Assembly (NCBI RefSeq): GCF_019904235.1
Contig: NZ_CP063202.1
Coordinates: 2,108,001-2,172,000 of the forward strand
Direction: 5' to 3'
DNA: 64,000 nt
DNA from: Erythrobacter sp. SCSIO 43205
GTDB lineage: Bacteria > Pseudomonadota > Alphaproteobacteria > Sphingomonadales > Sphingomonadaceae
Position 1 is the first letter of the stretch. Each line of letters opens with the position of its first letter. The position numbers were made by a program, and so were the translations under genes. Under the pieces are notes generated by a model, which made no database searches, was not told the origin of the DNA, and saw only the letters and a list, made by a program, of their open reading frames with translations. This document shows positions 1 through 64,000 of the stretch, piece by piece.

Positions 1-576
1 ATCGAGCGCTTCGTAAAGCATCTCTGAGAACCGCTCACCCGAAAACGGCGGCCCGAACCAACGTCCCCTCACCATTTTCGACACTTTGGTACGCACCTCT
101 TTGCGTGTCTCTGGCGACACGCTTTCATCGACCGCATTCCCGCTTCGTCTGAGGAACCAATCAGCCAAGGGTTGCGCCCAGATTTTGGCAAACTTCCAAC
201 CCGGTTGAGCTTCTTCGGCGGTAAGCTCGCTGACATCAGCATTCTTCAGCCACAGGTCAGTGAGCGGCTCCAACGAACCACCTGAATAAAGCGCCTGCGC
301 CAGGAACACCGCATTGATCCCGCCTGCACTGGCACCCGTCAGAATGTCGGGCAGAACCCTCAAGCGCAGGGAATAGTCCGTCTCAATCTGTTCGAGAAGA
401 TCGCTGTAAACCCCTGCGACCCCGCCAATCTCCTCGCCGTCCTGACGCGCGCGGCTTGCTCTGGCGACGTGCCAGATCTCCTTTGTGACGCCGTGCATAT
501 AAACTGCAAGGCTGACACCGCCGTAGCAAACAAGAGCGAGGCGCAATTCCTTTTGACGCATAACGAATTCGCTCAT
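1..576 (-). CDS. Patatin-like phospholipase family protein, 3' part missing
   Basis: This is the N-terminal 192 residues of a gene that reads off the left edge. It starts at the ATG at 576 and has no stop in the window. The protein begins MSEFVMRQKELRLALVCYGG, then continues VSLAVYMHGVTKEIW, the typical opening of bacterial patatin-like acyl hydrolases (oxyanion-hole glycine stretch). A serine nucleophile elbow follows in GASAGGINA (GxSxG, near residue 82). The catalytic Asp of the Ser-Asp dyad would lie beyond the edge. The family hydrolyses acyl groups from lipids and often carries a DUF3376 C-terminal part in alphaproteobacteria; which lipid is used cannot be told. It is divergent from radA with about 60 bp between the starts. 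Confidence 0.85.
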   Translation of the reverse strand, partial: MSEFVMRQKELRLALVCYGGVSLAVYMHGVTKEIWHVARASRARQDGEEIGGVAGVYSDLLEQIETDYSLRLRVLPDILTGASAGGINAVFLAQALYSGGSLEPLTDLWLKNADVSELTAEEAQPGWKFAKIWAQPLADWFLRRSGNAVDESVSPETRKEVRTKVSKMVRGRWFGPPFSGERFSEMLYEALD

Positions 577-636
577 GCCGGGGTTTCTCCGCATTCGCAA
601 TTGCGTTCTGCAAATGTTCTGGTAACAAGTTGCGCC

Positions 637-2004
637 ATGGCAAAAGCAAAAAAGCGATATGTTTGCGCAAATTGCGGCTCAGTTTCTCCGCGATGGCAGG
701 GGCAATGCGGTGATTGCGGTGAATGGAACACATTGACCGAAGATGTGCCCGCAACGGTGTTTTCGCAAAAGCATGATTTGTCGAGCGGTGGGCGCGGCAT
801 TGAATTTGTGCCTCTTAACCGACCCGCAGAATTGCCTGTGCGCAAATCAACCGGGCTTGCTGAATTCGACCGCGCGCTTGGCGGAGGCATCGTTCCGGGC
901 TCAGCCATTCTTATGGGCGGCGATCCGGGGATCGGGAAATCGACCCTGCTATTGCAAACTGCGGCGACAATCGCGCGCGGTGGAAATGACGTTGTCTATG
1001 TTAGCGGTGAGGAAGCCGCAGGCCAAGTGCGCCTGCGTGCACAGCGCCTTGGTGTGGCAGATGCTCCCATTCGCCTCGCTTCCGAAACTTCAGTGCGCGA
1101 CATTCTGACAACGCTGGGGCAGGGTGATCCGCCAGCCCTGCTTGTGATCGATTCCATTCAGACCATGCATTCTGACACCATCGAAGGCGCGCCAGGAACG
1201 GTGAGCCAGGTGCGAGGATGCGCGTTGGAACTGATCCGCTATGCTAAAGCGTCAGGCGCAGCGCTTGTGCTGGTCGGGCACGTGACCAAGGATGGCAATA
1301 TCGCTGGCCCTCGCGTGCTTGAACACATGGTCGATGTGGTCATGAGCTTTGAGGGCGAGCGCAGCCACCAGTACCGTATCCTTCGCGCACTCAAAAACCG
1401 CTTTGGCGCGGTGGATGAAATCGGCGTGTTTTCGATGGAAGGGGCAGGGCTTGAAGAGGTTTCAAACCCCTCAATGCTGTTCCTGTCAGGCCGCGATCAG
1501 CCTTTGGCGGGAAGCGCGGTGTTTCCAGCGCTTGAGGGGACACGGCCAGTACTCGTCGAAATTCAGGCGCTTATCGTTCGGCTTCAATCAGGTGCGACAC
1601 CAAGGCGCGCGGTTGTTGGATGGGACAATGGGCGCCTCGCTATGCTCCTTGCGGTGCTGGAATCGCGCTGCGGGCTTAATTTTTCTAGTGCGGAAGTTTA
1701 TCTCAATATCGCTGGCGGATACCGATTGTCTGATCCTGCCGCCGATCTCGCTGTTGCCGCAGCGCTAGTCTCAGCGCTCGCGGACAAGCCTTTGCCGCAA
1801 AAATCGGCATGGTTTGGTGAGGTTTCGCTTGCAGGTGAAATCCGCCCCGTCTCGCACGCTGACCTTCGCCTGCGCGAAACCGCGAAACTGGGCTTTGTCA
1901 AAGGCTACGGCCCATCGGGCGCCAAGACCGGCTCATCGAAGCTTGCGTATAAAGGTATAAATCAACTTTCGAACCTCGTTGACCAAGTGATGGCAACCGC
2001 ATAA
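637..2004 (+). CDS. radA: DNA repair protein RadA (Sms)
   Basis: RadA is a RecA-like branch-migration ATPase that processes recombination intermediates. The 455-residue protein matches the usual length of about 455-460. It has an N-terminal C4 zinc finger (Cys10, Cys13, Cys24, Cys27), a Walker A motif GGDPGIGKS near residue 94, the RadA-specific KNRFG motif (LKNRFGAVDEIG) and a C-terminal Lon-protease-like domain. The ATG at 637 was chosen because MAKAKKRYVCANCG begins right at the zinc finger; an upstream in-frame start at 469 would add 56 unrelated residues that overlap the divergent patatin gene. cvpA follows after 14 bp on the same strand, so the two may be co-transcribed. Confidence 0.97.
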   Translation: MAKAKKRYVCANCGSVSPRWQGQCGDCGEWNTLTEDVPATVFSQKHDLSSGGRGIEFVPLNRPAELPVRKSTGLAEFDRALGGGIVPGSAILMGGDPGIGKSTLLLQTAATIARGGNDVVYVSGEEAAGQVRLRAQRLGVADAPIRLASETSVRDILTTLGQGDPPALLVIDSIQTMHSDTIEGAPGTVSQVRGCALELIRYAKASGAALVLVGHVTKDGNIAGPRVLEHMVDVVMSFEGERSHQYRILRALKNRFGAVDEIGVFSMEGAGLEEVSNPSMLFLSGRDQPLAGSAVFPALEGTRPVLVEIQALIVRLQSGATPRRAVVGWDNGRLAMLLAVLESRCGLNFSSAEVYLNIAGGYRLSDPAADLAVAAALVSALADKPLPQKSAWFGEVSLAGEIRPVSHADLRLRETAKLGFVKGYGPSGAKTGSSKLAYKGINQLSNLVDQVMATA

Positions 2005-2018
2005 TCCGCAAGGCCGTT

Positions 2019-2552
2019 ATGACGGGCTTTGACATAATCGTACTGATCATCGTCGCAGTTGCGGCTGTGGGCGGGTTTCTAAGAGGGCTGGTGCAAGAGG
2101 TTTTGAGCCTTGCCGCCTGGATACTGGCGGCTTGTTCCGTGCACTACCTGCACGGCGACCTCACGCAGTTCCTGCTCGGCTTTTATAACCTTGACCCCGG
2201 CGCCGCGATCCTCGCTTTCGCGCTTCTTCTCATCATTCCTTATGCCGCGATGAAGCTGATTGCGGGCAATGTGGGGGAGGCTTCGCGCGGCTCTATCCTT
2301 GGCCCTATCGACAGAGTCCTCGGCTTTGGTTTTGGCGCGGTGAAAGGCGCGATCATCGTTGTTTTCGCCTTTTCGGTTCTGGTGCTCGGCTTTGATACGG
2401 TGTGGGGGTACAAAGGACGGCCTGACTGGATTTCTCAGGCGCGCACCTATCCGGCAGCGGATGCGTTTTCGCGTGAACTCGTGCGCATGATTGCCGCGCG
2501 CCGCGCGCAGCTTGCGGATGAAGAGCGCGCTAACGAAAGCGCCGGGGAGTAA
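2019..2552 (+). CDS. cvpA: CvpA family membrane protein
   Basis: This 177-residue inner-membrane protein has four predicted hydrophobic segments (about residues 3-20, 27-45, 62-80 and 100-125). It carries the family-typical start FDIIVLIIVAVAAVGGFLRG and the GPIDRVLGFGFGAVKGAI segment in the third quarter. CvpA proteins are linked to colicin V production in E. coli and to envelope homeostasis elsewhere; the molecular activity is not known. The C-terminus is charged and probably cytoplasmic. It lies 14 bp after radA and 9 bp before a NifU-like gene, suggesting one transcript. Confidence 0.92.
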   Translation: MTGFDIIVLIIVAVAAVGGFLRGLVQEVLSLAAWILAACSVHYLHGDLTQFLLGFYNLDPGAAILAFALLLIIPYAAMKLIAGNVGEASRGSILGPIDRVLGFGFGAVKGAIIVVFAFSVLVLGFDTVWGYKGRPDWISQARTYPAADAFSRELVRMIAARRAQLADEERANESAGE

Positions 2553-2561
2553 CAGGGCAGC

Positions 2562-3002
2562 GTGGCTGAAAAGCTTTACACGCCTGAGCTTCTGGAGCTT
2601 GCCACGGCCCTTGCGGATTTTCCGCTTACAGGCGATTTCGACTACCGCGCGCAAGGCCGCTCGCGAACCTGTGGCAGCACTATCGAGGTTGGAGTGGACC
2701 TTGACCCTGATGGAGTGCTCACCCGGATTGGCCTTCAAGTCAACGCGTGTGCCATCGGGCAGAGTTCTGCTGCAATCCTCGCGCTCAATGCAAAAGGGCG
2801 CACAGCAAATGATTTTCGGCGCACCCTCAAGGCAATCGAAGAATGGCTAAGCGGTGATGGATCATCGCAAGAGAACCTGCCCAATTGGCTAGGGTTCGAG
2901 GCGCTGGCACCTGCGCATCCGCATAAAGGGCGGCACGGCGCACTCTTATTGGCGTGGACGGCCATCAATCAGGCGCTTTCCTCTGCGCCTTCGTCTCGTT
3001 AA
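2562..3002 (+). CDS. NifU/IscU-like iron-sulfur scaffold family protein
   Basis: This 146-residue protein starts with GTG at 2562, nine bases after the cvpA stop. It resembles the IscU/NifU N-terminal scaffold domain: a first conserved cysteine in RTCGST and a second in NACAIGQSSAAIL. The third ligand cysteine, which in IscU lies in a C-terminal helix, is absent; the aligned segment reads GRHGALLLAWTAINQAL with no Cys. It may therefore bind a cluster differently, use another ligand, or not assemble clusters at all. No other isc or suf gene is nearby. The family assignment is fairly safe, the scaffold role is not. Confidence 0.8.
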   Translation: MAEKLYTPELLELATALADFPLTGDFDYRAQGRSRTCGSTIEVGVDLDPDGVLTRIGLQVNACAIGQSSAAILALNAKGRTANDFRRTLKAIEEWLSGDGSSQENLPNWLGFEALAPAHPHKGRHGALLLAWTAINQALSSAPSSR

Positions 3003-3051
3003 GGCTTCTCGTCAGAAGAGAATATCGCACAGCAAAGGCGAACGGGGACAT

Positions 3052-4710
3052 ATGTCATCAACATCTGCAACCAATGAGGCAAAGGCACTTGGTGAGCGCG
3101 AGCCAACCAAGAAAGAAATCCGTCTTGTGGTCGGCGCATCAAGCGCAGGGACCATTTTTGAATGGTACGATTTTTTCATCTACGGAACGCTCGCCTACAT
3201 CCTGAAAGATGCGTTTTACGATGTCGATGATCCCACGCTTGGGTTGTTGCTGGTGTGGTCAACCTTTGCCGTGGGCTTCGCCTTTCGCCCGATTGGCGCA
3301 ATCCTGTTCGGCTTTCTTGGAGACAAGCTGGGGCGCAAATACACCTTCCTTGTGACTGTCACCTTGATGGGAATAGCGACTGCCGGGGTGGGCTTCATCC
3401 CGACAGTGGACACAATCGGGGTGGCGGCTCCCATCATCGTCATCATCTTGCGGGTTTTACAAGGTCTTGCACTGGGCGGAGAATATGGCGGGGCGGCGAT
3501 TTACGTCGCTGAACACTCACCCCCCAATCAGCGCGGCTATTACACCAGCTATATTCAGGCCTCGGTTGCGGGCGGTTTTGTGCTGTCGATCATAGTGGTC
3601 CTCTCATGCCGCTTCCTCATCCCTGAGGCGGAGTTTGAAGCATGGGGCTGGCGCGTGCCGTTCCTCCTCTCCATCCTGCTTCTCGCCATATCGCTGTGGA
3701 TGCGGTTGATGTTGTCGGAAAGCCCCGTCTTTAAGGCGATGAAAGAAGCGGGCGAGACGAGCGGAAACCCCTTCGTTGAGAGCTTCACCTATCCCGGCAA
3801 CAAAAAGCGCATTTTCGTGGCCCTGTTCGGGGTGACGGGCATTCTCACCACCATTTGGTACACTGCGTTCTTCTCAGGGATGAGCTTTTTGCGCGGGCCC
3901 ATGCACGTCGATCCGTTCACGGTTGAGGTGATCCTGCTGATCGCGGGGGCGATTGCGATGAGCTTCTACATTTTCGTAGGCAAATGGTCGGATAGGGTCG
4001 GACGCAAAAAGCCGATCATTATTGGCGCGCTTGCGACCCTCGCTCTGCTTTTCCCGACGTTTTGGGGGCTGGGCAGCCTCGCCAACCCCGGCCTTGCCGA
4101 AGCATCGGAGCGCGCGCCGATCGTGGTGTCCGGGCCGGAATGTGTGACCGATCCATTTGCTGAATTGTTCGACCGGGAACAGACCGATTGCGGCAAGATT
4201 TTGGGCACTCTGACGGCGTCAGGTGTCGCGTACACTCTCGTGCCCGGCGACACGCTTTCCATCACAGTCGATGGCAACGAACTTGATGACGAACCTTCAT
4301 GGTATGAAAGCGGGCAAGCGCGCACTGAAGGCCTGCAAAGTGCGCTGAGCGAGTACGGGTTTGACTTCTCCAAGCAGCAGCCGGAATTGGTCAACATTCT
4401 CGGAATTATCGGGCTCTTGCTCCTCCTCGGCCTGCTATCAGCTCTCACATATGGTTCGGTCGCAGCGCTTTTGTCGGAAATGTTTCCGCCCAAAATCCGC
4501 TACTCCTCCATGTCGATCCCCTATCATATCGGCGCAGGCTATCTCGGTGGGTTCCTGCCGCTTATCGCAGGCGTGATCGTGGCGAGCACGGGCGATATTT
4601 ACGCAGGCCTATGGTACACATGGGCGGTGGTGGCATTTGGCGTCGTGGTTGCGTGGTGGGGTATCCCCGATGGTCCCCCAAGAGACTTTGAAGACGATGC
4701 CGCTGGCTGA
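3052..4710 (+). CDS. MFS transporter of the metabolite:H+ symporter (MHS) type
   Basis: This 552-residue integral membrane protein begins its first helix with GTIFEWYDFFIYGTLA, the signature of the MHS subfamily (proline/betaine, shikimate, citrate transporters). The loop 2-3 motif GDKLGRKYTF (GxLaDrxGrr) follows, with a second copy KWSDRVGRKKPIII in the second half. It is about 100 residues longer than most MHS carriers because of a hydrophilic segment (about residues 340-445) between helices of the second half that contains two cysteines and many acidic residues. The substrate cannot be assigned. Its 3' end overlaps the proposed alr start by 14 bp, so translation of the two may be coupled. 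Confidence 0.92.
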   Translation: MSSTSATNEAKALGEREPTKKEIRLVVGASSAGTIFEWYDFFIYGTLAYILKDAFYDVDDPTLGLLLVWSTFAVGFAFRPIGAILFGFLGDKLGRKYTFLVTVTLMGIATAGVGFIPTVDTIGVAAPIIVIILRVLQGLALGGEYGGAAIYVAEHSPPNQRGYYTSYIQASVAGGFVLSIIVVLSCRFLIPEAEFEAWGWRVPFLLSILLLAISLWMRLMLSESPVFKAMKEAGETSGNPFVESFTYPGNKKRIFVALFGVTGILTTIWYTAFFSGMSFLRGPMHVDPFTVEVILLIAGAIAMSFYIFVGKWSDRVGRKKPIIIGALATLALLFPTFWGLGSLANPGLAEASERAPIVVSGPECVTDPFAELFDREQTDCGKILGTLTASGVAYTLVPGDTLSITVDGNELDDEPSWYESGQARTEGLQSALSEYGFDFSKQQPELVNILGIIGLLLLLGLLSALTYGSVAALLSEMFPPKIRYSSMSIPYHIGAGYLGGFLPLIAGVIVASTGDIYAGLWYTWAVVAFGVVVAWWGIPDGPPRDFEDDAAG

Positions 4711-5746
4711 GGTCTCGGCGCCTGAGCCGACACTAAGGCTGCGTGTCGATAAGGATGCCCTGGCGCATAATTGGCGCGCGCTGGACAGGCTTTCCGGAGA
4801 TGCGTCTGCCGGGGCTGCGGTCAAAGCCAATTGCTATGGCCTTGGTGTTGATGCTTGCGTACCAGTGCTGCGCGATGCGGGATGCGAGGCTTTCTTCGTC
4901 GCTCATTGGAGCGAGGTTGGAGCGCTTTTGCCTCATGTAGAGTCCACGCAAATCGCTGTGCTTCACGGTCCGGTGCGCGATAAAGATGTCGCCCTTGCCA
5001 AAGCGATTGGAGCGGTCCCTGTGCTCAATTCCTTGTCTCAGGTGCAGCGCTGGAATTCTGGCGGAGGAGGGCGGTGTCACCTGATGGTCGACACTGGCAT
5101 CAACCGTTTGGGCCTATCGGCAAACGAGCTTGGCGATCCCTCAGTCGCGAAGCTCGAAGTTGACATATTGATGAGCCATCTGGCCTGCGCCGACGAAGAC
5201 AGCGCGATGAATGGCAGGCAATTGTCCGCATTTCGCGATTGCCTGCCATTGGTAACCCATCGCCGCACCAGCCTCGCAAACAGCGCCGGGATCGCGCTTG
5301 GTTCAGAGTACAGCTTTGACCTCACCCGCCCTGGCCTTGCGCTTTACGGTGGTATCCCGCGCGCGCAGCTTGCCGACACTATTCGCCAGGTCGCCTATAT
5401 CGACGCTGCAATCATGCAAACGCGCACGTTGAGCGCGGGTGATGCGGTTGGTTATAATGGTGAATTCATTGCACAGCGCCCTATGCGCGCAGGCACTGTC
5501 TCGCTTGGCTATGCCGATGGATTTTTGCGCAACCGAGGCCCCGGCACCTCACTGCTGCACGGTGAAGCGAGCTTGCCGATAATTGGCAAAGTGTCGATGG
5601 ACATGATCATCGTTGACCTCACCGATGCGCCCGAACTTGGCGAAGGCGATTGGCTTGAAGTGCCCATGGGCCTTCGCGATGCAGCGCAACAAAGCGGACT
5701 TTCGCAATATGAATTATTGACCGTCCTAGGCTCGCGCCTGCGATAA
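4697..5746 (+). CDS. alr: Alanine racemase
   Basis: Alr interconverts L- and D-alanine with PLP and supplies D-Ala for peptidoglycan. The 349-residue protein has the PLP lysine in AVKANCYGLG (Lys43; consensus KANAYGHG, with Cys in place of the second Ala), an HRRTSLANSAG segment, and the C-terminal blocks AVGYNGEF, containing the tyrosine expected as second catalytic base, and GKVSMDMIIVDLTD. The start ATG at 4697 lies inside the 3' end of the MFS gene in another frame (14 bp overlap). A farther in-frame start at 4637 would overlap 74 bp and adds residues unlike the family. The link to the transporter hints at D- or L-amino acid uptake, but this is only inference. Confidence 0.93.
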   Translation: MPLAEVSAPEPTLRLRVDKDALAHNWRALDRLSGDASAGAAVKANCYGLGVDACVPVLRDAGCEAFFVAHWSEVGALLPHVESTQIAVLHGPVRDKDVALAKAIGAVPVLNSLSQVQRWNSGGGGRCHLMVDTGINRLGLSANELGDPSVAKLEVDILMSHLACADEDSAMNGRQLSAFRDCLPLVTHRRTSLANSAGIALGSEYSFDLTRPGLALYGGIPRAQLADTIRQVAYIDAAIMQTRTLSAGDAVGYNGEFIAQRPMRAGTVSLGYADGFLRNRGPGTSLLHGEASLPIIGKVSMDMIIVDLTDAPELGEGDWLEVPMGLRDAAQQSGLSQYELLTVLGSRLR

Positions 5747-5782
5747 AAACTGTAAGCAATGCAAGAACACTAACACTCGTGT

Positions 5783-5805
5783 TGCACCGCACAGTGTGCA
5801 GGTGC
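5783..5805. promoter_or_regulatory. Hairpin and candidate PhaR operator upstream of phaR
   Basis: Between alr and phaR the sequence contains TGCACCGCA (TGC-N3-GCA) at 5783-5791, directly joined to a nested inverted repeat: GCACC (5784-5788) pairs with GGTGC (5801-5805), and GCAC (5788 or 5789 onward) with GTGC around an AGT loop. PhaR of other alphaproteobacteria is reported to bind two TGC/GCA half-sites 3-4 bases apart and to repress its own gene, so this is a plausible autoregulatory site. No T-run follows, so it is unlikely to be a terminator. The operator role is inference. Confidence 0.4.
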
Positions 5806-5841
5806 TAAGAAGGGTATTCTAAAAATTTTTCGGGATAGGCT

Positions 5842-6417
5842 ATGGCTCGCAAATCTGCCGATGCAGCAATTAATGTTGGTGATGATACCATCGTCATCAA
5901 GAAATACGCCAATCGACGCCTCTATAACACGGCTTCTTCGAGCTACATCACTTTGGAAGATCTTGCCAAAATGGTGCGCGAGAACGTCGATTTTGCGGTT
6001 TTCGATGCAAAATCCAACGAGGACATCACCCGGTCGATCCTGACGCAAATCATCATGGATGAAGAAGCCAACGGCGGTCAGATGCTCCCTGTCAGCTTTT
6101 TAAGAGAGCTGATCTCGATGTATGGCAATTCGATGCAAACCCTCATGCCGTCATATCTCGACGCGACGATGACGAATTTTCGTGAGCGGCAAAGCGAGAT
6201 CCGCGAGGCGTTCGACAAGGGGATGCAAAACAACCCGCTCAGCGCCATTCACGAAACCAATATGGCCATGATGCGCGCTGCTGCGGAAACGTTCATTCCC
6301 GGCGTCGCTAAGAAGAAGGCTGAACCTTCTGCCAAAGTGGGGGCCTCCGAAGAGATTGCCCTGCTGCGCGAGCAGATGGCCGCCATGCAAAAGAAGCTGG
6401 ACGAATTGGGCAAATAG
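5842..6417 (+). CDS. phaR: Polyhydroxyalkanoate synthesis repressor PhaR
   Basis: PhaR is a DNA-binding regulator that also binds PHA granules and represses phasin genes and itself. The 191-residue protein carries the diagnostic N-terminal motif IKKYANRRLYNTASSSYITL (PHB/PHA accumulation regulator DNA-binding domain, residues about 18-80), then the accumulation domain (about 80-130). The C-terminus is an extended, charged tail (KKKAEPSAKVGASEEIALL) ending in a short coiled coil. No pha synthase or phasin gene is in the window, so the regulon lies elsewhere. The gene appears monocistronic: 95 bp separate it from alr and 63 bp from proS. Confidence 0.95.
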   Translation: MARKSADAAINVGDDTIVIKKYANRRLYNTASSSYITLEDLAKMVRENVDFAVFDAKSNEDITRSILTQIIMDEEANGGQMLPVSFLRELISMYGNSMQTLMPSYLDATMTNFRERQSEIREAFDKGMQNNPLSAIHETNMAMMRAAAETFIPGVAKKKAEPSAKVGASEEIALLREQMAAMQKKLDELGK

Positions 6418-6480
6418 AGGCAGGGCCGGGCCTTCAAGTTATGGGCTGAACACAAGCCCGATCGAGCAGGAAAATTCGCA

Positions 6481-8037
6481 GTGTCTAACAATCCCCCGGC
6501 GATCAAACACGCGCTCAATGTGAAGCGCGAAGATGATTTTGCCAAATGGTATCAAGAAGTTATCAGCGCAGCTGACCTTGCCGAGGAATCCGGCGTGCGC
6601 GGCTGTATGGTAATCAAGCCGTGGGGCTATGGCATTTGGGAGCGTGTTCAACGCTTGATGGACGACCGGATTAAAGCGGCTGGCATCGACAACGCATATT
6701 TTCCGCTCTTCATCCCGCTTGCCAATTTTGAACGTGAAGCCGACCACGTTGACGGCTTTGCAAAAGAGATGGCCGTCGTCACCCACCACCGTCTGATCGC
6801 AGATGGAAAAGGCGGGCTGATCCCTGACCCAGAAGCGAAGCTGGAAGAACCGCTTGTGGTTCGTCCTACGTCTGAGACGATTATTGGCGATGCGATGGCG
6901 CGTTGGGTGCAAAGCTGGCGTGACTTGCCCCTTATGCTGAACCAATGGGCCAATGTTGTGCGTTGGGAAATGCGTACGCGGATGTTTCTTCGGACCTCTG
7001 AATTCCTCTGGCAGGAAGGGCACACCGCTCACGCCACGCGCGATGAAGCTCTTGAGGAAACGCACCGCGCGCTGGAGATGTACCGCGCTTGTCTTGAAGA
7101 AGACTTGGCCATGCCGGTGATCGCTGGTGAAAAGCCAGAGAATGAGCGTTTCCCGGGCGCCGATGAAACCTGGTCGGTCGAGGCGATGATGCAGGACGGC
7201 AAGGCGCTTCAAGCGGGAACCTCGCATTATCTCGGCACCTCTTTTGCTGAGGCTGCGGGTATCAATTACCAAGATAAAGACGGCGAGCATCAGCTTGCCC
7301 ACACCACCAGTTGGGGCACCTCAACGCGCATGATCGGCGGCGTTGTGATGACACACGGCGATGATGACGGCCTGCGCGTGCCACCGCGCATTGCGCCACA
7401 TCAGGTCATCATCCTTCCCATGCTGCGCGATAAGCCCGAGGATGAGGCTGTGCTCGCTTACTGCGAGGAAGTACGTGCCTCTTTGAAGGGCCTTACAGCC
7501 CTTGGTGAACCAATCCGTGTTCTGCTCGACAAGTCACCGGGTAAGGCCGCAACCAAACGTTGGAATTGGGTCAAGAAAGGCGCGCCTGTCATCGTCGAGG
7601 TTGGCCCTCGCGATATGGAAAACGGCAAGGTTGCTGTGCTTCGCCGCGACGCTCTCTGGAATCTGGATAATGGTAAGCCTGCAATGGCCTTCACCCCGCG
7701 CGATGAATTCGCCAGCGGCGTGTCGCAGCTTCTTGAAGATATTCAATCGGGCCTGTTCAACGAAGCGGCAGAGCGCCGTGATGCGAATATCACGCGCGGG
7801 CTTACCGATTGGCACGATGTGGTCAATTCCTTCCGCAAAGGCGGTAAGTATCCCGGCTGGGTCGAAGTCCAATGGGCGCGGCCTACGGGCGCCGAACTTG
7901 AGGCGGTGGTTGAGAAGCTGAAGGCTGAGAAACTGACCTTCCGCAACGTGCCGCGCGACAGCGAGCCTGCGGACGGAACTTGCATTTTCTCAGGCAAACC
8001 AGCGGTTGAGCGTATTCTCGTGGCTCGCGCCTATTAA
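6481..8037 (+). CDS. proS: Prolyl-tRNA synthetase, archaeal/eukaryotic-like short form
   Basis: ProRS charges tRNA-Pro. The 518-residue protein begins with GTG at 6481 and lacks the editing insertion domain (INS) that sits between class II motifs 2 and 3 in E. coli-type ProRS. Motif 2 is visible in NVVRWEMRTRMFLRTSEFLWQ and an HQVIILPMLRD anticodon-domain block follows. The C-terminal extension ends in ERILVARAY, like the zinc-domain tail with terminal Tyr found in archaeal/eukaryotic (type 3) enzymes. The ribonuclease R gene begins immediately after the stop codon, so proS and rnr are likely co-transcribed. The family call is firm; the exact subtype comes from motif reading only. Confidence 0.95.
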   Translation: MSNNPPAIKHALNVKREDDFAKWYQEVISAADLAEESGVRGCMVIKPWGYGIWERVQRLMDDRIKAAGIDNAYFPLFIPLANFEREADHVDGFAKEMAVVTHHRLIADGKGGLIPDPEAKLEEPLVVRPTSETIIGDAMARWVQSWRDLPLMLNQWANVVRWEMRTRMFLRTSEFLWQEGHTAHATRDEALEETHRALEMYRACLEEDLAMPVIAGEKPENERFPGADETWSVEAMMQDGKALQAGTSHYLGTSFAEAAGINYQDKDGEHQLAHTTSWGTSTRMIGGVVMTHGDDDGLRVPPRIAPHQVIILPMLRDKPEDEAVLAYCEEVRASLKGLTALGEPIRVLLDKSPGKAATKRWNWVKKGAPVIVEVGPRDMENGKVAVLRRDALWNLDNGKPAMAFTPRDEFASGVSQLLEDIQSGLFNEAAERRDANITRGLTDWHDVVNSFRKGGKYPGWVEVQWARPTGAELEAVVEKLKAEKLTFRNVPRDSEPADGTCIFSGKPAVERILVARAY

Positions 8038-10347
8038 ATGGTGGTCTACAAACCCAAACATCAGGGGATGCCCTCTAAAAAGCAGATCCTTGAATTTATT
8101 CAGACCTCTGACGAGCCTGCCGGAAAACGTGAGATCGCTCGTGCTTTTGGCCTCAAGGGTCAGGAGAAAATCACGCTCAAGCGCGTTCTAAAGGACATGG
8201 CTGAAGAAGGGCTGATCGACGGCAAGAAGACCGCCTATCACCGAATGGGTGGCGTACCAAAGGTAACGGTACTGCGCGTGATTGAGATCGAGGATGGCGA
8301 GCCTATCGCGATCCCTGACAATTGGTCGCCCGAAGCACCCGAAAAGCCACCGCGTATCACTTTGCGGGAAATGAAGGCGAGGGGCGGCAAACGTCCTGCA
8401 GCACTCAAGCGCGGTGACAGGGTGCTATCCCGCACCGAAGAAACAGAGGCAGGCTGGATTGCCTTCCCGATGAAGAAGCTGCCCCCGCGCACTGAAGGGT
8501 TGATGGGGGTTGTCGAAATGGACGGGAGCGGCAAACCGTGGCTCGCACCCGTTGACAAGCGTGTTCGCAACTCAGCCAAGATCGTTGATCTTGGCGAAGC
8601 CGAAGAGGGCCAACTCGTGATCGCCGAACGGGCAGGCCGTTCAGAGCGAGCTGGCGTCAAGGTCATCGAAGTCGTGGGCGATCCGCTCGCGCCCAAAAGT
8701 TTCAGCCTCATCGCCATTGCTAAACATGGTATCCCGCACGTCTTTCAAGATGGCGTACACGAAGAGGCCGCGCGTGTGGCCAATCTGAAGCTGTCCAAAG
8801 ACAAACGCGAAGACCTGCGCGATGTGCCAATCGTCGCTATCGACCCGGCCGATGCGCGCGACCATGACGACGCCATCTGGGCCGAACCGGACGGGAAGGG
8901 CGGCTATAACGCGATTATCGCAATTGCCGATGTGAGCTTTTACGTTCGCCCCGGCTCTGCACTTGATAAAGAGGCGAGGAAGCGCGGCAATTCGGTCTAT
9001 TTCCCCGACCGCGTCGTGCCGATGCTTCCCGAAGTGCTGTCTGCGGACGTTTGCTCCTTGCGCGAAGGTGAAGATCGCGCTGCGATGGTGTGCCATGTTC
9101 ACATCAACGCAGCCGGGCAGGTCGAAACCAGGCGGTTCACCAGAGCCATCGTGCGCATCCACCACAACATCGCATATGAGGATGCTCAAGCCGCTATAGA
9201 TGCGGGCGATCCACCTGACTATCTTGCGAACTTGTGGGGCGCGTGGACACTGCTCGCGGCCGCTCGCGAAAAACGCGACCCACTTGAGCTTGAATTGCCA
9301 GAGCGCCGGGTAGTTCTGAACGAAGAAGGTCAAATCGCTGAAATTGCCGTTCGCGAACGGCTCGACGCGCACCGCGTGGTCGAAGACTTTATGATTGCAG
9401 CCAATGTCGCGGCGGCAAAGGCGCTTGAGGCGAAGAACTCCCCCGTCGTCTATCGCAATCACGAAGTACCCTCGCGCGAGAAATTGATTGCCCTTCGCGA
9501 TTATATGGCGACGCTCGATAAGAAGCTCGCACTTGGCCAAGTTATCACCCCAAGCTTCTTCAACCGACTTCTTGAAAATATCGAGGATGAGGCGGAAAAA
9601 GCTCAACTGATGGAGCAAGTGCTCCGCACCCAGACGCAAGCGTATTATGGCCCTGCGAACACTGGGCACTTTGGCTTGGCGCTTGGCTCCTATGCCCATT
9701 TCACATCGCCCATTCGCCGCTATTCTGACCTCTTGGTGCATCGCGCATTGGTGGACGCTTACAAGCTAGAACAGCCAAAACCACCGGGCTCTCTTCCGGA
9801 GAACAGCGGCCTTTCCGATAAAGACCGCGCCAACATCAAAGAAATCAGCGACGCGATCAGCCAAACAGAGCGCCGCGCGATGGAGGCCGAACGCGATACA
9901 ATCGACCGCTATGTCGCGGCATGGCTTTCGGGCAAAGTCGGCCAGCAATTCGACACCCGTATCACCGGGGTGCAAGGCTTCGGCTTCTTTGCAACCATCC
10001 TTGGGCTCGGCGGGGACGGGCTGGTGCCGGTTTCAACATTGGGTTCTGAACACTTCCACTATGATGAAGCAGCTCAGGCGCTGGTGGGTGAAGACAGCGG
10101 AACCACTTACAAAGCGGGCGACCGTTTGAAACTGCAACTTGCCGAGGCAAACCCTCTTACCGGAGCGCTCAAATTTGCGCCGCTTGATAGCGATGGCAAT
10201 GTGATTGAGCCGCGCGGAAGCCGGCCTGCGCCGCGTTATAAACGGGGCGGCAACCCGCGCGGCACTGGCCCGAAGAAGGGCAAGTTCCAGACCAACAAAC
10301 GCGGACGGCCCGGCAACATCCGCCATCAAGGTCGCAAGCGCCGATAA
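8038..10347 (+). CDS. rnr: Ribonuclease R
   Basis: RNase R is a 3'-5' exoribonuclease that degrades structured RNA and defective tmRNA-tagged messages. The 769-residue protein shows an N-terminal helix-turn-helix-like region (residues about 10-70), cold-shock RNA-binding domains, and the RNB catalytic domain with the metal-binding stretch IDPADARDHDDAIWAE, then the SYAHFTSPIRRYSDLLVHRA signature near residue 545. An S1 domain (about 625-715) precedes a strongly basic tail rich in Lys/Arg/Gly. The ATG at 8038 directly abuts the proS TAA, giving zero spacing and suggesting translational coupling. Confidence 0.97.
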   Translation: MVVYKPKHQGMPSKKQILEFIQTSDEPAGKREIARAFGLKGQEKITLKRVLKDMAEEGLIDGKKTAYHRMGGVPKVTVLRVIEIEDGEPIAIPDNWSPEAPEKPPRITLREMKARGGKRPAALKRGDRVLSRTEETEAGWIAFPMKKLPPRTEGLMGVVEMDGSGKPWLAPVDKRVRNSAKIVDLGEAEEGQLVIAERAGRSERAGVKVIEVVGDPLAPKSFSLIAIAKHGIPHVFQDGVHEEAARVANLKLSKDKREDLRDVPIVAIDPADARDHDDAIWAEPDGKGGYNAIIAIADVSFYVRPGSALDKEARKRGNSVYFPDRVVPMLPEVLSADVCSLREGEDRAAMVCHVHINAAGQVETRRFTRAIVRIHHNIAYEDAQAAIDAGDPPDYLANLWGAWTLLAAAREKRDPLELELPERRVVLNEEGQIAEIAVRERLDAHRVVEDFMIAANVAAAKALEAKNSPVVYRNHEVPSREKLIALRDYMATLDKKLALGQVITPSFFNRLLENIEDEAEKAQLMEQVLRTQTQAYYGPANTGHFGLALGSYAHFTSPIRRYSDLLVHRALVDAYKLEQPKPPGSLPENSGLSDKDRANIKEISDAISQTERRAMEAERDTIDRYVAAWLSGKVGQQFDTRITGVQGFGFFATILGLGGDGLVPVSTLGSEHFHYDEAAQALVGEDSGTTYKAGDRLKLQLAEANPLTGALKFAPLDSDGNVIEPRGSRPAPRYKRGGNPRGTGPKKGKFQTNKRGRPGNIRHQGRKRR

Positions 10348-10398
10348 GGATGCAACCATTTCTCCTCGCGCCTGTAGGTAAGGCAAAGGAGAAATGAC

Positions 10399-10914
10399 GT
10401 GATCAAGCCTGATACAAACGTACCCGCACTCGACCTGCCGCTCACTATTGGGGCGCGCTATGACCTGTCAAAACAGAGCCCTGAAAATTTCACATTGGTC
10501 GTCATGTATCGCGGCAAGCATTGCCCGATTTGCAAACAGCAATTGACCAAACTCGGCTCGAAACTGGAAGAGTTCACCAAGCGCGGCATCAATGTGATCG
10601 CCGCCTCCATGGACAGCGAAGAACGCGCCATGGTCGTAGATAAGGAGTGGGAAACAGGCGACCTCCCCCTTGCCTATAATATGAACGAAGAGACGGCCCG
10701 CGAATGGGGATTGTATATTTCCGAGGCGCGCGAAGACAGCGACGAACCCGCTGTATTCTCAGAGCCCGGAATGTTTCTGGTAAGGCCGGATGGCAAGCTG
10801 GCCTTTGCCAGCGTGCAGAATGCACCGTTCACCCGCCCACCGCTCGATGAATTGCTCAAAGGCATCGATTTCATGGTCGAAAAGGGCTATCCCACGCGCG
10901 GGACACACAGCTGA
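10399..10914 (+). CDS. Peroxiredoxin-like (AhpC/TSA superfamily) protein with CxxC
   Basis: This 171-residue thioredoxin-fold protein starts with GTG at 10399, eight bases after an AAGGAG Shine-Dalgarno. The active-site region reads YRGKHCPICKQQL: Cys42 and Cys45 form a CxxC pair where classical peroxiredoxins have PxxxTxxC. The later GMFLVRPDGKLAF block is the usual fold core. This layout fits the peroxiredoxin-like redoxin family, which may act as a disulfide reductase or peroxidase with a local resolving cysteine. It converges with the stress-protein gene downstream, with a shared hairpin between them. Confidence 0.85.
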   Translation: MIKPDTNVPALDLPLTIGARYDLSKQSPENFTLVVMYRGKHCPICKQQLTKLGSKLEEFTKRGINVIAASMDSEERAMVVDKEWETGDLPLAYNMNEETAREWGLYISEAREDSDEPAVFSEPGMFLVRPDGKLAFASVQNAPFTRPPLDELLKGIDFMVEKGYPTRGTHS

Positions 10915-10940
10915 TAATCCAAACAAATTGAACCAATACG

Positions 10941-10974
10941 AATGGTCGATCACCCGGTGTGGTCGGCCATTTTC
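10941..10974 (+). terminator. Rho-independent terminator after the peroxiredoxin-like gene
   Basis: A 13-bp stem with two G-U pairs (left arm 10941-10953, right arm 10959-10971, loop CCCGG plus T) is followed by TTTC. It overlaps the 3' end of the convergent universal stress protein gene, which stops at 10950. Confidence 0.6.
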
Positions 10975-11402
10975 TCATCATATCCCTCTGGAACGATGTA
11001 GAGCGGACACCCAAGGCTCCCCGCGTTTGCAGCAAAGTGCGTAACCAATGGCCCGGGCGAGCCACCTTCAGCCGCGCCAAGCACCAATGCTGCCACCTCT
11101 TTATGGCTGGCCAGAAATTCGCTCACGATCTTGGGGCCATTGCCGATCTTGACCGAAATCGTGGGCATAATCCCGCTTTCAGCGAGCAGATTTCCGGCAA
11201 TTCCATTTGCCAGCATCTCAGCCCGGTCGCGCGCTTCTTGCTCAATCGTGGCCTGGACACCGCCAAAGGCGCTGAAATTCTGCTGCGTCACCAATGCGAG
11301 CAAATGCACCGCGCCGCCAACTTGCACTGCGCGCCTTGCCGCATAGCGCAGCGCCGCGCGCGCTTCGTCGCTTTCATCAATGATGACCAGAAATGTGCGC
11401 AT
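10950..11402 (-). CDS. Universal stress protein (UspA family)
   Basis: This 150-residue protein has the single-domain UspA fold: an N-terminal strand MRTFLVIIDESDEARAAL, a long helix starting at DEARAALRYAARRA, and a central block VAALVLGAAEGGSPGPLVTH that resembles the ATP-binding G-2x-G-9x-G(S/T) loop, ending in CPLYIVP. Such proteins are induced in stasis and stress and often bind ATP; the partner is unknown. Its start is 180 bp from aceF on the opposite strand, so the two share a divergent control region. Confidence 0.88.
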   Translation of the reverse strand: MRTFLVIIDESDEARAALRYAARRAVQVGGAVHLLALVTQQNFSAFGGVQATIEQEARDRAEMLANGIAGNLLAESGIMPTISVKIGNGPKIVSEFLASHKEVAALVLGAAEGGSPGPLVTHFAANAGSLGCPLYIVPEGYDEKMADHTG

Positions 11403-11582
11403 TGATGTCCTTATGTCCGGCCACGTGCCTGGCTGTTTGGCAAAGGTATCACGAAACTTTCCCCAATTTGCAAGCGAACGCCCTTTTGGCGCTGTGCAGA
11501 CGAATTCAGGGACTTGCCCCTCGGCCCTGCAAGCCGTACCGGAAAGGGGACTTTAAAAGTTTACTGGGGATTTGCTTAGCCA

Positions 11583-12977
11583 ATGGCGATTGAACTGAAA
11601 ATGCCCGCCCTTTCACCGACCATGGAAGAGGGGACGCTGGCGCGCTGGCTTGTAAAAGTGGGCGATGAAATCGCCGCTGGCGACATTATGGCCGAGATCG
11701 AAACCGACAAGGCAACGATGGAATTCGAAGCAGTCGATGAGGGAACCTTGGCCGCAATCATCGTCGAGGACGGCACGGAGAACGTGACAGTAGGCACGGT
11801 CATCGCCATGCTTGCCGAAGAAGGCGAGGACGCAAGTGATGTTAACGCGCCCACTCCTGATGCGGCACCGGCTCCCTCACCGAAAGCCGAAGAAGAAACC
11901 AAGGCAAAGCCCACGCCAACTTCAACCGATACCAGCGCTAAAGCGAGCCCGCTCGCTAAGCGTATCGCTGCAAGCGAAGGTGTGGACCTCGCCGCTGTCG
12001 AAGGCACGGGGCCGAAAGGGCGAATTGTTAAGGCCGATGTCGAGGCCGCTGCCGGAGCCACGTCCAATGTTGTTGAGCTGCGATCGGGCGACCGCGTGAT
12101 TGCCTCGCCGCTCGCAAGGAAGATGGCCAGCGAGCAGGGCATTGATTTGGCAGACGTGGGTGGTTCTGGGCCAGGCGGCCGCGTGATCAAGGCGGACATC
12201 GACAATTACACGCCGCCAGAAGATACTGCTAAAACGCCAGCTGGCGACGCTCCGAAGAAAGCTCCGGCCCCTGCCAATGACCTTGACGCGCCATATGAGG
12301 AGCAGAAGCTCAACAATGTGCGCAAAGTCATCGCGCGCCGTCTCACTGAGGCAAAGCAAACCGTCCCGCACATCTATCTCACGGTCGATGTGCGCCTCGA
12401 TCCGCTTTTGAAAGTGCGCAAGGAAATCAATGCGGCTCTTGAAGCAGACGGTGTGAAACTTTCGGTCAACGACCTTATCATCAAGGCTCTCGCCAAGGCG
12501 CTTGTGCGAGAGCCGCAGTGTAATGTCTCTTTCCAAGGCGATGTGATGCACCAATACAGCCGCGCCGACATTTCGGTCGCGGTGGCTGCGCCAAGTGGCC
12601 TCATCACCCCGATCATCCGCGATGCGGGCAATAAGAGCTTGGCCGCGATTTCCGCCGAGATGAAAGAACTTGCCGGCAAAGCGCGCGAGGGAAAACTGCA
12701 ACCGCATGAGTATCAAGGTGGCACCGCCTCGCTCTCCAACCTCGGTATGTTTGGCACCAAGCAGTTCGATGCGGTGATCAACCCACCGCAAGGTATGATC
12801 CTCGCAGTCGGCGCAGGCGAACAGCGGCCCCATGTGGTCGATGGCGAATTGACCGTCGCAACAGTGATGAGCGTGACGGGAAGCTTTGACCACCGCGCGA
12901 TTGACGGTGTGGACGGCGCAAAACTGCTCGATCAATTCCGCAGCCTGATCGAGAACCCGATGGGGTTGGTGGTGTAG
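11583..12977 (+). CDS. aceF: Pyruvate dehydrogenase E2 (dihydrolipoyl acetyltransferase) with two subunit-binding domains
   Basis: E2 forms the core of the pyruvate dehydrogenase complex and moves the acetyl group to CoA. The 464-residue protein has one lipoyl domain (residues 1-78, lipoyl lysine Lys43 in [11 protein letters not shown]), an Ala/Pro/Glu-rich linker, then two peripheral-subunit-binding domains: one at about 121-155 ([16 protein letters not shown]) and a second at about 174-208 ([16 protein letters not shown]). After another linker comes the acetyltransferase domain (about 240-464) with the catalytic [10 protein letters not shown]. Most E2 proteins have only one binding domain. 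E3 (lpd) follows after a thioesterase gene; E1 genes lie about 47 kb away at 59.8-62.2 kb. Confidence 0.96.
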
Positions 12978-13042
12978 GCACTGTCCTACAAGCTGCCTTG
13001 TGTGCTTGAGTGAAAGGCACGATGAAATTGTCCCTTTTCCTT

Positions 13043-13063
13043 TTGAAAAACCGCCTTTTTCAA
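13043..13063. repeat. Perfect 8-bp inverted repeat between aceF and thioesterase
   Basis: TTGAAAAA (13043-13050) and TTTTTCAA (13056-13063) flank a CCGCC loop in the 173-bp gap after aceF. The stem is AT-rich and followed by CCGTTTTT. It could be a weak terminator or a regulator site; nothing else was recognised in this gap apart from a short repeated GTGTCTCAA near 13099-13116. Confidence 0.4.
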
Positions 13064-13150
13064 CCGTTTTTGAGCGAGAAGATTTTTGGCCCCTTGGACA
13101 GTGTCTCAAGTGTCTCAAACGCAGGTCGCCGATGAAGGGAATACCCTGTG

Positions 13151-13525
13151 ATGTCTGAGCGCCAACCTCAAATCCGCGCGACCGCCATGCCAACCGATCT
13201 CAACCCCTATGGCGGGGTGTTTGGTGGCTGGTTGATGGCTCAAATGGCGCTGGGGGCAGGTTCTTTGGCGAGCCGCACCGCGAACGCGAAAGCTGTGGTT
13301 GTGCACGCCACCGATTTCACCTTCCCCGGTGCGATGAAGGTCGGAGATGAACTCTCAATCTATTGCGAAATCACCCAAACCGGGCGCACATCGATGGCTA
13401 TTCAGGCCGAGGGCATTGCACGCGCTCGCAATGGCGAAGACACTATCAAAGTGTGCGCTGGTACTTTCAAATTCGTCGCTCTTGATGAGAACGACAAACC
13501 CTTACCACTTCCTCCCCAAGGATAA
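13151..13525 (+). CDS. Acyl-CoA thioesterase, hotdog fold
   Basis: This protein of 124 residues has the YciA-like layout: RATAMPTDLNPYGGVFGGWL at the N-terminus, with the Asn-Pro-x-Gly-x-x-Phe-Gly-Gly-x-x-Met pattern that places the catalytic Asp/Asn and the helix Gly. Then come VVVHATDFTFPGAMKVGDEL and TSMAIQAEGIARA, the core hotdog strands. It probably cleaves short or medium acyl-CoAs. The ATG at 13151 is used; a GTG three bases upstream is equally possible, with GAAGGGA ahead of both. It lies between the E2 and E3 genes, two bases before lpd, so it is probably co-expressed with the dehydrogenase subunits, which make acetyl-CoA. Confidence 0.88.
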   Translation: MSERQPQIRATAMPTDLNPYGGVFGGWLMAQMALGAGSLASRTANAKAVVVHATDFTFPGAMKVGDELSIYCEITQTGRTSMAIQAEGIARARNGEDTIKVCAGTFKFVALDENDKPLPLPPQG

Positions 13526-13527
13526 CG

Positions 13528-14946
13528 ATGATGGCTGATCCAAACTACGACGTAATTGTGCTGGGCTCTGGTCCTGGAGGCTATGTGGCGGCCATTCGTG
13601 CCTCGCAATTGGGATTGAAGACTGCGATTGTTGAGCGCGAGTTGCTTGGAGGCATTTGTCTCAACTGGGGCTGTATTCCGACCAAAGCGATGCTGCGCTC
13701 TGCAGAAGTGTTCCATCAGATGAGCCATGCAAGCGATTATGGCCTCAAAGTCGCTGGTGAGATTGAGGCTGATCTGGAAGCCATTGTGAAGCGTTCGCGC
13801 GGCGTTGCGAAACAGCTTAATCAGGGTGTCACTCACCTGATGAAGAAGAACAAGATCACCGTCCATATGGGCGAGGGTAAGCTGACGGGCCCAACCTCTC
13901 TGACGGTGAAGAGTGAGGACGGCGATGAAGAGCTTTCCGCCAAGCATATCATCGTTGCCACCGGTGCACGGGCGCGCGATCTGCCGTTTGCACCTGCGGA
14001 TGGCAAGCGCGTGTGGACCTATCGCCATGCGATGACCCCGCCCGAAAAGCCGACCAAGCTTTTGGTGATTGGATCGGGCGCGATCGGGATCGAATTTGCA
14101 AGCTTCTACAACGACATTGGCGTTGATGTGACCGTCGTTGAAATGCTCGACCGGATCGTGCCGGTGGAAGATGCGGACGTATCGACCTTCCTCGAAAAGA
14201 GCCTCACCAAGCAAGGCATTGCGATTATGACCGGGGCAGGGGTGGAAGACCTGAAAGTCTCCGACAAGGGCGTGAGCGCGACGATCAAGGATAAGGATGG
14301 CAACACGGATACGACTGAGTTCAGCCACGTTATCACCGCCATCGGCATTGTGCCCAACACCGAAAATATCGGCCTTGATAACCTTGTCGAGATGGACAAG
14401 GGCTTCATCCAGATCGACGAATATGGCCGTACCAAATCCGATGGTCTTTGGGCGATTGGCGATTGCACGCCCGGGCCATGGCTTGCTCACAAGGCCAGCC
14501 ATGAGGGCGTGACCGCAGCCGAAGCCATTGCGCAAGAGCTTGGAAATGAAGAGGCGCACCCGCACGCGATGGACCGCTCAAACATTCCGGGCTGCACCTA
14601 CTGCCATCCTCAAGTCGCCAGCGTGGGGCTTACCGAGGCCAAGGCGAAGGAAGAGGGCTACGAGCTTAAAGTCGGCAACTTTCCCTTTATCGGCAATGGC
14701 AAAGCGATTGCACTTGGCGAAGCGGAAGGGTTCATCAAGACCGTCTTCGATGCCAAGACCGGCGAGCTTTTAGGCGCGCATATGGTAGGCGCAGAGGTCA
14801 CCGAGCTGATCCAGGGCTACACCGTGGGCAAGACGCTGGAGACGACCGAAGCAGAGCTTATGCAAACGGTATTTGCACATCCGACACTGTCAGAAATGAT
14901 GCACGAAAGCGTCCTCGATGCCTACGGCAAGGCGCTGCATATTTGA
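13528..14946 (+). CDS. lpd: Dihydrolipoyl dehydrogenase (E3)
   Basis: E3 reoxidises dihydrolipoyl groups using FAD, a redox disulfide and NAD+. The 472-residue protein shows the FAD-binding VIVLGSGPGGYVAAIRASQL, the disulfide site GGICLNWGCIPTKAML (the Cys-x4-Cys pair), an NAD-binding LLVIGSGAIGIEFASFY in the middle, and the C-terminal dimer interface with the His-Glu pair in FAHPTLSEMMHE. Two adjacent ATGs (13528 and 13531) follow AAGGA; either may serve. It closes the aceF-thioesterase-lpd cluster and probably serves 2-oxoglutarate dehydrogenase too, unless another E3 exists outside the window. Confidence 0.96.
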   Translation: MMADPNYDVIVLGSGPGGYVAAIRASQLGLKTAIVERELLGGICLNWGCIPTKAMLRSAEVFHQMSHASDYGLKVAGEIEADLEAIVKRSRGVAKQLNQGVTHLMKKNKITVHMGEGKLTGPTSLTVKSEDGDEELSAKHIIVATGARARDLPFAPADGKRVWTYRHAMTPPEKPTKLLVIGSGAIGIEFASFYNDIGVDVTVVEMLDRIVPVEDADVSTFLEKSLTKQGIAIMTGAGVEDLKVSDKGVSATIKDKDGNTDTTEFSHVITAIGIVPNTENIGLDNLVEMDKGFIQIDEYGRTKSDGLWAIGDCTPGPWLAHKASHEGVTAAEAIAQELGNEEAHPHAMDRSNIPGCTYCHPQVASVGLTEAKAKEEGYELKVGNFPFIGNGKAIALGEAEGFIKTVFDAKTGELLGAHMVGAEVTELIQGYTVGKTLETTEAELMQTVFAHPTLSEMMHESVLDAYGKALHI

Positions 14947-14966
14947 TGGGGTGGGGGGCCTCAGGC

Positions 14967-15359
14967 TCAGTCGAGCATCACGGCTGCGCCGCGGTCTTTC
15001 GCCATCACGCGCCCGATTGACGCAAGAAGCTGTTGCAAGGCGACTGGCTTCATAATGACATCATCAGCGGCAACCGCCTCGCACCGCTCGCGAAGATCAG
15101 CAGATGTGTCGGCGGTGACGACGATAACGGGAAGCGAAGATTTGGGAGCGGACATGGCGCGCATATGCTCAATCGCGGTCAGACCATCCATACCGGGCAT
15201 ACGAATGTCCATAAGGACAAGGTCAAAATCCTGTTCCTCAATCGTGCGAAGACCGCTTTCGGCATCGGGTGCATCAACCATTGTCGCACCAGCAACGTCC
15301 AGCATATCGCGCACGACTTGCCGGTTCATCGCATTATCTTCGACATAGAGGATGTGCAC
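14967..15359 (-). CDS. Single-domain response regulator (CheY-like receiver)
   Basis: This 130-residue protein is a stand-alone receiver domain. The start HILYVEDNAMNRQVV supplies the acidic pair, LVLMDIRMPGMDG the phosphorylated Asp, VVTAD the conserved Thr, and VIMKPV the conserved Lys. The GTG at 15359 was chosen since GGAG lies six bases upstream; an upstream in-frame GTG at 15407 lacks a Shine-Dalgarno. There is no output domain. It lies right after the TPR histidine kinase gene on the same strand, whose own receiver domain looks inactive, so this protein is the likely phosphate acceptor. Confidence 0.9.
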   Translation of the reverse strand: MHILYVEDNAMNRQVVRDMLDVAGATMVDAPDAESGLRTIEEQDFDLVLMDIRMPGMDGLTAIEHMRAMSAPKSSLPVIVVTADTSADLRERCEAVAADDVIMKPVALQQLLASIGRVMAKDRGAAVMLD

Positions 15360-15431
15360 TGAAAGCTCCGCTAATTCCCGTTTGGAAACTAACGAAAATT
15401 CATTCACAAAATGTTACAAGTGGCTAGGCAA

Positions 15432-17909
15432 TCAGGCAGCGTTGGCGACGTCACTCTCGGTTTTTGGCGTGGTTTCAGAGGCATAGTACTCGTGAAGCGT
15501 GGCAACCAAAGCGTCTCCTGCGATTGGCTTGAGCAAGAGTTGGGAATGGTCAAGCTGGGTAATCTGCTCAATTGGAAGCCCGCTCTTGGGTGAGAAGAGG
15601 AGGGTGGTCGGAACGCCTGCCGCTTTAGCATGGGTCAATAGCTCACGCAGGTCTGCTAAAGTGGCCTCATCCTCACCCACACAGCCCGCATCAAGAACCA
15701 CGTGATCCACAGCGTTTGCATCTATCGCCTCGATACAGGCTTTCGCATCGGACAGGCCTGTCATCGACTTGGCATGGGGTTCGATGAGCCCCATCAAGAT
15801 GGCCTGCTTCATCGGATTGGCCTCAAGCAGCCCCATACGGCATTCGCTCAGGCTGGTGGGGCGCTCGTCATTTTTATTTGAAGGCGCTTCGACTTCGATC
15901 GCAGGCAGTATGACGCGGAAAGTTGACCCCTTTCCTACTTCGCTGCTGAGCTCCATACGACCGCCGAGTGCTGCGGTAAGGTTTTTGCAAATCGAAAGCC
16001 CAAGCCCTGTGCCGCTGAACTCGCGGGTTGTCGCATTATCGACCTGATGGAAGGCCTCGAATATTTTCGACTGTTGCTCAGCCGGGATGCCGATTCCGGT
16101 GTCAGCAACCTCGATAATCACATCGCCAGCTTCCTTGTCGTGCCACGCACGCAAGGAAATTGACCCCTCTCGGGTGAATTTCACCGCGTTTGACAGGAGG
16201 TTAAAGATAATCTGCCGCACGCGCCCGCCATCTGTTTCAATCAAGGCGGGCAGGTCACTTGTGTCTGACGCGAACTCGACGTTCTTTTCGCGCAGTTTGT
16301 CAGCCCACAGATACCCCGCGTCTTTGACGAGCGCTTCAATCGAGGTCGGAGACATTTCGATGCTCACCTCGCCGCTTTCCATCTTCGCCACATCGAGCAA
16401 ATCATCGACAAGCGCCTTCATGGTTGAGCCTGCGCTTTGAATAAGCTTGACCCTCTTCATATTCGCATCGTCAAGCGCGCGGCTTGCGAGGAGAACCTGG
16501 GCGGTTCCCAATATCCCGTTCAGCGGGGTGCGGATTTCATGACTCGTCATAGCGAGGAAATCGGTCTTGGCTTTCAAGGCGTGCTCAAGATCTGCATTGA
16601 CGAGGGTCAGTTCTTCGTTCGCAGCACGCACTTCATTGCGGCTGCGCCTGATGCTGAAGAATGCGGTAAGCGTGAGCGCCAGCACGATAGAAAGGGCCAC
16701 GGCAATGCCGACAAAGGCCATTGTGCGAAATTCAGAGCGTTCGCGCTCTATCTGAATATCGCGCTCAAGCTGGCCTTGCTTCAATTGCGCAATGCGAAGG
16801 TTTTGGTTGGCGTAGTCAAATTCTGCAGCAAGCAGTTGAGAACTGGCCGATGAAACAAGATCGCGCGCCTGACCGTCGAGCCGCTGGAACGCACGCAGAT
16901 GAGCAAGCGCCTTTGATGTCTGACCAATCTCTTCAAACACTCTGGCACCAAGTGCATGATATTCGCGAAAGAGCAGGTCTGTTTCGCTCAAGTCAGCGCC
17001 CGCAAAAGTTTGATCGAGCAATCGTGCGGCGCGGTTATTTTGCCCTCTTTCATAGGCAAGCCGGGCCTGAACGCCATATACGAAATCGCGCCAGTCTGCC
17101 GCCTCTCCGCTGCGAGCCAATGACAGGGCGCGCGCAGTTGTGCGCTCGGCAGAGGCCAGCTTGCCCTGTTCAATTTGCACTAATGCCAGATTGGACAATA
17201 TCCGCGTTTCGAGAAGCGGGCTCCCAAGTTCGCGCGCGGCCGCAATCGCAAGCTCATATTCGCGCTCAGCATCGCCGTAGCGTTCGAGCATCTTGTAAGT
17301 TTCGCCAAGATTGTTGTGGTTGCCCAAACGAAATCCCGGATCGTCGTTATATATCTCAACGGCTTGTTCGTAATATTTGAGCGTACGTTGATAGTCGCCC
17401 GCCTCCCAATAAATCTGGCCAAGATCGTTGAGCGCGATGGCCTGACTGCGCTTGATGCCAGCCCTGCGGTAGATTTCGTGAGCCGCCTGATAATCAGTAA
17501 GCGCATCCTGAACATTGCCAGACAAAGCTCGAACCGCGCCGCGCGAGCGCAAGACATCGCCGTTCAGCTTGGTCCCGGGGGCAGCCTTTTTAACAAGGGC
17601 GAGCGCTTCGGTTGCGATGTCGCCGGCCTCATCAAGGCGATTAAGGCCAATGAGCGATTCCGCTTTGAGCCACAAAGCGGTTGCACGATTTTGATCGCGC
17701 TCGTCGTCAGATTGTTTTTGTGCCAATTCCAGCGCCTCTTGCGAGAACACAAGAGCAGCTTCGGGATCGGCCATCATAGTGTCCATCGCCGCTTCGATGG
17801 CTGTATCGAATGCAGTGGGCCCATCCTGTACGCCCGATTGTGCCGAAAGCGGCGCCAAGCCAGTGACCGACGCAAGCATTAGCAGAAAGGAGGCGAAGAG
17901 TGATCTCAT
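15432..17909 (-). CDS. TPR-domain sensor histidine kinase with degenerate receiver
   Basis: This 825-residue protein has a signal peptide (MRSLFASFLLMLASVTGL), a long array of tetratricopeptide repeats (about residues 30-370; for example ALNDLGQIYWEAGDYQRTLK and HNNLGETYKMLERYGDAERE), a short coiled coil and one membrane helix (MAFVGIAVALSIVLALTLTA). The cytoplasmic kinase part follows: HisKA with FLAMTSHEIRTPLNGILGT, then HATPase with NLLSNAVKF, DTGIGIP and GTGLGLSICK. The last 120 residues resemble a receiver but lack the N-terminal acidic pair (MGLLEANPMKQ). The TPR region should sit in the periplasm as the sensor. AGGAGG lies very close to the ATG. The response regulator gene follows 72 bp downstream. 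Confidence 0.92.
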   Translation of the reverse strand: MRSLFASFLLMLASVTGLAPLSAQSGVQDGPTAFDTAIEAAMDTMMADPEAALVFSQEALELAQKQSDDERDQNRATALWLKAESLIGLNRLDEAGDIATEALALVKKAAPGTKLNGDVLRSRGAVRALSGNVQDALTDYQAAHEIYRRAGIKRSQAIALNDLGQIYWEAGDYQRTLKYYEQAVEIYNDDPGFRLGNHNNLGETYKMLERYGDAEREYELAIAAARELGSPLLETRILSNLALVQIEQGKLASAERTTARALSLARSGEAADWRDFVYGVQARLAYERGQNNRAARLLDQTFAGADLSETDLLFREYHALGARVFEEIGQTSKALAHLRAFQRLDGQARDLVSSASSQLLAAEFDYANQNLRIAQLKQGQLERDIQIERERSEFRTMAFVGIAVALSIVLALTLTAFFSIRRSRNEVRAANEELTLVNADLEHALKAKTDFLAMTSHEIRTPLNGILGTAQVLLASRALDDANMKRVKLIQSAGSTMKALVDDLLDVAKMESGEVSIEMSPTSIEALVKDAGYLWADKLREKNVEFASDTSDLPALIETDGGRVRQIIFNLLSNAVKFTREGSISLRAWHDKEAGDVIIEVADTGIGIPAEQQSKIFEAFHQVDNATTREFSGTGLGLSICKNLTAALGGRMELSSEVGKGSTFRVILPAIEVEAPSNKNDERPTSLSECRMGLLEANPMKQAILMGLIEPHAKSMTGLSDAKACIEAIDANAVDHVVLDAGCVGEDEATLADLRELLTHAKAAGVPTTLLFSPKSGLPIEQITQLDHSQLLLKPIAGDALVATLHEYYASETTPKTESDVANAA

Positions 17910-18016
17910 TACCTCCTGCCTTAAAGTAGCGCAGTTAACAAACGACCAACTTGCTTTACCCGTTTTCAGCCAACTTAGCCCCCGTAATCGGGATGCTTTG
18001 CCTTGAGAGAACGTGT

Positions 18017-20959
18017 TCAGAAAGCGAGGCGGAATTTGACCCCGCCAAGGTAATCGGAAGTTTCCTGACTGAAATTGGCACTTGGGCGAAGTTCAGCGCG
18101 GCCAAACAGGCTCACCTCACCCTGCGCCTTCATAACTGGCGCAGCGTAATAGCCTTCTGCCACAAAGCGGCGTTGCTGGCCGTCTGCAATGTCGAAACGC
18201 TCGGTGATGACACCCTTTTCGCCTGTTGTGCGATCCACCACGGCAACCAGCTCGGCTTCAATTTCACCGCGTTCGAGCTTAAGCGGCTGTGCCACTGTCA
18301 TACGCAGGCTGTCGCCGCTGCCTAATACGCCCTGTTTGGCGACGCCCAGTTGGAATGCGCTGGAAAGGGCACCTTGCACCCGCAAGTTCGCGTAGTCTGA
18401 ACCGGTGCTGCGCGATCCGGTGGCAGAGCCAAAGACACTCACGCCTTCGCCAAGGTTGAAATCAGCGGCGAGGGTAACGCCAGTCGAACGCGCACCATTG
18501 CCAAAGTCGCTCTCCTCAACCGAGCGCACGCCAAACAATGCGTCCTGCTCATCAAGCATGGTGAAGGCGAGCGAGATCCGGGAGGCGCTCGAAAGGTCGT
18601 AGTCGAGGCGCATTGTGGTCGCCGTTGAACGATAATCGCCGCGGTCCTCAAGAAATTCGCGCTGCTCAAGGCCAAAGTCCTCGCGCGCGATCCTCTCTTC
18701 GATACCGCCATCGCGATTGGTAACGGCGAGACTGAAGTTCAAACCATCTACCAATGTAGCGCGGGCAGAGACGTGTGACCCGCCAGCGGCAAAGCCGAGA
18801 AGCGGGTTCGCGCCGCCGGTCACTGGATTGTAATCAGAGCGCAGGCCAAGATTGCGTTGGCCACCCAACAAAGCCGAACTGTCGCCTTGACCAAAGGCAA
18901 AGCCAAATGCGCCATCAGGAGCGTTGATCTGAACCGTGCTTTCCAGCTGAGGTTGAAGCAATTGCCGATCACCGACGACCGTGTTGAGACGCCCGCTCAT
19001 GGAGAAACTCCAACCGTCGCCAAACGGCACCGCAGGGGTCTGGTTCATGTCCGAAAAGCCGGTGGTAAAACCGCTTCCAGCGCCATTATCGCCCATCCAC
19101 TGTACAAAACGGTGGTACATGAATTCCTGCATGGTCTGACCATTGACCGCAGTGTTGAACAAGCGGGTAGAGAGCGGGATGAGGAAATCGCGATCGCTTT
19201 TGAGGAGGTCTTCAAAAGCGACAAAGTACATATCATCGGCGCTCCACGATGATTGGAAGCCGTCTTTCAGCAGGTCCTTGCTCTTTTCGGACTTTTTCGC
19301 CTGCCCGTTTTCATCAGCGAGGTAATATTTCAAATCGTTGAAATCGAGCGCGGATTGGGCTGCTTCGATATTCAGCATTCCCCAGCCATAAACAGGATCG
19401 ACCCCCGGTTCGCCAAGGTCTTGGGCGCTTTCGAGGATGGCTTTAGCCACATCATTCGGGTGGTTTTTGAGCCATGGCCAGCGCTCCTGGATGAGGGCAA
19501 CGGCCCCGGAAACCAGCGGCGCAGCGAACGAGGTGCCCGATGCGCGGGTGACGCCGTCTTGCCCATCGGAGACAAGGATTTGCTCCCCCGGAGCCACCAG
19601 GAAGCGATACATCAGCGGACCAGCTTCTTTGAGATAATCAGATTTCTTGTACCAGTTTTTATCAACCTTGCCGCAATCGCCTTTCTTGTCGAGCAGGCAA
19701 GCCTCACCCGGACGGTTGGAAAAGCCTGAAATTTCGCCAAACGGATCAACGGAGCCCACGACAATGAACGTCGTATCAAGCGCGCCTTCAAAATCGACAT
19801 CTTGTGTCTGGGTAATCCCGTCATTGCCCGCTGCAATCACATAGACGGTATTGTCACGGTATTTCTCAACCGCCTTGTCGTCGAACAGATCGCGCCATTC
19901 ACTTGGCAAGGTGTAGCCTGAGACACCCAGCGAGAGGTTAACGACGCTCGCGCCGGCTTCACCCACAGCGACGATACCGGATTGCACATCTTCCCAGCTT
20001 GCGGTGAATGTCTCATCGAAAGGGTTGTAGCCTGCAATGGTGGCTCCGGGTGCAATACCCATAACGCCTCGGCCATCGTGGGAAGATACCAGCAGACTTG
20101 AGACGGCTGCGCCGTGATCATTGTCGATATTCTGATAACCGCCGGAATAAACCGTCTTTGAATTCACATCAGCGTCGGCAGGTGCGAAGAAATCGAGCAC
20201 ACCGATCGTCGTATTGTCGCCAGCGCCCTGGATTTGCGTGACCGCCGGGGTCCAATTGACCGCATTCATCCAATGGTCGACCTGATCCATTCCTGAAAAG
20301 TTCAACAGGTTGTCGTGCCACGCGATCAGGAACGCCTGACGTGTCCACGCATCCCATTCGCGGATGCTGGTCAGGTCGTTGGGATCAAGGTTCCATTTGG
20401 CAAAGAAATCATCAGCAAAGCCTTCTTCAAAACTTTGGCCGGTTTGTGAGAGGATCTCGTCTTCCCACTGCGCTTTACCGCTTGAGATCAGATGTGTGAT
20501 CCCCGCTTCGAAATCTGCTGGATTGCCGCTTTCCCACGAGGCGAGGAGAGCATTGGCTTGCACGTAGAAATCCTCTGTGAAGATGCGGATACGGCCCGCC
20601 TTGGGATCAAGCTCGCCTTGTTCAGGGGTCAGGTCACCCCAAAAGATGCGGATGTTGCCTTTGAACGGGTCGATATCGTCCTCAAAGATGCGGATACGAC
20701 CGCCCATGGCGTCGATGTCACCTTCAAAGATACGAATGCGACCGCCCATGGAATCGACATTGCCATCAAATATGCGGATGCGTCCGCCAAACGGATCGAA
20801 GGTCACGTCGGGCGATTGTTGCTCAGCTTCGACCGCTTCGCTTTGGTCGGCAACCTGGTCTGCGTCACCGCCAGACGCGAGCGCGGGCTGCGAAGCCAAG
20901 GCGATCGCGGCTGCCGCTGTGCCAACCATGGCACCTGTTTTGCACCTGAACCTCTTCAT
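18017..20959 (-). CDS. Subtilisin-family (S8) autotransporter serine protease with GGRIRIF repeats
   Basis: This 980-residue exported protein has a signal peptide (MKRFRCKTGAMVGTAAAAIA, cleaved near ALA-SGG), five copies of a G-G-R-I-R-I-F motif (residues about 58-128), then the S8 protease domain. The triad is visible: Asp in IGVLDFFAP, His in NIDNDHGAAVSSLL, Ser in ASGTSFAAPLVSGA, with the oxyanion Asn in IAAGNDG. The last 300 residues alternate like beta-barrel strands and end YLGGVKFRLAF, with a terminal Phe typical of outer-membrane proteins. It should cross the outer membrane as an autotransporter. The ATG at 20959 has GAGGAA six bases upstream; an in-frame start 39 bases earlier lacks one. 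Confidence 0.88.
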   Translation of the reverse strand: MKRFRCKTGAMVGTAAAAIALASQPALASGGDADQVADQSEAVEAEQQSPDVTFDPFGGRIRIFDGNVDSMGGRIRIFEGDIDAMGGRIRIFEDDIDPFKGNIRIFWGDLTPEQGELDPKAGRIRIFTEDFYVQANALLASWESGNPADFEAGITHLISSGKAQWEDEILSQTGQSFEEGFADDFFAKWNLDPNDLTSIREWDAWTRQAFLIAWHDNLLNFSGMDQVDHWMNAVNWTPAVTQIQGAGDNTTIGVLDFFAPADADVNSKTVYSGGYQNIDNDHGAAVSSLLVSSHDGRGVMGIAPGATIAGYNPFDETFTASWEDVQSGIVAVGEAGASVVNLSLGVSGYTLPSEWRDLFDDKAVEKYRDNTVYVIAAGNDGITQTQDVDFEGALDTTFIVVGSVDPFGEISGFSNRPGEACLLDKKGDCGKVDKNWYKKSDYLKEAGPLMYRFLVAPGEQILVSDGQDGVTRASGTSFAAPLVSGAVALIQERWPWLKNHPNDVAKAILESAQDLGEPGVDPVYGWGMLNIEAAQSALDFNDLKYYLADENGQAKKSEKSKDLLKDGFQSSWSADDMYFVAFEDLLKSDRDFLIPLSTRLFNTAVNGQTMQEFMYHRFVQWMGDNGAGSGFTTGFSDMNQTPAVPFGDGWSFSMSGRLNTVVGDRQLLQPQLESTVQINAPDGAFGFAFGQGDSSALLGGQRNLGLRSDYNPVTGGANPLLGFAAGGSHVSARATLVDGLNFSLAVTNRDGGIEERIAREDFGLEQREFLEDRGDYRSTATTMRLDYDLSSASRISLAFTMLDEQDALFGVRSVEESDFGNGARSTGVTLAADFNLGEGVSVFGSATGSRSTGSDYANLRVQGALSSAFQLGVAKQGVLGSGDSLRMTVAQPLKLERGEIEAELVAVVDRTTGEKGVITERFDIADGQQRRFVAEGYYAAPVMKAQGEVSLFGRAELRPSANFSQETSDYLGGVKFRLAF
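20579..20788 (-). repeat. Coding repeat array, GGRIRIF units of 42 bp
   Basis: Inside the autotransporter gene, units encode GGRIRIFDGNVDSM, GGRIRIFEGDIDAM, GGRIRIFEDDIDPF, a diverged KGNIRIFWGDLTPEQ with extra residues, and a final AGRIRIFTED. The first three are exact 14-residue repeats. Each pairs a short alternating strand (R-I-R-I-F) with an Asp-rich turn. The DNA copies differ at third codon positions, so the peptide, not the DNA, seems to be under selection. Confidence 0.9.
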
Positions 20960-21101
20960 TTTCGATTCCTCGTGGGACGCGAGCCGATTCGCATCCAATA
21001 TGGAGTGAAAATGCAGGATGAGGGCTTTTCAGCTTCGTAACGTGGTGGGTTAACTTGACCTTACTGAAAACCCTGTGAACCTTTGCTAATCTATGCGCAG
21101 G

Positions 21102-22142
21102 TTATGGCTTCATCACGCGTCGCGGAAGAAGGGAAACTTCTGGATTCATTACAGATTTGAGCTTTTCTTCGTCCGAGAGGAACTCGATCAGGGCGCTTAA
21201 CGGCATGGGTCTGGCGATGAAGAAACCTTGCAGCAAATCACAACCCATAACTTTTAACAAAGCCAATTGGGTCGCGTCTTCAATCCCTTCAGCGGTGACC
21301 TTCAACCCCAGAGCATGAGCCAATTCGATGGTCGAGCGAACGATCATCGGATCTCTGTGAGAGCTGGTGAGGTCTTTGATGAACTCACGGTCGATCTTAA
21401 GCTCTTGCGCGGGCATTTGTTTAAGATAGCTCAGGGATGACAACCCTGTCCCATAATCATCAATCGCAATTTGTGCTCCGGCGGCGCGGTAGAGTTCAAG
21501 GTTTGCAAGAGCGTGCTGCGTATTTTCGATAATTGCAGTTTCAGTGATTTCGATCCCGACCTTGCCGCACGCGCCCTTGATCACGTCAATCGCCTTCAGC
21601 GTGAACTCACTGTCGGAAATGAGCGAGGCGGACAGATTGATGAACGTCGTTACACCAATGCCTTGATCGATCAATTCGAGCTGATCTTCGACCGCTTGCT
21701 TCATTGTCCACAAGGTGAGTTCTTCGATGATGTCCGATTGCTCGGCTGCCGCAATAATGTCACTGATCGATTTGCTGCGCAGCTTGCTATCATCAAAACG
21801 AAGGAGCGCTTCGGCAGAGCCAAAGCACTGTTGGCGCAAATTCAATTTCGGCTGATATGCCAAATGGGTCAGCCCATTGCGCAGCGCGGACCTTGCTGAT
21901 GATGCAATATGCGATGACTCAGTCTTACCGCTGGCTGCACTTGCTGTCCCCGGCTGTGACCTTTTCAAAGCCTTGGTTCGATCTTCTTTCCCGGAGCTCT
22001 CAAGGGTGGGGGAGGTTTTTTGACGCTTATCCTCTCTCGATGGCACCTCATGTGCGTCATAGGTCAGGCGCGCCGCAAACCAACCCGCAAGCGCGGCGGC
22101 GGCAATCAGGACACAGACAAGCACGAAAAGAGAATAGGACAT
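21102..22142 (-). CDS. Membrane-anchored EAL-domain protein (cyclic-di-GMP phosphodiesterase)
   Basis: This 346-residue protein has one N-terminal membrane helix (SYSLFVLVCVLIAAAALAGW), a charged linker of about 60 residues, and an EAL domain (about 90-335). Catalytic signatures are present: SAEALLRF, NLSAS, ITETAIIEN, IDDYGTGLSSLSYL, LKIDREFI, VTAEGIED and LLQGFFIARP. All the metal- and substrate-binding positions I could check are kept, so it is probably active, hydrolysing cyclic-di-GMP. There is no GGDEF, PAS or other sensor domain and no diguanylate cyclase in the window. It follows tRNA-Ser on the same strand. Confidence 0.92.
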   Translation of the reverse strand: MSYSLFVLVCVLIAAAALAGWFAARLTYDAHEVPSREDKRQKTSPTLESSGKEDRTKALKRSQPGTASAASGKTESSHIASSARSALRNGLTHLAYQPKLNLRQQCFGSAEALLRFDDSKLRSKSISDIIAAAEQSDIIEELTLWTMKQAVEDQLELIDQGIGVTTFINLSASLISDSEFTLKAIDVIKGACGKVGIEITETAIIENTQHALANLELYRAAGAQIAIDDYGTGLSSLSYLKQMPAQELKIDREFIKDLTSSHRDPMIVRSTIELAHALGLKVTAEGIEDATQLALLKVMGCDLLQGFFIARPMPLSALIEFLSDEEKLKSVMNPEVSLLPRRVMKP

Positions 22143-22215
22143 CGTTTTTGCCCTAGCGCTGAAAACTCAAATTTTTCCTAAGGCTGTGTCCTCATCAATT
22201 TCGCGGTATTGCCGC

Positions 22216-22264
22216 TGGCGCGCAATGAAGTAGCGCGCCAAACCTATCACTGATGGTATCAGTG
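22216..22264. repeat. Two perfect hairpins between EAL gene and tRNA-Ser
   Basis: TGGCGCGC (22216-22223) pairs with GCGCGCCA (22233-22240) around nine bases, and CACTGAT (22248-22254) pairs with ATCAGTG (22258-22264) around GGT. They lie just downstream of the tRNA on the minus strand, without T-runs. They could be transcript-end or processing structures for the tRNA, or sites controlling the EAL gene. Confidence 0.45.
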
Positions 22265-22300
22265 CAGGTTGGGATGATTTATCAGGGAATGAAACTTGAG

Positions 22301-22390
22301 TGGCGGACAGTCAGGGATTCGAACCCTGGAAGGGCTTGCACCCTTGCCGGTTTTCAAGACCGGTGCATTCAACCACTCTGCCAACTGTCC
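22301..22390 (-). tRNA. tRNA-Ser (anticodon UGA)
   Basis: On the minus strand the acceptor stem GGACAGT pairs with ACTGTCC, followed by discriminator G and an encoded CCA (22301-22303). The anticodon stem is CCGGT/ACCGG with loop CTTGAAA, giving anticodon TGA (reads UCA codons). The long variable arm (AAGGGTGCAAGCCCTT) and the GGTTCGAATCC T-loop fit class II tRNA-Ser. Total 90 nt with CCA. Confidence 0.96.
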
Positions 22391-22447
22391 GCTTGGGGGA
22401 TGCTCGCTAACGATGTAGTTTGATTCTGTCACCCCTCCTTTTCATTT

Positions 22448-23377
22448 ATGGAGCGAAAATCCTTGGCCCAAGGTACACATGATTTCGAAGCTGACCCGCG
22501 CAATGATGCAATCTTTATCAATGTAAACGGTGAACTGGTCCCGCGCGCCGAGGCGAGTGTCTCAGTATTCGACAGCGGCTTTATGCTCGGCGATGGCGTG
22601 TGGGAGGGTTTGCGCCTCCATCGCGGCAAAATTGCCTTTCTCGATGCGCATCTGGACCGCCTTTATGAAGGCGCAAAAGCGATTGCGATGGATATCGGCC
22701 TGACGCGCTCAGAGCTTACAGATCGCATTGACGCAACAATCGACGGCAACTCTATGCGCGATGAAGAAGGCGTGCATATCCGACTGATGGTGACACGAGG
22801 CATTCGCTCAACTCCCTATCAAGACCCGCGCGTTGTGATTTCGCCTGCAACCATTGTGATCATTCCCGAATACAAAACCCCGCTGCCCAGTACGATAGAA
22901 ATCGGAATCCGGCTGTTTACCGTGCACGTCAGACGAGGGGATCCTGCGGTTCAGGATCAGAAGCTGAATTCACACTCCAAGATCAACTGCATCACCGCTT
23001 GTATTCAGGCTACTGAGGCAGGTGCGGATGAGGCTTTGATGCTCGATCCTCATGGATTTGTTGCGACCTGCAATTCCACCCATTTCTTCATCGTTCGCAA
23101 AGGTGAAGTATGGACATCAAGTGGAGATTATTGCCTTGGCGGCATAACGCGCAGCAATGTCATTCAGGTGTGCCGCGAGGCTGGCATCCCGGTGTATGAG
23201 AAGAATTTTTCTCTCACCGATGTTTACGGAGCGGATGAGGCCTTTGTGACTGGAACCTTCGCAGGCGTGGTTCCGGTGACCAAGATCGATGGCCGCGCTA
23301 TGACGCCTTCGCGTGGCCCTATGGTGGAGCGCTTGCAGAGCCTTTACCGCGAGCTAATGGACAGGGATGTCGCATGA
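22448..23377 (+). CDS. Class IV PLP aminotransferase (branched-chain / D-amino-acid type)
   Basis: This 309-residue protein belongs to fold-type IV aminotransferases. It shows the N-terminal FDSGFMLGDGVWEGLRLHRG, the PLP lysine in LNSHSKINCI, and the C-terminal ADEAFVTGTFAGVVPVTKIDGR. BCAT, D-amino acid transaminase and aminodeoxychorismate lyase share this fold, and substrate cannot be decided; ilvE-type activity is plausible but not certain. The stop overlaps the next start as ATGA with a sulfotransferase-like gene, so the two products probably act in one pathway. It begins 57 bp from the divergent tRNA-Ser. Confidence 0.88.
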   Translation: MERKSLAQGTHDFEADPRNDAIFINVNGELVPRAEASVSVFDSGFMLGDGVWEGLRLHRGKIAFLDAHLDRLYEGAKAIAMDIGLTRSELTDRIDATIDGNSMRDEEGVHIRLMVTRGIRSTPYQDPRVVISPATIVIIPEYKTPLPSTIEIGIRLFTVHVRRGDPAVQDQKLNSHSKINCITACIQATEAGADEALMLDPHGFVATCNSTHFFIVRKGEVWTSSGDYCLGGITRSNVIQVCREAGIPVYEKNFSLTDVYGADEAFVTGTFAGVVPVTKIDGRAMTPSRGPMVERLQSLYRELMDRDVA

Positions 23378-24111
23378 GTGAGACAATCCGGATTGCGATG
23401 TGGTCGGGACCGCGCAACCTCTCAACCGCAATGATGCGCAGCTTTTCCTCGCGCGCGGACACGTTCGTCAGTGATGAGCCGTTTTACGGCGCTTACCTGA
23501 AGACAACCCGCGACCCGCAGCCGATGATCGATGAAATTATCGCCGATATGGATTGCGATTGGGAAAGCGTGAAAAACGCTCAGAACGGTGATGCGCCCGA
23601 TGGCAGTGCGATATGGTATCAAAAACATATGCCGCACCATATGGAAGGCCCGGTGAGTATACTGGATTTTCCCGAAACACGGCACGCTTTCCTGATCCGC
23701 GACCCCATCCGTGTCGCCGCGAGCTATGCGAACAAACGAACAGAGATCCGGCCTGAGCACCTCGGAATCACCCGTCAGCGAGCGTATTTTGAACTGTTGG
23801 CGGACAAGGCCGGACAAGCGCCCCCTGTGATTGATAGCTATGACATCTTGCTCGACCCAGCAAAGTCTCTCAAAAATCTGTGCCAAGCCCTTGGAATACC
23901 TTGGGACACGGCCATGCTCTCGTGGGAAAGGGGCCCTCACAAACAGGATGGTATCTGGGGTTCGCATTGGTACGACAAAGTCAATGCCTCGACAGGTTTC
24001 GGTAAGCCGCCCGGAGCAATGCCGCAGCTCGATGCTGATTTCCAGGACGTCGCTGAAGAGTGCAGAGACGACTATGAATTTCTTACCCGCTTTGCGATCA
24101 AAGGTGACTAA
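23374..24111 (+). CDS. Sulfotransferase-like protein
   Basis: This 245-residue cytosolic protein starts with RIAMWSGPRNLSTAMMRSF, which resembles the 5'-phosphosulfate-binding loop of PAPS-dependent sulfotransferases. AFLIRDPIRVAASYANK fits the 3'-phosphate-binding Arg...Ser element, and the C-terminal GPHKQDGIWGSHWYDKV fits the lid region. The acceptor is unknown. The four-base overlap with the aminotransferase gene suggests the acceptor, or its precursor, is an amino- or keto-acid, but that is speculation. Confidence 0.8.
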   Translation: MSETIRIAMWSGPRNLSTAMMRSFSSRADTFVSDEPFYGAYLKTTRDPQPMIDEIIADMDCDWESVKNAQNGDAPDGSAIWYQKHMPHHMEGPVSILDFPETRHAFLIRDPIRVAASYANKRTEIRPEHLGITRQRAYFELLADKAGQAPPVIDSYDILLDPAKSLKNLCQALGIPWDTAMLSWERGPHKQDGIWGSHWYDKVNASTGFGKPPGAMPQLDADFQDVAEECRDDYEFLTRFAIKGD

Positions 24112-24173
24112 CTTCGGGGCAAACCGATATTCTGGTCATGGCCTATTCAATCATAAGACAATACAACCACATC

Positions 24174-25235
24174 ATGAAGCATAGCACACTGTCCTCATTC
24201 GCCCTTTTTGCCGCTGCCGTTATTGGTGTGGGAGCGATCTCGCAAATCGCTCCGAGCGCCCCTGCCAATGCGCAAGTCGCCGCGCGCGATGGTATCGCGT
24301 TTGACGCCTATCTGGAACAGATCAAGGCAAAGGCCCGCGCGCGGGGCGTGTCGGAATGGACCATCCAACGCATGACATCAGGGCTTACGCCTAATCCGAC
24401 CGTTATCCGCCTGGATCAGGGACAGCCGGGCACTCCTACGCGCCGTGGCTATCCCGACCTTGCACCATACATTGCAAAGCACGTGAACCCGACGCGGATC
24501 GGTACCGGGCGTCAGGTTTACCGCGCCAACAACGGCATTTTGCGCGCGGTTGAGCGTGAATATGGTGTGCCGGGCGAAATCATCATCGCAATCTTTGGGC
24601 ACGAGACAAGCTATGGCCGTATTCGTGGCAATTTCGACCTTTCGCGCAGCCTTGCAACACTCGCTTGGGAAGGACGCCGTCGTGAGCTTTTCGAAGGCGA
24701 ATGGCTCGCTTTGATGCAGGTTGCAGATAAAGGGTATTCGCGTGACGAATTGGTGGGAAGCTATGCGGGGGCGTTTGGCAATCCGCAGTTCTTACCCTCT
24801 GTTTATTTGCGGCTCGCAACAGATGGCGACGGCGATGGCCGCGCAAACATATTCTCCAACCGCGCCGATACTTTTGCATCCATCGCCAACTACTTTCGCG
24901 ATGCGGGATGGCGTACGGGACAGCCCTGGGGCGTTCGCGCCTATGTCCCATCCGGATTTAATGTAGACGCTTACAGAACGAAGCTTCAGGCACCTGTTTG
25001 TCCGCGCGTTCACGAACGGCATAGCCAATGGAAAACAGTCGCCGAATGGCGCGCGCTCGGCGTTCAACCGCAACGTCCGCTACCTGACGACACACTCACA
25101 TCGTTGTTTCAGCCGGATGGTCCGGGAAAGCCTGCGTGGCTTCTCACAGGCAATTACCGCGTCATACTCGAATACAATTGCTCGAACTATTACGCGATGA
25201 GCGTCGGGCTTTTGGCTGATGAAATCGTGAACTAG
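24174..25235 (+). CDS. Lytic murein transglycosylase, MltB-like
   Basis: This exported enzyme of 353 residues cleaves the glycan strand between MurNAc and GlcNAc. A signal peptide (KHSTLSSFALFAAAVIGVGA, probable cleavage near ANA-QVA) precedes the SLT-like domain. Catalytic Glu lies in IFGHETSYGRIRGNFD, and GSYAGAFGNPQFLPSVYLR corresponds to the AGAMGxxQFxPS motif of MltB. The segment DGDGDGRANIFSNRADTFAS follows, as in family members. No lipobox cysteine is evident, so the protein is likely soluble. The ATG at 24174 was preferred to one at 24138, because it begins at the signal peptide; neither has a clear Shine-Dalgarno. Confidence 0.92.
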   Translation: MKHSTLSSFALFAAAVIGVGAISQIAPSAPANAQVAARDGIAFDAYLEQIKAKARARGVSEWTIQRMTSGLTPNPTVIRLDQGQPGTPTRRGYPDLAPYIAKHVNPTRIGTGRQVYRANNGILRAVEREYGVPGEIIIAIFGHETSYGRIRGNFDLSRSLATLAWEGRRRELFEGEWLALMQVADKGYSRDELVGSYAGAFGNPQFLPSVYLRLATDGDGDGRANIFSNRADTFASIANYFRDAGWRTGQPWGVRAYVPSGFNVDAYRTKLQAPVCPRVHERHSQWKTVAEWRALGVQPQRPLPDDTLTSLFQPDGPGKPAWLLTGNYRVILEYNCSNYYAMSVGLLADEIVN

Positions 25236-25285
25236 GCGCGCTCCGGCACTCGCATCACCGTGATCTTGGGCCTATAGATGGCGTC

Positions 25286-26461
25286 GTGAGAACACGTTAC
25301 CCTTTCAATCTGGCGCTGGAGTGGGCCTTGACGGCCATCGCATTGTTGGCGGTGCCGTATGCCGCATCCGCACAAGGCACTGCGCCCGTTCCACCCAAAG
25401 CAGAAGTGCCAATCGCCCTTTTGGTCGATGTGACAAGCAATCAAGTGCTTTATGCCCGCGAGGCAGAGCGCCGTTTCGTGCCCGCTTCGATCACCAAGGT
25501 TATGACGCTTTATCATGCCTTCGAGCTGATAGACGAAGGCTCCCTTACGCCTTCGCAGCGGTTTCAAATGCGCGAAGAAACATGGGCCGAATGGCACCGC
25601 CAGGGCTCGACCATGTTCATCCCGAATGGGGCGAAAGTGGCAGTAAGCGACCTGCTTATGGGCATCGCCAATGTTTCAGCCAACGACGGAGCGATCGCCC
25701 TTGCTGAAGGGCAAGCGGGCACGGTCAATGCGTGGCTTGACGCAATGAATAGCCGCGCGCGGGCGCTCGGTATGACAAATAGCCACTTTGGAACGCCAAA
25801 TGGATGGCCCGATGAGGGGCGCACCTTTACAACAGCCAATGATCTCGTGCGGCTCGCCAAAGCGCTCACAGAGCGCCATCCGGACAAGGTTAAGCGTTAC
25901 ATCGGCCAGCCCGGATTCCGGTTTAACGACATTGCGCAAAGCAATCGCGATCCGATGATTGGGCGCGTTAAAGGCGCGGATGGTATCAAGACAGGTTTCA
26001 CAAGCGAGGCGGGCCTTGGATACCTTGGTACGGCCAAACGCAACGGACAGCGATTGGTTGTCGTCATCGCAGGAGCGAATAAGGAAAGCACGCGAGGCGA
26101 AGCGGCACGGAATCTGATTGAATGGGGCTTCGCACAGTTCGACAGGAACAAAGTGGTGGAAAGCGGCCAATTGGTTGGCAAAGCACGCGTCCAAAACGGG
26201 GCCGCCAGCTGGGTCGATTTGCAAACTTCCGGGCCGGTATATGTCAATTTACCCAGAGTGGAAGGCAGTGCAGTCACGATGTCGATTGCCTATGATGGTC
26301 CGCTCCATGCCCCCATCACAGCCGGAAAGAGGGTGGCGACACTCCTCGTGACCGTGCCCGGGCTGGAACCTGCTCGCATTCCCCTCGTAGCATCTCAAGA
26401 CGTTGCAAAAGCAGGGTTCTTCACTCGCATCTGGAATGGCTTTATGGGGTGGTTCGTATGA
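25286..26461 (+). CDS. D-alanyl-D-alanine carboxypeptidase (PBP5/6 family)
   Basis: This 391-residue exported penicillin-binding protein trims the terminal D-Ala of peptidoglycan side chains. It starts with GTG, has a signal peptide ending near YAASAQ, and carries all three active-site motifs: SITK (Ser68-Lys71), SAN in NVSANDGA, and KTG in DGIKTGFTSEAG. The C-terminal PBP5-type beta domain and a final amphipathic helix (FFTRIWNGFMGWFV) that may hold it to the inner membrane follow. The tmk start overlaps its stop by four bases, making it the first gene of the 25.3-31.4 kb operon. Confidence 0.94.
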   Translation: MRTRYPFNLALEWALTAIALLAVPYAASAQGTAPVPPKAEVPIALLVDVTSNQVLYAREAERRFVPASITKVMTLYHAFELIDEGSLTPSQRFQMREETWAEWHRQGSTMFIPNGAKVAVSDLLMGIANVSANDGAIALAEGQAGTVNAWLDAMNSRARALGMTNSHFGTPNGWPDEGRTFTTANDLVRLAKALTERHPDKVKRYIGQPGFRFNDIAQSNRDPMIGRVKGADGIKTGFTSEAGLGYLGTAKRNGQRLVVVIAGANKESTRGEAARNLIEWGFAQFDRNKVVESGQLVGKARVQNGAASWVDLQTSGPVYVNLPRVEGSAVTMSIAYDGPLHAPITAGKRVATLLVTVPGLEPARIPLVASQDVAKAGFFTRIWNGFMGWFV

Positions 26462-27114
26462 CCTCCAAGATGTCTCGTGGCAGGTTTATCGCCCTTGAAG
26501 GGGGGGAGGGAACGGGCAAATCAACTCAAGGGCGCTTGCTCGCTGAGACTCTTCGCGCTCAACATGACCTTAAAGTGACCACAACCCGCGAACCGGGGGG
26601 CACACCAGGCGCCGAAGCTATCCGTGAACTTCTTCTCAATCCTCCCGGTGATGGTTGGAATGCACAAAGCGAAGCGCTGCTTTTCGCAGCAGCGCGCGCG
26701 GATCATGTTGCGCGGCTGATCCTCCCTGCTCTTGATGCCGGAGAATGGATCATCTGTGACCGATTTGTCGATTCAAGCCGGGCTTATCAGGGTGGGGCAG
26801 GGGGCCTTGGAGACGAAGCCATCCGTGCACTGCACGAATTTGGCAGCAATGGCCTTCGTCCTGATTGTACACTCTTGCTCGAAGTGGATGATGATGCGCG
26901 GCGAGAGCGCCTGAGCGCACGCGATGGTGATGTCAGCGATGCGATTGGTGGGCGAAGTGCGCAATATCATAATGCTGTTGCCGCCAGCTTTCGTGAGCTA
27001 GCCGAAGCCGACCCTCAAGGGTTTGTGCTCATTGACGGATCGGGCACAGCGCAAGACGTGCATTGCCGTATAATGGACGCTCTTGCCCCCTTGCTGAAAG
27101 GCGCAATGCGTTGA
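26458..27114 (+). CDS. tmk: Thymidylate kinase
   Basis: Tmk phosphorylates dTMP to dTDP with ATP. The 218-residue protein has Walker A in ALEGGEGTGKST (near residue 12), the TREPGGTPGAEAIR motif, and the DRFVDSSRAYQGG motif with catalytic Asp-Arg. The LID region contains ERLSARDGD. The ATG at 26458 overlaps the carboxypeptidase stop (ATGA); an alternative GTG lies nine bases upstream. The next gene, holB, begins with a TTG overlapping the tmk stop, so dTTP supply and replication genes are physically coupled. Confidence 0.96.
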   Translation: MTSKMSRGRFIALEGGEGTGKSTQGRLLAETLRAQHDLKVTTTREPGGTPGAEAIRELLLNPPGDGWNAQSEALLFAAARADHVARLILPALDAGEWIICDRFVDSSRAYQGGAGGLGDEAIRALHEFGSNGLRPDCTLLLEVDDDARRERLSARDGDVSDAIGGRSAQYHNAVAASFRELAEADPQGFVLIDGSGTAQDVHCRIMDALAPLLKGAMR

Positions 27115-28085
27115 GCGAACCGTCCGTCTTCACTTGGCCGAACCATCAAGATGCCTGGCACCAATGGCGCAGCGCGATGACGAGCGCGCGAATGCACCAC
27201 GGCTGGATCCTTGCGGGCAAAAAGGGGCTTGGTAAGCAGGATTTTGCGCTAGCGGCGGCACGTGAGTTGGTAGCGCAGGAGGGCGTCGCACAGCCTCAAG
27301 GTGAGCACCCCGATATTCTGACCGTGACCTACGGTCCCAAAGACAAAAAGGCGATTGCAGCACAGGAAGCCGGCAAGCCGTTTGAACTGGCGCGCAGCAT
27401 CCGCATTGCTCAAATCCGGGAAATGCAGCGCCGCCTGACTGTTCGCCCAACGCTGGGATCGAGACGCGTGGTCATCATCAGCCCCGCCGATGATATGGAA
27501 CGCGCGACTTCCAACGCCTTGCTCAAAAGCCTGGAGGAGCCGCCCGAAGGCACGTACTTCCTGCTGGTCACACATAGCCCATCGCGCCTGCTGCCTACGA
27601 TCCGCTCACGCTGCCGGGTACTTAGGTTCCCCGGGCTCACAGATGCAGAGCTTCGAGAAATGCTGCAAAATGCTGGGCAAGAAGGCGACCACTCTGCTGC
27701 GATTGAGGCAGCAGAGGGATCCTTTGGCGCGGCGCTCCAGTTTGCGCAGCAGGATTTACAACCTGTCGCCAATCAAATAACCCGCCTTTTGGTCGATGGA
27801 GACAGGGACTTGGGCGGGCGAACGGCCCTTGCAAAGATCATTGGCCCGCGTCCGGATAAAGACCGGATGGCAGCGATGTTTGAATTGGCACTCTCCATAG
27901 TCGCACAGCGAGCAAGGGCCAGCGATGACTCACGCGAACGCGCCGCTTTGATCGATGTTTACACCGAACTATCGACCCTCGCGGCCCAGGCTCCAGCTTA
28001 CAATTTCGACAATGGATTACTTTGCCTTGAAATCGGCACCTTGCTCTGTCGTCCAAGCGAGGCTAGCGAGCACGCCCATGGCTGA
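27111..28085 (+). CDS. holB: DNA polymerase III subunit delta'
   Basis: HolB is a fixed wedge of the clamp loader. The 324-residue protein shows an AAA+-like first domain with a non-canonical Walker A (AGKKGLGKQDFAL, with Gln where Ser/Thr binds the nucleotide), VVIISPADDMERATSNALLK in place of the Walker B/sensor area and SLEEPPEGTYFLLVTHSPSR, typical of delta'. The SRC motif (TIRSRCRVLRF) is present. The zinc-binding cysteines of the E. coli protein are lacking. The start is TTG at 27111, which overlaps the tmk stop as TTGA. The 3' end overlaps the metG start by eight bases. Confidence 0.92.
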   Translation: MSEPSVFTWPNHQDAWHQWRSAMTSARMHHGWILAGKKGLGKQDFALAAARELVAQEGVAQPQGEHPDILTVTYGPKDKKAIAAQEAGKPFELARSIRIAQIREMQRRLTVRPTLGSRRVVIISPADDMERATSNALLKSLEEPPEGTYFLLVTHSPSRLLPTIRSRCRVLRFPGLTDAELREMLQNAGQEGDHSAAIEAAEGSFGAALQFAQQDLQPVANQITRLLVDGDRDLGGRTALAKIIGPRPDKDRMAAMFELALSIVAQRARASDDSRERAALIDVYTELSTLAAQAPAYNFDNGLLCLEIGTLLCRPSEASEHAHG

Positions 28086-29637
28086 ACCCTTCTATATTAC
28101 CACTGCGATCAATTACCCCAATGGCCGCCCGCACATCGGTCATGCCTATGAGGGTATTGCTGCCGATGTCATCGCTCGCTTTCAACGTATGCGTGGGCGC
28201 GAGGTGCGTTTTCAAACAGGGACCGATGAGCATGGGCTAAAGATGGCCCGCAAAGCTGAGGAACAGGGCCGCACTCCGCGCGAGCTTGCCGACGAAATGT
28301 CAGGCTATTTTCAGGAAATGGATAAAGCGCTCAACATCAGTTTTGACCGTTTTATCAGGACAGTAGAGCCCGATCATCACAAAGCGAGCCAAGCAATCTG
28401 GCAGCGAATGGAAGAGGCTGGCGACCTTTATCTTGATCGCTACGAAGGCTGGTATTCAGTCAGAGACGAAGCGTATTATGATGAAAGCGAGTTGGTCGAG
28501 GGCGAGGGGGATGATAAGCTCTCACCTCATGGGACGCCGGTAGAATGGACGGTCGAGGAAAGCTGGTTTTTCCGCCTCTCAAAGTATCAAGAGCCGCTGC
28601 TTGAGCTGCTGAAAACGCCGGGTTTTCTTGAGCCTGCAAGCCGTCGTAATGAGATGATCGCTTTTGTCGAAGGGGGCCTTCGCGATCTTTCGGTCAGCCG
28701 CACCAGTTTCGATTGGGGCGTGAAAGTTCCGGGTTCAGATACTCATGTAATGTATGTCTGGGTTGATGCGCTGACCAACTACCTCACAGGGCTCGGCTTT
28801 CCCGATGAAACCGAAAACATGGTCAAGTTCTGGCCCGCTGACCTCCATTTGATCGGCAAGGACATTGTCCGATTTCACACGATTTACTGGCCCGCATTCT
28901 TGATGAGCGCAAAGCTTCCAGTGCCGAAAAAAGTGTTTGGTCACGGGTTCTTGCTCAACAAAGGTCAGAAAGAATCAAAGTCGCTGGGCAATGTCACCGA
29001 CCCGCTCGAACTCGCTGAACAATTCGGTGTCGACGCGCTCCGCTACTTCCTCATCCGCGAGGTGTCGTTCGGCAAGGACGGCTCTTATTCACCTGAAGCT
29101 ATCATTGAGCGTTCGAACGGCGAATTGGGTAATGCATTTGGTAACCTTGCGCAGCGCACTCTCGGCTTCATCGCGAAGAATCTCGAAGGCAAGCTTCCTC
29201 AGGTTAACGGTCACACCGACGCCGACAATGCATTGTTCGCCGAGGTTAAAAAGGCGGTTTCGACCGACGTACCCGAGGCGTTCGAGAAACTGGAGCTTCA
29301 ACAAGGCGTCGAAGCCTGGTTGAAAGCGGTTTTCGCCTGTAACGCTTACATCGATGCGGAGGCCCCCTGGGCACTGCGCAAAACCGATCCTGAGCGGATG
29401 GAAACGGTTCTCGCCACGCTCTATGTCTGCATTGCGCAGCTTGGGATCGCAATTCAGCCTGTGATCCCCGCAAGTGCGACAAAACTCCTTGATATGATGG
29501 GTGTTCCATCAGATTGCCGGAGTTACGATGGCGTACTTTCGCAGTGGTATTCGGCTCTGGCGAGCAGTGGTTTCCAGATTGAGAAGCCAACGCCTCTCTT
29601 CCCGCGCCTTGAGCTGCCCGAAACGGCCGAAGGGTAG
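28078..29637 (+). CDS. metG: Methionyl-tRNA synthetase
   Basis: MetRS charges tRNA-Met. The 519-residue class I enzyme has the HIGH signature at residues 19-22 (NGRPHIGHAYEG), a TDEHG motif, and KMSKS in the form KESKSLGNV. The connective-peptide zinc knuckle cysteines are absent (the region GWYSVRDEAYYDESEL has no CxxC), as in the type 2 bacterial enzymes, and there is no C-terminal EMAP-like dimerisation domain. The ATG at 28078 overlaps the holB stop. TatD follows five bases after the stop. Confidence 0.97.
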   Translation: MAEPFYITTAINYPNGRPHIGHAYEGIAADVIARFQRMRGREVRFQTGTDEHGLKMARKAEEQGRTPRELADEMSGYFQEMDKALNISFDRFIRTVEPDHHKASQAIWQRMEEAGDLYLDRYEGWYSVRDEAYYDESELVEGEGDDKLSPHGTPVEWTVEESWFFRLSKYQEPLLELLKTPGFLEPASRRNEMIAFVEGGLRDLSVSRTSFDWGVKVPGSDTHVMYVWVDALTNYLTGLGFPDETENMVKFWPADLHLIGKDIVRFHTIYWPAFLMSAKLPVPKKVFGHGFLLNKGQKESKSLGNVTDPLELAEQFGVDALRYFLIREVSFGKDGSYSPEAIIERSNGELGNAFGNLAQRTLGFIAKNLEGKLPQVNGHTDADNALFAEVKKAVSTDVPEAFEKLELQQGVEAWLKAVFACNAYIDAEAPWALRKTDPERMETVLATLYVCIAQLGIAIQPVIPASATKLLDMMGVPSDCRSYDGVLSQWYSALASSGFQIEKPTPLFPRLELPETAEG

Positions 29638-29642
29638 GGCGA

Positions 29643-30419
29643 ATGCTGGTCGATAGCCACTGCCATCTTGAGTACAAAGGGCTGGTCGAAGGTCAGGCCG
29701 GTGTTCTGGAACGGGCGCGCGAGGCAGGGGTGGGGGCCTTCCTCAATATCTCCACCAAACGCGCGGAATGGGAACAGGTTGTTGCGACCGCCAACCGTGA
29801 AAGCGATGTCTTTGCGAGCGTTGGCATCCATCCTCATGCCGCCGACGACCACAAAGATTTGGAGCGCGCCGAATTACTCGCTGCGACAGAGAACCCGCGT
29901 GTGATCGGGATCGGTGAAACTGGGTTGGATTATTTCTACGAATATTCCGACCGACAGGTTCAGGCCAAGCTCTTCCGAATGCATATCGACGTTGCGCGGC
30001 AAACCGGACTGCCTGTCATCATTCACACGCGCGATGCGGAGGATGACACCTATGAAATCCTTTCCGATGAAATGGAGAAGGGCGCGTTTCCAGCGCTCAT
30101 CCATTGCTTCACCGCGTCAGCCGATTTCGGTCGCAAGGTGCTCGATCTTGGTCTCACAATCTCGATTTCGGGAATCGTAACTTTCAAGAACGCCAAGGAC
30201 TTACAAGCCGCTGCTATCGAAGTGCCTGAGGGTCGCCTTTTGGTCGAAACAGACAGCCCGTTCCTTGCGCCCGTGCCGCACCGGGGAAAGTCGTGTGAGC
30301 CCGCCTTCGTCGCTGATACTGCACGCTTTTTATCTGAGCTACGCGGCACCGATCCCGAGCGCTTGGCTGCGCAAACCACGGCAAACTTCTTCAAGCTTTT
30401 TTCAAAGGCTGCCCTGTGA
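29643..30419 (+). CDS. TatD family metal-dependent hydrolase
   Basis: The 258-residue TIM-barrel protein has the family metal ligands: DSHCHLEYKGL (His pair), GIGETGLDYFYEY (Glu), VIIHTRDAEDD (His), ALIHCFTASADF (His) and LLVETDSPFLAPVP (Asp). TatD enzymes act as 3'-5' exonucleases or D-aminoacyl-tRNA deacylase-like hydrolases; the substrate here is unknown. It lies immediately after metG, a pairing common in bacteria, and its stop overlaps the next gene's GTG (four bases). Confidence 0.93.
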   Translation: MLVDSHCHLEYKGLVEGQAGVLERAREAGVGAFLNISTKRAEWEQVVATANRESDVFASVGIHPHAADDHKDLERAELLAATENPRVIGIGETGLDYFYEYSDRQVQAKLFRMHIDVARQTGLPVIIHTRDAEDDTYEILSDEMEKGAFPALIHCFTASADFGRKVLDLGLTISISGIVTFKNAKDLQAAAIEVPEGRLLVETDSPFLAPVPHRGKSCEPAFVADTARFLSELRGTDPERLAAQTTANFFKLFSKAAL

Positions 30420-31198
30420 AGTTCGTGATGCTCGGCTCTGGCACATCGACGGGTGTGCCGCGTGTCGGTGGACCTGATGGCACGGGCGACTGGGGCGATT
30501 GCGATCCGAATGAACCGCGAAACCGCAGAACGCGGGTTTCCATCGCTATTGAAAGCGACGCTGGCTCACGTATTCTGATTGACACGAGTTCGGATTGTCG
30601 AGCACAGCTTTTGGCCAACAAAATCAACCGATTGGATGCGGTTTTTTGGACGCATGATCACGCGGATCATTGTCACGGGATCGATGACCTGCGGGTGCTC
30701 CGCTATGGGCGCGGCGGCCCAATTCCAGCTTACGCCCACACTGAAACCGTGCGGCGACTGCGGCAGAGGTTTGGTTATGTCTTTGCCAATCAGGACGGCT
30801 ATCCCGATATTTGCAGCATCTCGACGCTTGAACACTTGCGGATCGTTGCCGGCTTTGGTGTCGAATGGTGTCAGATGGAACATGGACCTGGAGAAACGAC
30901 GGGCTATCGCTTCGATGCGGATGGCAAGTCGATTGCTTACGCGACTGATTTTTCATCAATTTCAGATGAAATGATCGATACGTTTGACGGCGTCGACATC
31001 CTCGTATGTGACTGCCTGCGCCGCGAACCGCATCCGACGCACGCCCATTTGGCGATGGCGATCGAGCTGGGAGAACGCACGGGAGCTAAACAGCTGGTCC
31101 TTAGCCATCTCGACAAGAGCATGGATTATCGCACATTATGTGATGAAGTACCGGACTTTGTGACCGTCGGATATGATGGCTTGGAGATGGTGGCATGA
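30416..31198 (+). CDS. MBL-fold metallo-hydrolase, PhnP-like
   Basis: The 260-residue protein has the metallo-beta-lactamase motif THDHADHCHGID with preceding LGSGTSTGVPRVG and later AYATDFSSI and LVLSHLDKSMDYR. This order fits PhnP/Lipoyltransferase-associated cyclic phosphodiesterases that follow tatD in many alphaproteobacteria. The natural substrate is not known. It starts with GTG overlapping the tatD stop, and its stop overlaps the start of the small membrane-protein gene as ATGA. Confidence 0.9.
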   Translation: MKFVMLGSGTSTGVPRVGGPDGTGDWGDCDPNEPRNRRTRVSIAIESDAGSRILIDTSSDCRAQLLANKINRLDAVFWTHDHADHCHGIDDLRVLRYGRGGPIPAYAHTETVRRLRQRFGYVFANQDGYPDICSISTLEHLRIVAGFGVEWCQMEHGPGETTGYRFDADGKSIAYATDFSSISDEMIDTFDGVDILVCDCLRREPHPTHAHLAMAIELGERTGAKQLVLSHLDKSMDYRTLCDEVPDFVTVGYDGLEMVA

Positions 31199-31377
31199 GT
31201 GAAGGCTCCATAATTTCAATCGTCGCACTGCTGGGTTGGCTCATTCTGGCTGGCAGCGCGCTAGCGAGTTTCCGCATGGGATGGGGCAAAATGGTGCGGC
31301 TGGCATTGATTTGGCTCGCAGTCTTCGTTGGACTGTTCCTGATCGCAGACCTGATGGGGGCGACGCTCCCTAACTGA
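31195..31377 (+). CDS. Small two-helix membrane protein, unknown function
   Basis: The 60-residue protein (MSEGSIISIVALLGWLILAG at the start) has two hydrophobic segments, about residues 5-24 and 35-55, separated by a charged FRMGWGK turn. Its ATG overlaps the MBL stop by four bases, and the amino acid pattern is typical of coding sequence, so it is probably real and co-translated. I do not recognise the family. A role together with the MBL hydrolase is only inference. Confidence 0.7.
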   Translation: MSEGSIISIVALLGWLILAGSALASFRMGWGKMVRLALIWLAVFVGLFLIADLMGATLPN

Positions 31378-31395
31378 GGCCACCTTCAATTTAAC

Positions 31396-31409
31396 ATAAT
31401 ATATATTAT
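31396..31409. promoter_or_regulatory. AT-rich palindrome upstream of mazG
   Basis: The perfect palindrome ATAATATATATTAT sits 33 bases before mazG inside an otherwise GC-rich region. It probably belongs to the mazG promoter, as melting site or operator; no clear -35 box was found. Confidence 0.4.
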
Positions 31410-31441
31410 CATTCTGATATGCAGGTAGATCAATTACCCTG

Positions 31442-32227
31442 ATGGCCAGCCAAAACCAGTCCCCTCAAATTGACCGATTGCTCAAAATCATGGCGCGCCT
31501 GCGTGATCCTGTGCGCGGCTGTGAATGGGATACCGCGCAAACCTTTGAAACGATCGCGCCTTATACCATCGAAGAAGCTTACGAAGTCGCAGATGCCATC
31601 GAACGCAAGGACATGGCGGAACTCAAATCTGAACTCGGCGATCTCTTGCTTCAGGTGGTCTTCCATTCACAAATGGCGGCTGAGGCTGACGAATTCACGT
31701 TTGACGACGTCGCGCGCTCGATCAGCGACAAGATGGAACGCCGCCACCCGCACATATTCGGCGATGAAGCCGGGACGATGACAAACCAGCGTTGGGAAGA
31801 CATCAAAGCGGCCGAACGCGGTGATGCGGGTTCAGCCAGTGCATTGGACGGCGTGGCAAAAGCGCTTCCAGCATTGATGCGCTCAGACAAACTGCAAAAA
31901 CGCGCGGCGCGGGTCGGCTTTGAATGGCACGATGTAAAAGGCCCGAAGGAAAAGCTGGAAGAAGAGCTTGAGGAATTGGCCACTGCAAGCGACGAAGAGC
32001 GGCTGATGGAGGCTGGCGATGTCTTGTTCGTCGCGGTCAATATCGTTCGACGTTACGGCGTCGACCCAGAAGCCGCACTCAAGGCGTCAAACTCCAAATT
32101 CGAACGCCGTTTCAAGAAGATGGAGGAGCTAGCTATGGCCGACGGCGAAGATTTCGCCACCCTCTCTCTTGATGAGCAAGAGGCGTATTGGCAGAAAGTC
32201 AAAGGCTTAGAAAAGGCCCAAGGTTAG
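31442..32227 (+). CDS. mazG: Nucleoside triphosphate pyrophosphohydrolase MazG
   Basis: MazG hydrolyses NTPs and dNTPs to NMP and pyrophosphate and cleans up non-canonical nucleotides. The 261-residue protein has two MazG domains: the first with the WDTAQTFETIAPYTIEEAYE and LKSELGDLLLQVVFH motifs (EExxE and ExxD metal ligands), the second with LEEELEELATASDEERLMEA and GDVLFVAVNIVRR. The ATG at 31442 begins MASQNQSPQIDRLL. It converges with hflX, only four bases between the stops, and no terminator could be seen there. Confidence 0.95.
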   Translation: MASQNQSPQIDRLLKIMARLRDPVRGCEWDTAQTFETIAPYTIEEAYEVADAIERKDMAELKSELGDLLLQVVFHSQMAAEADEFTFDDVARSISDKMERRHPHIFGDEAGTMTNQRWEDIKAAERGDAGSASALDGVAKALPALMRSDKLQKRAARVGFEWHDVKGPKEKLEEELEELATASDEERLMEAGDVLFVAVNIVRRYGVDPEAALKASNSKFERRFKKMEELAMADGEDFATLSLDEQEAYWQKVKGLEKAQG

Positions 32228-32231
32228 GCCT

Positions 32232-33530
32232 TCAAAGCGTTGAATATTGGCCCATCTCTTTGGGATTGAGGCGCACCGTAATGCGGCGAAGAGGGCCCTG
32301 CTCCCCTTCCCCTGCATCTTCATCGACCAAAACCTCGCCATGAGCATGAAGCCAGGCGATGCGGCGCCCATCAGACACAGGAAGCGTGACGGTGACCTCG
32401 CTCGCTTTCTCAGTGAGTATTTCTGCAATCTGCGCCTGAAATGCCTCTAATCCTGTCCCTTTGGCGGCAGAGACAAGTACGGCACCCTGCCCCACAGCAG
32501 CCTCTTCAAGCTCCGCTTTGCGCTCGTCTTCCAGAAGATCTGCCTTGTTCCACACCTCAAGGATTGGAATATCGCTGTGCCCGGTTTCACCGTCCACAAC
32601 TTCGAGATCGGCCAAGACTTCCATCACCTGCTTTTTCTGTGCGGCGTGGGCAGGATTGGCCATATCGCGCACGTGACAAATGATGTCCGCTCCGGTCACC
32701 TCCTCAAGCGTTGCACGAAATGCGGCGACCAGCTGGGTCGGCAAATCAGAAATGAAGCCCACTGTATCTGATAAGATAGCTTTCTCGACACCTGGCAAGC
32801 TGATCGCACGCATCGTTGGGTCGAGAGTTGCGAAAAGCAAATCCTCCGCCATGACCTCAGCGCCGGTTAAGTGGTTGAAAAGCGTTGATTTACCTGCATT
32901 GGTATAGCCCACGAGCGCAATCACAGGCCAAGGCGCCCTGCCCCGTCGCTCGCGGTGCAATGCGCGGGTCTTGCGCACCTGCTCAAGCTCGCGGCGGAGG
33001 CGTCCCATACGCTGACGGATCATGCGCCGGTCAGCCTCGATCTGGGTTTCGCCGGGCCCGCCCAAAAAGCCAAAGCCACCCCTCTGCCTTTCGAGGTGGG
33101 TCCAGCTTCTTACAAGCCGGCTTTGCTGATAGTCGAGATGCGCCAGTTCGACCTGCAGCCGCCCTTCGGCCGTCGCTGCTCGCTCACCAAATATCTCGAG
33201 GATCAGGCCGGTGCGATCAATGACTTTGCGTTTGAGTTTGTCTTCAAGATTGCGCTGCTGGATCGGAGTGAGCGCCCCATCGACAATTACCAACTCACAA
33301 TCATGCTGCTCACAGGCGATCTTGATGTTCTCGACCTGCCCAGACCCAAACAAGGTGTTGGGTTGCATCTGGCGAACGGGCAGCACTTGAGAGTGCGCGA
33401 TGATCACACCGATCGCCAGCGCAAGTCCCTCTGCTTCTGCCAGTCTCTCCTGCGCATCAAGGTCGTAGGAGAAGCTCTTAACATCAGGGCATAGGATAAG
33501 TGAACGCGCCCCGCGCGTCACTTCGTCCAT
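32232..33530 (-). CDS. hflX: GTPase HflX
   Basis: HflX is a ribosome-associated GTPase that rescues stalled or heat-damaged ribosomes. The 432-residue protein has the N-terminal HflX domain with GSGQVENIKIACEQHD and the glycine-rich helix region GFLGGPGETQIEADRR, followed by the G domain: GYTNAGKSTLFNHLTG (G1), DTVGFISDLPTQLVAAF (G3) and VWNKADLL (G4). The ATG at 33530 lies 17 bases after the hfq stop; a TTG three bases before it is possible. The hfq-hflX pair is conserved in proteobacteria. Confidence 0.96.
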   Translation of the reverse strand: MDEVTRGARSLILCPDVKSFSYDLDAQERLAEAEGLALAIGVIIAHSQVLPVRQMQPNTLFGSGQVENIKIACEQHDCELVIVDGALTPIQQRNLEDKLKRKVIDRTGLILEIFGERAATAEGRLQVELAHLDYQQSRLVRSWTHLERQRGGFGFLGGPGETQIEADRRMIRQRMGRLRRELEQVRKTRALHRERRGRAPWPVIALVGYTNAGKSTLFNHLTGAEVMAEDLLFATLDPTMRAISLPGVEKAILSDTVGFISDLPTQLVAAFRATLEEVTGADIICHVRDMANPAHAAQKKQVMEVLADLEVVDGETGHSDIPILEVWNKADLLEDERKAELEEAAVGQGAVLVSAAKGTGLEAFQAQIAEILTEKASEVTVTLPVSDGRRIAWLHAHGEVLVDEDAGEGEQGPLRRITVRLNPKEMGQYSTL

Positions 33531-33547
33531 CAAGGTTTCGTCAAAGC

Positions 33548-34132
33548 TCAGTAGTCGCTCTCAAAATCGTCGTCCTCACCCTCGTAGTCGGGGTCATCGG
33601 ACAGGTCGACCGGGCTGGCAGGCTGAATGGTCGATACCGCGTGTTTGTAAGCAAGCTGGACCGCGCCATCGCGTTCGAGCAGCATACAAAACAGATCAAA
33701 GGCAGCGATCCTACCTTGCAGCATAACCCCATTCACAAGGAACATGGTCACTTCAACTTGAGAAGCGCTCACGCGGCTGAGAAACACGTCCTGAAGCAGG
33801 CGTTGCTTTCCCGAACCGTTGCGACTGCCAAATTGTTCGGCATCGACAGTTCCGCCAGGCATGATGGTCGAAATTGCGTGTTTGTAAACAAGCTGGGATT
33901 GACCATCGCGGCGCAAAAGTATCGAGAAATTATCAAACCATGTGACAATCCCTTGAAGTTTCACGCCTTTGACCAGAAACATCGTCACTGGTGTTTTGTT
34001 CTTGCGCAGCAGGTTGAGAAAAGCGTCTTGCAGATTGCCCTGCTGTTTTGCGTTACCCCCCGAGGAACGCGCAGCTGGTGCTGGAGACGGTTTTGATCGA
34101 GGGCGGGGAGAGAGAGTTCGCCCAGTGGACAT
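33548..34132 (-). CDS. hfq: RNA chaperone Hfq, two Sm domains in one protein
   Basis: Hfq binds sRNAs and mRNAs as a ring of six Sm-fold domains. Here one 194-residue protein carries two: domain 1 at residues 33-94 and domain 2 at 112-173. Domain 1 keeps [16 protein letters not shown], the lysine of GVKLQG and YKHAIST, so proximal, rim and most distal sites look intact. Domain 2 keeps LQDVFL and YKHAVST (proximal site), but the rim basic patch is replaced ([10 protein letters not shown]) and the distal lysine is Met (GVMLQG). Three copies could close a six-domain ring. An N-terminal basic Ser/Pro stretch and an acidic tail ([19 protein letters not shown]) flank them. A clear AGGAG precedes the ATG. 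Confidence 0.94.
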
Positions 34133-34201
34133 ATTATGCTCCTATTATTGGCGGTCGCCATTACGATCCGCAGTCGCGCTCCAACTCATAAAAGAGGGAA
34201 G

Positions 34202-34245
34202 TTGCAGCTCTAAGTCATAATGGCAACTCAAGGCCAAAGCTGCAA
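34202..34245. promoter_or_regulatory. Inverted repeat in the hfq upstream region
   Basis: TTGCAGCT (34202-34209) is the reverse complement of AGCTGCAA (34238-34245), separated by 28 bases, in the 168-bp gap before hfq. It may be an operator or an RNA leader structure. No promoter boxes could be assigned with confidence. Confidence 0.35.
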
Positions 34246-34267
34246 TGGTTGAGATGCACTAGCTGAC

Positions 34268-34307
34268 AAAATAGACGACCCCTTGCACCCGCTAGGCTGT
34301 CTATTTT
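34268..34307 (-). terminator. Inverted repeat across the ntrX stop codon
   Basis: AAAATAGAC and GTCTATTTT (34268-34276 and 34299-34307 on the plus strand) form a perfect 9-bp stem. On the minus strand the first arm contains the ntrX TAG stop and the second ends in TTTT. It could terminate most ntrX transcripts and leave hfq on its own promoter, though the stem is AT-rich. Confidence 0.45.
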
Positions 34308-35686
34308 TTCTCAATCTCACGCCTGTCTGCCATTCCCAAAAGCTTCAATTTGCGATGGAGCGCTGAGCGTTCCATCCCGATAAATGTCGCAGTTTTCGAG
34401 ATATTTCCTGAAAAACGCCGGATTTGAATCGTGAGATATTCGCGCTCAAATGTTTCACGTGCTTCGCGCAAGGGCACGCCCATCATTGCGGTCAAGCCCT
34501 CGCCCGAACTGGCAAGCCGACCACCAGTGATCTCAGCGGGAAGCATATCGGGCTCGACCACTTTAAGCCGGTCGCGCGGGGTCATGATAATTGTCCTTTC
34601 GACCACATTTCGCAGCTGGCGCACATTGCCAGGCCAGTCATAAGCCTGAAGCGCAGCCATGGCTTCCTGACTTATTTCGGGCGGAGCAATGCCCTGCTCG
34701 CTCGAATAGCGCGCAAAGAATTGATTGGTGAGCGTCGGGATGTCATCGCGCCGCTCAGCGAGCGACGGGATCGTAACAGGCACGACATTTAGGCGGTAGA
34801 AAAGGTCTTCGCGAAACCGCTTTTCCTCCATCTCCACAGCCAGATCACGCGACGTCGAAGAGACAACCCGCACATCGACACCGATCTGGCGAGAACCCCC
34901 TACCCGCACAAAGGATTGTTCAGTCAGAACCCGCAGGATGCGCGCCTGTGTCGAGAGGGGCATATCAGCCACTTCGTCAAGGTAAAGTGTACCGCCATCA
35001 GCCAGTTCAAACAGCCCCGGCTTGATCTGTTTGCCGTCAACCTCTTCACCGAACAGCTCCTGTTCAAAGCGTTCTGGGGTGATGCGGGCGGAATTGACGA
35101 GAACAAAGGCATTATCGGCGCGATTGCTCCAGCTATGCAGCATTCGCGCAGCAACTTCTTTGCCGGCCCCGGCAGGCCCAGAGATCATCACGCGGCTGCC
35201 AGTGTTGGCAACCCGCTTCAATGTCGCGCGCACCGTGTTGATGGCGGGTGAATTGCCCGTGAATTCAGGGTGGCCAAAATTCATCTCGCGAAGCTGGGTG
35301 TTTTCACGCCGAAGTCGCTCTGTTTCCGTCGCGCGTTCAACCAGAAGCAACAAGCGCTCGGCTTCAAATGGCTTTTCGATAAAATCCATCGCCCCGCGAC
35401 CGACAGCCGAAACCGCTGTGTCAATATTGCCGTGGCCTGAGAAGATAATCACTGGCAGGTCCGGTTCGCGCGCTTTGATGGCGTCGAGTGTTTCAAGCCC
35501 GTCCAATTCGCTGCCGTGAAGCCACACGTCTAGCAGGACGAGGCTGGGGCGGCGTTCGTCTACGGCCGCAAGCGCCCCGGTGGAATCGGCAGCGGTGCGA
35601 CATTCATATCCCTCATCTCCAAGCACTCCGGCGACAAGCTCGCGAATATCGCGTTCATCATCAACAATCAGGATATCAAGCGCCAT
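34301..35686 (-). CDS. ntrX: Nitrogen regulation response regulator NtrX, GAFTGA loop missing
   Basis: NtrX is the partner of the NtrY kinase. The 461-residue protein has a receiver domain (phospho-Asp53 in LVLLDVWLHGSELDG), an AAA+ central domain with a Walker A of the form GPAGAGKEVA and Walker B GGTLYLDEVADM, and a C-terminal Fis-type helix-turn-helix (SGNISKTATFIGMERSALHR). The sigma-54 contact loop GAFTGA is absent: the aligned stretch reads LFGEEVDGKQIKPGLFELAD. It may therefore regulate without sigma-54 remodelling. The second ATG (35686) has GGAG six bases ahead; the first ATG overlaps that GGAG. It follows ntrY by 72 bases. Confidence 0.95.
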   Translation of the reverse strand: MALDILIVDDERDIRELVAGVLGDEGYECRTAADSTGALAAVDERRPSLVLLDVWLHGSELDGLETLDAIKAREPDLPVIIFSGHGNIDTAVSAVGRGAMDFIEKPFEAERLLLLVERATETERLRRENTQLREMNFGHPEFTGNSPAINTVRATLKRVANTGSRVMISGPAGAGKEVAARMLHSWSNRADNAFVLVNSARITPERFEQELFGEEVDGKQIKPGLFELADGGTLYLDEVADMPLSTQARILRVLTEQSFVRVGGSRQIGVDVRVVSSTSRDLAVEMEEKRFREDLFYRLNVVPVTIPSLAERRDDIPTLTNQFFARYSSEQGIAPPEISQEAMAALQAYDWPGNVRQLRNVVERTIIMTPRDRLKVVEPDMLPAEITGGRLASSGEGLTAMMGVPLREARETFEREYLTIQIRRFSGNISKTATFIGMERSALHRKLKLLGMADRREIEKK

Positions 35687-35758
35687 GCGCATCTCCGTGG
35701 GGAAGTCTTGTTTTTAAAGGAAAAGCAAAAGAAAAGTGCTGCATCATTGGGGGATTGA

Positions 35759-38017
35759 TCATTGCGCCTCACCCTCCTCTGGGTGTGGTGAACGTGCAAA
35801 GCGCAAGGTGACCCGTGCGCCCCCATCAGATGCGCTGGCAAAACTCATGTCGCCGCCATGTTCATCAACGATCTTGTTAACGATGGCGAGGCCAAGCCCG
35901 GTGCCCTTCTCTCTGGTTGTCACATAAGGCTCGAGAATGCGTTCGCGATCTGTGGGCAGGCCAATTCCGTTATCCGCAACGATAACCGCTATCCGTTCGC
36001 CATCATCGGTAAGGCTGACCTCAATTCTCCCGCGATAGTCGGCCGCGGCCTTTCCCGCCCGCGCTTCGACCGCCTCGACAGCGTTCTTGAGAACATTGGT
36101 CATGGCCTGACCCAATTGATGGCGATCGCATTGGATGTGGCGTTCAGTGAGGTTTGATGCACTCAGCTCGAAATCAATCTGGGGATGAGCGACTTCCTGC
36201 AAAAACATCGCTTGGCGAACCAGATCAAGCGCGTCTTCTGCGCGAAATACTGGTTTGGGAAGGCGCGCGAAGGAGGAAAACTCGTCCACCATCTTGCGCA
36301 AATCACCGACTTGGCGAACGATCGTGCTGGTAAGCTCATCAAACAGTTCGCCGTCTGCGGGCTCTACCTGCTTGCGATAACGGCGCTTCAACCGCTCTGT
36401 CGCAAGCTGGATCGGGGTCAGCGGGTTCTTGATCTCATGCGCGATCCGTCGTGCGACATCAGACCAGGCCGCCTGACGTTGATCGAGCAATTGGCGCGTG
36501 ATGTCTTCGAAGGTGATCACAAAGCCGCTGGTGCCCGGCGCAACCGTGACAGCGAGAGTAAAAAACTCACCCTTATGTTCATGGCTGACAATGGCGCGTT
36601 CCTTGCCATCGCTTATCACCTGCGCAATTTCGCCAGACAATGCCGCGAGCGGCTGCCCCTCTGCTTGGGCATCGTCTTCCTCGCACAGCAAATTTTGCGC
36701 GGTGCCGTTCATCAACAGAACGCGCATATCCTTATCGACCGATACAACCCCTGCGGTCACGGATTGTAGAACCGCTTCCATAAAGGCACGGCGTTCGTCG
36801 ATCTGCTTATTGGCATTGACCAGAGCATCGGTCTGCTTTTCAAGCTGCGACGTCATCCGGTTGAATGCCCGGTTCAAAAGCCCGATTTCGTCTCCGCCGG
36901 AGCGCCCCTCGACTCGCATTGAAAAATTGCCCTGCCCCACTTTGTTTGCAGCGCCGATCAACTCGGTGAGAGGCTCGACCTGACGGTCGGCAAAACGAAG
37001 CGCGAACCATACGGCCAATCCCACAAGGATAAGGCTCATCGCAACGAGAGCTATATTGAAGCGCAGTTGCAGGACGCGTGCTTCGACAGTGAGGGTTTCA
37101 TAGGCGGTGCCAATCGCCTGAGCCCGCTCCCACGAGTTGAACATCGTCTCTTCGGTCGTGCGCGCATTATACAGGTATATCCCGCTTTCCCGGTCGATTG
37201 GCGCAATCGCGGCAATCCGTTCAGAGCTGCCTTCAACCACGACAAATTCGCCTTGATCCAAAGCAGGCAAAGCAGCCGTGCTGAAGGCAAGCGGACTGTT
37301 ATCCTCCATCAGGTTCATGATCGCCGCTGTGCGAAGGCTGCCATCGCTCAGGCGTTGAAGGATGGCGCTTTCGCTGATCTCGCGTCCCTGAGCCTGAAAG
37401 GCGTAAAAATCAGGGAAGTCTGGATCTGTAATCGGCACACGGCGCAATATCTCACCCATGTCGACGGCCATGGTGATCGTGTTTTGCTGAACATCGCGCT
37501 GGTTTGCGTCATAGTAACTTTGCGCGAGCGCATTGGCGTTTTCCAAAAGCCCGCGCGATTCATCAGAAAACCAGAAGGCAACGCCAGTCTGGAACAGGAA
37601 AGCGGCAAAACCTGCAACCAGAAGAGTTGGGACTGCGGCGACTATGGAGAAAAAGAACACAAGCCTCACATGGAGCCGCGCGGTGCTTCCGGCCGCCCGG
37701 CGCAAGGCCATTCTGCGACCGATAAGCACAAGGATGGACATTGCCGGAACAAGCACGGCCACCAAAAGAAGAGACACTTGCAGCGACGGCAAGGCACCCG
37801 ATTTTTCAGGGGTATTGGCGTAGGCGAGATAGTTGGCAAGCAATGCCAAGAGCAAAGCCGCCACAGAAAGCCATTCGAGCCCACGAAAGAGGTTCGCGCG
37901 GCCCGAAGCCTGAAAGAATTCGCGCCACCACGATATTCCCCTTTGCGCCGCCCTCGCAGACGCATTGTGTTCGCTGGCCATGTCTGGATCAGCTTTAGGA
38001 GAGGCAATTCCATCCAT
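35759..38017 (-). CDS. ntrY: Sensor histidine kinase NtrY
   Basis: NtrY is the membrane kinase of the NtrYX pair, involved in nitrogen and redox-related control. The protein (about 752 residues from the ATG at 38017) has two N-terminal membrane helices (LEWLSVAALLLALLANYLAY and VSLLLVAVLVPAMSILVLI), a third near FFFSIVAAVPTLLVAGF, a long periplasmic segment, a fourth helix before a HAMP domain (RFADRQVEPLTELIGA), a PAS domain, HisKA with AHEIKNPLTPIQLA and HATPase with DNGIGLP and GTGLGLAIV. The exact start is uncertain: in-frame ATGs occur at 38056, 38017 and 37981, none with a strong Shine-Dalgarno. Confidence 0.94.
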   Translation of the reverse strand: MDGIASPKADPDMASEHNASARAAQRGISWWREFFQASGRANLFRGLEWLSVAALLLALLANYLAYANTPEKSGALPSLQVSLLLVAVLVPAMSILVLIGRRMALRRAAGSTARLHVRLVFFFSIVAAVPTLLVAGFAAFLFQTGVAFWFSDESRGLLENANALAQSYYDANQRDVQQNTITMAVDMGEILRRVPITDPDFPDFYAFQAQGREISESAILQRLSDGSLRTAAIMNLMEDNSPLAFSTAALPALDQGEFVVVEGSSERIAAIAPIDRESGIYLYNARTTEETMFNSWERAQAIGTAYETLTVEARVLQLRFNIALVAMSLILVGLAVWFALRFADRQVEPLTELIGAANKVGQGNFSMRVEGRSGGDEIGLLNRAFNRMTSQLEKQTDALVNANKQIDERRAFMEAVLQSVTAGVVSVDKDMRVLLMNGTAQNLLCEEDDAQAEGQPLAALSGEIAQVISDGKERAIVSHEHKGEFFTLAVTVAPGTSGFVITFEDITRQLLDQRQAAWSDVARRIAHEIKNPLTPIQLATERLKRRYRKQVEPADGELFDELTSTIVRQVGDLRKMVDEFSSFARLPKPVFRAEDALDLVRQAMFLQEVAHPQIDFELSASNLTERHIQCDRHQLGQAMTNVLKNAVEAVEARAGKAAADYRGRIEVSLTDDGERIAVIVADNGIGLPTDRERILEPYVTTREKGTGLGLAIVNKIVDEHGGDMSFASASDGGARVTLRFARSPHPEEGEAQ

Positions 38018-38147
38018 CGTTGCGCTGTTACAACAGGTAGTGTTGTAAATAAGCAAGCCTAAAGTTGCTGATCTGTCGCAAATGGAGTGTCACTCATCGC
38101 AATTCAGCGAATAAGCTACTTCCTCCCAAGCTGCCGGACAGGCGATC

Positions 38148-39581
38148 TCAGATCGAGCGCGCATAACGATCCGGTTCGATCAGCAGTTCGGTAATCCGTT
38201 TGCGCAAAGTGTTACGATTGATACCCAGAAGCTTGGCGGCGCGCAGTTGATTGCCCCCCGTTTTTCTGAGCGCATATTCGATCAGGGGCTTCTCAAATGC
38301 CGCAAGCGCACTGCCGTAGACCGTGCCTGCAGGAGGGTCTTTGGCAAGCAACCACTGATCGAGCGCTGCTCCAATGCCTGCATTGGCATCATCACCCTCG
38401 CCCGCGCCCGGCATCATAGGCCGTTCTTCGCCAAGCGTGTCGATCAGGACTTCGCTGTCGATGGCATCCTTGCGGCTCATCACAGCGAGGCGATAGATCG
38501 CATTGCGAAGCTCGCGAACATTGCCCCTCCAATGCCTTGCCTCAAGTCCGGCAACCGCCTCTTTCGTAAGTTGGCGCTGAGGCAGGCCTTCATCCACCGC
38601 TTGAGCCAGAAAATGCTGGGACAACACTTCAATATCTTCGCGCCGCTCACGAAGCGGCGGGAGTTCGATCGGCACCACATTAAGACGATAAAACAGGTCT
38701 TCACGGAAGCGACCCGCTTCGATCAGAGGCATTAGGTCGCGGTTTGTGGCTGCGATAATCCGGACATCAACCGCAATTTCCTGACGCCCGCCAACCCGGC
38801 GGATCCGGCCCGATTGGAGCGCGCGAAGAAGCCGCGTTTGCGCCTCTGGCGGCATATCACCGATCTCGTCGAGGAAGAGTGTGCCTCCATTAGCCTGTTC
38901 GAACTTGCCGATGGCCTGCGCGACAGCGCCGGTAAATGCACCCTTCTCATGGCCGAAAAGCTCGCTTTCAACCAGGTCATGCGGGATAGCAGCGGTATTG
39001 ACAGCAACGAACGGGCCGGTCCGCCGGCTGCCCAATTGGTGTATCGCTTCTGCGACCAACTCTTTGCCCGTCCCGCTTTCGCCTGTGACCAAAACTGTCA
39101 GATCGTTGCGCAGCACTCGGGTGATCATGCGATAAACGCTTTGCATTGCCGGGGAGCGCCCCACTAATGGCATTCCATCGCCCTCTTCGCTCAGCGAAAG
39201 CGTTTCAGAACTCTCCCGCCGACTTGCCACAGCTTGCGAAACAGCCCTTACAAGCTCATCTAGGTCGAACGGTTTTGGGAAATATTCGAACGCGTTATTA
39301 TCGCTCGCGCGCACGGCGGTATCGAGCGTGTTTTGCGCCGACAGGACAATGACCGGCATTTCGGGGGCACTGCGCCTCACGGCATCGAGGCTTTGCAGAC
39401 CATCGCCATCTTCAAGCATGACATCAGTCAGCATCACGTCGAACTTCTGGTTCTCAAGATAGATGTCACGCTCAGCAAGCTTGGTGCAACGCTTTATCGC
39501 ATACCCCTCATCTTCAAGCGCAGCGGTAATGACAGTTGCAATCGCGCTGTCATCTTCAACAAGAAGGATGGACGCTGGCAT
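38148..39581 (-). CDS. ntrC: Nitrogen regulation response regulator NtrC
   Basis: NtrC activates sigma-54 promoters under nitrogen limitation. The 477-residue protein has a receiver domain (Asp53 in VMLTDVMLEDGDG), an AAA+ domain with Walker A GESGTGKE (167-174), an intact GAFTGA sigma-54 contact loop (214-219), Walker B GGTLFLDEIGDM and a Fis-type HTH (GGNQLRAAKLLGINRNTLRK). It follows ntrB by five bases and is separated from ntrY by 130 bases, so ntrBC and ntrYX may be separate transcription units. The contrast with NtrX, which lacks the loop, is useful as an internal control. Confidence 0.97.
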   Translation of the reverse strand: MPASILLVEDDSAIATVITAALEDEGYAIKRCTKLAERDIYLENQKFDVMLTDVMLEDGDGLQSLDAVRRSAPEMPVIVLSAQNTLDTAVRASDNNAFEYFPKPFDLDELVRAVSQAVASRRESSETLSLSEEGDGMPLVGRSPAMQSVYRMITRVLRNDLTVLVTGESGTGKELVAEAIHQLGSRRTGPFVAVNTAAIPHDLVESELFGHEKGAFTGAVAQAIGKFEQANGGTLFLDEIGDMPPEAQTRLLRALQSGRIRRVGGRQEIAVDVRIIAATNRDLMPLIEAGRFREDLFYRLNVVPIELPPLRERREDIEVLSQHFLAQAVDEGLPQRQLTKEAVAGLEARHWRGNVRELRNAIYRLAVMSRKDAIDSEVLIDTLGEERPMMPGAGEGDDANAGIGAALDQWLLAKDPPAGTVYGSALAAFEKPLIEYALRKTGGNQLRAAKLLGINRNTLRKRITELLIEPDRYARSI

Positions 39582-39586
39582 AAACT

Positions 39587-40696
39587 CTACGCCCCTTCAC
39601 TTTCAGAGGCATTCACTTTGGCAAGGGGCAAGTGAACCCGAAAGCGTGTCATTGCCTTCTTGGCATCGCGTTCGTGGCTGATCGATCCATTCATGTCGTG
39701 GACAAGCTTTCTTACAAGGGCAAGGCCAAGCCCCTGCCCGGACGGTTTAGAGGATACAAACGGCTCAAAGATGTGATCACGCATAGTCGGATCAACGCCG
39801 GGTCCATTATCGCTTATGGTGATTTCAATCGGCAAACGCACTGCGCGGCCTAACCTTATGGCGCTAAAGGCCAGGCCACTTACGAACCGGGTCCGAACCG
39901 TTACCTGCCCTTTTGCAGCTGAACTGACCGCGTCGCGTGCGTTCGAAATCAGATTGATCAAAACCTGCTCAAGCGCGTCTTGATTGGCGAGAACAGGAGG
40001 CAAGGAAGGGTCGAATTCTTCGATGATCTCAACCTTCCCCTTGTCAGCCGCGCGAACCGTCGCGATTGCTGTCCGGATGGCTTCGTGCGGATTGCACGCT
40101 TTTGTCACTTCAGGCGTGCGCGAACCCAATTGCTGCATTCGGTCAATCAGGCGCACAATGCGGTCCACCTCATCGGTGATCATCGTTGCAAGCTTGGTAT
40201 CAGCGCCTTTGAGCTTGCGCGCCGCCAGTTGAGCCGCGCCGCGAATGGCAGCCAATGGGTTTTTGATCTCATGCGCGAGGATGGATGGAGCCCCGATGGT
40301 CGAGGCGAGTTCTTCATCATTCCCGGCCTCATCATAGCCGACTTCCGATAAAGTGATCACCCGCCATCCTGGATGACTCACAAGTGGTGAGGCGGTAAGA
40401 TTAACGCGCTTCTCCGTCTCGCTTGCCGAAATAGTTATTTCGCGCGCGACAAGAGCAGCATCATTGACTGAAAGACGATGCTCGACCCTTGGGTCAAGCG
40501 GGCCGATAAGCTCGATCAGGTTCGCGCCCTTCAGGCGTTTTGCACTTTTGCCAAGCATATTCTCAGCCGCTTGATTGACTTGTACCACTCTCAAACTGGG
40601 GTCGATCAGAATAAGCGCAAAAAGAAGCCCTTCGATCTGTTCCGCCGCGCCGGGCGATGAAAGATCGCTTGATGAGATCGTCGAAGGACTGGCCAC
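39587..40696 (-). CDS. ntrB: Nitrogen regulation sensor kinase NtrB
   Basis: NtrB phosphorylates and dephosphorylates NtrC under PII control. The 369-residue cytosolic protein has an N-terminal PAS domain (about 20-85, LRVVQVNQAAENMLGKSAKR), HisKA with LAHEIKNPLAAIRGAAQL (phosphorylated His), and HATPase with NLISNARDAV, DNGPGVD and GQGLGLALVRKL. No membrane segment is seen. It starts with GTG at 40696, 20 bases after the dusB stop, so dusB-ntrB-ntrC form one transcript as in other alphaproteobacteria (nifR3-ntrBC). Confidence 0.96.
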   Translation of the reverse strand: MASPSTISSSDLSSPGAAEQIEGLLFALILIDPSLRVVQVNQAAENMLGKSAKRLKGANLIELIGPLDPRVEHRLSVNDAALVAREITISASETEKRVNLTASPLVSHPGWRVITLSEVGYDEAGNDEELASTIGAPSILAHEIKNPLAAIRGAAQLAARKLKGADTKLATMITDEVDRIVRLIDRMQQLGSRTPEVTKACNPHEAIRTAIATVRAADKGKVEIIEEFDPSLPPVLANQDALEQVLINLISNARDAVSSAAKGQVTVRTRFVSGLAFSAIRLGRAVRLPIEITISDNGPGVDPTMRDHIFEPFVSSKPSGQGLGLALVRKLVHDMNGSISHERDAKKAMTRFRVHLPLAKVNASESEGA

Positions 40697-40715
40697 GGCC
40701 CGCGCTTACCTTGCC

Positions 40716-41738
40716 TCAGGCCGCTTTGGCGGTTCGGCCAAGGAACGGCTCGTAAAAACGCTCGATCTCGTCCAGCACCACGTCGGGATTGTCGATGAAA
40801 TTGACTTTGTTGCGAAAGTCAGCGGAGCCATGCATCCCCTTTGTGTACCAACCCAGATGCTTACGCGCGATTTTTGTGCCGACGTCGCGGCCATAATGGT
40901 CGAGCATACGTTCATAATGCTCGATGAGCGTTGCATATTGCTCGTCAAAGCTTGGAGTTGGGATGCTTTCACCGGTTCGCCACCAGTGCATGACCTGACC
41001 AAGTAGCCACGGCTTGCCATAGGCGCCCCGGCCAATCATCAGACCGTCAGCGCCCGATTGTTCAAGAGCAGTGGCCGCATCCTCAATCGTGCAAATGTCA
41101 CCATTGACGATCACGGGAATGGATACCGCTTCCTTCACCTTCCGAATAAAGGACCAGTCGGCGCTGCCTTTATACATCTGATTGCGCGTCCGACCGTGCA
41201 CGGTGATCATCTTGACCCCCAGATCCTCAGCGATGCGAGCCATTTCAGGGGCGTTGAGGCTTTGGTGGTCCCAGCCCATGCGCATTTTGACCGTGACAGG
41301 CACATCGACCGCCTTGACCGTGGCTTCCATCAGCTTCGTTGCCAGCGGCACTTCGCGCATAAGCGCAGAGCCAGCGAGCTGACCCACGACTTTGCGCACC
41401 GGGCAGCCGAAATTGATGTCGATGATGGCCGCGCCATTGCCTTCCTGAAGCTTCGCCGCCTCGCCCATGGAGGCAGGATCACACCCGACCAGCTGCATTG
41501 AAACCGGTTCTTCGGTCTTGTCCCACTCCGCCTTTTGCACTGACTGGCGCGTTTCACGGATAGCCGCCTCGCTTGCGATCATCTCAGTCACATTAAGGCC
41601 AGAGCCATAGCGCCGCACAAGCGTGCGGAATGGCTTGTCCGTCACGCCCGTCATTGGCGCCAGGATCACGGGTTCATCAATCGTGACAGGGCCGACTTGG
41701 ATCGGCTTTAGAGGAGGCGGAGTGGGAATGTCAGACAT
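40716..41738 (-). CDS. dusB: tRNA-dihydrouridine synthase DusB (NifR3)
   Basis: DusB reduces uridine in tRNA D-loops using FMN and NADPH. The 340-residue TIM-barrel protein shows [37 protein letters not shown] (catalytic Cys), [16 protein letters not shown] and [10 protein letters not shown] plus [20 protein letters not shown] for the FMN phosphate. The start ATG at 41738 begins [17 protein letters not shown]; the longer in-frame reading upstream is non-family sequence and overlaps the divergent ispDF. It is the first gene of the nitrogen-control run. Confidence 0.96.
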
Positions 41739-41846
41739 AGTGCGAATATAGGGCAAATAATGAGCAATGAAGAGGGGTCTGCTTAAATTTTGTGCAGCGC
41801 ATAGTGCATTGCTAATGAGCCGTCCAGACCTTAAGCGCTTTGCCCG

Positions 41847-43016
41847 ATGACAACCAAGCCGCCCCTCCCCCCATTTGCAGCGATTGTTGTGGCCGCTGGC
41901 AAGGGTTTGCGCGTTGGGGGCGAAACGCCAAAACAGTTTCGCAAGCTTCAGGGAAAGCCAGTGGTTCGCCACTCGGTCGAAACCTTGCTTGAGGCGGGGG
42001 CTGATCCTTTGGTCGTCGTTATCGCCGAGGGGACGCAAAGCCATGCTCGAAAAGCACTCAGCGGGCTTTCGGGTTATCAGTTTGTCATAGGCGGTGCCTC
42101 GCGCCAGGAGTCGGTTCGTTCAGGGCTCGAAGCAATTCAAGCCAGCGCGCCGACGCGCGTGCTCATCCATGATGCGGCTCGCCCTCATCTACCGATGGCG
42201 GTTATTGAGCGATTGATTACGGCTCTTCAGGATCACCCCGGCGCCATCCCTGTCCTTCCTGTGGTTGATAGCCTTGCGCTCGCAAGCGATGAAGGCACCA
42301 TGCAAGGCTCAGCAGCGCGCGAGCAACTTCGCCGGGTGCAAACACCGCAGGCATTCCGCTACGCAGACATCCTCGCCGCTCACCGCGCATGGGCTGGCGA
42401 TGCGGATGCAGGCGATGATGCGCAAGTGCTCGCGGCAAGCTCTGGTTCAGTTGCACTCGTGCAAGGCGATGAACGATTGAAGAAGATCACTTTCGCCAAC
42501 GATTTAGAGGATAGCGAAATCAAACCACCTTTCCGCATCGGTCAAGGCTATGATGTCCACCGCCTCGAAGAGGGTGAGGAATTGTGGCTTGGCGGCATTC
42601 AGATTGAACACACGCACGGACTTTCTGGACATTCCGATGCTGATGTCGCACTGCACGCGATCACCGATGCGGTCCTCGGCGGGATCGGCGACGGCGATAT
42701 TGGCACCCATTTCCCACCAAGCGATCCCCAATGGAAAGGCGCGCGGTCCGGTCAGTTTTTGGAGCACGCCGTCAAACTCGCTCATCAAGCGGGGTACACC
42801 ATCGGTAACGTCGATCTGACTATTATTTGCGAAGCGCCCAAAATCGGACCGCACCGCCCAGCCATGCGCTCTGAGGTCGCAAAGTTAATGGGACTTGGCG
42901 AAGCGCAGGTAAGCATCAAGGCAACCACCACCGAAAAACTCGGTTTTACAGGCCGCAGCGAAGGGATCGCTGCGCAGGCCGTCGTATCCCTTATTGCAAT
43001 GGAGAACCGTTCATGA
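41847..43016 (+). CDS. ispDF: Bifunctional IspD/IspF isoprenoid enzyme
   Basis: The fusion performs two non-adjacent steps of the MEP pathway: MEP cytidylyltransferase (IspD, about residues 1-220) and MEcPP synthase (IspF, about 230-389). IspD motifs include [19 protein letters not shown] (CTP-binding), [11 protein letters not shown] and [10 protein letters not shown]. IspF shows [14 protein letters not shown] with metal ligands, [33 protein letters not shown] and [20 protein letters not shown]. The fused form is common in alphaproteobacteria. The stop overlaps the ATG of the next gene. Confidence 0.97.
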
Positions 43017-43585
43017 AGACCAAAATTCTCAGCACCGCTCTCGCTTTCACTGCTCTTGCCTCAGCACAGGCCGCAGCAGCGCAGCAAACCTGCGTCGAAA
43101 GTGCGGACCTTTCCGACACGGTTACCTACGCAATGCCAGTGCTTTATGACGCAGTTCAGGGCCCTTGTTCGGCAGAATTTGCGGCAAGTGAGTTCATGAC
43201 CAGCGAGGCTGACGCTTTCATCGCTCAGTTTGCCGAACTTCAAGACCAGGCATGGCCGGGCACTTTGCGGCTGCTTAAAGTCTTCATGGCGGCAGATGCA
43301 GCAGAAGAAGGCAAAGGCGAAGACCCCATGCTCGCTGCGTTTGAACAAATGCCACCAGAGGCCCTGCGCCCCTTGGTCGACGTATTCGTTGGCGAGATGA
43401 TCAGGAATGACCTTGCTAAGGATTTGAAGCCGTCAACTTGCGTTGATATTGCGGAGGCGATGGAATTGGTGTCACCCCTACCACCAGAAAATATCGGCGG
43501 GCTTGCAGGATTCCTCGCGCGTGTCACCGGGCTCGATAATCCCGCAGTATGTGGAACTCCGCAAGCAGCTCAAAAAGCAAAGTAA
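43013..43585 (+). CDS. Secreted protein of unknown function, four cysteines
   Basis: The 190-residue protein has a clear signal peptide ([19 protein letters not shown], cleavage near AAA-QQT). The mature part has four cysteines (TCVESA, GPCSAE, STCVDI, AVCGTP), probably two disulfides, and looks helical. It ends in a low-complexity QAAQKAK tail. I do not recognise the family. The ATG overlaps the ispDF stop (ATGA) and the next gene starts eight bases after its stop, so all three may be translated from one message. Confidence 0.75.
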   Translation: MKTKILSTALAFTALASAQAAAAQQTCVESADLSDTVTYAMPVLYDAVQGPCSAEFAASEFMTSEADAFIAQFAELQDQAWPGTLRLLKVFMAADAAEEGKGEDPMLAAFEQMPPEALRPLVDVFVGEMIRNDLAKDLKPSTCVDIAEAMELVSPLPPENIGGLAGFLARVTGLDNPAVCGTPQAAQKAK

Positions 43586-43593
43586 GGCAAATC

Positions 43594-44106
43594 GTGGGCG
43601 AATATCTCCTCTCCGATGAAATCAGCGCGCTTGCCGCGCGCGTAGTAGAAGAAAACGCAAAGGCTGGCCGCAAAGTCGCCACTGCTGAAAGCTGCACTGG
43701 CGGCCTTGTCGCTGGTGCCTTGACTGAAATAGCAGGTTCATCCGCAGTGCTTGAACGCGGCTTTGTCACCTATTCCAATGAAGCGAAGATGGAAATGCTG
43801 GGCGTTGCTCAGGACATCATCGAAACCTTCGGCGCGGTGTCTATTGCCTGTGTTTGGGCCATGGCCAAAGGCGCTCTTGAACGCTCCAATGCAGATGTAG
43901 CCGTCGCCATCAGCGGGGTTGCAGGGCCCGGCGGCGGCACTCAGCTAAAGCCGGTCGGGACAGTCGTTTTTGCGCGCGTTGTGCGCAATCAGGATGGCGA
44001 TCCGGAAGGCGAACTTAAGCACTTTGAAGGCGGTGATGGTCCCGGTGGTCGGGCCGAAATCCGTCGTCAGGCGACGATCTGCGCGCTCGAATTGTTGTTG
44101 CCGTAA
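43594..44106 (+). CDS. pncC: CinA-family nicotinamide-nucleotide amidase
   Basis: The 170-residue protein is the stand-alone CinA C-terminal domain, which deamidates NMN to nicotinate mononucleotide. Its signature ATAESCTGGLVAGALTEIAG, followed by FVTYSNEAKMEMLGV and VAISGVAGPGGGTQLKPVGTVVF, matches the PncC family, including the catalytic Ser in ESCTGG. It starts with GTG at 43594, preceded by TAAGG; a longer in-frame ATG at 43549 would overlap the previous gene. Its 3' end overlaps the convergent ratA by 40 bases. Confidence 0.92.
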   Translation: MGEYLLSDEISALAARVVEENAKAGRKVATAESCTGGLVAGALTEIAGSSAVLERGFVTYSNEAKMEMLGVAQDIIETFGAVSIACVWAMAKGALERSNADVAVAISGVAGPGGGTQLKPVGTVVFARVVRNQDGDPEGELKHFEGGDGPGGRAEIRRQATICALELLLP

Positions 44107-44528
44107 AGCTCACCAGCGCGCTTTTCAAAAGCGGCAACCATCTTACGAAAAGCGCGATCGAAATACTGTCCGGCAATCGCTTGAAACACACGATTCTTAA
44201 ATTCGAAATCGACAGCAAAGTCGATCTCGCACGTATTTTCGTCGATCTCGCGAAAGGTCCACACATTATCAAGGTCCGATAACGGCCCATCGACGTAGTG
44301 CACCGCAATCTGGTTAGGCCGATCCTTCATCACGCGCGAGGTGAAAGTCTCACGGATCGACTTAAAACCGACAACCATATCCGCAAGCATTTCCGTTTCG
44401 CTATTAGAGCGCACGCGTGTTGCGATAACCCATGGCAAGAACTCGCGATATTTGCCCACGTCCGCGACCAGATCAAACATCTGCTCAGCGCTGTAAGGCA
44501 GCCTGCGGGTTTCCCTGATCCCAACCAT
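44067..44528 (-). CDS. RatA/COQ10-type START-domain protein
   Basis: The 153-residue protein has the polyketide-cyclase/START fold of RatA and yeast Coq10. [20 protein letters not shown] and the later YREFLPWV, FKSIRETFTSRV and WTFREIDENTCEIDFAVDFE segments are typical. In mitochondria and many alphaproteobacteria such proteins bind ubiquinone; in E. coli RatA inhibits 70S formation. The quinone role is the more likely, judging from lineage. Its ATG overlaps the lipA stop by one base (TAATG), so the pair is translationally coupled. Confidence 0.9.
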   Translation of the reverse strand: MVGIRETRRLPYSAEQMFDLVADVGKYREFLPWVIATRVRSNSETEMLADMVVGFKSIRETFTSRVMKDRPNQIAVHYVDGPLSDLDNVWTFREIDENTCEIDFAVDFEFKNRVFQAIAGQYFDRAFRKMVAAFEKRAGELYGNNNSSAQIVA

Positions 44529-45493
44529 TAGACCGCCAATTGATCACGCTTGCGGGACTTGGCCAGCTTTTCCTCGCGTGCCTTGCGCATGATAGCGAAA
44601 TCATCGCCTGCATGATAGCTTGAGCGGGTCAGCGGGCTTGAGGCTACTTGCAAGAAGCCCTTCGCCCGCGCAATTGAGCCGAACGCCGAGAACGCTTTGG
44701 GCGTGACGAACTCTTCCACCTTCGCGTGTTTCGGGGTCGGCTGAAGATATTGACCCATGGTGATGAAATCGACTTCAGCAGAGCGCATATCATCCATCAC
44801 CTGATGCACTTCGAGACGCTGCTCACCAAGACCGAGCATAATGCCCGACTTTGTAAAGATCAGCGGATTGTGCGCTTTCACTTCTTCAAGCAGCCTGAGC
44901 GATGCGTAATAACGCGCGCCGGGGCGAATGGTTGGATATAGGCGCGGCACTGTTTCGAGGTTGTGGTTGTAAACATCCGGTCCCGCTTCACAAATCGCTT
45001 CGACAGCGGCGCGCATTTTGCCGCGAAAATCGGGGGTCAATATTTCAATCGTGGTGCTGGGAGTGTTGCGACGCAGCGCCTCGATCACCTTAACGAACTG
45101 CCCTGCCCCGCCGTCGGGCAAATCGTCGCGATCCACGGATGTGATAACTATGTGTTCAAGCCCCATCTTAGCCGCTGCAACCGCAGTGTTCTCCGGCTCC
45201 ATAGGGTCAACGGCGCGCGGCATACCCGTCTTGACGTTGCAGAACGCACACGCTCTTGTGCACACATCACCAAGGATCATCACGGTGGCGTGTTTTTTCG
45301 ACCAACATTCACCGATATTGGGGCACGCCGCCTCCTCACACACCGTATTGAGGTTAAGATCGCGCATCAATTTGCGCGTCTCGTGATAGCCTTTGCTCAA
45401 AGGCGCGCGGACACGAATCCAATCGGGTTTGCGCTGCCGCTGTGGCCGCTCTCCTGATGGAGCACTCTCAGGCGTATTCGAAAGGTCATTCAT
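44528..45493 (-). CDS. lipA: Lipoyl synthase
   Basis: LipA inserts sulfur into octanoyl groups on lipoyl domains. The 321-residue radical-SAM protein has the auxiliary-cluster cysteines Cys52, Cys57 and Cys63 ([14 protein letters not shown]) and the SAM-cluster cysteines Cys78, Cys82 and Cys85 ([10 protein letters not shown]), and the C-terminal [15 protein letters not shown] with the conserved Arg-Ser-Ser-Tyr. The ATG at 45493 starts [13 protein letters not shown]; a longer in-frame reading upstream does not resemble the family. Its products are needed by E2 (11.6 kb) and E1-beta (59.8 kb). Confidence 0.97.
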
Positions 45494-45632
45494 GGCCCTC
45501 CACTTAGGCCTGATACTCCCCCATCGCAAGCCGAGCAGATCATAGGCTGTCTGGCCTAGGCCGAGAAAATGGAACAATCTTGGTCGGCCACGAGTATTGG
45601 GTTGCAGGCAAATCAACGCTACAGGGCCCGTC

Positions 45633-46616
45633 ATGTTGGAAACTGCAATACAGACCTTCACATCCCCGGTGGTCTTGTTCTTCGTGCTGGGGCTGTTTGC
45701 CGCCTATGTGCGTTCAGACCTCTCCATACCTGAACCCATTGCCAAAGCGATGTCGCTTTATCTGATGGCGGCCATTGGCCTAAAAGGCGGGGTGGCCGTC
45801 TCCAAGTCGGGTATCGATATGACGGTGATCTCTGCCCTGGGAGCAGGAATTGTCGCGGGCTTTTTTCTCCCCTTCTTCGCTTACGGCGTGCTCAAAACCT
45901 TCGGCAAACTTGACCGGATAAACTCAGGCGCGGTCGCCGCGCACTACGGGTCGATCAGCGTCGTGACCTTTGTGACGGCAACCGAAATCTTGACCGGACA
46001 AGCTCGTGAGCCGGGCGGCTATATGGTTGCGGTTATGGCTGCGATGGAAGCCCCCGCCATTTTGAGCGGTCTTGTCCTAGCGCGCGGGCTTGGCAGTTCA
46101 GGCGAACAAAGCACTGGCGAAATGTTGCACGAGGTGTTCACGAATTCCTCGATCATGCTTCTACTTGGTGCATTCGTAATCGGCATGATTGGCGGAGCAG
46201 ATGGCTTTGCCCCAGTAAGCCCATTTTTCGAAGCTGGGTTCAAAGGCGTGCTTTGCATTTTCCTTCTCGATATGGGCTTGATTGCCGCTCGCCGGATGAT
46301 TGATGCACGCGCCGTGACGTGGCGCCTTGGTGCGATTGCGGTCTTTCTTCCCTTGGTGAACGGGCTTGTCGGTACAGCGCTTGGCGTTGGCATCGGCCTT
46401 GATACAGGTTCATCCGCAGCGCTTGGCGTATTGTGCGCAAGCGCAAGCTACATTGCAGTTCCTGCCGCTATGCGACTTGCCCTGCCCGAAGCCGATCCGG
46501 GGATATACCTTACCATGTCGCTTAGTATCACCTTCCCGTTTAACGTGCTTATCAATATCGGTGTTATCAGCGCTTTCGCGGCAATGCTGACAGGGATAGA
46601 TGGAGGGGTCCGATGA
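45633..46616 (+). CDS. sbtA: Sodium-dependent bicarbonate transporter, SbtA family
   Basis: SbtA proteins import bicarbonate with Na+. The 327-residue protein has about ten hydrophobic helices arranged as two inverted halves. The first begins [20 protein letters not shown] and [16 protein letters not shown]; the middle contains [15 protein letters not shown] (the conserved unwound-helix Ser/Thr region) and the second half [20 protein letters not shown]. The ATG at 45633 is preferred since an earlier start (45597) adds a non-hydrophobic lead. Its stop overlaps the SbtB-like ATG as ATGA. It diverges from lipA with 139 bp between, carrying a GGCCTAGGCC palindrome. Confidence 0.9.
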
Positions 46617-46924
46617 TCGAAACAGTCACCCGCAAACGCATTGAAATCCTGACCGATAAAGCGCTGCAAAAGCGTGTGACCGATGCGATTGAAAAAGCCG
46701 GGATCATCGGCTGGACTGTCTTACCGGTCAGCAGCGGGAAAGGGCGCGAGGGGGTCTGGCGCGAGGAAAGCGTCATGGGGACCGACAAGGTCTTTGTCCT
46801 GACAATAGCGTCGGAAGAAAACGCACAGGCCCTTGCAGAGGCCCTCGCACCTATGCTTACGAACTTTGGATTCCTGCTCTCGATGTGGGATGTTCAAGTT
46901 ATTCGCGGGGAACGGTTCACCTAA
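46613..46924 (+). CDS. SbtB-like PII signalling protein
   Basis: The 103-residue protein has the ferredoxin-like PII fold: KRIEILTDKALQKRVTDAIE, a T-loop region (LPVSSGKGREGVWREESV), and the C-terminal LLSMWDVQVIRGERF. It follows the transporter by an overlap of four bases, as SbtB does in cyanobacteria, where it blocks the transporter depending on adenyl-nucleotide binding. It has no cysteine, so the C-terminal redox loop of cyanobacterial SbtB is absent. It is not GlnB/GlnK: no uridylylation tyrosine in a T-loop could be seen. Confidence 0.85.
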   Translation: MIETVTRKRIEILTDKALQKRVTDAIEKAGIIGWTVLPVSSGKGREGVWREESVMGTDKVFVLTIASEENAQALAEALAPMLTNFGFLLSMWDVQVIRGERFT

Positions 46925-46927
46925 AAG

Positions 46928-46951
46928 CCCTCCTCCGCTATCTGGAGAGGG
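46928..46951 (+). promoter_or_regulatory. Hairpin covering the Shine-Dalgarno of carbonic anhydrase
   Basis: CCCTCCTCC (46928-46936) pairs with GGAGAGGG (46944-46951) around a seven-base loop, with one bulged C. The right arm is the ribosome-binding site for the GTG start at 46959. The sbtB stop is at 46922-46924, so a terminating ribosome would unfold the left arm and couple anhydrase translation to sbtB. Confidence 0.55.
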
Positions 46952-46958
46952 ATCGCAA

Positions 46959-47600
46959 GTGCCCGAATACGCTGAGCTTTTACAAGGTTATCGTCGCTTT
47001 CGCGAGGGTGTCTACCCGCGCCAGAAAGAGCGTTTCGATGAAACGATTGCTAAGGGCCAGCACCCCAAGATCCTGATCATTGGATGCTCGGACAGTCGCG
47101 TAGACCCTGCACAGATTTTCGACGTTGATCCGGGCGATATTTTCGTTGTCCGCAATGTTGCAGCCCTCGTACCTCCGTTTGAAACCTCAGGGGGGCAGCA
47201 CGGTGTTTCTGCGGCTGTGGAATTTGCGGTGCAAATGCTCGAAGTTGCGCAAGTCGTCGTCATGGGTCATGGCCGGTGCGGCGGGTGTCAAGCTGCGCTG
47301 ACCAAGGCTTTTGAAAATGCCGATCACGGCCAAGGCGCATTTATCGCCAATTGGGTTGGCCTGCTTGACGAAGCGCGCGACAAGGTGGCCAGCAAATACG
47401 GGACCGAAGGCCGCAAAGCAGAGCTCGCGATGGAATTTGCAGCCATCAGGCAAAGCATCGACAACTTGCGCACCTTTCCATGGGTTGCGGAAAAAGAGGC
47501 TGCCGGCGCGCTCAAACTGCGCGGTGCCCATTTCTCCATCGCGGAGGGTATCTTGTACTCACTCGACGAGGAAACCGGGGCATTCCTTCCCGAAGATTAA
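46959..47600 (+). CDS. Beta-class carbonic anhydrase
   Basis: The 213-residue protein interconverts CO2 and bicarbonate with a zinc ion. Zinc ligands Cys43 (IGCSDSRVDP), with Asp45 and Arg47 as the catalytic dyad, and His104 and Cys107 (GHGRCGGC) are all present; RNVAALVPPF and GAHFSIAEGILYSL are typical. The GTG at 46959, eight bases from GGAGAGG, gives the start MPEYAELLQGYRRF. It is the third gene of the SbtA-SbtB-CA cassette: transporter, its regulator and the enzyme that consumes the imported bicarbonate. Confidence 0.95.
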   Translation: MPEYAELLQGYRRFREGVYPRQKERFDETIAKGQHPKILIIGCSDSRVDPAQIFDVDPGDIFVVRNVAALVPPFETSGGQHGVSAAVEFAVQMLEVAQVVVMGHGRCGGCQAALTKAFENADHGQGAFIANWVGLLDEARDKVASKYGTEGRKAELAMEFAAIRQSIDNLRTFPWVAEKEAAGALKLRGAHFSIAEGILYSLDEETGAFLPED

Positions 47601-47639
47601 ACCAGCACCGCTGCAAACTCCCCAAGAAATGAAGGCATT

Positions 47640-48362
47640 ATGGCTGATAGTGAACTCAAGAATATCGCCCTGCTGATTGATGCAGACAACACGATGCCCA
47701 ACGGGATTGATCCGGTTTTGACCGTCATGGCAGAGCTTGGACAGGTCAACATCCGACGGGCCTATGGCAATTTTGCCAAGGACAATCTGGCAGGATGGGA
47801 GACGATCACCAACAAGTTCGGAATTCGGCCACAGCAGCAGTTCGATGTCTCTAAAGGCAAGAACGCAACCGACATGGCAATGACGATCGATGCGATTGAC
47901 CTTTTGTATCAAGGCAAAGTGGATGGCTTTGGTCTGATGACATCGGACAGCGATTTCACACCTCTTGTCACTCGGCTGAGGCAGGATGGTATCATCGTTT
48001 ACGGCTTTGGTGAGGCGAAGACACCTCAAGCGTTCAAATCTGTCTGTACGCGCTTTATCGACATCAAGAAACTGATTGCGACCAATGCGAGCGAAAATAG
48101 CATTGGCCAAAAAGAAGCGAAAAGCTCTGATGCTTCTGTCGACGAAGACCTCAACGAGCTTATCACTGCAGCTTATTCCGAGGCGAAAAAGGACCAGGGC
48201 TTTGCGCGACTTTCTCAAGTCGGGCAGATCGCCGGGAACCGTTCAAGCTTCGATGTGCGCAATTATGGTTTCAAGAGCCTCAAGGATTTGTTTGAGAGTC
48301 TCGACAACTTCAGGCTTGAGACGCGCGATGACAATCAGGTTTATGTGAAACGCGAAAGATAG
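47640..48362 (+). CDS. NYN-domain ribonuclease-like protein with OST-HTH domain
   Basis: The 240-residue protein has a PIN-like NYN domain (residues about 1-150) with the acidic metal site LLIDADNTMP (Asp14, Asp16), GKNATDMAMTIDAIDLL and LMTSDSDFTPLVTRLRQDG. The C-terminal 70 residues (ELITAAYSEAKKDQGFARLS, then FDVRNYGFKSLKDLFESL) match the OST-HTH/LOTUS RNA-binding fold. Such proteins are predicted endoribonucleases; the target is unknown. It is preceded by carbonic anhydrase (39 bp) and followed by a bidirectional terminator. Confidence 0.88.
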   Translation: MADSELKNIALLIDADNTMPNGIDPVLTVMAELGQVNIRRAYGNFAKDNLAGWETITNKFGIRPQQQFDVSKGKNATDMAMTIDAIDLLYQGKVDGFGLMTSDSDFTPLVTRLRQDGIIVYGFGEAKTPQAFKSVCTRFIDIKKLIATNASENSIGQKEAKSSDASVDEDLNELITAAYSEAKKDQGFARLSQVGQIAGNRSSFDVRNYGFKSLKDLFESLDNFRLETRDDNQVYVKRER

Positions 48363-48389
48363 GCGCCGTCACAGCAATTGCCCACGAAA

Positions 48390-48419
48390 AAGGGCGCCGG
48401 AATTGCTTCTGGCGCCCTT
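48390..48419. terminator. Bidirectional terminator between convergent genes
   Basis: AAGGGCGCC (48390-48398) pairs with GGCGCCCTT (48411-48419) around a 12-base loop, followed by CTTTTGTTT on the plus strand and preceded by GAAA, giving TTTC on the minus strand. It can serve the NYN gene and the secreted TPR gene. Confidence 0.8.
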
Positions 48420-48443
48420 CTTTTGTTTGTCTTGCCCGAATGG

Positions 48444-49778
48444 TTACATTGTCGCAGGAGCAGCCGGTGCAGCGCCCGTCTCACCTTCAAGCTCATCGGC
48501 ATAGGCCGTCCACAGCATAGCCAGCGGCATTCGCGAACCGCTGATGCGGCTGAGGCTTTCGCGAGCGGCTGCATAATCACCTGCACCGATCTGTGCGATG
48601 GCGAGGCGGTTGAGTTCCTCGTTCATCTCGACCCCTGGCATTGTCACAGCTCGTTCGTAGAACTTGATCGCCTTGTCGTATTGGCCATAGCTCAGGAACG
48701 CGTCTCCTGCCGCAACGACGGTGCGAAGACCGGCATTAGGTGCGGAGGCGTCCGCTTCGAGCGCCGGCAAATCAGCACGGTCGCTGGCGAGGCGGCTATT
48801 AGCAATGCCCAACTGTTCGACCATGTAGAGGTTTGAGTCGACGAGAATCCCTGCCGCTTTGCCCTCTTCGATGATGCTCTTCACCTCGCTCGGGAGGCGA
48901 CGCGCATCTGCAACTTCGATATAGAAGTCATAATCAGATGCCGAGTTCAATGCACCGGTTTGACGTGCAAGGCGGAAGAGGTCGAGCATCTCAGCCGGCT
49001 TAAACTCATTAAGGTTACGAGCGATGTTGATAGCATCGCGCCAATTGCCCTCACTAGGGAAATCCGCAAGCCACATCGTTGCAACTTCGTAAACGGTAGG
49101 GCTCAGCTCATTTTCATAAGCGACTGAGATACCGCGGCGATACCACGCTTCGTCAACTGGTTGACCAGCGGCCTTTTGCTGGGCGACTGCGTCTTTCAGA
49201 TACTTGAAACCAGCGTCAAATTCACTGTTGCCAAAATAGCTTTCCATCATTGCAATCCGCAGGCTCGCAGGAGTGATGGTGTCAGTGGTGAAGTTGTTAT
49301 CAATTGCAGCCTGAAGATAGGTGCGGGCTTTCCCGGTCATATTCAGGCGATCAGCAAGCTGATAGGCGATAAAGTTGTAACGCCCTGCGTTTGCTGCATC
49401 GACCTTGCCACTGGCCAGCATCGCTTCCATACCTTGCAGTTGAAGCGCCGGATCTTGAAGACGCACACCTGAATTGAACATCAGACCGCCGCCAGCGATC
49501 TTTTCATCAGGCGTGTTGAGAAGCCCTGCAAGCGCGTCAAACTGGGCGCGCTGTGAGGCAAGATCGGAGCCTTCTGTATTCATGAGCTCGTTCAGCGGCT
49601 GATAAACAGCGATGAACTCTTTCGAATAGCCGCCGCCATCGTTTTCATCTTTTTTCTTTTTGCGCTGCGCACTGGCTTCGGCGGGCATAACAGCTGTCGT
49701 CGCGACCGCTGCACCCGTTGCCAAGGCAATGGCCAGGGCGAGCGAAGACGTGCGCTTGCGCGAGAAAAATGTGATCAT
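48444..49778 (-). CDS. Secreted TPR-like protein, unknown function
   Basis: The 444-residue protein has a signal peptide (ITFFSRKRTSSLALAIALAT, cleaved near ASA-QRK), a Lys/Asp-rich junction (RKKKKDENDGGG), and helical repeats through the rest, including tetratricopeptide-like units AAGDAFLSYGQYDKAIKFYE and LAIAQIGAGDYAAARESLSR. The tail ends in an Ala/Pro stretch. No enzyme motif is seen. The ATG at 49778 has GGAGAG seven bases upstream; an earlier start six codons away lies inside it. It is probably periplasmic; the cargo or partner is unknown. Confidence 0.82.
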   Translation of the reverse strand: MITFFSRKRTSSLALAIALATGAAVATTAVMPAEASAQRKKKKDENDGGGYSKEFIAVYQPLNELMNTEGSDLASQRAQFDALAGLLNTPDEKIAGGGLMFNSGVRLQDPALQLQGMEAMLASGKVDAANAGRYNFIAYQLADRLNMTGKARTYLQAAIDNNFTTDTITPASLRIAMMESYFGNSEFDAGFKYLKDAVAQQKAAGQPVDEAWYRRGISVAYENELSPTVYEVATMWLADFPSEGNWRDAINIARNLNEFKPAEMLDLFRLARQTGALNSASDYDFYIEVADARRLPSEVKSIIEEGKAAGILVDSNLYMVEQLGIANSRLASDRADLPALEADASAPNAGLRTVVAAGDAFLSYGQYDKAIKFYERAVTMPGVEMNEELNRLAIAQIGAGDYAAARESLSRISGSRMPLAMLWTAYADELEGETGAAPAAPATM

Positions 49779-50115
49779 TGTGGTTCTCTCCAACAAAGGG
49801 TTTTCATAGCCGTCCGTTTGGGAGCACGGCTGTTTGATGAATCTCTAGGCCGCTCAATGGACGAGGCTGTTTCCTATTGCAATTGGTACTAGAGGAAGCG
49901 TGCTGAACGAGGATTGAATGGAGTGTAAATATCGATCAAAGCCGCGCAATGATCGTTCACAAGACCTAAGAGAGCGGAGGATGAACCGGACGGCTGACCC
50001 CAAATGTGGAAAAAGCCCGGAATGAACCGGTATCTTGCCCCCCATCGGTGGCGCTGAGCGTCCCGATACCCTACATTAGACGCAAAGAAATAGAAGAGAG
50101 CGAAAAGGCTTTTCC
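49779..50115. other. Intergenic region before gyrA
   Basis: This 337-bp gap between divergent genes contains AGCCGT/ACGGCT (about 49809-49832) as a small hairpin in the secreted TPR gene leader and two copies of ATGAACCGG (near 49981 and 50022). The gyrA promoter must lie here, but no -35/-10 pair was convincing and no small gene was found. Confidence 0.5.
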
Positions 50116-52920
50116 TTGAGCGACGATAACGACATCCTCGAACCCACTGCTTCGGCACCTGTTCCAAGCGAATATGATCGCATCGACATCGTCGATGAAA
50201 TGAAAACGAGTTATCTCGATTACGCGATGAGCGTGATCGTGAGCCGCGCCCTTCCCGATGTGCGCGATGGTTTGAAACCGGTTCACCGCCGCATTTTGTA
50301 CGCCTCGAAACTTGGCAATTTCGTAGCCGGACGCCCTTACGTGAAAAGCGCGAAGATCGTCGGCGATGTGATGGGCGATTTCCACCCGCACGGCGACAGC
50401 GCTATTTACGATGCCCTTGCCCGGCTGACACAAGATTGGTCAATGCGCGTGCCTCTGATCGATGGTCAGGGCAATTTCGGCTCGATGGACCCCGATCCAC
50501 CAGCGTCCATGCGTTACACCGAAGCGCGTCTCGCACGCGTGGCCGATACGCTGCTCGATGACCTTGATAAGGACACGATTGATTTCGTTCCAAACTACGA
50601 TGGCCGTAAAAAAGAGCCATCGGTCCTTCCTGCCCGCTTCCCGAACCTCCTCGTCAATGGCGCGGGCGGTATTGCAGTGGGTATGGCGACCAATGTGCCA
50701 CCGCATAACCTTGGTGAGGTCATCGACGGATGTCTCGCCTTTATGGACAACCCGGCAATCACATCTGAGGAATTGATTGAATATATTCCGGGACCAGATT
50801 TCCCGACTGCCCCCCTCATTCTTGGCACCAGCGGCGCCAAAGCTGCATACACCAAAGGACGCGGCTCAATCCTGATGCGTTGTCGTCACGAGATCGAGAC
50901 ACGCAAAGGCGACCGGGAAAGTATCGTCTTCACCTCAATTCCTTATCAGGTGGGCAAGGCTGGTCTTGTTGAGAAGATCGCCGATGCCGCCAAGGAAAAA
51001 CGTATTGAGGGCGTTGCCGACATCCGCGACGAAAGCTCGCGCGCTGGCGTGCGTGTCGTGATCGACCTGAAACGCGATGCGACGGCTGAAGTCGTGCTGA
51101 ACCAGATCTGGCGCCATACTCCTGCGCAAAGCTCATTCCCTGCAAATATGCTGGCAATTCGCGGCGGGCGCCCTGAAACGTTGATGCTGCGCGACTTTAT
51201 CCAGGCGTTCATTCAATTCCGCGAAGAGGTCATCACCCGGCGCACCAAGTTTGAACTCAATCGCGCCCGTGAGCGCGCGCATATATTGCTTGGCCTTGTT
51301 GTCGCGGTGTCCAACCTCGATGAAGTCGTGGCTATCATCCGGGGCGCGCCGAACCCGGCAACTGCGCGCGAGCGCTTGCTCGCTAAAGAATGGCCCATTG
51401 GCGATATTGCTCAGTACATCCGGCTTGTTGAGGCGATTGAGCCTTCTGCCGACCAAGAGGGCGGCACCTATCGTCTCTCTATCCGGCAGGTTAAAGCGAT
51501 CCTTGACCTTCGTCTCCACCGTCTCACGGCTCTGGGACGCGACGAGATCGGTGATGAGCTTAAGGAACTTGCCGACAGGATTGCCGAATATCTCGAAATC
51601 CTTGCGGATCGAGTGAAGCTCTACGCAGTGATGCGCGAGGAGCTGGAGGAGATCCGCGCAACCTACGCAACACCGCGCGTCTCGGAGATCGCGCCAGCTT
51701 GGGATGGTCTTGACGATGAAGACCTGATTGAACGCGACGATATGGTCGTGACGGTCACTCTCGACGGGTACATCAAGCGCACTCCTTTGAGCACCTTCCG
51801 CGCGCAAAACCGTGGTGGCAAAGGACGCGCCGGGATGTCGACCAAGGATGAGGACGCGATTGCGGAAATGTTCGTCACTTCGACGCACAATCCGGTCCTG
51901 TTCTTCTCCACCGCTGGCAAGGTGTACCGCATCAAGGTTTGGAAGCTTCCCGAAGGCGGTCCGGCAACGCGCGGGCGGCCAATCATTAACCTGCTTCCGG
52001 CTCTTGACGATGGTGAGACAATCCAGACTGTCCTCCCGCTACCGGAGGATGAAGAATCGTGGGGCGCGCTTTCGGTTGTGTTTGCAACAGCCAAGGGCAA
52101 TGTGCGCCGCAACTCTATGGACGCATTCAGCAACATCCCTTCCAACGGCAAATTCGCCATGCGGTTTGACGAGGATAGCGATGACCGCCTGATCGGCGTG
52201 CGATTGGTCGAGGCTGGTGATGATGTGATGCTCGCCTCTAAAACCGGGAAGGCGATCCGCTTTGGCGCTGAAGAAGTGCGCGAGTTCACCTCTCGCACAT
52301 CCACTGGCGTTCGCGGTATGAAGCTGGTTGAGGGCAACGAAGTCGTCTCGCTTTCGACCTTGAGCGCGACGGGCACAACCGCTGAAGAGCGTGAACAATA
52401 TCTCAAATTCGCGCCCTACAAGGGTGAACGCGAAGGCGAGCCGAATCTGTCGGCTGAGCGATTCTCAGAGATTGAGGACAAAGAGCAATTCATCCTCACT
52501 GTGTGCGCCAATGGCTATGGCAAGGTGTCGAGCTCTTATGAATACCGCACCACCGGCCGCGGCGGTCAGGGCGTTGTCAACATCGACAATATCGAGCGAA
52601 ACGGTCCGGTTGTGGCCAGCTTTGTGGTCAGCAAAGGCGATCAATTGATGCTCGTCACCGATCAGGCCAAGCTTATTCGCATCGGACTTGAAAGCTTGCG
52701 CGTCATGGGCCGGAATACGGCGGGCGTGCGCCTCTTCAATGTCGGCAAGAACGAGCACGTCGTCTCAGCTGTGCGTATCGACGAAACCGAAGAGCCTGAG
52801 AATGAGGGCGAAGAGGCCATTGTCGAAGAGATGGTGGAACGCAAAGGCGGCGGGGACGCAACCACGCCAGACACCACACCCCAAAGCGACAGTGATATTG
52901 GCGAGGAACCGCCGGAGTAG
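50116..52920 (+). CDS. gyrA: DNA gyrase subunit A
   Basis: GyrA cleaves and rejoins DNA for supercoiling. The 934-residue protein begins with TTG (AAGG eight bases ahead) and contains the quinolone-resistance region with Ser95 and Asp99 (equivalent to E. coli Ser83 and Asp87) in HPHGDSAIYDAL, wild-type there. The catalytic tyrosine is Tyr134 (SMRYTEARL). The C-terminal pinwheel includes the GyrA box as QNRGGKG, which marks GyrA, not ParC. The last 45 residues are acidic and low-complexity (EEPENEGEEAIVEEMVERKG). Confidence 0.97.
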   Translation: MSDDNDILEPTASAPVPSEYDRIDIVDEMKTSYLDYAMSVIVSRALPDVRDGLKPVHRRILYASKLGNFVAGRPYVKSAKIVGDVMGDFHPHGDSAIYDALARLTQDWSMRVPLIDGQGNFGSMDPDPPASMRYTEARLARVADTLLDDLDKDTIDFVPNYDGRKKEPSVLPARFPNLLVNGAGGIAVGMATNVPPHNLGEVIDGCLAFMDNPAITSEELIEYIPGPDFPTAPLILGTSGAKAAYTKGRGSILMRCRHEIETRKGDRESIVFTSIPYQVGKAGLVEKIADAAKEKRIEGVADIRDESSRAGVRVVIDLKRDATAEVVLNQIWRHTPAQSSFPANMLAIRGGRPETLMLRDFIQAFIQFREEVITRRTKFELNRARERAHILLGLVVAVSNLDEVVAIIRGAPNPATARERLLAKEWPIGDIAQYIRLVEAIEPSADQEGGTYRLSIRQVKAILDLRLHRLTALGRDEIGDELKELADRIAEYLEILADRVKLYAVMREELEEIRATYATPRVSEIAPAWDGLDDEDLIERDDMVVTVTLDGYIKRTPLSTFRAQNRGGKGRAGMSTKDEDAIAEMFVTSTHNPVLFFSTAGKVYRIKVWKLPEGGPATRGRPIINLLPALDDGETIQTVLPLPEDEESWGALSVVFATAKGNVRRNSMDAFSNIPSNGKFAMRFDEDSDDRLIGVRLVEAGDDVMLASKTGKAIRFGAEEVREFTSRTSTGVRGMKLVEGNEVVSLSTLSATGTTAEEREQYLKFAPYKGEREGEPNLSAERFSEIEDKEQFILTVCANGYGKVSSSYEYRTTGRGGQGVVNIDNIERNGPVVASFVVSKGDQLMLVTDQAKLIRIGLESLRVMGRNTAGVRLFNVGKNEHVVSAVRIDETEEPENEGEEAIVEEMVERKGGGDATTPDTTPQSDSDIGEEPPE

Positions 52921-52924
52921 GAGA

Positions 52925-53575
52925 CTACTTCGCCGGAACCTCGCCACGCAAAGTCTGAACCACCCCGGTTGCGATCATCAATTGGCCCGCAAAGTATAGT
53001 GGCCAGACCGCCAGATCTGGCACAGGTGAAAGGTCAAACGGCCCCATGCGGCTAAAGATCAGCCAATCGCTCACCACGAAAAGCAGCGCTCCGACGCCCA
53101 CGCGGTAGCGCGGAAAGCTGCTCGTCCAAGCGGCAGCCGCCATCGCGCCGAGGGTCGTTGCGTAGATACCGATCAAAGCATCGCCAGAAAGAACATAGGA
53201 GAACGCTGGCACCGCTATGATGAGGGCGAAGCCAAGAAGGCCTTGGCTGAACGCTGCCTGCTCTCGCCGATTGCGCATATAAAGCACTATCGCTGCCAAA
53301 TGGGAGGCCGCAAACAGCGCCCCGCCTGCTTCGAACCAAAGCTCCAGTGCCATGTCGCCAAGCGCCGAAAGCGCAAGAGCTATCGTCAGGATCATGCCAT
53401 CTGCGCCCGGCGCGCGGCGCAAGGCATAGATGGCAAGGAACCCAACTCCTGCGCCTTTTATCGCGATTTCAATCGGTTCGACTTTGATGCTGTCTTGAAG
53501 CACGTAATAAGCCACCGCCGCGAAAACCGCAGCAAGCAGCCAGGGACGATGTTCGACAAGCGCACGTCTGGGCAT
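52925..53575 (-). CDS. YhhN family membrane protein (lysoplasmalogenase-like)
   Basis: The 216-residue protein has about eight hydrophobic segments and the YhhN layout: LTIALALSALGDMALELW (acidic residues in a helix), a central ASHLAAIVLYMRNRR, and SDWLIFSRMGPFDLSPVP with the conserved Asp. The family includes TMEM86-like lysoplasmalogenases that hydrolyse vinyl-ether lysolipids; this activity is not established here. The ATG at 53575 has GAGAG upstream; an earlier ATG at 53611 is possible. It converges with gyrA (four bases between stops). Confidence 0.87.
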   Translation of the reverse strand: MPRRALVEHRPWLLAAVFAAVAYYVLQDSIKVEPIEIAIKGAGVGFLAIYALRRAPGADGMILTIALALSALGDMALELWFEAGGALFAASHLAAIVLYMRNRREQAAFSQGLLGFALIIAVPAFSYVLSGDALIGIYATTLGAMAAAAWTSSFPRYRVGVGALLFVVSDWLIFSRMGPFDLSPVPDLAVWPLYFAGQLMIATGVVQTLRGEVPAK

Positions 53576-53637
53576 TTTGGCTCTCAATTCCTCTTCTTGC
53601 CTTGAAGGCACGCTAGCACGGGGCTACTTCGCGAGCC

Positions 53638-55023
53638 ATGACGACAACCCAATTCACACACGATGTCCACATTATCGGTGGCGGCCTTGCCGGATCAGAA
53701 GCCGCTTGGCAGCTTGCCAATCGCGGGATCAAAGTGCGCCTTTCTGAAATGCGCGGTTCGGGTGAGATGACGCCTGCGCACCAGACCGACGGCCTCGCTG
53801 AACTGGTGTGCTCAAACAGTTTTCGTTCGGATGATGATACAAAGAACGCGGTGGGCCTGCTTCACCACGAGATGCGTGAGTTGAATTCCATAGTTATGCG
53901 CGCCGGCGAAATTGCCCGCGTGCCCGCAGGAAGCGCGATGGCGGTGGACCGCGATGTGTTTTCCGCCGAAGTTGAAAAAGCGCTGAAAGAGCACCCTAAC
54001 GTAGAGATCGTGCGAGAGCGCGTGGACCAGCTGCCCGAGGCAGGCCTTACCATTGTCGCGACTGGCCCCCTTACCGCGCAATCGCTAGCGCAAAGCATCA
54101 TTGGAACTACAGGGCAGGAACGCCTTGCTTTCTTCGATGCCATCGCTCCCATCGTTCACCGCGACAGCATTGATATGTCTAAATGCTGGATCCAGTCGCG
54201 CTGGAACAAACGGACCGAAGCCTCCAACGAAGACGGCGATTACATCAATTGCCCGATGACGAAGGAGCAATATCTCGCTTTTCACAAAGGCCTGATCGAA
54301 GGCGAAAAAGGCGAGTTCAAGGAGTGGGAGAAAGACACTCCTTATTTTGATGGCTGTATGCCGATCGAAGTGATGGCCGAGCGCGGGGTTGAGACACTTC
54401 GTTATGGCCCGATGAAGGGTGTGGGCCTCGACAATCCTTACGACACCAGTGAAGAACATCCGCAAGGGCGCTGGCCCTATGCGGTGGTGCAGCTTCGCCA
54501 GGACAATAAGCTTGGCACGCTTTGGAACATGGTAGGTTTCCAAACCAAGCTTAAATATGGCGCGCAGATTGACCTTTTCCGCACCATTCCGGGTTTAGAA
54601 AACGCGGAATTTGCAAGGCTTGGCGGCCTACACCGAAACACTTTCCTCAATTCGCCCGAAGTACTCGACCGGCAATTGCGTTTGAAAGCCGCGCCCCATA
54701 TTCGCTTTGCGGGGCAAGTGACGGGCTGCGAAGGCTATGTCGAAAGCTCGGCAATCGGCCTTGTTGCAGGGATGATGACCGCCACCGAGCTTGCCGGCAA
54801 AGAGTGGACGCCCCTGCCCGCAACGACCGCCATGGGCGCGCTTTTGAGCCACATCACCGGCGATGCAGACGCAGCAACGTTTCAGCCGATGAATGTGAAT
54901 TTCGGCCTCTTCCCGCCGCTGCATGAGGTGAAGAAGAAACAGCGCAAGGAAGCGTACACTTCGCGAGCAAAGGCGGATTTGGCGCAGTGGATTGCCGGAA
55001 CGCGAGAGGTCGAACCTGCCTGA
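53638..55023 (+). CDS. trmFO: TrmFO, folate-dependent tRNA m5U54 methyltransferase
   Basis: TrmFO methylates U54 in tRNA using methylenetetrahydrofolate and FAD. The 461-residue protein starts with the FAD-binding [20 protein letters not shown] and shows the TrmFO blocks [52 protein letters not shown] and a [13 protein letters not shown]-terminal stretch, plus the conserved Cys-containing motifs. It is distinct from GidA/MnmG, which is longer. The gene starts 62 bp from the divergent YhhN gene. Confidence 0.96.
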
Positions 55024-55034
55024 TCCTTCGCGAT

Positions 55035-55095
55035 CTCCAGCGAAAGCTGGAGTCCATCATCAGGTTTACGAGATGGATTCCTGCGTGCGCAGGAA
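55035..55095. repeat. Paired palindromic element between trmFO and EF-hand gene
   Basis: CTCCAGC-GAAA-GCTGGAG (55035-55052, a perfect 7-bp stem with GNRA-type loop) and TTCCTGCG-TG-CGCAGGAA (55078-55095, a perfect 8-bp stem) lie 25 bases apart in the convergent gap. The arrangement resembles the REP/BIME-like palindromes of bacterial genomes. I saw no other copy in this window. Confidence 0.55.
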
Positions 55096-55107
55096 ATCAC
55101 AGATGAG

Positions 55108-55572
55108 CTAACAACGACACGCTGGCTTACGCGTCCGCTTTGGCGCAGAGGTCGCAAACTCGGCCTGCGTCAATTCCGCATCGCCATTGCTATCCATCTC
55201 GGCGAAGCGATCCGATGTGCGCACCGCCCATTCCTCAAATGTCAGCAAATTATTGCCGTCTTTATCGAGCTTGCGAAACGCGTCCGAGCGCGTTGAGAGC
55301 ATCTCATTGCGCGTGATTTTGCGGTCGCGGTTGCGGTCGTAACGAAAAAAACGGCGCTCTTCGCGGGTTAGCTCAGATGCTTCGGGCGGAGCAGGCCCGA
55401 TCATATCGCCCGCATCGCTTTCAGGAAGAGCATCAGGGTCAACCTGCACAATCTCCTCTGGCTCAGGCGGAGGCGGCGCATTAGCCTCTACCTGTGCGCG
55501 GCCCTGCCACCAGAACACGCCAACGCCTGCAAAGACTAGTCCCAAGAACACACCAAGCACTGTTTGACGCAT
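55108..55572 (-). CDS. EF-hand calcium-binding membrane protein
   Basis: The 154-residue protein has an N-terminal membrane anchor or signal (RQTVLGVFLGLVFAGVGVFW), a Pro-rich linker (APPPPEPEEIVQV) and three EF-hand-type loops: DRNRDRKITRNE, DKDGNNLLTFEE and DSNGDAELTQAE. Loop spacing fits calcium ligands at positions 1, 3, 5 and 12. The tail ends KRTRKPACRC with two cysteines. GAGGGAAA precedes the ATG at 55572. Likely periplasmic with Ca2+ binding; the role is unknown. Confidence 0.85.
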   Translation of the reverse strand: MRQTVLGVFLGLVFAGVGVFWWQGRAQVEANAPPPPEPEEIVQVDPDALPESDAGDMIGPAPPEASELTREERRFFRYDRNRDRKITRNEMLSTRSDAFRKLDKDGNNLLTFEEWAVRTSDRFAEMDSNGDAELTQAEFATSAPKRTRKPACRC

Positions 55573-55614
55573 CTGCTTTCCCTCATTCAGCCACAGCGGC
55601 ATAAGTACATTGAC

Positions 55615-56265
55615 TTAGCGTCCGAAGAAAGCGGCTCTTATTGCGGTGAGTGATGCGCCCCGGCCTTCCATTAATGGGCGCCCTCCTTTTTTAAGCGATC
55701 TCAATGATAAAGCGCTGAGCACTGCCAGGCCCTTCATCGCAGATGGCAGTCGTTTGTCTGCGGTTCCAAGCTGCAATCCAAGCGTGGTCAGCATCTCGCG
55801 CTCTTCTTCGAGCGAAACATTGCAGGCAAGGTCTGCAAGCGCCCAGCTCTTCGCCTCGATATGACCAATCCCTGTCCCTGCCTCGCCGAACACGCCGACT
55901 AACGCCTTGGCGCGGCCCTCTGCAAAGGCGAACGCATCCGCTTGGGCAAGGGGTGGCTCGGCCAGCAAATGCTCCCAGCCATCAATCAAGGGGATGAGGG
56001 AGGCTTCACGACCTGCAAATTCGCCCCCGACAGCATCAAGCACCACGTCTCCCCCCGGACGCTCGCTTACGGGTTTGTTCAAGGTTTCGCGCCACCATGC
56101 AAGCCGCATCTGGCCCAGCATGGTCTCACTGGTCCCAGCTACAATGCGGCCCAAACGCACATCAAGCTCAAAGAATATCCTTAACGAGCGGCGATAGAGC
56201 CGCGGCGTGTGCGCAAGCGCAAGCTCGATTTCGGCGGGCAGGATTTCATCTAAAACAGCAGACAT
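55615..56265 (-). CDS. Squalene/phytoene synthase-like protein without the aspartate motif
   Basis: The 216-residue protein resembles the squalene/phytoene synthase fold in its first half (LDVRLGRIVAGTSETMLGQM and the typical RLAWWRETL), as do NDUFAF6-type homologues. The Asp-rich DxxDD catalytic motifs are missing and the protein is about 80 residues shorter than the enzymes, so prenyl-transferase activity is doubtful. It may act in complex I assembly by analogy with NDUFAF6, but that is inference. The EF-hand gene follows after 42 bp. Confidence 0.75.
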   Translation of the reverse strand: MSAVLDEILPAEIELALAHTPRLYRRSLRIFFELDVRLGRIVAGTSETMLGQMRLAWWRETLNKPVSERPGGDVVLDAVGGEFAGREASLIPLIDGWEHLLAEPPLAQADAFAFAEGRAKALVGVFGEAGTGIGHIEAKSWALADLACNVSLEEEREMLTTLGLQLGTADKRLPSAMKGLAVLSALSLRSLKKGGRPLMEGRGASLTAIRAAFFGR

Positions 56266-56348
56266 CGGGGCAACTTCTAGGGTGGGGACGCGAGAGTTTG
56301 CAATCTCGCTTTGGCAAATGTTCGGGTTGGAAACTGAAGTTAAAACGA

Positions 56349-56402
56349 GGGGGATTGAGTAAGATTGCGTTAACCAGAAAGCTTCGCAATCCGCTTACCC
56401 CC
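56349..56402. repeat. Imperfect hairpin upstream of the tadG-like gene
   Basis: GATTGCG (56363-56369) pairs with CGCAATC (56385-56391), and flanking GGGGG (56349-56353) with CCCCC (56398-56402), with mismatches between. It lies about 80 bp before the TadG start, in the otherwise empty 215-bp gap, and could sit in the leader or act as an operator. Confidence 0.35.
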
Positions 56403-56480
56403 ATTGGTCTATCACCACGGTCCAATAGCTAAATTTTCGTGGAATTTGCACGCGAAAAACAACCTTGAGGACAAAGTACC

Positions 56481-58415
56481 ATGGGTAAATCGCTGATACC
56501 GACGGGCTCGTTTCTCCGGCGCATAGCGCGGGATACGACTGCGAACACGCTCGCTATTTCAGCAGCGGCGATGCTGCCGCTGATGGCCATGGTCGGAGGC
56601 GGCGTTGATGCAAGTCGCTACTACATGGCGGAATCGCGCCTTCAGGCGGCTTGTGACGCAGGCGCTCTTGCCGCGCGCCGCGCGATGGATGACAACGACT
56701 TCAACAATGAGCACAAGACGGTCGGCCTCAACTTTTTTGACAACAATTACAAAGAAGGCACCTTCGGGCTTGAAGAGCTTGAGCGCAATTACGTCGGGAC
56801 TAGCGATGGCGAGGTGAACGGAACGGCGTCAGGCAAGCTTCCATCCTCGATCATGGGCGCGTTCGGCTACAAAAACTTCCCGATCGAAGTCGAATGTCAG
56901 GCAGACATCAACATTGCGAACACAGACATTGTGCTGGTGCTCGATACCACTGGCTCGATGGACGGCCAGCCCATTCAGGATCTGCGGGATGCGACCCTGT
57001 CGTTCTATGACACGATTGAGGACGCAACATCTGATGCAGCGCAGGTGCGCTATGGGATTGTGCCTTATTCCTCTCAGGTCAATGTTGGCCAACTTCTCCA
57101 AGCCAGCTGGATGAAATCGACCCACACCTATCAATCGCGCGAGACAATCCGCACTTTCGGAACGCCTACGACCGAAAGCATCGATGTCGTTCGTACTGGC
57201 AATGCAACCAATTTCCAAAACCTGCCTAACCAGCAGTATTACAGCGAAATTCTCCCGACATATAACGATTGCGTGGACGTTGCCTTCACCAACGAGCCGG
57301 GCAACAACGAATACATCACGCACGATCCCGCTGGGCTGACGCTGGTTTCACAAACAACCGAGGGGACCAGGACGATCTCTGTTTACGAAGGGATCGCTCA
57401 GTATCTCAACCTCAACTTTTCAAGCGGGACGTGGTTTGGTTACACCTCGTCGACGTACCGTGAATGTCGCTTGTATTTTAACCGCCAGTCGTATGACGCG
57501 TGGTCAACAATCACTATTGTTGAAGACACCCCTTACGAGTGGGATTGGGAATACAAGCCTGTGTCCTACAACGTTAGCGGAGTCCTTTCGAGCGGATTCC
57601 TTCAAGCCAACACCGGCGATGACATGGCGGTCGAAACGCACAACTGGAACGGCTGTATCGAAGAAGCTCAAACCGTAAACACTGCCGTTTGGGATCCGGT
57701 TCCAGCGGGTGCGTTTGACGTTGATATCGACCTTGTACCGAGCAGCGAGGCTCAACGCTGGGCCCCCATGCTCCCGACCTTGGTGCGCCCTCGCTACAAC
57801 GATAACTCAAACCGTTACGATGAGGCGAACTACGTTCTGGCCAATATGCGTTCTGAAGAGGACAAGCAGCCAATCTGGACAACCTGTCCCAAGCCAGTTC
57901 GCCAGCTCGATGAAATGCCTAATCGCTCTGAGCTTGAAGATTATCTGAGTGCTGCGGAAGGCTTTGTTGCAGACGGTGCGACATACCACGATATCGGAAT
58001 GATCTGGGGTGGCCGGATGATTTCGCCCGATGGCATTTTCTCGTCGCGCAATCAGACAGGCTCAAACGGTCAATCCATCTCGCGCCATATCGTGTTTATG
58101 ACCGATGGTGTGATGTTCGGAAACAACCGCGTCTATTCGCCGTGGGGTTACGAATGGTGGGATCGCCGCGTCACCGACGACGGCGACCAGGACAACAACA
58201 CCGCCATCCACGCCGAACGCTTTCAGGCCGCTTGCCGCGCGGTTCGCAACAAGAACATCACCGTTTGGGTGGTCGCTTTTGGCACGGCGCTTTCGCAAAA
58301 CCTCATCGACTGTGCGACTCCGGGCCGTGCCATGCGCGCAGCCGACGGTGACGAACTCGATGAAAAATTCCGCGAGATCGCTGAAAAGATCGCTGACCTG
58401 AGGTTGACCAAGTAA
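56481..58415 (+). CDS. TadG-like pilus-assembly protein with von Willebrand A domain
   Basis: The 644-residue protein has an N-terminal TadE/G-like helix (ANTLAISAAAMLPLMAMVGG), followed by the DASRYYMAESRLQAACDAGA segment typical of TadG. A VWA domain carries the MIDAS motif DTTGSM at residues 155-160, with a later DGVMFGN segment as the metal-binding acidic site. The long region between is rich in Asn, Tyr, Trp and Thr, consistent with an extracytoplasmic domain. Its stop overlaps the next start as TAATG. It is probably anchored in the membrane and part of a Flp/Tad-type envelope structure; the rest of the tad machinery is not in the window. Confidence 0.9.
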   Translation: MGKSLIPTGSFLRRIARDTTANTLAISAAAMLPLMAMVGGGVDASRYYMAESRLQAACDAGALAARRAMDDNDFNNEHKTVGLNFFDNNYKEGTFGLEELERNYVGTSDGEVNGTASGKLPSSIMGAFGYKNFPIEVECQADINIANTDIVLVLDTTGSMDGQPIQDLRDATLSFYDTIEDATSDAAQVRYGIVPYSSQVNVGQLLQASWMKSTHTYQSRETIRTFGTPTTESIDVVRTGNATNFQNLPNQQYYSEILPTYNDCVDVAFTNEPGNNEYITHDPAGLTLVSQTTEGTRTISVYEGIAQYLNLNFSSGTWFGYTSSTYRECRLYFNRQSYDAWSTITIVEDTPYEWDWEYKPVSYNVSGVLSSGFLQANTGDDMAVETHNWNGCIEEAQTVNTAVWDPVPAGAFDVDIDLVPSSEAQRWAPMLPTLVRPRYNDNSNRYDEANYVLANMRSEEDKQPIWTTCPKPVRQLDEMPNRSELEDYLSAAEGFVADGATYHDIGMIWGGRMISPDGIFSSRNQTGSNGQSISRHIVFMTDGVMFGNNRVYSPWGYEWWDRRVTDDGDQDNNTAIHAERFQAACRAVRNKNITVWVVAFGTALSQNLIDCATPGRAMRAADGDELDEKFREIAEKIADLRLTK

Positions 58416-59008
58416 TGGCTATCAAGACTACTCAACGCTTGAAGCGCGATACCCAAGGCGCGGCATTAACAGAGTTCGCTCTGGTCGCGCCGGTCCTGAT
58501 CCTGATGATCATGGGTATCTTTGATATGGCTCACTCAAGCTATACCAACTCGCTGATGAACGGCGCCATTCAAAAGGCAGCGCGCGACCTCACTCTCGAG
58601 ACGGGCGTGGTGAGGCAGGAAGATATCGATGACAGAGTGATCAATCAGGTCCGCAATGTCGTGCCCGCCACTGCCAAAGTCGAGCTTGTAAAGCTGTCTC
58701 ACTTCGAATTCGAGGACATTGGTCAGGAAGAAGAATACACCGACACCAATGGCAACGGCAAATGCGACGGCGGCGAGCCGTACATTGATTACAACAACAA
58801 CGGGCAATGGGATAAGGATCGCGGCGCAGAAGGCATTGGCGGGGCACGCGACGCGGTGCTTTATACAGTCAACGTCAGCTATGACCGGCTTTTGCCGATG
58901 GCTTATCTGGCGGGTCTTTCCGACACTATCAATTTGAGCGCCTCGACCGTTCTTCGCAACCAGCCATATGCCGAACAGGTTGTCTCTGTTTCACAAGGGA
59001 ATTGCTAG
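58415..59008 (+). CDS. TadE-like minor pilin with calcium-type loops
   Basis: The 197-residue protein has the TadE signature GAALTEFALVAPVLILMIMG with Glu20 in the hydrophobic segment. An insertion at residues 110-136 (DTNGNGKCDGGE and DYNNNGQWDKDR) resembles EF-hand or dockerin-type calcium loops. The C-terminus has a Cys (QGNC) that could pair with the Cys in the insertion. The ATG overlaps the TadG stop and its own stop overlaps the following GTG, so the three genes are translationally coupled. Confidence 0.87.
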   Translation: MAIKTTQRLKRDTQGAALTEFALVAPVLILMIMGIFDMAHSSYTNSLMNGAIQKAARDLTLETGVVRQEDIDDRVINQVRNVVPATAKVELVKLSHFEFEDIGQEEEYTDTNGNGKCDGGEPYIDYNNNGQWDKDRGAEGIGGARDAVLYTVNVSYDRLLPMAYLAGLSDTINLSASTVLRNQPYAEQVVSVSQGNC

Positions 59009-59706
59009 TGAGCAAGATCAAAGCCCCCAAATTTACGCGGCTGCGCAAAGCAGCAAGCAAACTGCGCACTCTGGTACGCGACAATTCGGCCATTGCCCTC
59101 ACCGAATTTGCATTTGCAGCGCCAATCACGCTCAGCATGGGGATGCTGGGCACTGAAACGGCCTATTTTGCGATCTCGCATATGCAGATGAGCCAAATCG
59201 CAATGCAGGTCGCCGATAATGCGAGCCGCGTTGGCGATAGCGCGCTCGCCGCGCAGGTTGTAACCGAAAAGGATATCAACGGCGTTCTGGTCGGTGCCGA
59301 ACGGCTTGGCGAGAAATACGGCATCTTTGAAAACGGCCGCGTGATCATATCAAGCCTCCAGGTGAACGCCGATGGCGGCCAATGGATCGCATGGCAGCGT
59401 TGCCGGGGTGCGAAGGTGAAGAATTCCAAATACGGGACGGAAGGCACCGGGGCGGATGGCACAGCTTTCAAGGGCATGGGCGATCCGGCCAAGCCGGTCA
59501 CAGCAAGCGCGGGAACGGCGGTTATCTTTGTAGAGGTGTATTACACCTATGATCACATCACGCCGTTCGAATTGTTCGGTGAAAAAGAATTCCAGTACGA
59601 AGCAGCGTTCAATATTCGCGACGTGCGTGATTTGAGCGGCCTGCAGCAAACCAATCCGGTGAGCCCGGTCGCACGGTGCAATCAATACACCAAAGACCTC
59701 GCCTGA
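59008..59706 (+). CDS. TadE-like protein, third gene of the operon
   Basis: The 232-residue protein starts with GTG at 59008, sharing one base with the previous stop (TAGTG) and having AAGGGA upstream. The N-terminal basic stretch is followed by NSAIALTEFAFAAPITLSMG, again with the TadE Glu. The remainder forms an extracytoplasmic domain with two cysteines (QRCRGA and ARCNQY). No second membrane span is seen. It is followed by a strong terminator, which ends the operon. Confidence 0.85.
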   Translation: MSKIKAPKFTRLRKAASKLRTLVRDNSAIALTEFAFAAPITLSMGMLGTETAYFAISHMQMSQIAMQVADNASRVGDSALAAQVVTEKDINGVLVGAERLGEKYGIFENGRVIISSLQVNADGGQWIAWQRCRGAKVKNSKYGTEGTGADGTAFKGMGDPAKPVTASAGTAVIFVEVYYTYDHITPFELFGEKEFQYEAAFNIRDVRDLSGLQQTNPVSPVARCNQYTKDLA

Positions 59707-59731
59707 AGCATTTGGCGATTGCGCGAATTTT

Positions 59732-59766
59732 GGGGAGAGCGGCCAACCGTCGCCCTCCCCTTTTTT
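59732..59766 (+). terminator. Rho-independent terminator after the TadG/TadE operon
   Basis: GGGGAG (59732-59737) pairs with CTCCCC (59755-59760), extended inward by GCG/CGC with single mismatches, followed by TTTTTT (59761-59766). It lies before the convergent pdhB gene. Confidence 0.85.
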
Positions 59767-59767
59767 C

Positions 59768-61135
59768 TTACTTGTAACAAACCTTTTTGACGGCCTCGAC
59801 AATGCGTGGTGCGTCAATCAGCGCAAGCTTTTCAAGGTTGGCTGCATAGGGAAGCGGCACGTCCTCGTTGCAAACCCGCGTGACGGGTGCATCAAGATCG
59901 TCAAATCCCTCTTCCATACAGATCGCGACAATTTCAGACGCGATGGAGCAAGTCGGCCAGCCTTCTTCCGCGATGACAAGACGATTGGTCTTGGCAAGGC
60001 TCTTAAGCACGGTTTCCTTGTCCAGCGGGCGCAGGGTGCGAAGGTCAATGACTTCTGCGTCAATCCCCTCTTCCGCAAGCGTTTCAGCCGCTTCAAGCGC
60101 GAGGCCCACACCGATGGAATAGGATACGATGGTCGCATCCTTGCCCTCACGCATGATCCGCGCCTTGCCGATGGGGAGCACGTGATCGTCGAGGTCTGGC
60201 ACATCGAAGCTGCGGCCATAGACGAGTTCATTTTCGAGGAAGACCACCGGATCCTCTGAACGGATTGCCGCCTTCATCAAGCCCTTTGCATCCGACGCAT
60301 CATAGGGTGCAATGACGATCAGGCCGGGGACGCTGGCATACCATGGGCCATAGTTTTGTGAGTGCTGTGCCCCTACACGCGATGCCGCACCATTGGGGCC
60401 ACGAAACACGATGGGGCAACGCATCTGGCCGCCTGACATATAATTGGTCTTAGCCGCCGAGTTGATGATGTGGTCAATCGCCTGCATGGCGAAGTTGAAG
60501 GTCATAAACTCGACAATTGGACGCAAGCCCCCCATCGCAGCGCCCGCACCAATGCCAGCAAAGCCATATTCGGTGATCGGCGTATCAATCACGCGCTTTG
60601 GACCAAACTCGTCGAGCAAGCCTTGGGTGACTTTGTAAGCCCCTTGGTACTCGGCGACTTCCTCACCCATGACGAAGACACGCGGGTCAGCGCGCATTTC
60701 TTCGGCCATGCCATCACGCAAGGCTTCGCGCACGGTTGTCGAGGTGAAGCTCGTGCCCTCAGGGATTGCCGGATCGCTGGCCCTGGCTTTAGCCTTGGGC
60801 GGGCTCGCCGCAGTTCCTTCGGACGCAGCAGGCGCAGGTGTCGGAGCGGGAGCCGGCGTTGGGTCTGGCGTAGGCGCCGGAGAAGCCTCAGCCCCCTCGC
60901 CTTCCATATGCGCAATCACCGTGCCGACAGCGACATTCTCAGTGCCTTCCTCAACAAGGATTTTCGAAAGCACGCCTTCGTCGATGGCCTCAAATTCCAT
61001 TGTGGCTTTGTCGGTTTCGATCTCCGCGATGATATCGCCGGGCTCGATTGTATCGCCCTCAGCCTTAAGCCAGCGGGCAAGTGTGCCCTCCTCCATTGTG
61101 GGCGACAGAGCGGGCATTTTGAGTTCGATAGCCAT
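59768..61135 (-). CDS. pdhB: Pyruvate dehydrogenase E1 beta with N-terminal lipoyl domain
   Basis: The E1 beta subunit helps decarboxylate pyruvate with ThDP. The 455-residue protein carries an extra N-terminal lipoyl domain (residues 1-80, lipoyl Lys43 in [11 protein letters not shown]) almost identical in pattern to the one in E2, a Pro/Ala-rich linker (about 85-120), then the catalytic domain with [31 protein letters not shown] and [13 protein letters not shown]1-beta with its own lipoyl domain is known in alphaproteobacteria. Its ATG overlaps the pdhA stop by one base (TGATG). E2 and E3 are located about 45 kb away. Confidence 0.97.
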
Positions 61136-62229
61136 CAGTAATTCTCCACCAAAACATCGGTGTAGAGTTCGGATGGATCCGGCTCTGGCGAACTTTCGGA
61201 GAAATCAGCGGCTTCGGTCACGATCTTGCGAATGTCCTTGTCGATAGCCTTTAGGTCAGCCTCATCATGGCCCTTTTCGATCAGCGTGCGCTTGAGCCGC
61301 TCAATCGGGTCGTGTTTCTCGCGCTGTTCCTGCACTTCGTCGCGGGTGCGGTATTTGGCCGGGTCAGACATGGAGTGGCCGCGATAGCGATAGGTGTTGA
61401 GTTCCATGAGAACCGGCCCCTTGCCCTCGCGCACGTGCTTGAACGCAACCTCAGCCGCCGCGCGCACTTCGAGGACGTCCATGCCGTTTACGTCCATGCC
61501 CGGAATGCGGAAGGCCGTGCCGCGGCGGTGGAAGCGGGTTTCAGCTGACGAGCGGGCGCTGGCTGTGCCCATTGCGTATTGGTTATCCTCGACCACGAAT
61601 ACGATTGGCAGGTTCCAAAGCGCGGCCATGTTGAACGTCTCGTAAACCTGCCCCTGGTTCGCCGCACCATCGCCGAAATAGGCAAGGCACAGGCCCCCGT
61701 CCTCATTGTATTGATGAGCGAGCGCGAGCCCCCCGCCAAGCGCAACCTGAGCACCGACAATACCGTGGCCGCCGTAAAATTTGTGCTCGGTCGAGAACAT
61801 ATGCATTGACCCGCCTTTGCCCTTCGAAATCCCGGCTTCACGGCCCGTCAGCTCAGCCATAATGACTTTGGGATCAATGCCATAGGCAAGCATATGCCCG
61901 TGATCACGGTAGCCGGTGATCACGCTGTCCTTGTCATTGTCGAGCGCGGATTGCAGACCAATCGCAACAGCTTCCTGACCGATATAAAGGTGGCAGAAAC
62001 CGCCAATCAGGCCGAGGCCGTACAGCTGGCCCGCCTTTTCCTCAAACCGGCGGATGAGCAGCATCTGCTTGTAAAATTCAAGCATCTGCTCATCGCTTGC
62101 TGCATAGGTTTTACTTTTTTCAAACTCCTCCTGTAACGAGTGGAGGATAAAATCGCTGTCATCTGATGGCGCGGGGGAGGCCGGCGCTTTCTTTATCGCG
62201 GGCTTTCTGGCGGCGGGTTTCTTAGCCAA
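61135..62229 (-). CDS. pdhA: Pyruvate dehydrogenase E1 alpha
   Basis: The 364-residue E1 alpha subunit has the ThDP-binding motif [20 protein letters not shown] and the phosphorylation-loop region [20 protein letters not shown], and begins with an Ala/Lys/Pro-rich lead ([20 protein letters not shown]). Start choice: TTG at 62229 has GAAGGGA eight bases upstream and gives the MAKKPA start familiar from related proteins; an in-frame ATG at 62250 is possible but lacks a good Shine-Dalgarno. The stop overlaps pdhB, so E1 alpha and beta are co-translated. Confidence 0.94.
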
Positions 62230-62405
62230 AGTGAGTGTCCCTTCTCTCATGCGACTTGTCTGAGGAAATGCCTCAAAACAAGCGTCTTGCCCACCGCTAT
62301 AGGCAGCACTCCCAGGGTGACGCAACGTCAAGCGCGGTGAATAGGTATTAAATTACCAGTACGGTTAATTCTGGTATTTTCACGAACCAAAACGGTCGCA
62401 GAAAG
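62230..62405. other. Gap between pdhA and the FtsB-like gene
   Basis: The region holds no recognised gene. It contains the putative pdhA leader, and a TACCAGTACGGTTAATTCTGG stretch (near 62350) without a clear palindrome or promoter. Confidence 0.4.
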
Positions 62406-62702
62406 TCAGTCTTCCAAAGTGACGACGATCTCATCAGGGTGAAGCACTCCCAAATCCTTGCGCACCAATTCGCCAACAAGGTCAGGATCAGCGCCATTGG
62501 GATCAAGCAGTTGCACCCGGTTTTGCAACGCATCACGTTTTTCGGTGAGCGCCGCAATCCGCGCCTCCCGTTCAGCAAGGACTTCGGAATTTTCCGCCCA
62601 AGCCAACAGCCCCGTCGGCCCCGCAATTGCGCCGATTGTAAGCACCACAAGCAAAACAAGCGCGAGGCTTTGCTTCACGTGTTCTTGTGGTTGTCTTCGC
62701 AT
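62406..62702 (-). CDS. Septum formation initiator family protein (FtsB/DivIC-like)
   Basis: The 98-residue protein has a short cytoplasmic lead, one membrane helix (ALVLLVVLTIGAIAGPTGL), then a coiled coil (ENSEVLAEREARIAALTEKR) and a C-terminal DPDLVGELVRKDLGVLHPDE block, the FtsB/DivIC pattern with its conserved E-x-x-x-R-K-x-L-G. It probably acts in the FtsQBL division subcomplex. The ATG at 62702 follows AGGGA; an earlier in-frame ATG at 62756 is less likely. Between it and pdhA lies a 176-bp gap without recognisable genes. Confidence 0.9.
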   Translation of the reverse strand: MRRQPQEHVKQSLALVLLVVLTIGAIAGPTGLLAWAENSEVLAEREARIAALTEKRDALQNRVQLLDPNGADPDLVGELVRKDLGVLHPDEIVVTLED

Positions 62703-62805
62703 GGGGGTTCCCTGTCCTTCAATTGTCACAGAATCACAGTTAACGCGCCCATGCAAGCGAAATGCGAATCAACGGCAAATTTTCGCGCCAAATTGGTGAA
62801 TCTGT

Positions 62806-63966
62806 CTAATATGAACGCGGCAAACCGAGAACGTGTTCAGCCAGATAAGAGAGGATCAGATTGGTCGAGATCGGGGCAACCGTGTAAAGCCGCGCCTCGC
62901 GAAACTTGCGTTCGACGTCATACTCTTCGGCAAAGCCAAAGCCGCCAAACGTCTGGACACACATATCAGCCGCCGCCCAGCTTGCTTCGGAAGCCAGCAA
63001 CTTGGCCATATTGGCCTCCTCCCCCGGATTGCCACCTTGGTCATACACTTGCGCTGCGTGGTGAACCATGAGTTCAGCGGCTCGCATCTGCGCATAGCTA
63101 CGGGCGATGGGGAATTGCACGCCTTGGTTTTGACCAATGGGTCGGGAAAATACGTTGCGGTCGCTGGCGTAGCTTCGCGCTTGCTCGATGAACCACTTGG
63201 CATCGCCGATACATTCCGCTGCAATGAGAATACGCTCTGCGTTCATTCCGGAGAGAATGTAACGAAAGCCCTTCCCCTCTTCGCCTACGAGGCTCGATGC
63301 GGGGATGCGCAAATCGTCGAAGAACACCTCGCATGAAGAATGGTTCATCATCGTGCGGATGGGCTTGATGCTCATGCCTTTCTTAAGCGCTTCTTGCATA
63401 TCGACCAGAAAGATCGACAGCCCTTCGGTTTTCTTCTCAACCTCTTCTTTTGGTGTGGTCCTGGCCAGCAAGAGCATGAGATCGGAATGTTCGGCGCGGC
63501 TAGTCCATATCTTCTGGCCGGAGACGACATATTCATCTGCGTGACGCACAGCCTTGGTCTTGAGGCTAAGCGTGTCGGTGCCGCTGGTGGGCTCTGAGAC
63601 GCCGAAGGCCTGCAGACGCAGATCACCATTCGCTATGCGCGGCAAAACTCGCGCCTTTTGCTCTTCTGAACCAAAGCGCAGCAGCGTATTCATAATGTAC
63701 ATTTGCGCGTGCGCCGAACTGCCATTGCAACCCGAAGCTTGGATTTCCTCCATGATAACGCAGGCTGCATCGAGGCTCAGCCCGCTTCCGCCATATTCGG
63801 CTGGTATCAAGGCGGCGAGGAAGCCCGCTTTGGTAAGAGCGTCAACAAATTCGCCCGGGTAATCACGCGCTGCGTCTTTCTCGCGCCAATACTCCCCCGG
63901 AAAGTCATCGCACAATGCTCTCACAGAGCGACGGATTTCAGCGACCTCTTCGCTCTCGTGGGGCAT
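62806..63966 (-). CDS. Acyl-CoA dehydrogenase
   Basis: The 386-residue flavoprotein has the three-domain ACAD layout: N-terminal helices (SVRALCDDFPGEYWREKDAA), the central beta domain with QAFGVSEPTSGTDTLSLKTK and WTSRAEHSDLMLLLAR, and C-terminal helices with EANMAKLLASEASWAAADMC and QTFGGFGFAEEYDVERKFRE. The last motif corresponds to the QxxGGxG(F/Y) substrate/FAD site. The acyl chain preferred is unknown. GAGAGGATAAGAA precedes the ATG. The upstream region is cut by the window edge. Confidence 0.93.
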   Translation of the reverse strand: MPHESEEVAEIRRSVRALCDDFPGEYWREKDAARDYPGEFVDALTKAGFLAALIPAEYGGSGLSLDAACVIMEEIQASGCNGSSAHAQMYIMNTLLRFGSEEQKARVLPRIANGDLRLQAFGVSEPTSGTDTLSLKTKAVRHADEYVVSGQKIWTSRAEHSDLMLLLARTTPKEEVEKKTEGLSIFLVDMQEALKKGMSIKPIRTMMNHSSCEVFFDDLRIPASSLVGEEGKGFRYILSGMNAERILIAAECIGDAKWFIEQARSYASDRNVFSRPIGQNQGVQFPIARSYAQMRAAELMVHHAAQVYDQGGNPGEEANMAKLLASEASWAAADMCVQTFGGFGFAEEYDVERKFREARLYTVAPISTNLILSYLAEHVLGLPRSY

Positions 63967-64000
63967 TTCTTATCCTCTCTCGTTCACTAATCCGGCGCCT

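Follow-up and report, generated by a model that had tools for sequence, protein, structure and literature searches.

The single hfq gene of Erythrobacter sp. SCSIO 43205 encodes a tandem protein in which the two Sm domains, D1 and D2, have diverged from each other in a consistent way. Judged from the aligned sequences, this asymmetry is real and is conserved in most of the source family (Sphingomonadaceae). The most constant change lies on the distal face, where alignment gives Lys31→Met in D2 together with Asn28→Lys in D1 (Escherichia coli numbering throughout for aligned positions). The fusion itself is already known; for the consistent split between the two halves we found no description in the literature searched.

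The tandem hfq gene

A single reading frame on the minus strand of the window (the whole 64 000-nucleotide stretch that was analysed) runs from an ATG at 34132 to a stop codon at 33548–33550 and encodes 194 residues containing two Hfq Sm domains. A previous inspection of the letters alone (the sequence-only reading) had described this frame and both of its domains without giving the strand, and profile searches agree with it. Pfam PF17209 matches the protein over two stretches (186.1 bits against a curated cut-off of 27; whole-protein E value 7.2e-56, best stretch 34–93), TIGR02383 scores 178.7 against a cut-off of 61.7, and residues 23–184 match NCBIfam NF010691, a model 176 positions long, with a score of 289.2 (cut-off 270). 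The chain (33548–34132) can be divided into an N-terminal extension (residues 1–32; 34037–34132), D1 (residues 33–94; 33851–34036), an interdomain linker (residues 95–111; 33800–33850), D2 (residues 112–173; 33614–33799) and an acidic C-terminal tail (residues 174–194; 33551–33613), the last 18 residues of which have a net charge of −10. The N-terminal extension is possibly a functional basic tail. It carries a TLSxRP motif that is common to many relatives; among 179 tandem loci, 121 gave a match to the pattern TLSxR(P), as did 21 of the 47 genus representatives, but not the one from Sphingomonas. An antisense open frame of 198 residues also overlies the gene (33500–34096, plus strand), which is a mechanical listing with no evidence of a gene.

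The 3.38 Mb source genome contains two PF17209 matches, and both fall inside the tandem gene, which is therefore the sole hfq. No second hfq gene that could supply normal subunits was found in it. The gene sits between ntrX (NF051870 match) and hflX (TIGR03156 match). The ntrC gene upstream scores 557.6 bits with TIGR01818, one bit below the cut-off, and two neighbouring sensor kinases were taken for NtrY and NtrB from their order and similarity. The nearest named relatives are Qipengyuania and Erythrobacter.

Distribution and origin of the fusion

The distribution of the fusion was surveyed in an order-level draw of 396 genomes, with tallies counted by hand from the survey table. Two Hfq matches were present in 300 of the 313 genomes from the source family, and the remaining 13, spread over seven genera, had one. 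Among the 83 genomes from other families of the order, 76 had one match, six had none and one (G001) had a cut-off second match; the fused pair was not shown in any of these 83. The second match in G001 (locus L117) is a 51-residue piece on another contig that stops at the contig end; it may come from a second gene, from a fusion or from contamination. A wider draw of 144 alphaproteobacterial genomes gave two matches in its three source-family members and in G443, where separate hfq matches lie on contigs C17 and C3, the second being the weaker (E value 2.1e-19). Among the 141 genomes from outside the source family, 120 had one match and 20 had none, and no Hfq fusion was found in any of the 141.

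Loci were then compared at the level of the individual domains. Both domains lie within one open frame at 179 of the 197 loci fetched, most of which had been picked for matching the tandem protein, and these provide 156 distinct domain pairs. Five of the 246 homologues listed carry three Sm domains (P0081, P0121, P0122, P0123 and P0125; 241–248 residues), with a middle domain that resembles a D1/D2 hybrid, the product to be expected of unequal crossing-over. Their contigs are no longer than 1621 bases, which leaves room for an assembly error, and three Hfq matches in one genome were not seen in the 396-genome survey. Novosphingobium aromaticivorans has been included among species with two hfq-like copies (PMC3474761).

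A domain tree was built from 57 D1 sequences, 57 D2 sequences, 17 single-domain proteins and E. coli Hfq. D1 and D2 each make up one side of a branch (support values of 97/91 and 98/95, from few columns, with 57 of the 156 distinct pairs included and with a bootstrap that had not settled). A supported split of this kind implies one duplication with no mixing among these 57 pairs, and the sequences thus indicate that the tandem domains arose once, by one old duplication in the source family. Eight single-domain family members that were fetched (L087–L094, from seven genera) fall outside the D1 branch; they therefore look like lineages that split off before the fusion rather than losses.

Further comparisons used the 142 distinct pairs from outside the genus Sphingomicrobium. 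Because kin of Erythrobacter are over-represented in this set, counts with one representative per genus (47 genera) are the more trustworthy. The 14 Sphingomicrobium pairs, whose genus was named after proteins P0240–P0242, are presented apart, although one of the least diverged of them (L062) represents the genus among the 47. D1 is closer than D2 to single-domain Hfq (mean identity 0.81 versus 0.63 over the 142 pairs), and D1 and D2 of the same protein share a mean identity of 0.59. Identity is higher between D1 domains (mean 0.92) than between D2 domains (0.83). The dN/dS ratio is about 0.10 for D1 and about 0.15 for D2 (1252 pairs from genera other than Sphingomicrobium, with 0.05–0.5 synonymous differences per site), indicating purifying selection on both.

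The basic rim

In E. coli Hfq65, annealing is hit hardest by loss of the basic rim residues, and above all of Arg16 (PMC5606850). Alignment to E. coli Hfq confirms the residues that the sequence-only reading had assigned to positions 16, 17, 19 and 31, namely Arg43, Lys44, Lys46 and Lys58 in D1 and Ser122, Ala123, Gln125 and Met137 in D2. The basic rim (positions 16, 17 and 19) is thus present in D1 of the tandem protein (Arg43-Lys44-Asn45-Lys46, positions 16–19; 33995–34006) and absent in D2 (Ser122-Ala123-Ser124-Gln125; 33758–33769). A further rim arginine has also gone: Arg74 of D1, which corresponds to Arg49 in the rim patch of Caulobacter Hfq (PMC6561178), is replaced by Glu153 in D2 (33674–33676).

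In the wider family, D1 has all three basic rim residues in each of the 47 genus representatives, whereas the D2 rim varies. D2 retains none of the three in 11 genera, one in 29, two in five and all three in two. By position, Arg16 is retained in 30 genera, Asn13 in eight, a basic residue at 17 in nine and one at 19 in four, while an acidic residue occupies position 17 in 27 genera and position 19 in 22. At the D2 position equivalent to Caulobacter Arg49, 36 genera have Glu (hand count). Few D2 rims have changed less than those of the Sphingomonas type (NAVRK). The rim loss that had been claimed for D2 therefore survives as a family-wide weakening, but not as a complete loss: 36 of the 47 genera keep at least one basic D2 residue at 16, 17 or 19, and the frequency of Arg16 rules out a D2 that always lacks the rim arginine. 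The rim has been discharged to varying degrees, so that the Ser-Ala-Ser-Gln of the tandem protein is an end state and not a family rule. Taken over the aligned sequences, D2 has a weakened rim throughout the family, and a rim with no basic residue left is confined to some lineages, including the source lineage. Since so many genera keep Arg16 in D2, this domain may not be annealing-poor everywhere.

The distal and proximal faces

The distal face separates the two domains more cleanly. At position 28 (Lys55 in D1 of the tandem protein; 33968–33970) all 142 pairs have Lys in D1 and Asn in D2, and all 17 single-domain proteins have Asn. Position 31 is Lys in all 142 D1 domains (Lys58 in the tandem protein, retained from the E. 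coli state; 33959–33961) and in the 17 single-domain proteins, and is Met in all 142 D2 domains (Met137; 33722–33724). The combination of Lys28 and Lys31 in D1 with Asn28 and Met31 in D2 occurs in 47 of 47 genus representatives, the tandem protein among them. This signature was noted in the present analysis and is outside the definition of NF010691; the sequence-only reading had picked up just its position 31 half. In 240 two-domain homologues that were retrieved by their likeness to tandem queries, every D1 has Lys28 and every D2 has Asn28, whereas position 31 is Lys (234) or Arg (6) in D1 and Met in 234 D2 domains. Position 63 is Gln in all 142 D2 domains, and position 38 is Trp in all 142 D1 domains and Ala in 129 of the D2 domains.

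The remainder of the distal site is shared. Both domains of the tandem protein keep the alphaproteobacterial residues at the ARN-site positions 25, 30, 32, 33, 52 and 61, and Phe25, Val30, Leu32, Gln33, Gln52 and Thr61, like the proximal residues Gln8, Lys56 and His57, are identical in both halves of all 142 pairs. The proposal that D2 had lost distal residues is thus borne out for Lys31 and contradicted for these six; loss of the distal site as a whole is ruled out, Lys31 being the sole distal change in the tandem protein. This lysine is exposed on the distal face of E. coli-type Hfq (PMC5606850), and in Pseudomonas Hfq it is the Lys31 backbone amide that contacts an RNA phosphate (PMC6422490). 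The replacement by Met would therefore drop a charge and need not break the A site. We infer that a ring of three chains would match ordinary Hfq in its number of distal lysines, six, but would have them paired on alternate units.

On the proximal face, the uridine-site residues Gln8, Phe42, Lys56 and His57 are present in both domains of the tandem protein, and Phe42 is found in both halves of the 142 pairs with the exception of one D2. The YKHA motif, reported earlier for both domains, is indeed in each, but the proximal site is not intact throughout, as D2 has Leu147 at position 41 (33692–33694). This position is Leu in 137 of the 142 D2 domains and Asn in all 142 D1 domains and in the 17 aligned single-domain relatives; E. 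coli has Gln41 here, for which a bond to uridine is likely (PMC4337610). The substitution suggests that the D2 uridine pocket is probably altered.

Sphingomicrobium departs from this pattern. All 14 pairs keep Arg16 and Lys28 in D1, and 13 have Asn28 in D2, but Met31 is found in only six D2 domains, the others having Leu, Arg (two), Ala (three), Gly or Ser. Ten of the 14 lack Gln33 in D2, where the helix region is shorter by at least two residues, and are almost tail-less, with 0–2 residues beyond the aligned domain. At loci L106–L111 and L113–L116 both domains have diverged fast, and D2 has lost helix residues and the C-terminal tail. His57 of D1 is replaced by Gln in five of these while His57 of D2 is kept, which is perhaps a reciprocal specialization of the domains. 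The variation at position 31 and the loss of the tail mean that neither the distal pattern nor gating by a tail is general in this genus. On these alignments the pattern that is fixed elsewhere has moved on in Sphingomicrobium, with D1 still the better preserved at the rim and the distal face.

Predicted structure, linker and tail

AlphaFold2 models were calculated for two lineages as single chains, a format that gives neither the ring stoichiometry nor the partners that each domain would have in a ring. The tandem protein (194 residues; 70-row tandem alignment) gave a mean pLDDT of 82.7 and a pTM of 0.72, with 57 residues below a pLDDT of 70, and a Sphingomonas relative (165 residues; 52 rows) gave a mean pLDDT of 89.7 and a pTM of 0.85. 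For a freely oriented pair of 60-residue domains we would estimate a pTM near half or less. Both values are too high for free orientation, and the relative placement of D1 and D2 is therefore predicted with confidence. The linker is 12–14 residues long at 164 of the 179 loci, and the C-terminal tail is net negative in all 47 genus representatives.

The 36 sequence matches in the PDB are chains of 63–114 residues with one matching stretch each. Structural searches with Foldseek (50 of 1119 matches listed) and VIA-align (50 of 654 listed) gave, among the matches listed, single-domain chains and no tandem structure.

Assembly of the tandem protein

Taken together, the sequences and monomer models make a pseudo-hexamer of three chains the likeliest assembly. 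In the explanation that we consider probable, three tandem chains would close one ring of six Sm domains in which D1 and D2 alternate. D1, with its full basic rim, Lys28 and Lys31 on the distal face and a canonical uridine pocket, would be the RNA-annealing half. D2 retains Gln8, Phe42, Lys56, His57 and the ARN-pocket residues, but its rim is weakened or acidic, it lacks a distal lysine and residue 41 of its pocket is altered; this half would mainly complete the ring and hold RNA. As the C-terminus of D1 is used as the linker, each chain has one free tail, giving three acidic tails per such ring. In Caulobacter Hfq the rim is contacted by the acidic tip of the neighbouring protomer (PMC6561178). 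By analogy, one acidic D2 tail may gate each strong D1 rim, pairing three tails with three rims. A more specific version, which we put forward only tentatively, is an obligate two-type ring of three-fold symmetry in which three gated and annealing-competent D1 rims alternate with three quiet D2 rims, the distal lysines still number six as in ordinary Hfq but have moved onto D1, and sRNA and mRNA are held in fixed register rather than on six equivalent sites.

The same three-chain ring could have come about through a neutral ratchet (constructive neutral evolution), in which D2, present together with D1 in every ring since the fusion, sheds residues that D1 still supplies; the halves would become dependent on each other with no new function and RNA would be handled as by ordinary Hfq. 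Much the same rim pattern would be left by such a process. The D2 rim varies between genera as relaxed sites would (Arg, Ser, Ala, Gln, Leu and others at 16; Glu, Asp, Gln, Lys, Arg and others at 17), D2 evolves faster than D1 in both identity and dN/dS, and position 31 drifts in Sphingomicrobium D2. We nevertheless regard the ratchet as rather unlikely, because Lys28 of D1 is a fixed gain, Met31, Gln63 and, almost always, Leu41 of D2 are fixed replacements in the main set, and an acid at D2 position 17 in more than half of the genera exceeds simple loss. Of these, the gained Lys28 speaks most strongly against drift alone.

An arrangement of stacked homotypic rings, with six chains forming one full annealing ring of D1 tethered to a rim-poor ring of D2, appears improbable. 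Ordinary Hfq is homohexameric, two Hfq rings form a head-to-tail dodecamer in Aquifex (PMC5379935) and the linker might bridge two rings, but AlphaFold2 predicts a fixed D1–D2 orientation in both lineages, which speaks indirectly for two domains of the same chain lying side by side in a ring. Nothing was found in support of a sequencing or frame artefact that fused two genes, an explanation that is practically impossible and is ruled out by the single open frame at 179 loci (156 distinct pairs) and by the existence of a curated two-domain NCBIfam model.

Comparison with known systems

Tandem Hfq was described in 2010 for ZMO0347 of Zymomonas mobilis, with the fusion also noted in six other Sphingomonadales species and with the question of whether three proteins would make a ring already asked (Yang et al., 2010; PMC2877685). 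This agrees with the sequence-only reading, in which a related sphingomonad has a tandem Hfq and the fusion alone may not be new. ZMO0347 likewise has two Sm-like domains per chain, for which a duplicate set of sites for interaction and for nucleotide binding was noted, but the main text of that paper, as far as it was available, does not set the rim, distal and proximal residues of the two domains side by side; its additional files, with motif and alignment figures, may hold more. No comparison of D1 with D2 was found in open-access titles and abstracts. The available portions of two papers on Zymomonas hfq (PMC9797736 and PMC7546472) yielded no mention of a second domain, and that of PMC13414033 nothing about Hfq domains. 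NF010691 (PRK14091, RNA chaperone Hfq) is a model of two-domain length that the tandem protein passes; as a naming model it is silent on what each half does.

The best relative of D1 by sequence in the PDB is Hfq from Caulobacter crescentus (PDB entry 6gwk; E value 3.8e-30), the rim residues of which (Arg18, Lys19, Lys21, Arg49 and Arg50) are the same in D1 (PMC6561178). Unlike the tandem protein, it has a single domain and forms a hexamer in which all six protomers are equal and tails and rims both number six (PMC6561178).

How many of its six equal sites an Hfq ring needs simultaneously is hard to probe, because a mutation strikes every subunit. A chain whose halves already differ in nature would allow just three sites of a kind to be mutated, be they rims, distal lysine pairs or pockets. 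The tandem protein would also be a case of a homomeric ring becoming a two-type ring inside one polypeptide, represented in 47 genera, with which the single-domain members of the family can be compared. If the proposed ring is correct, it would be a bacterial parallel to the eukaryotic Sm/LSm hetero-rings. These are likewise rings of non-identical Sm subunits that arose by duplication, but they are built from separate polypeptides and have seven members, whereas tandem Hfq carries two halves in each chain.
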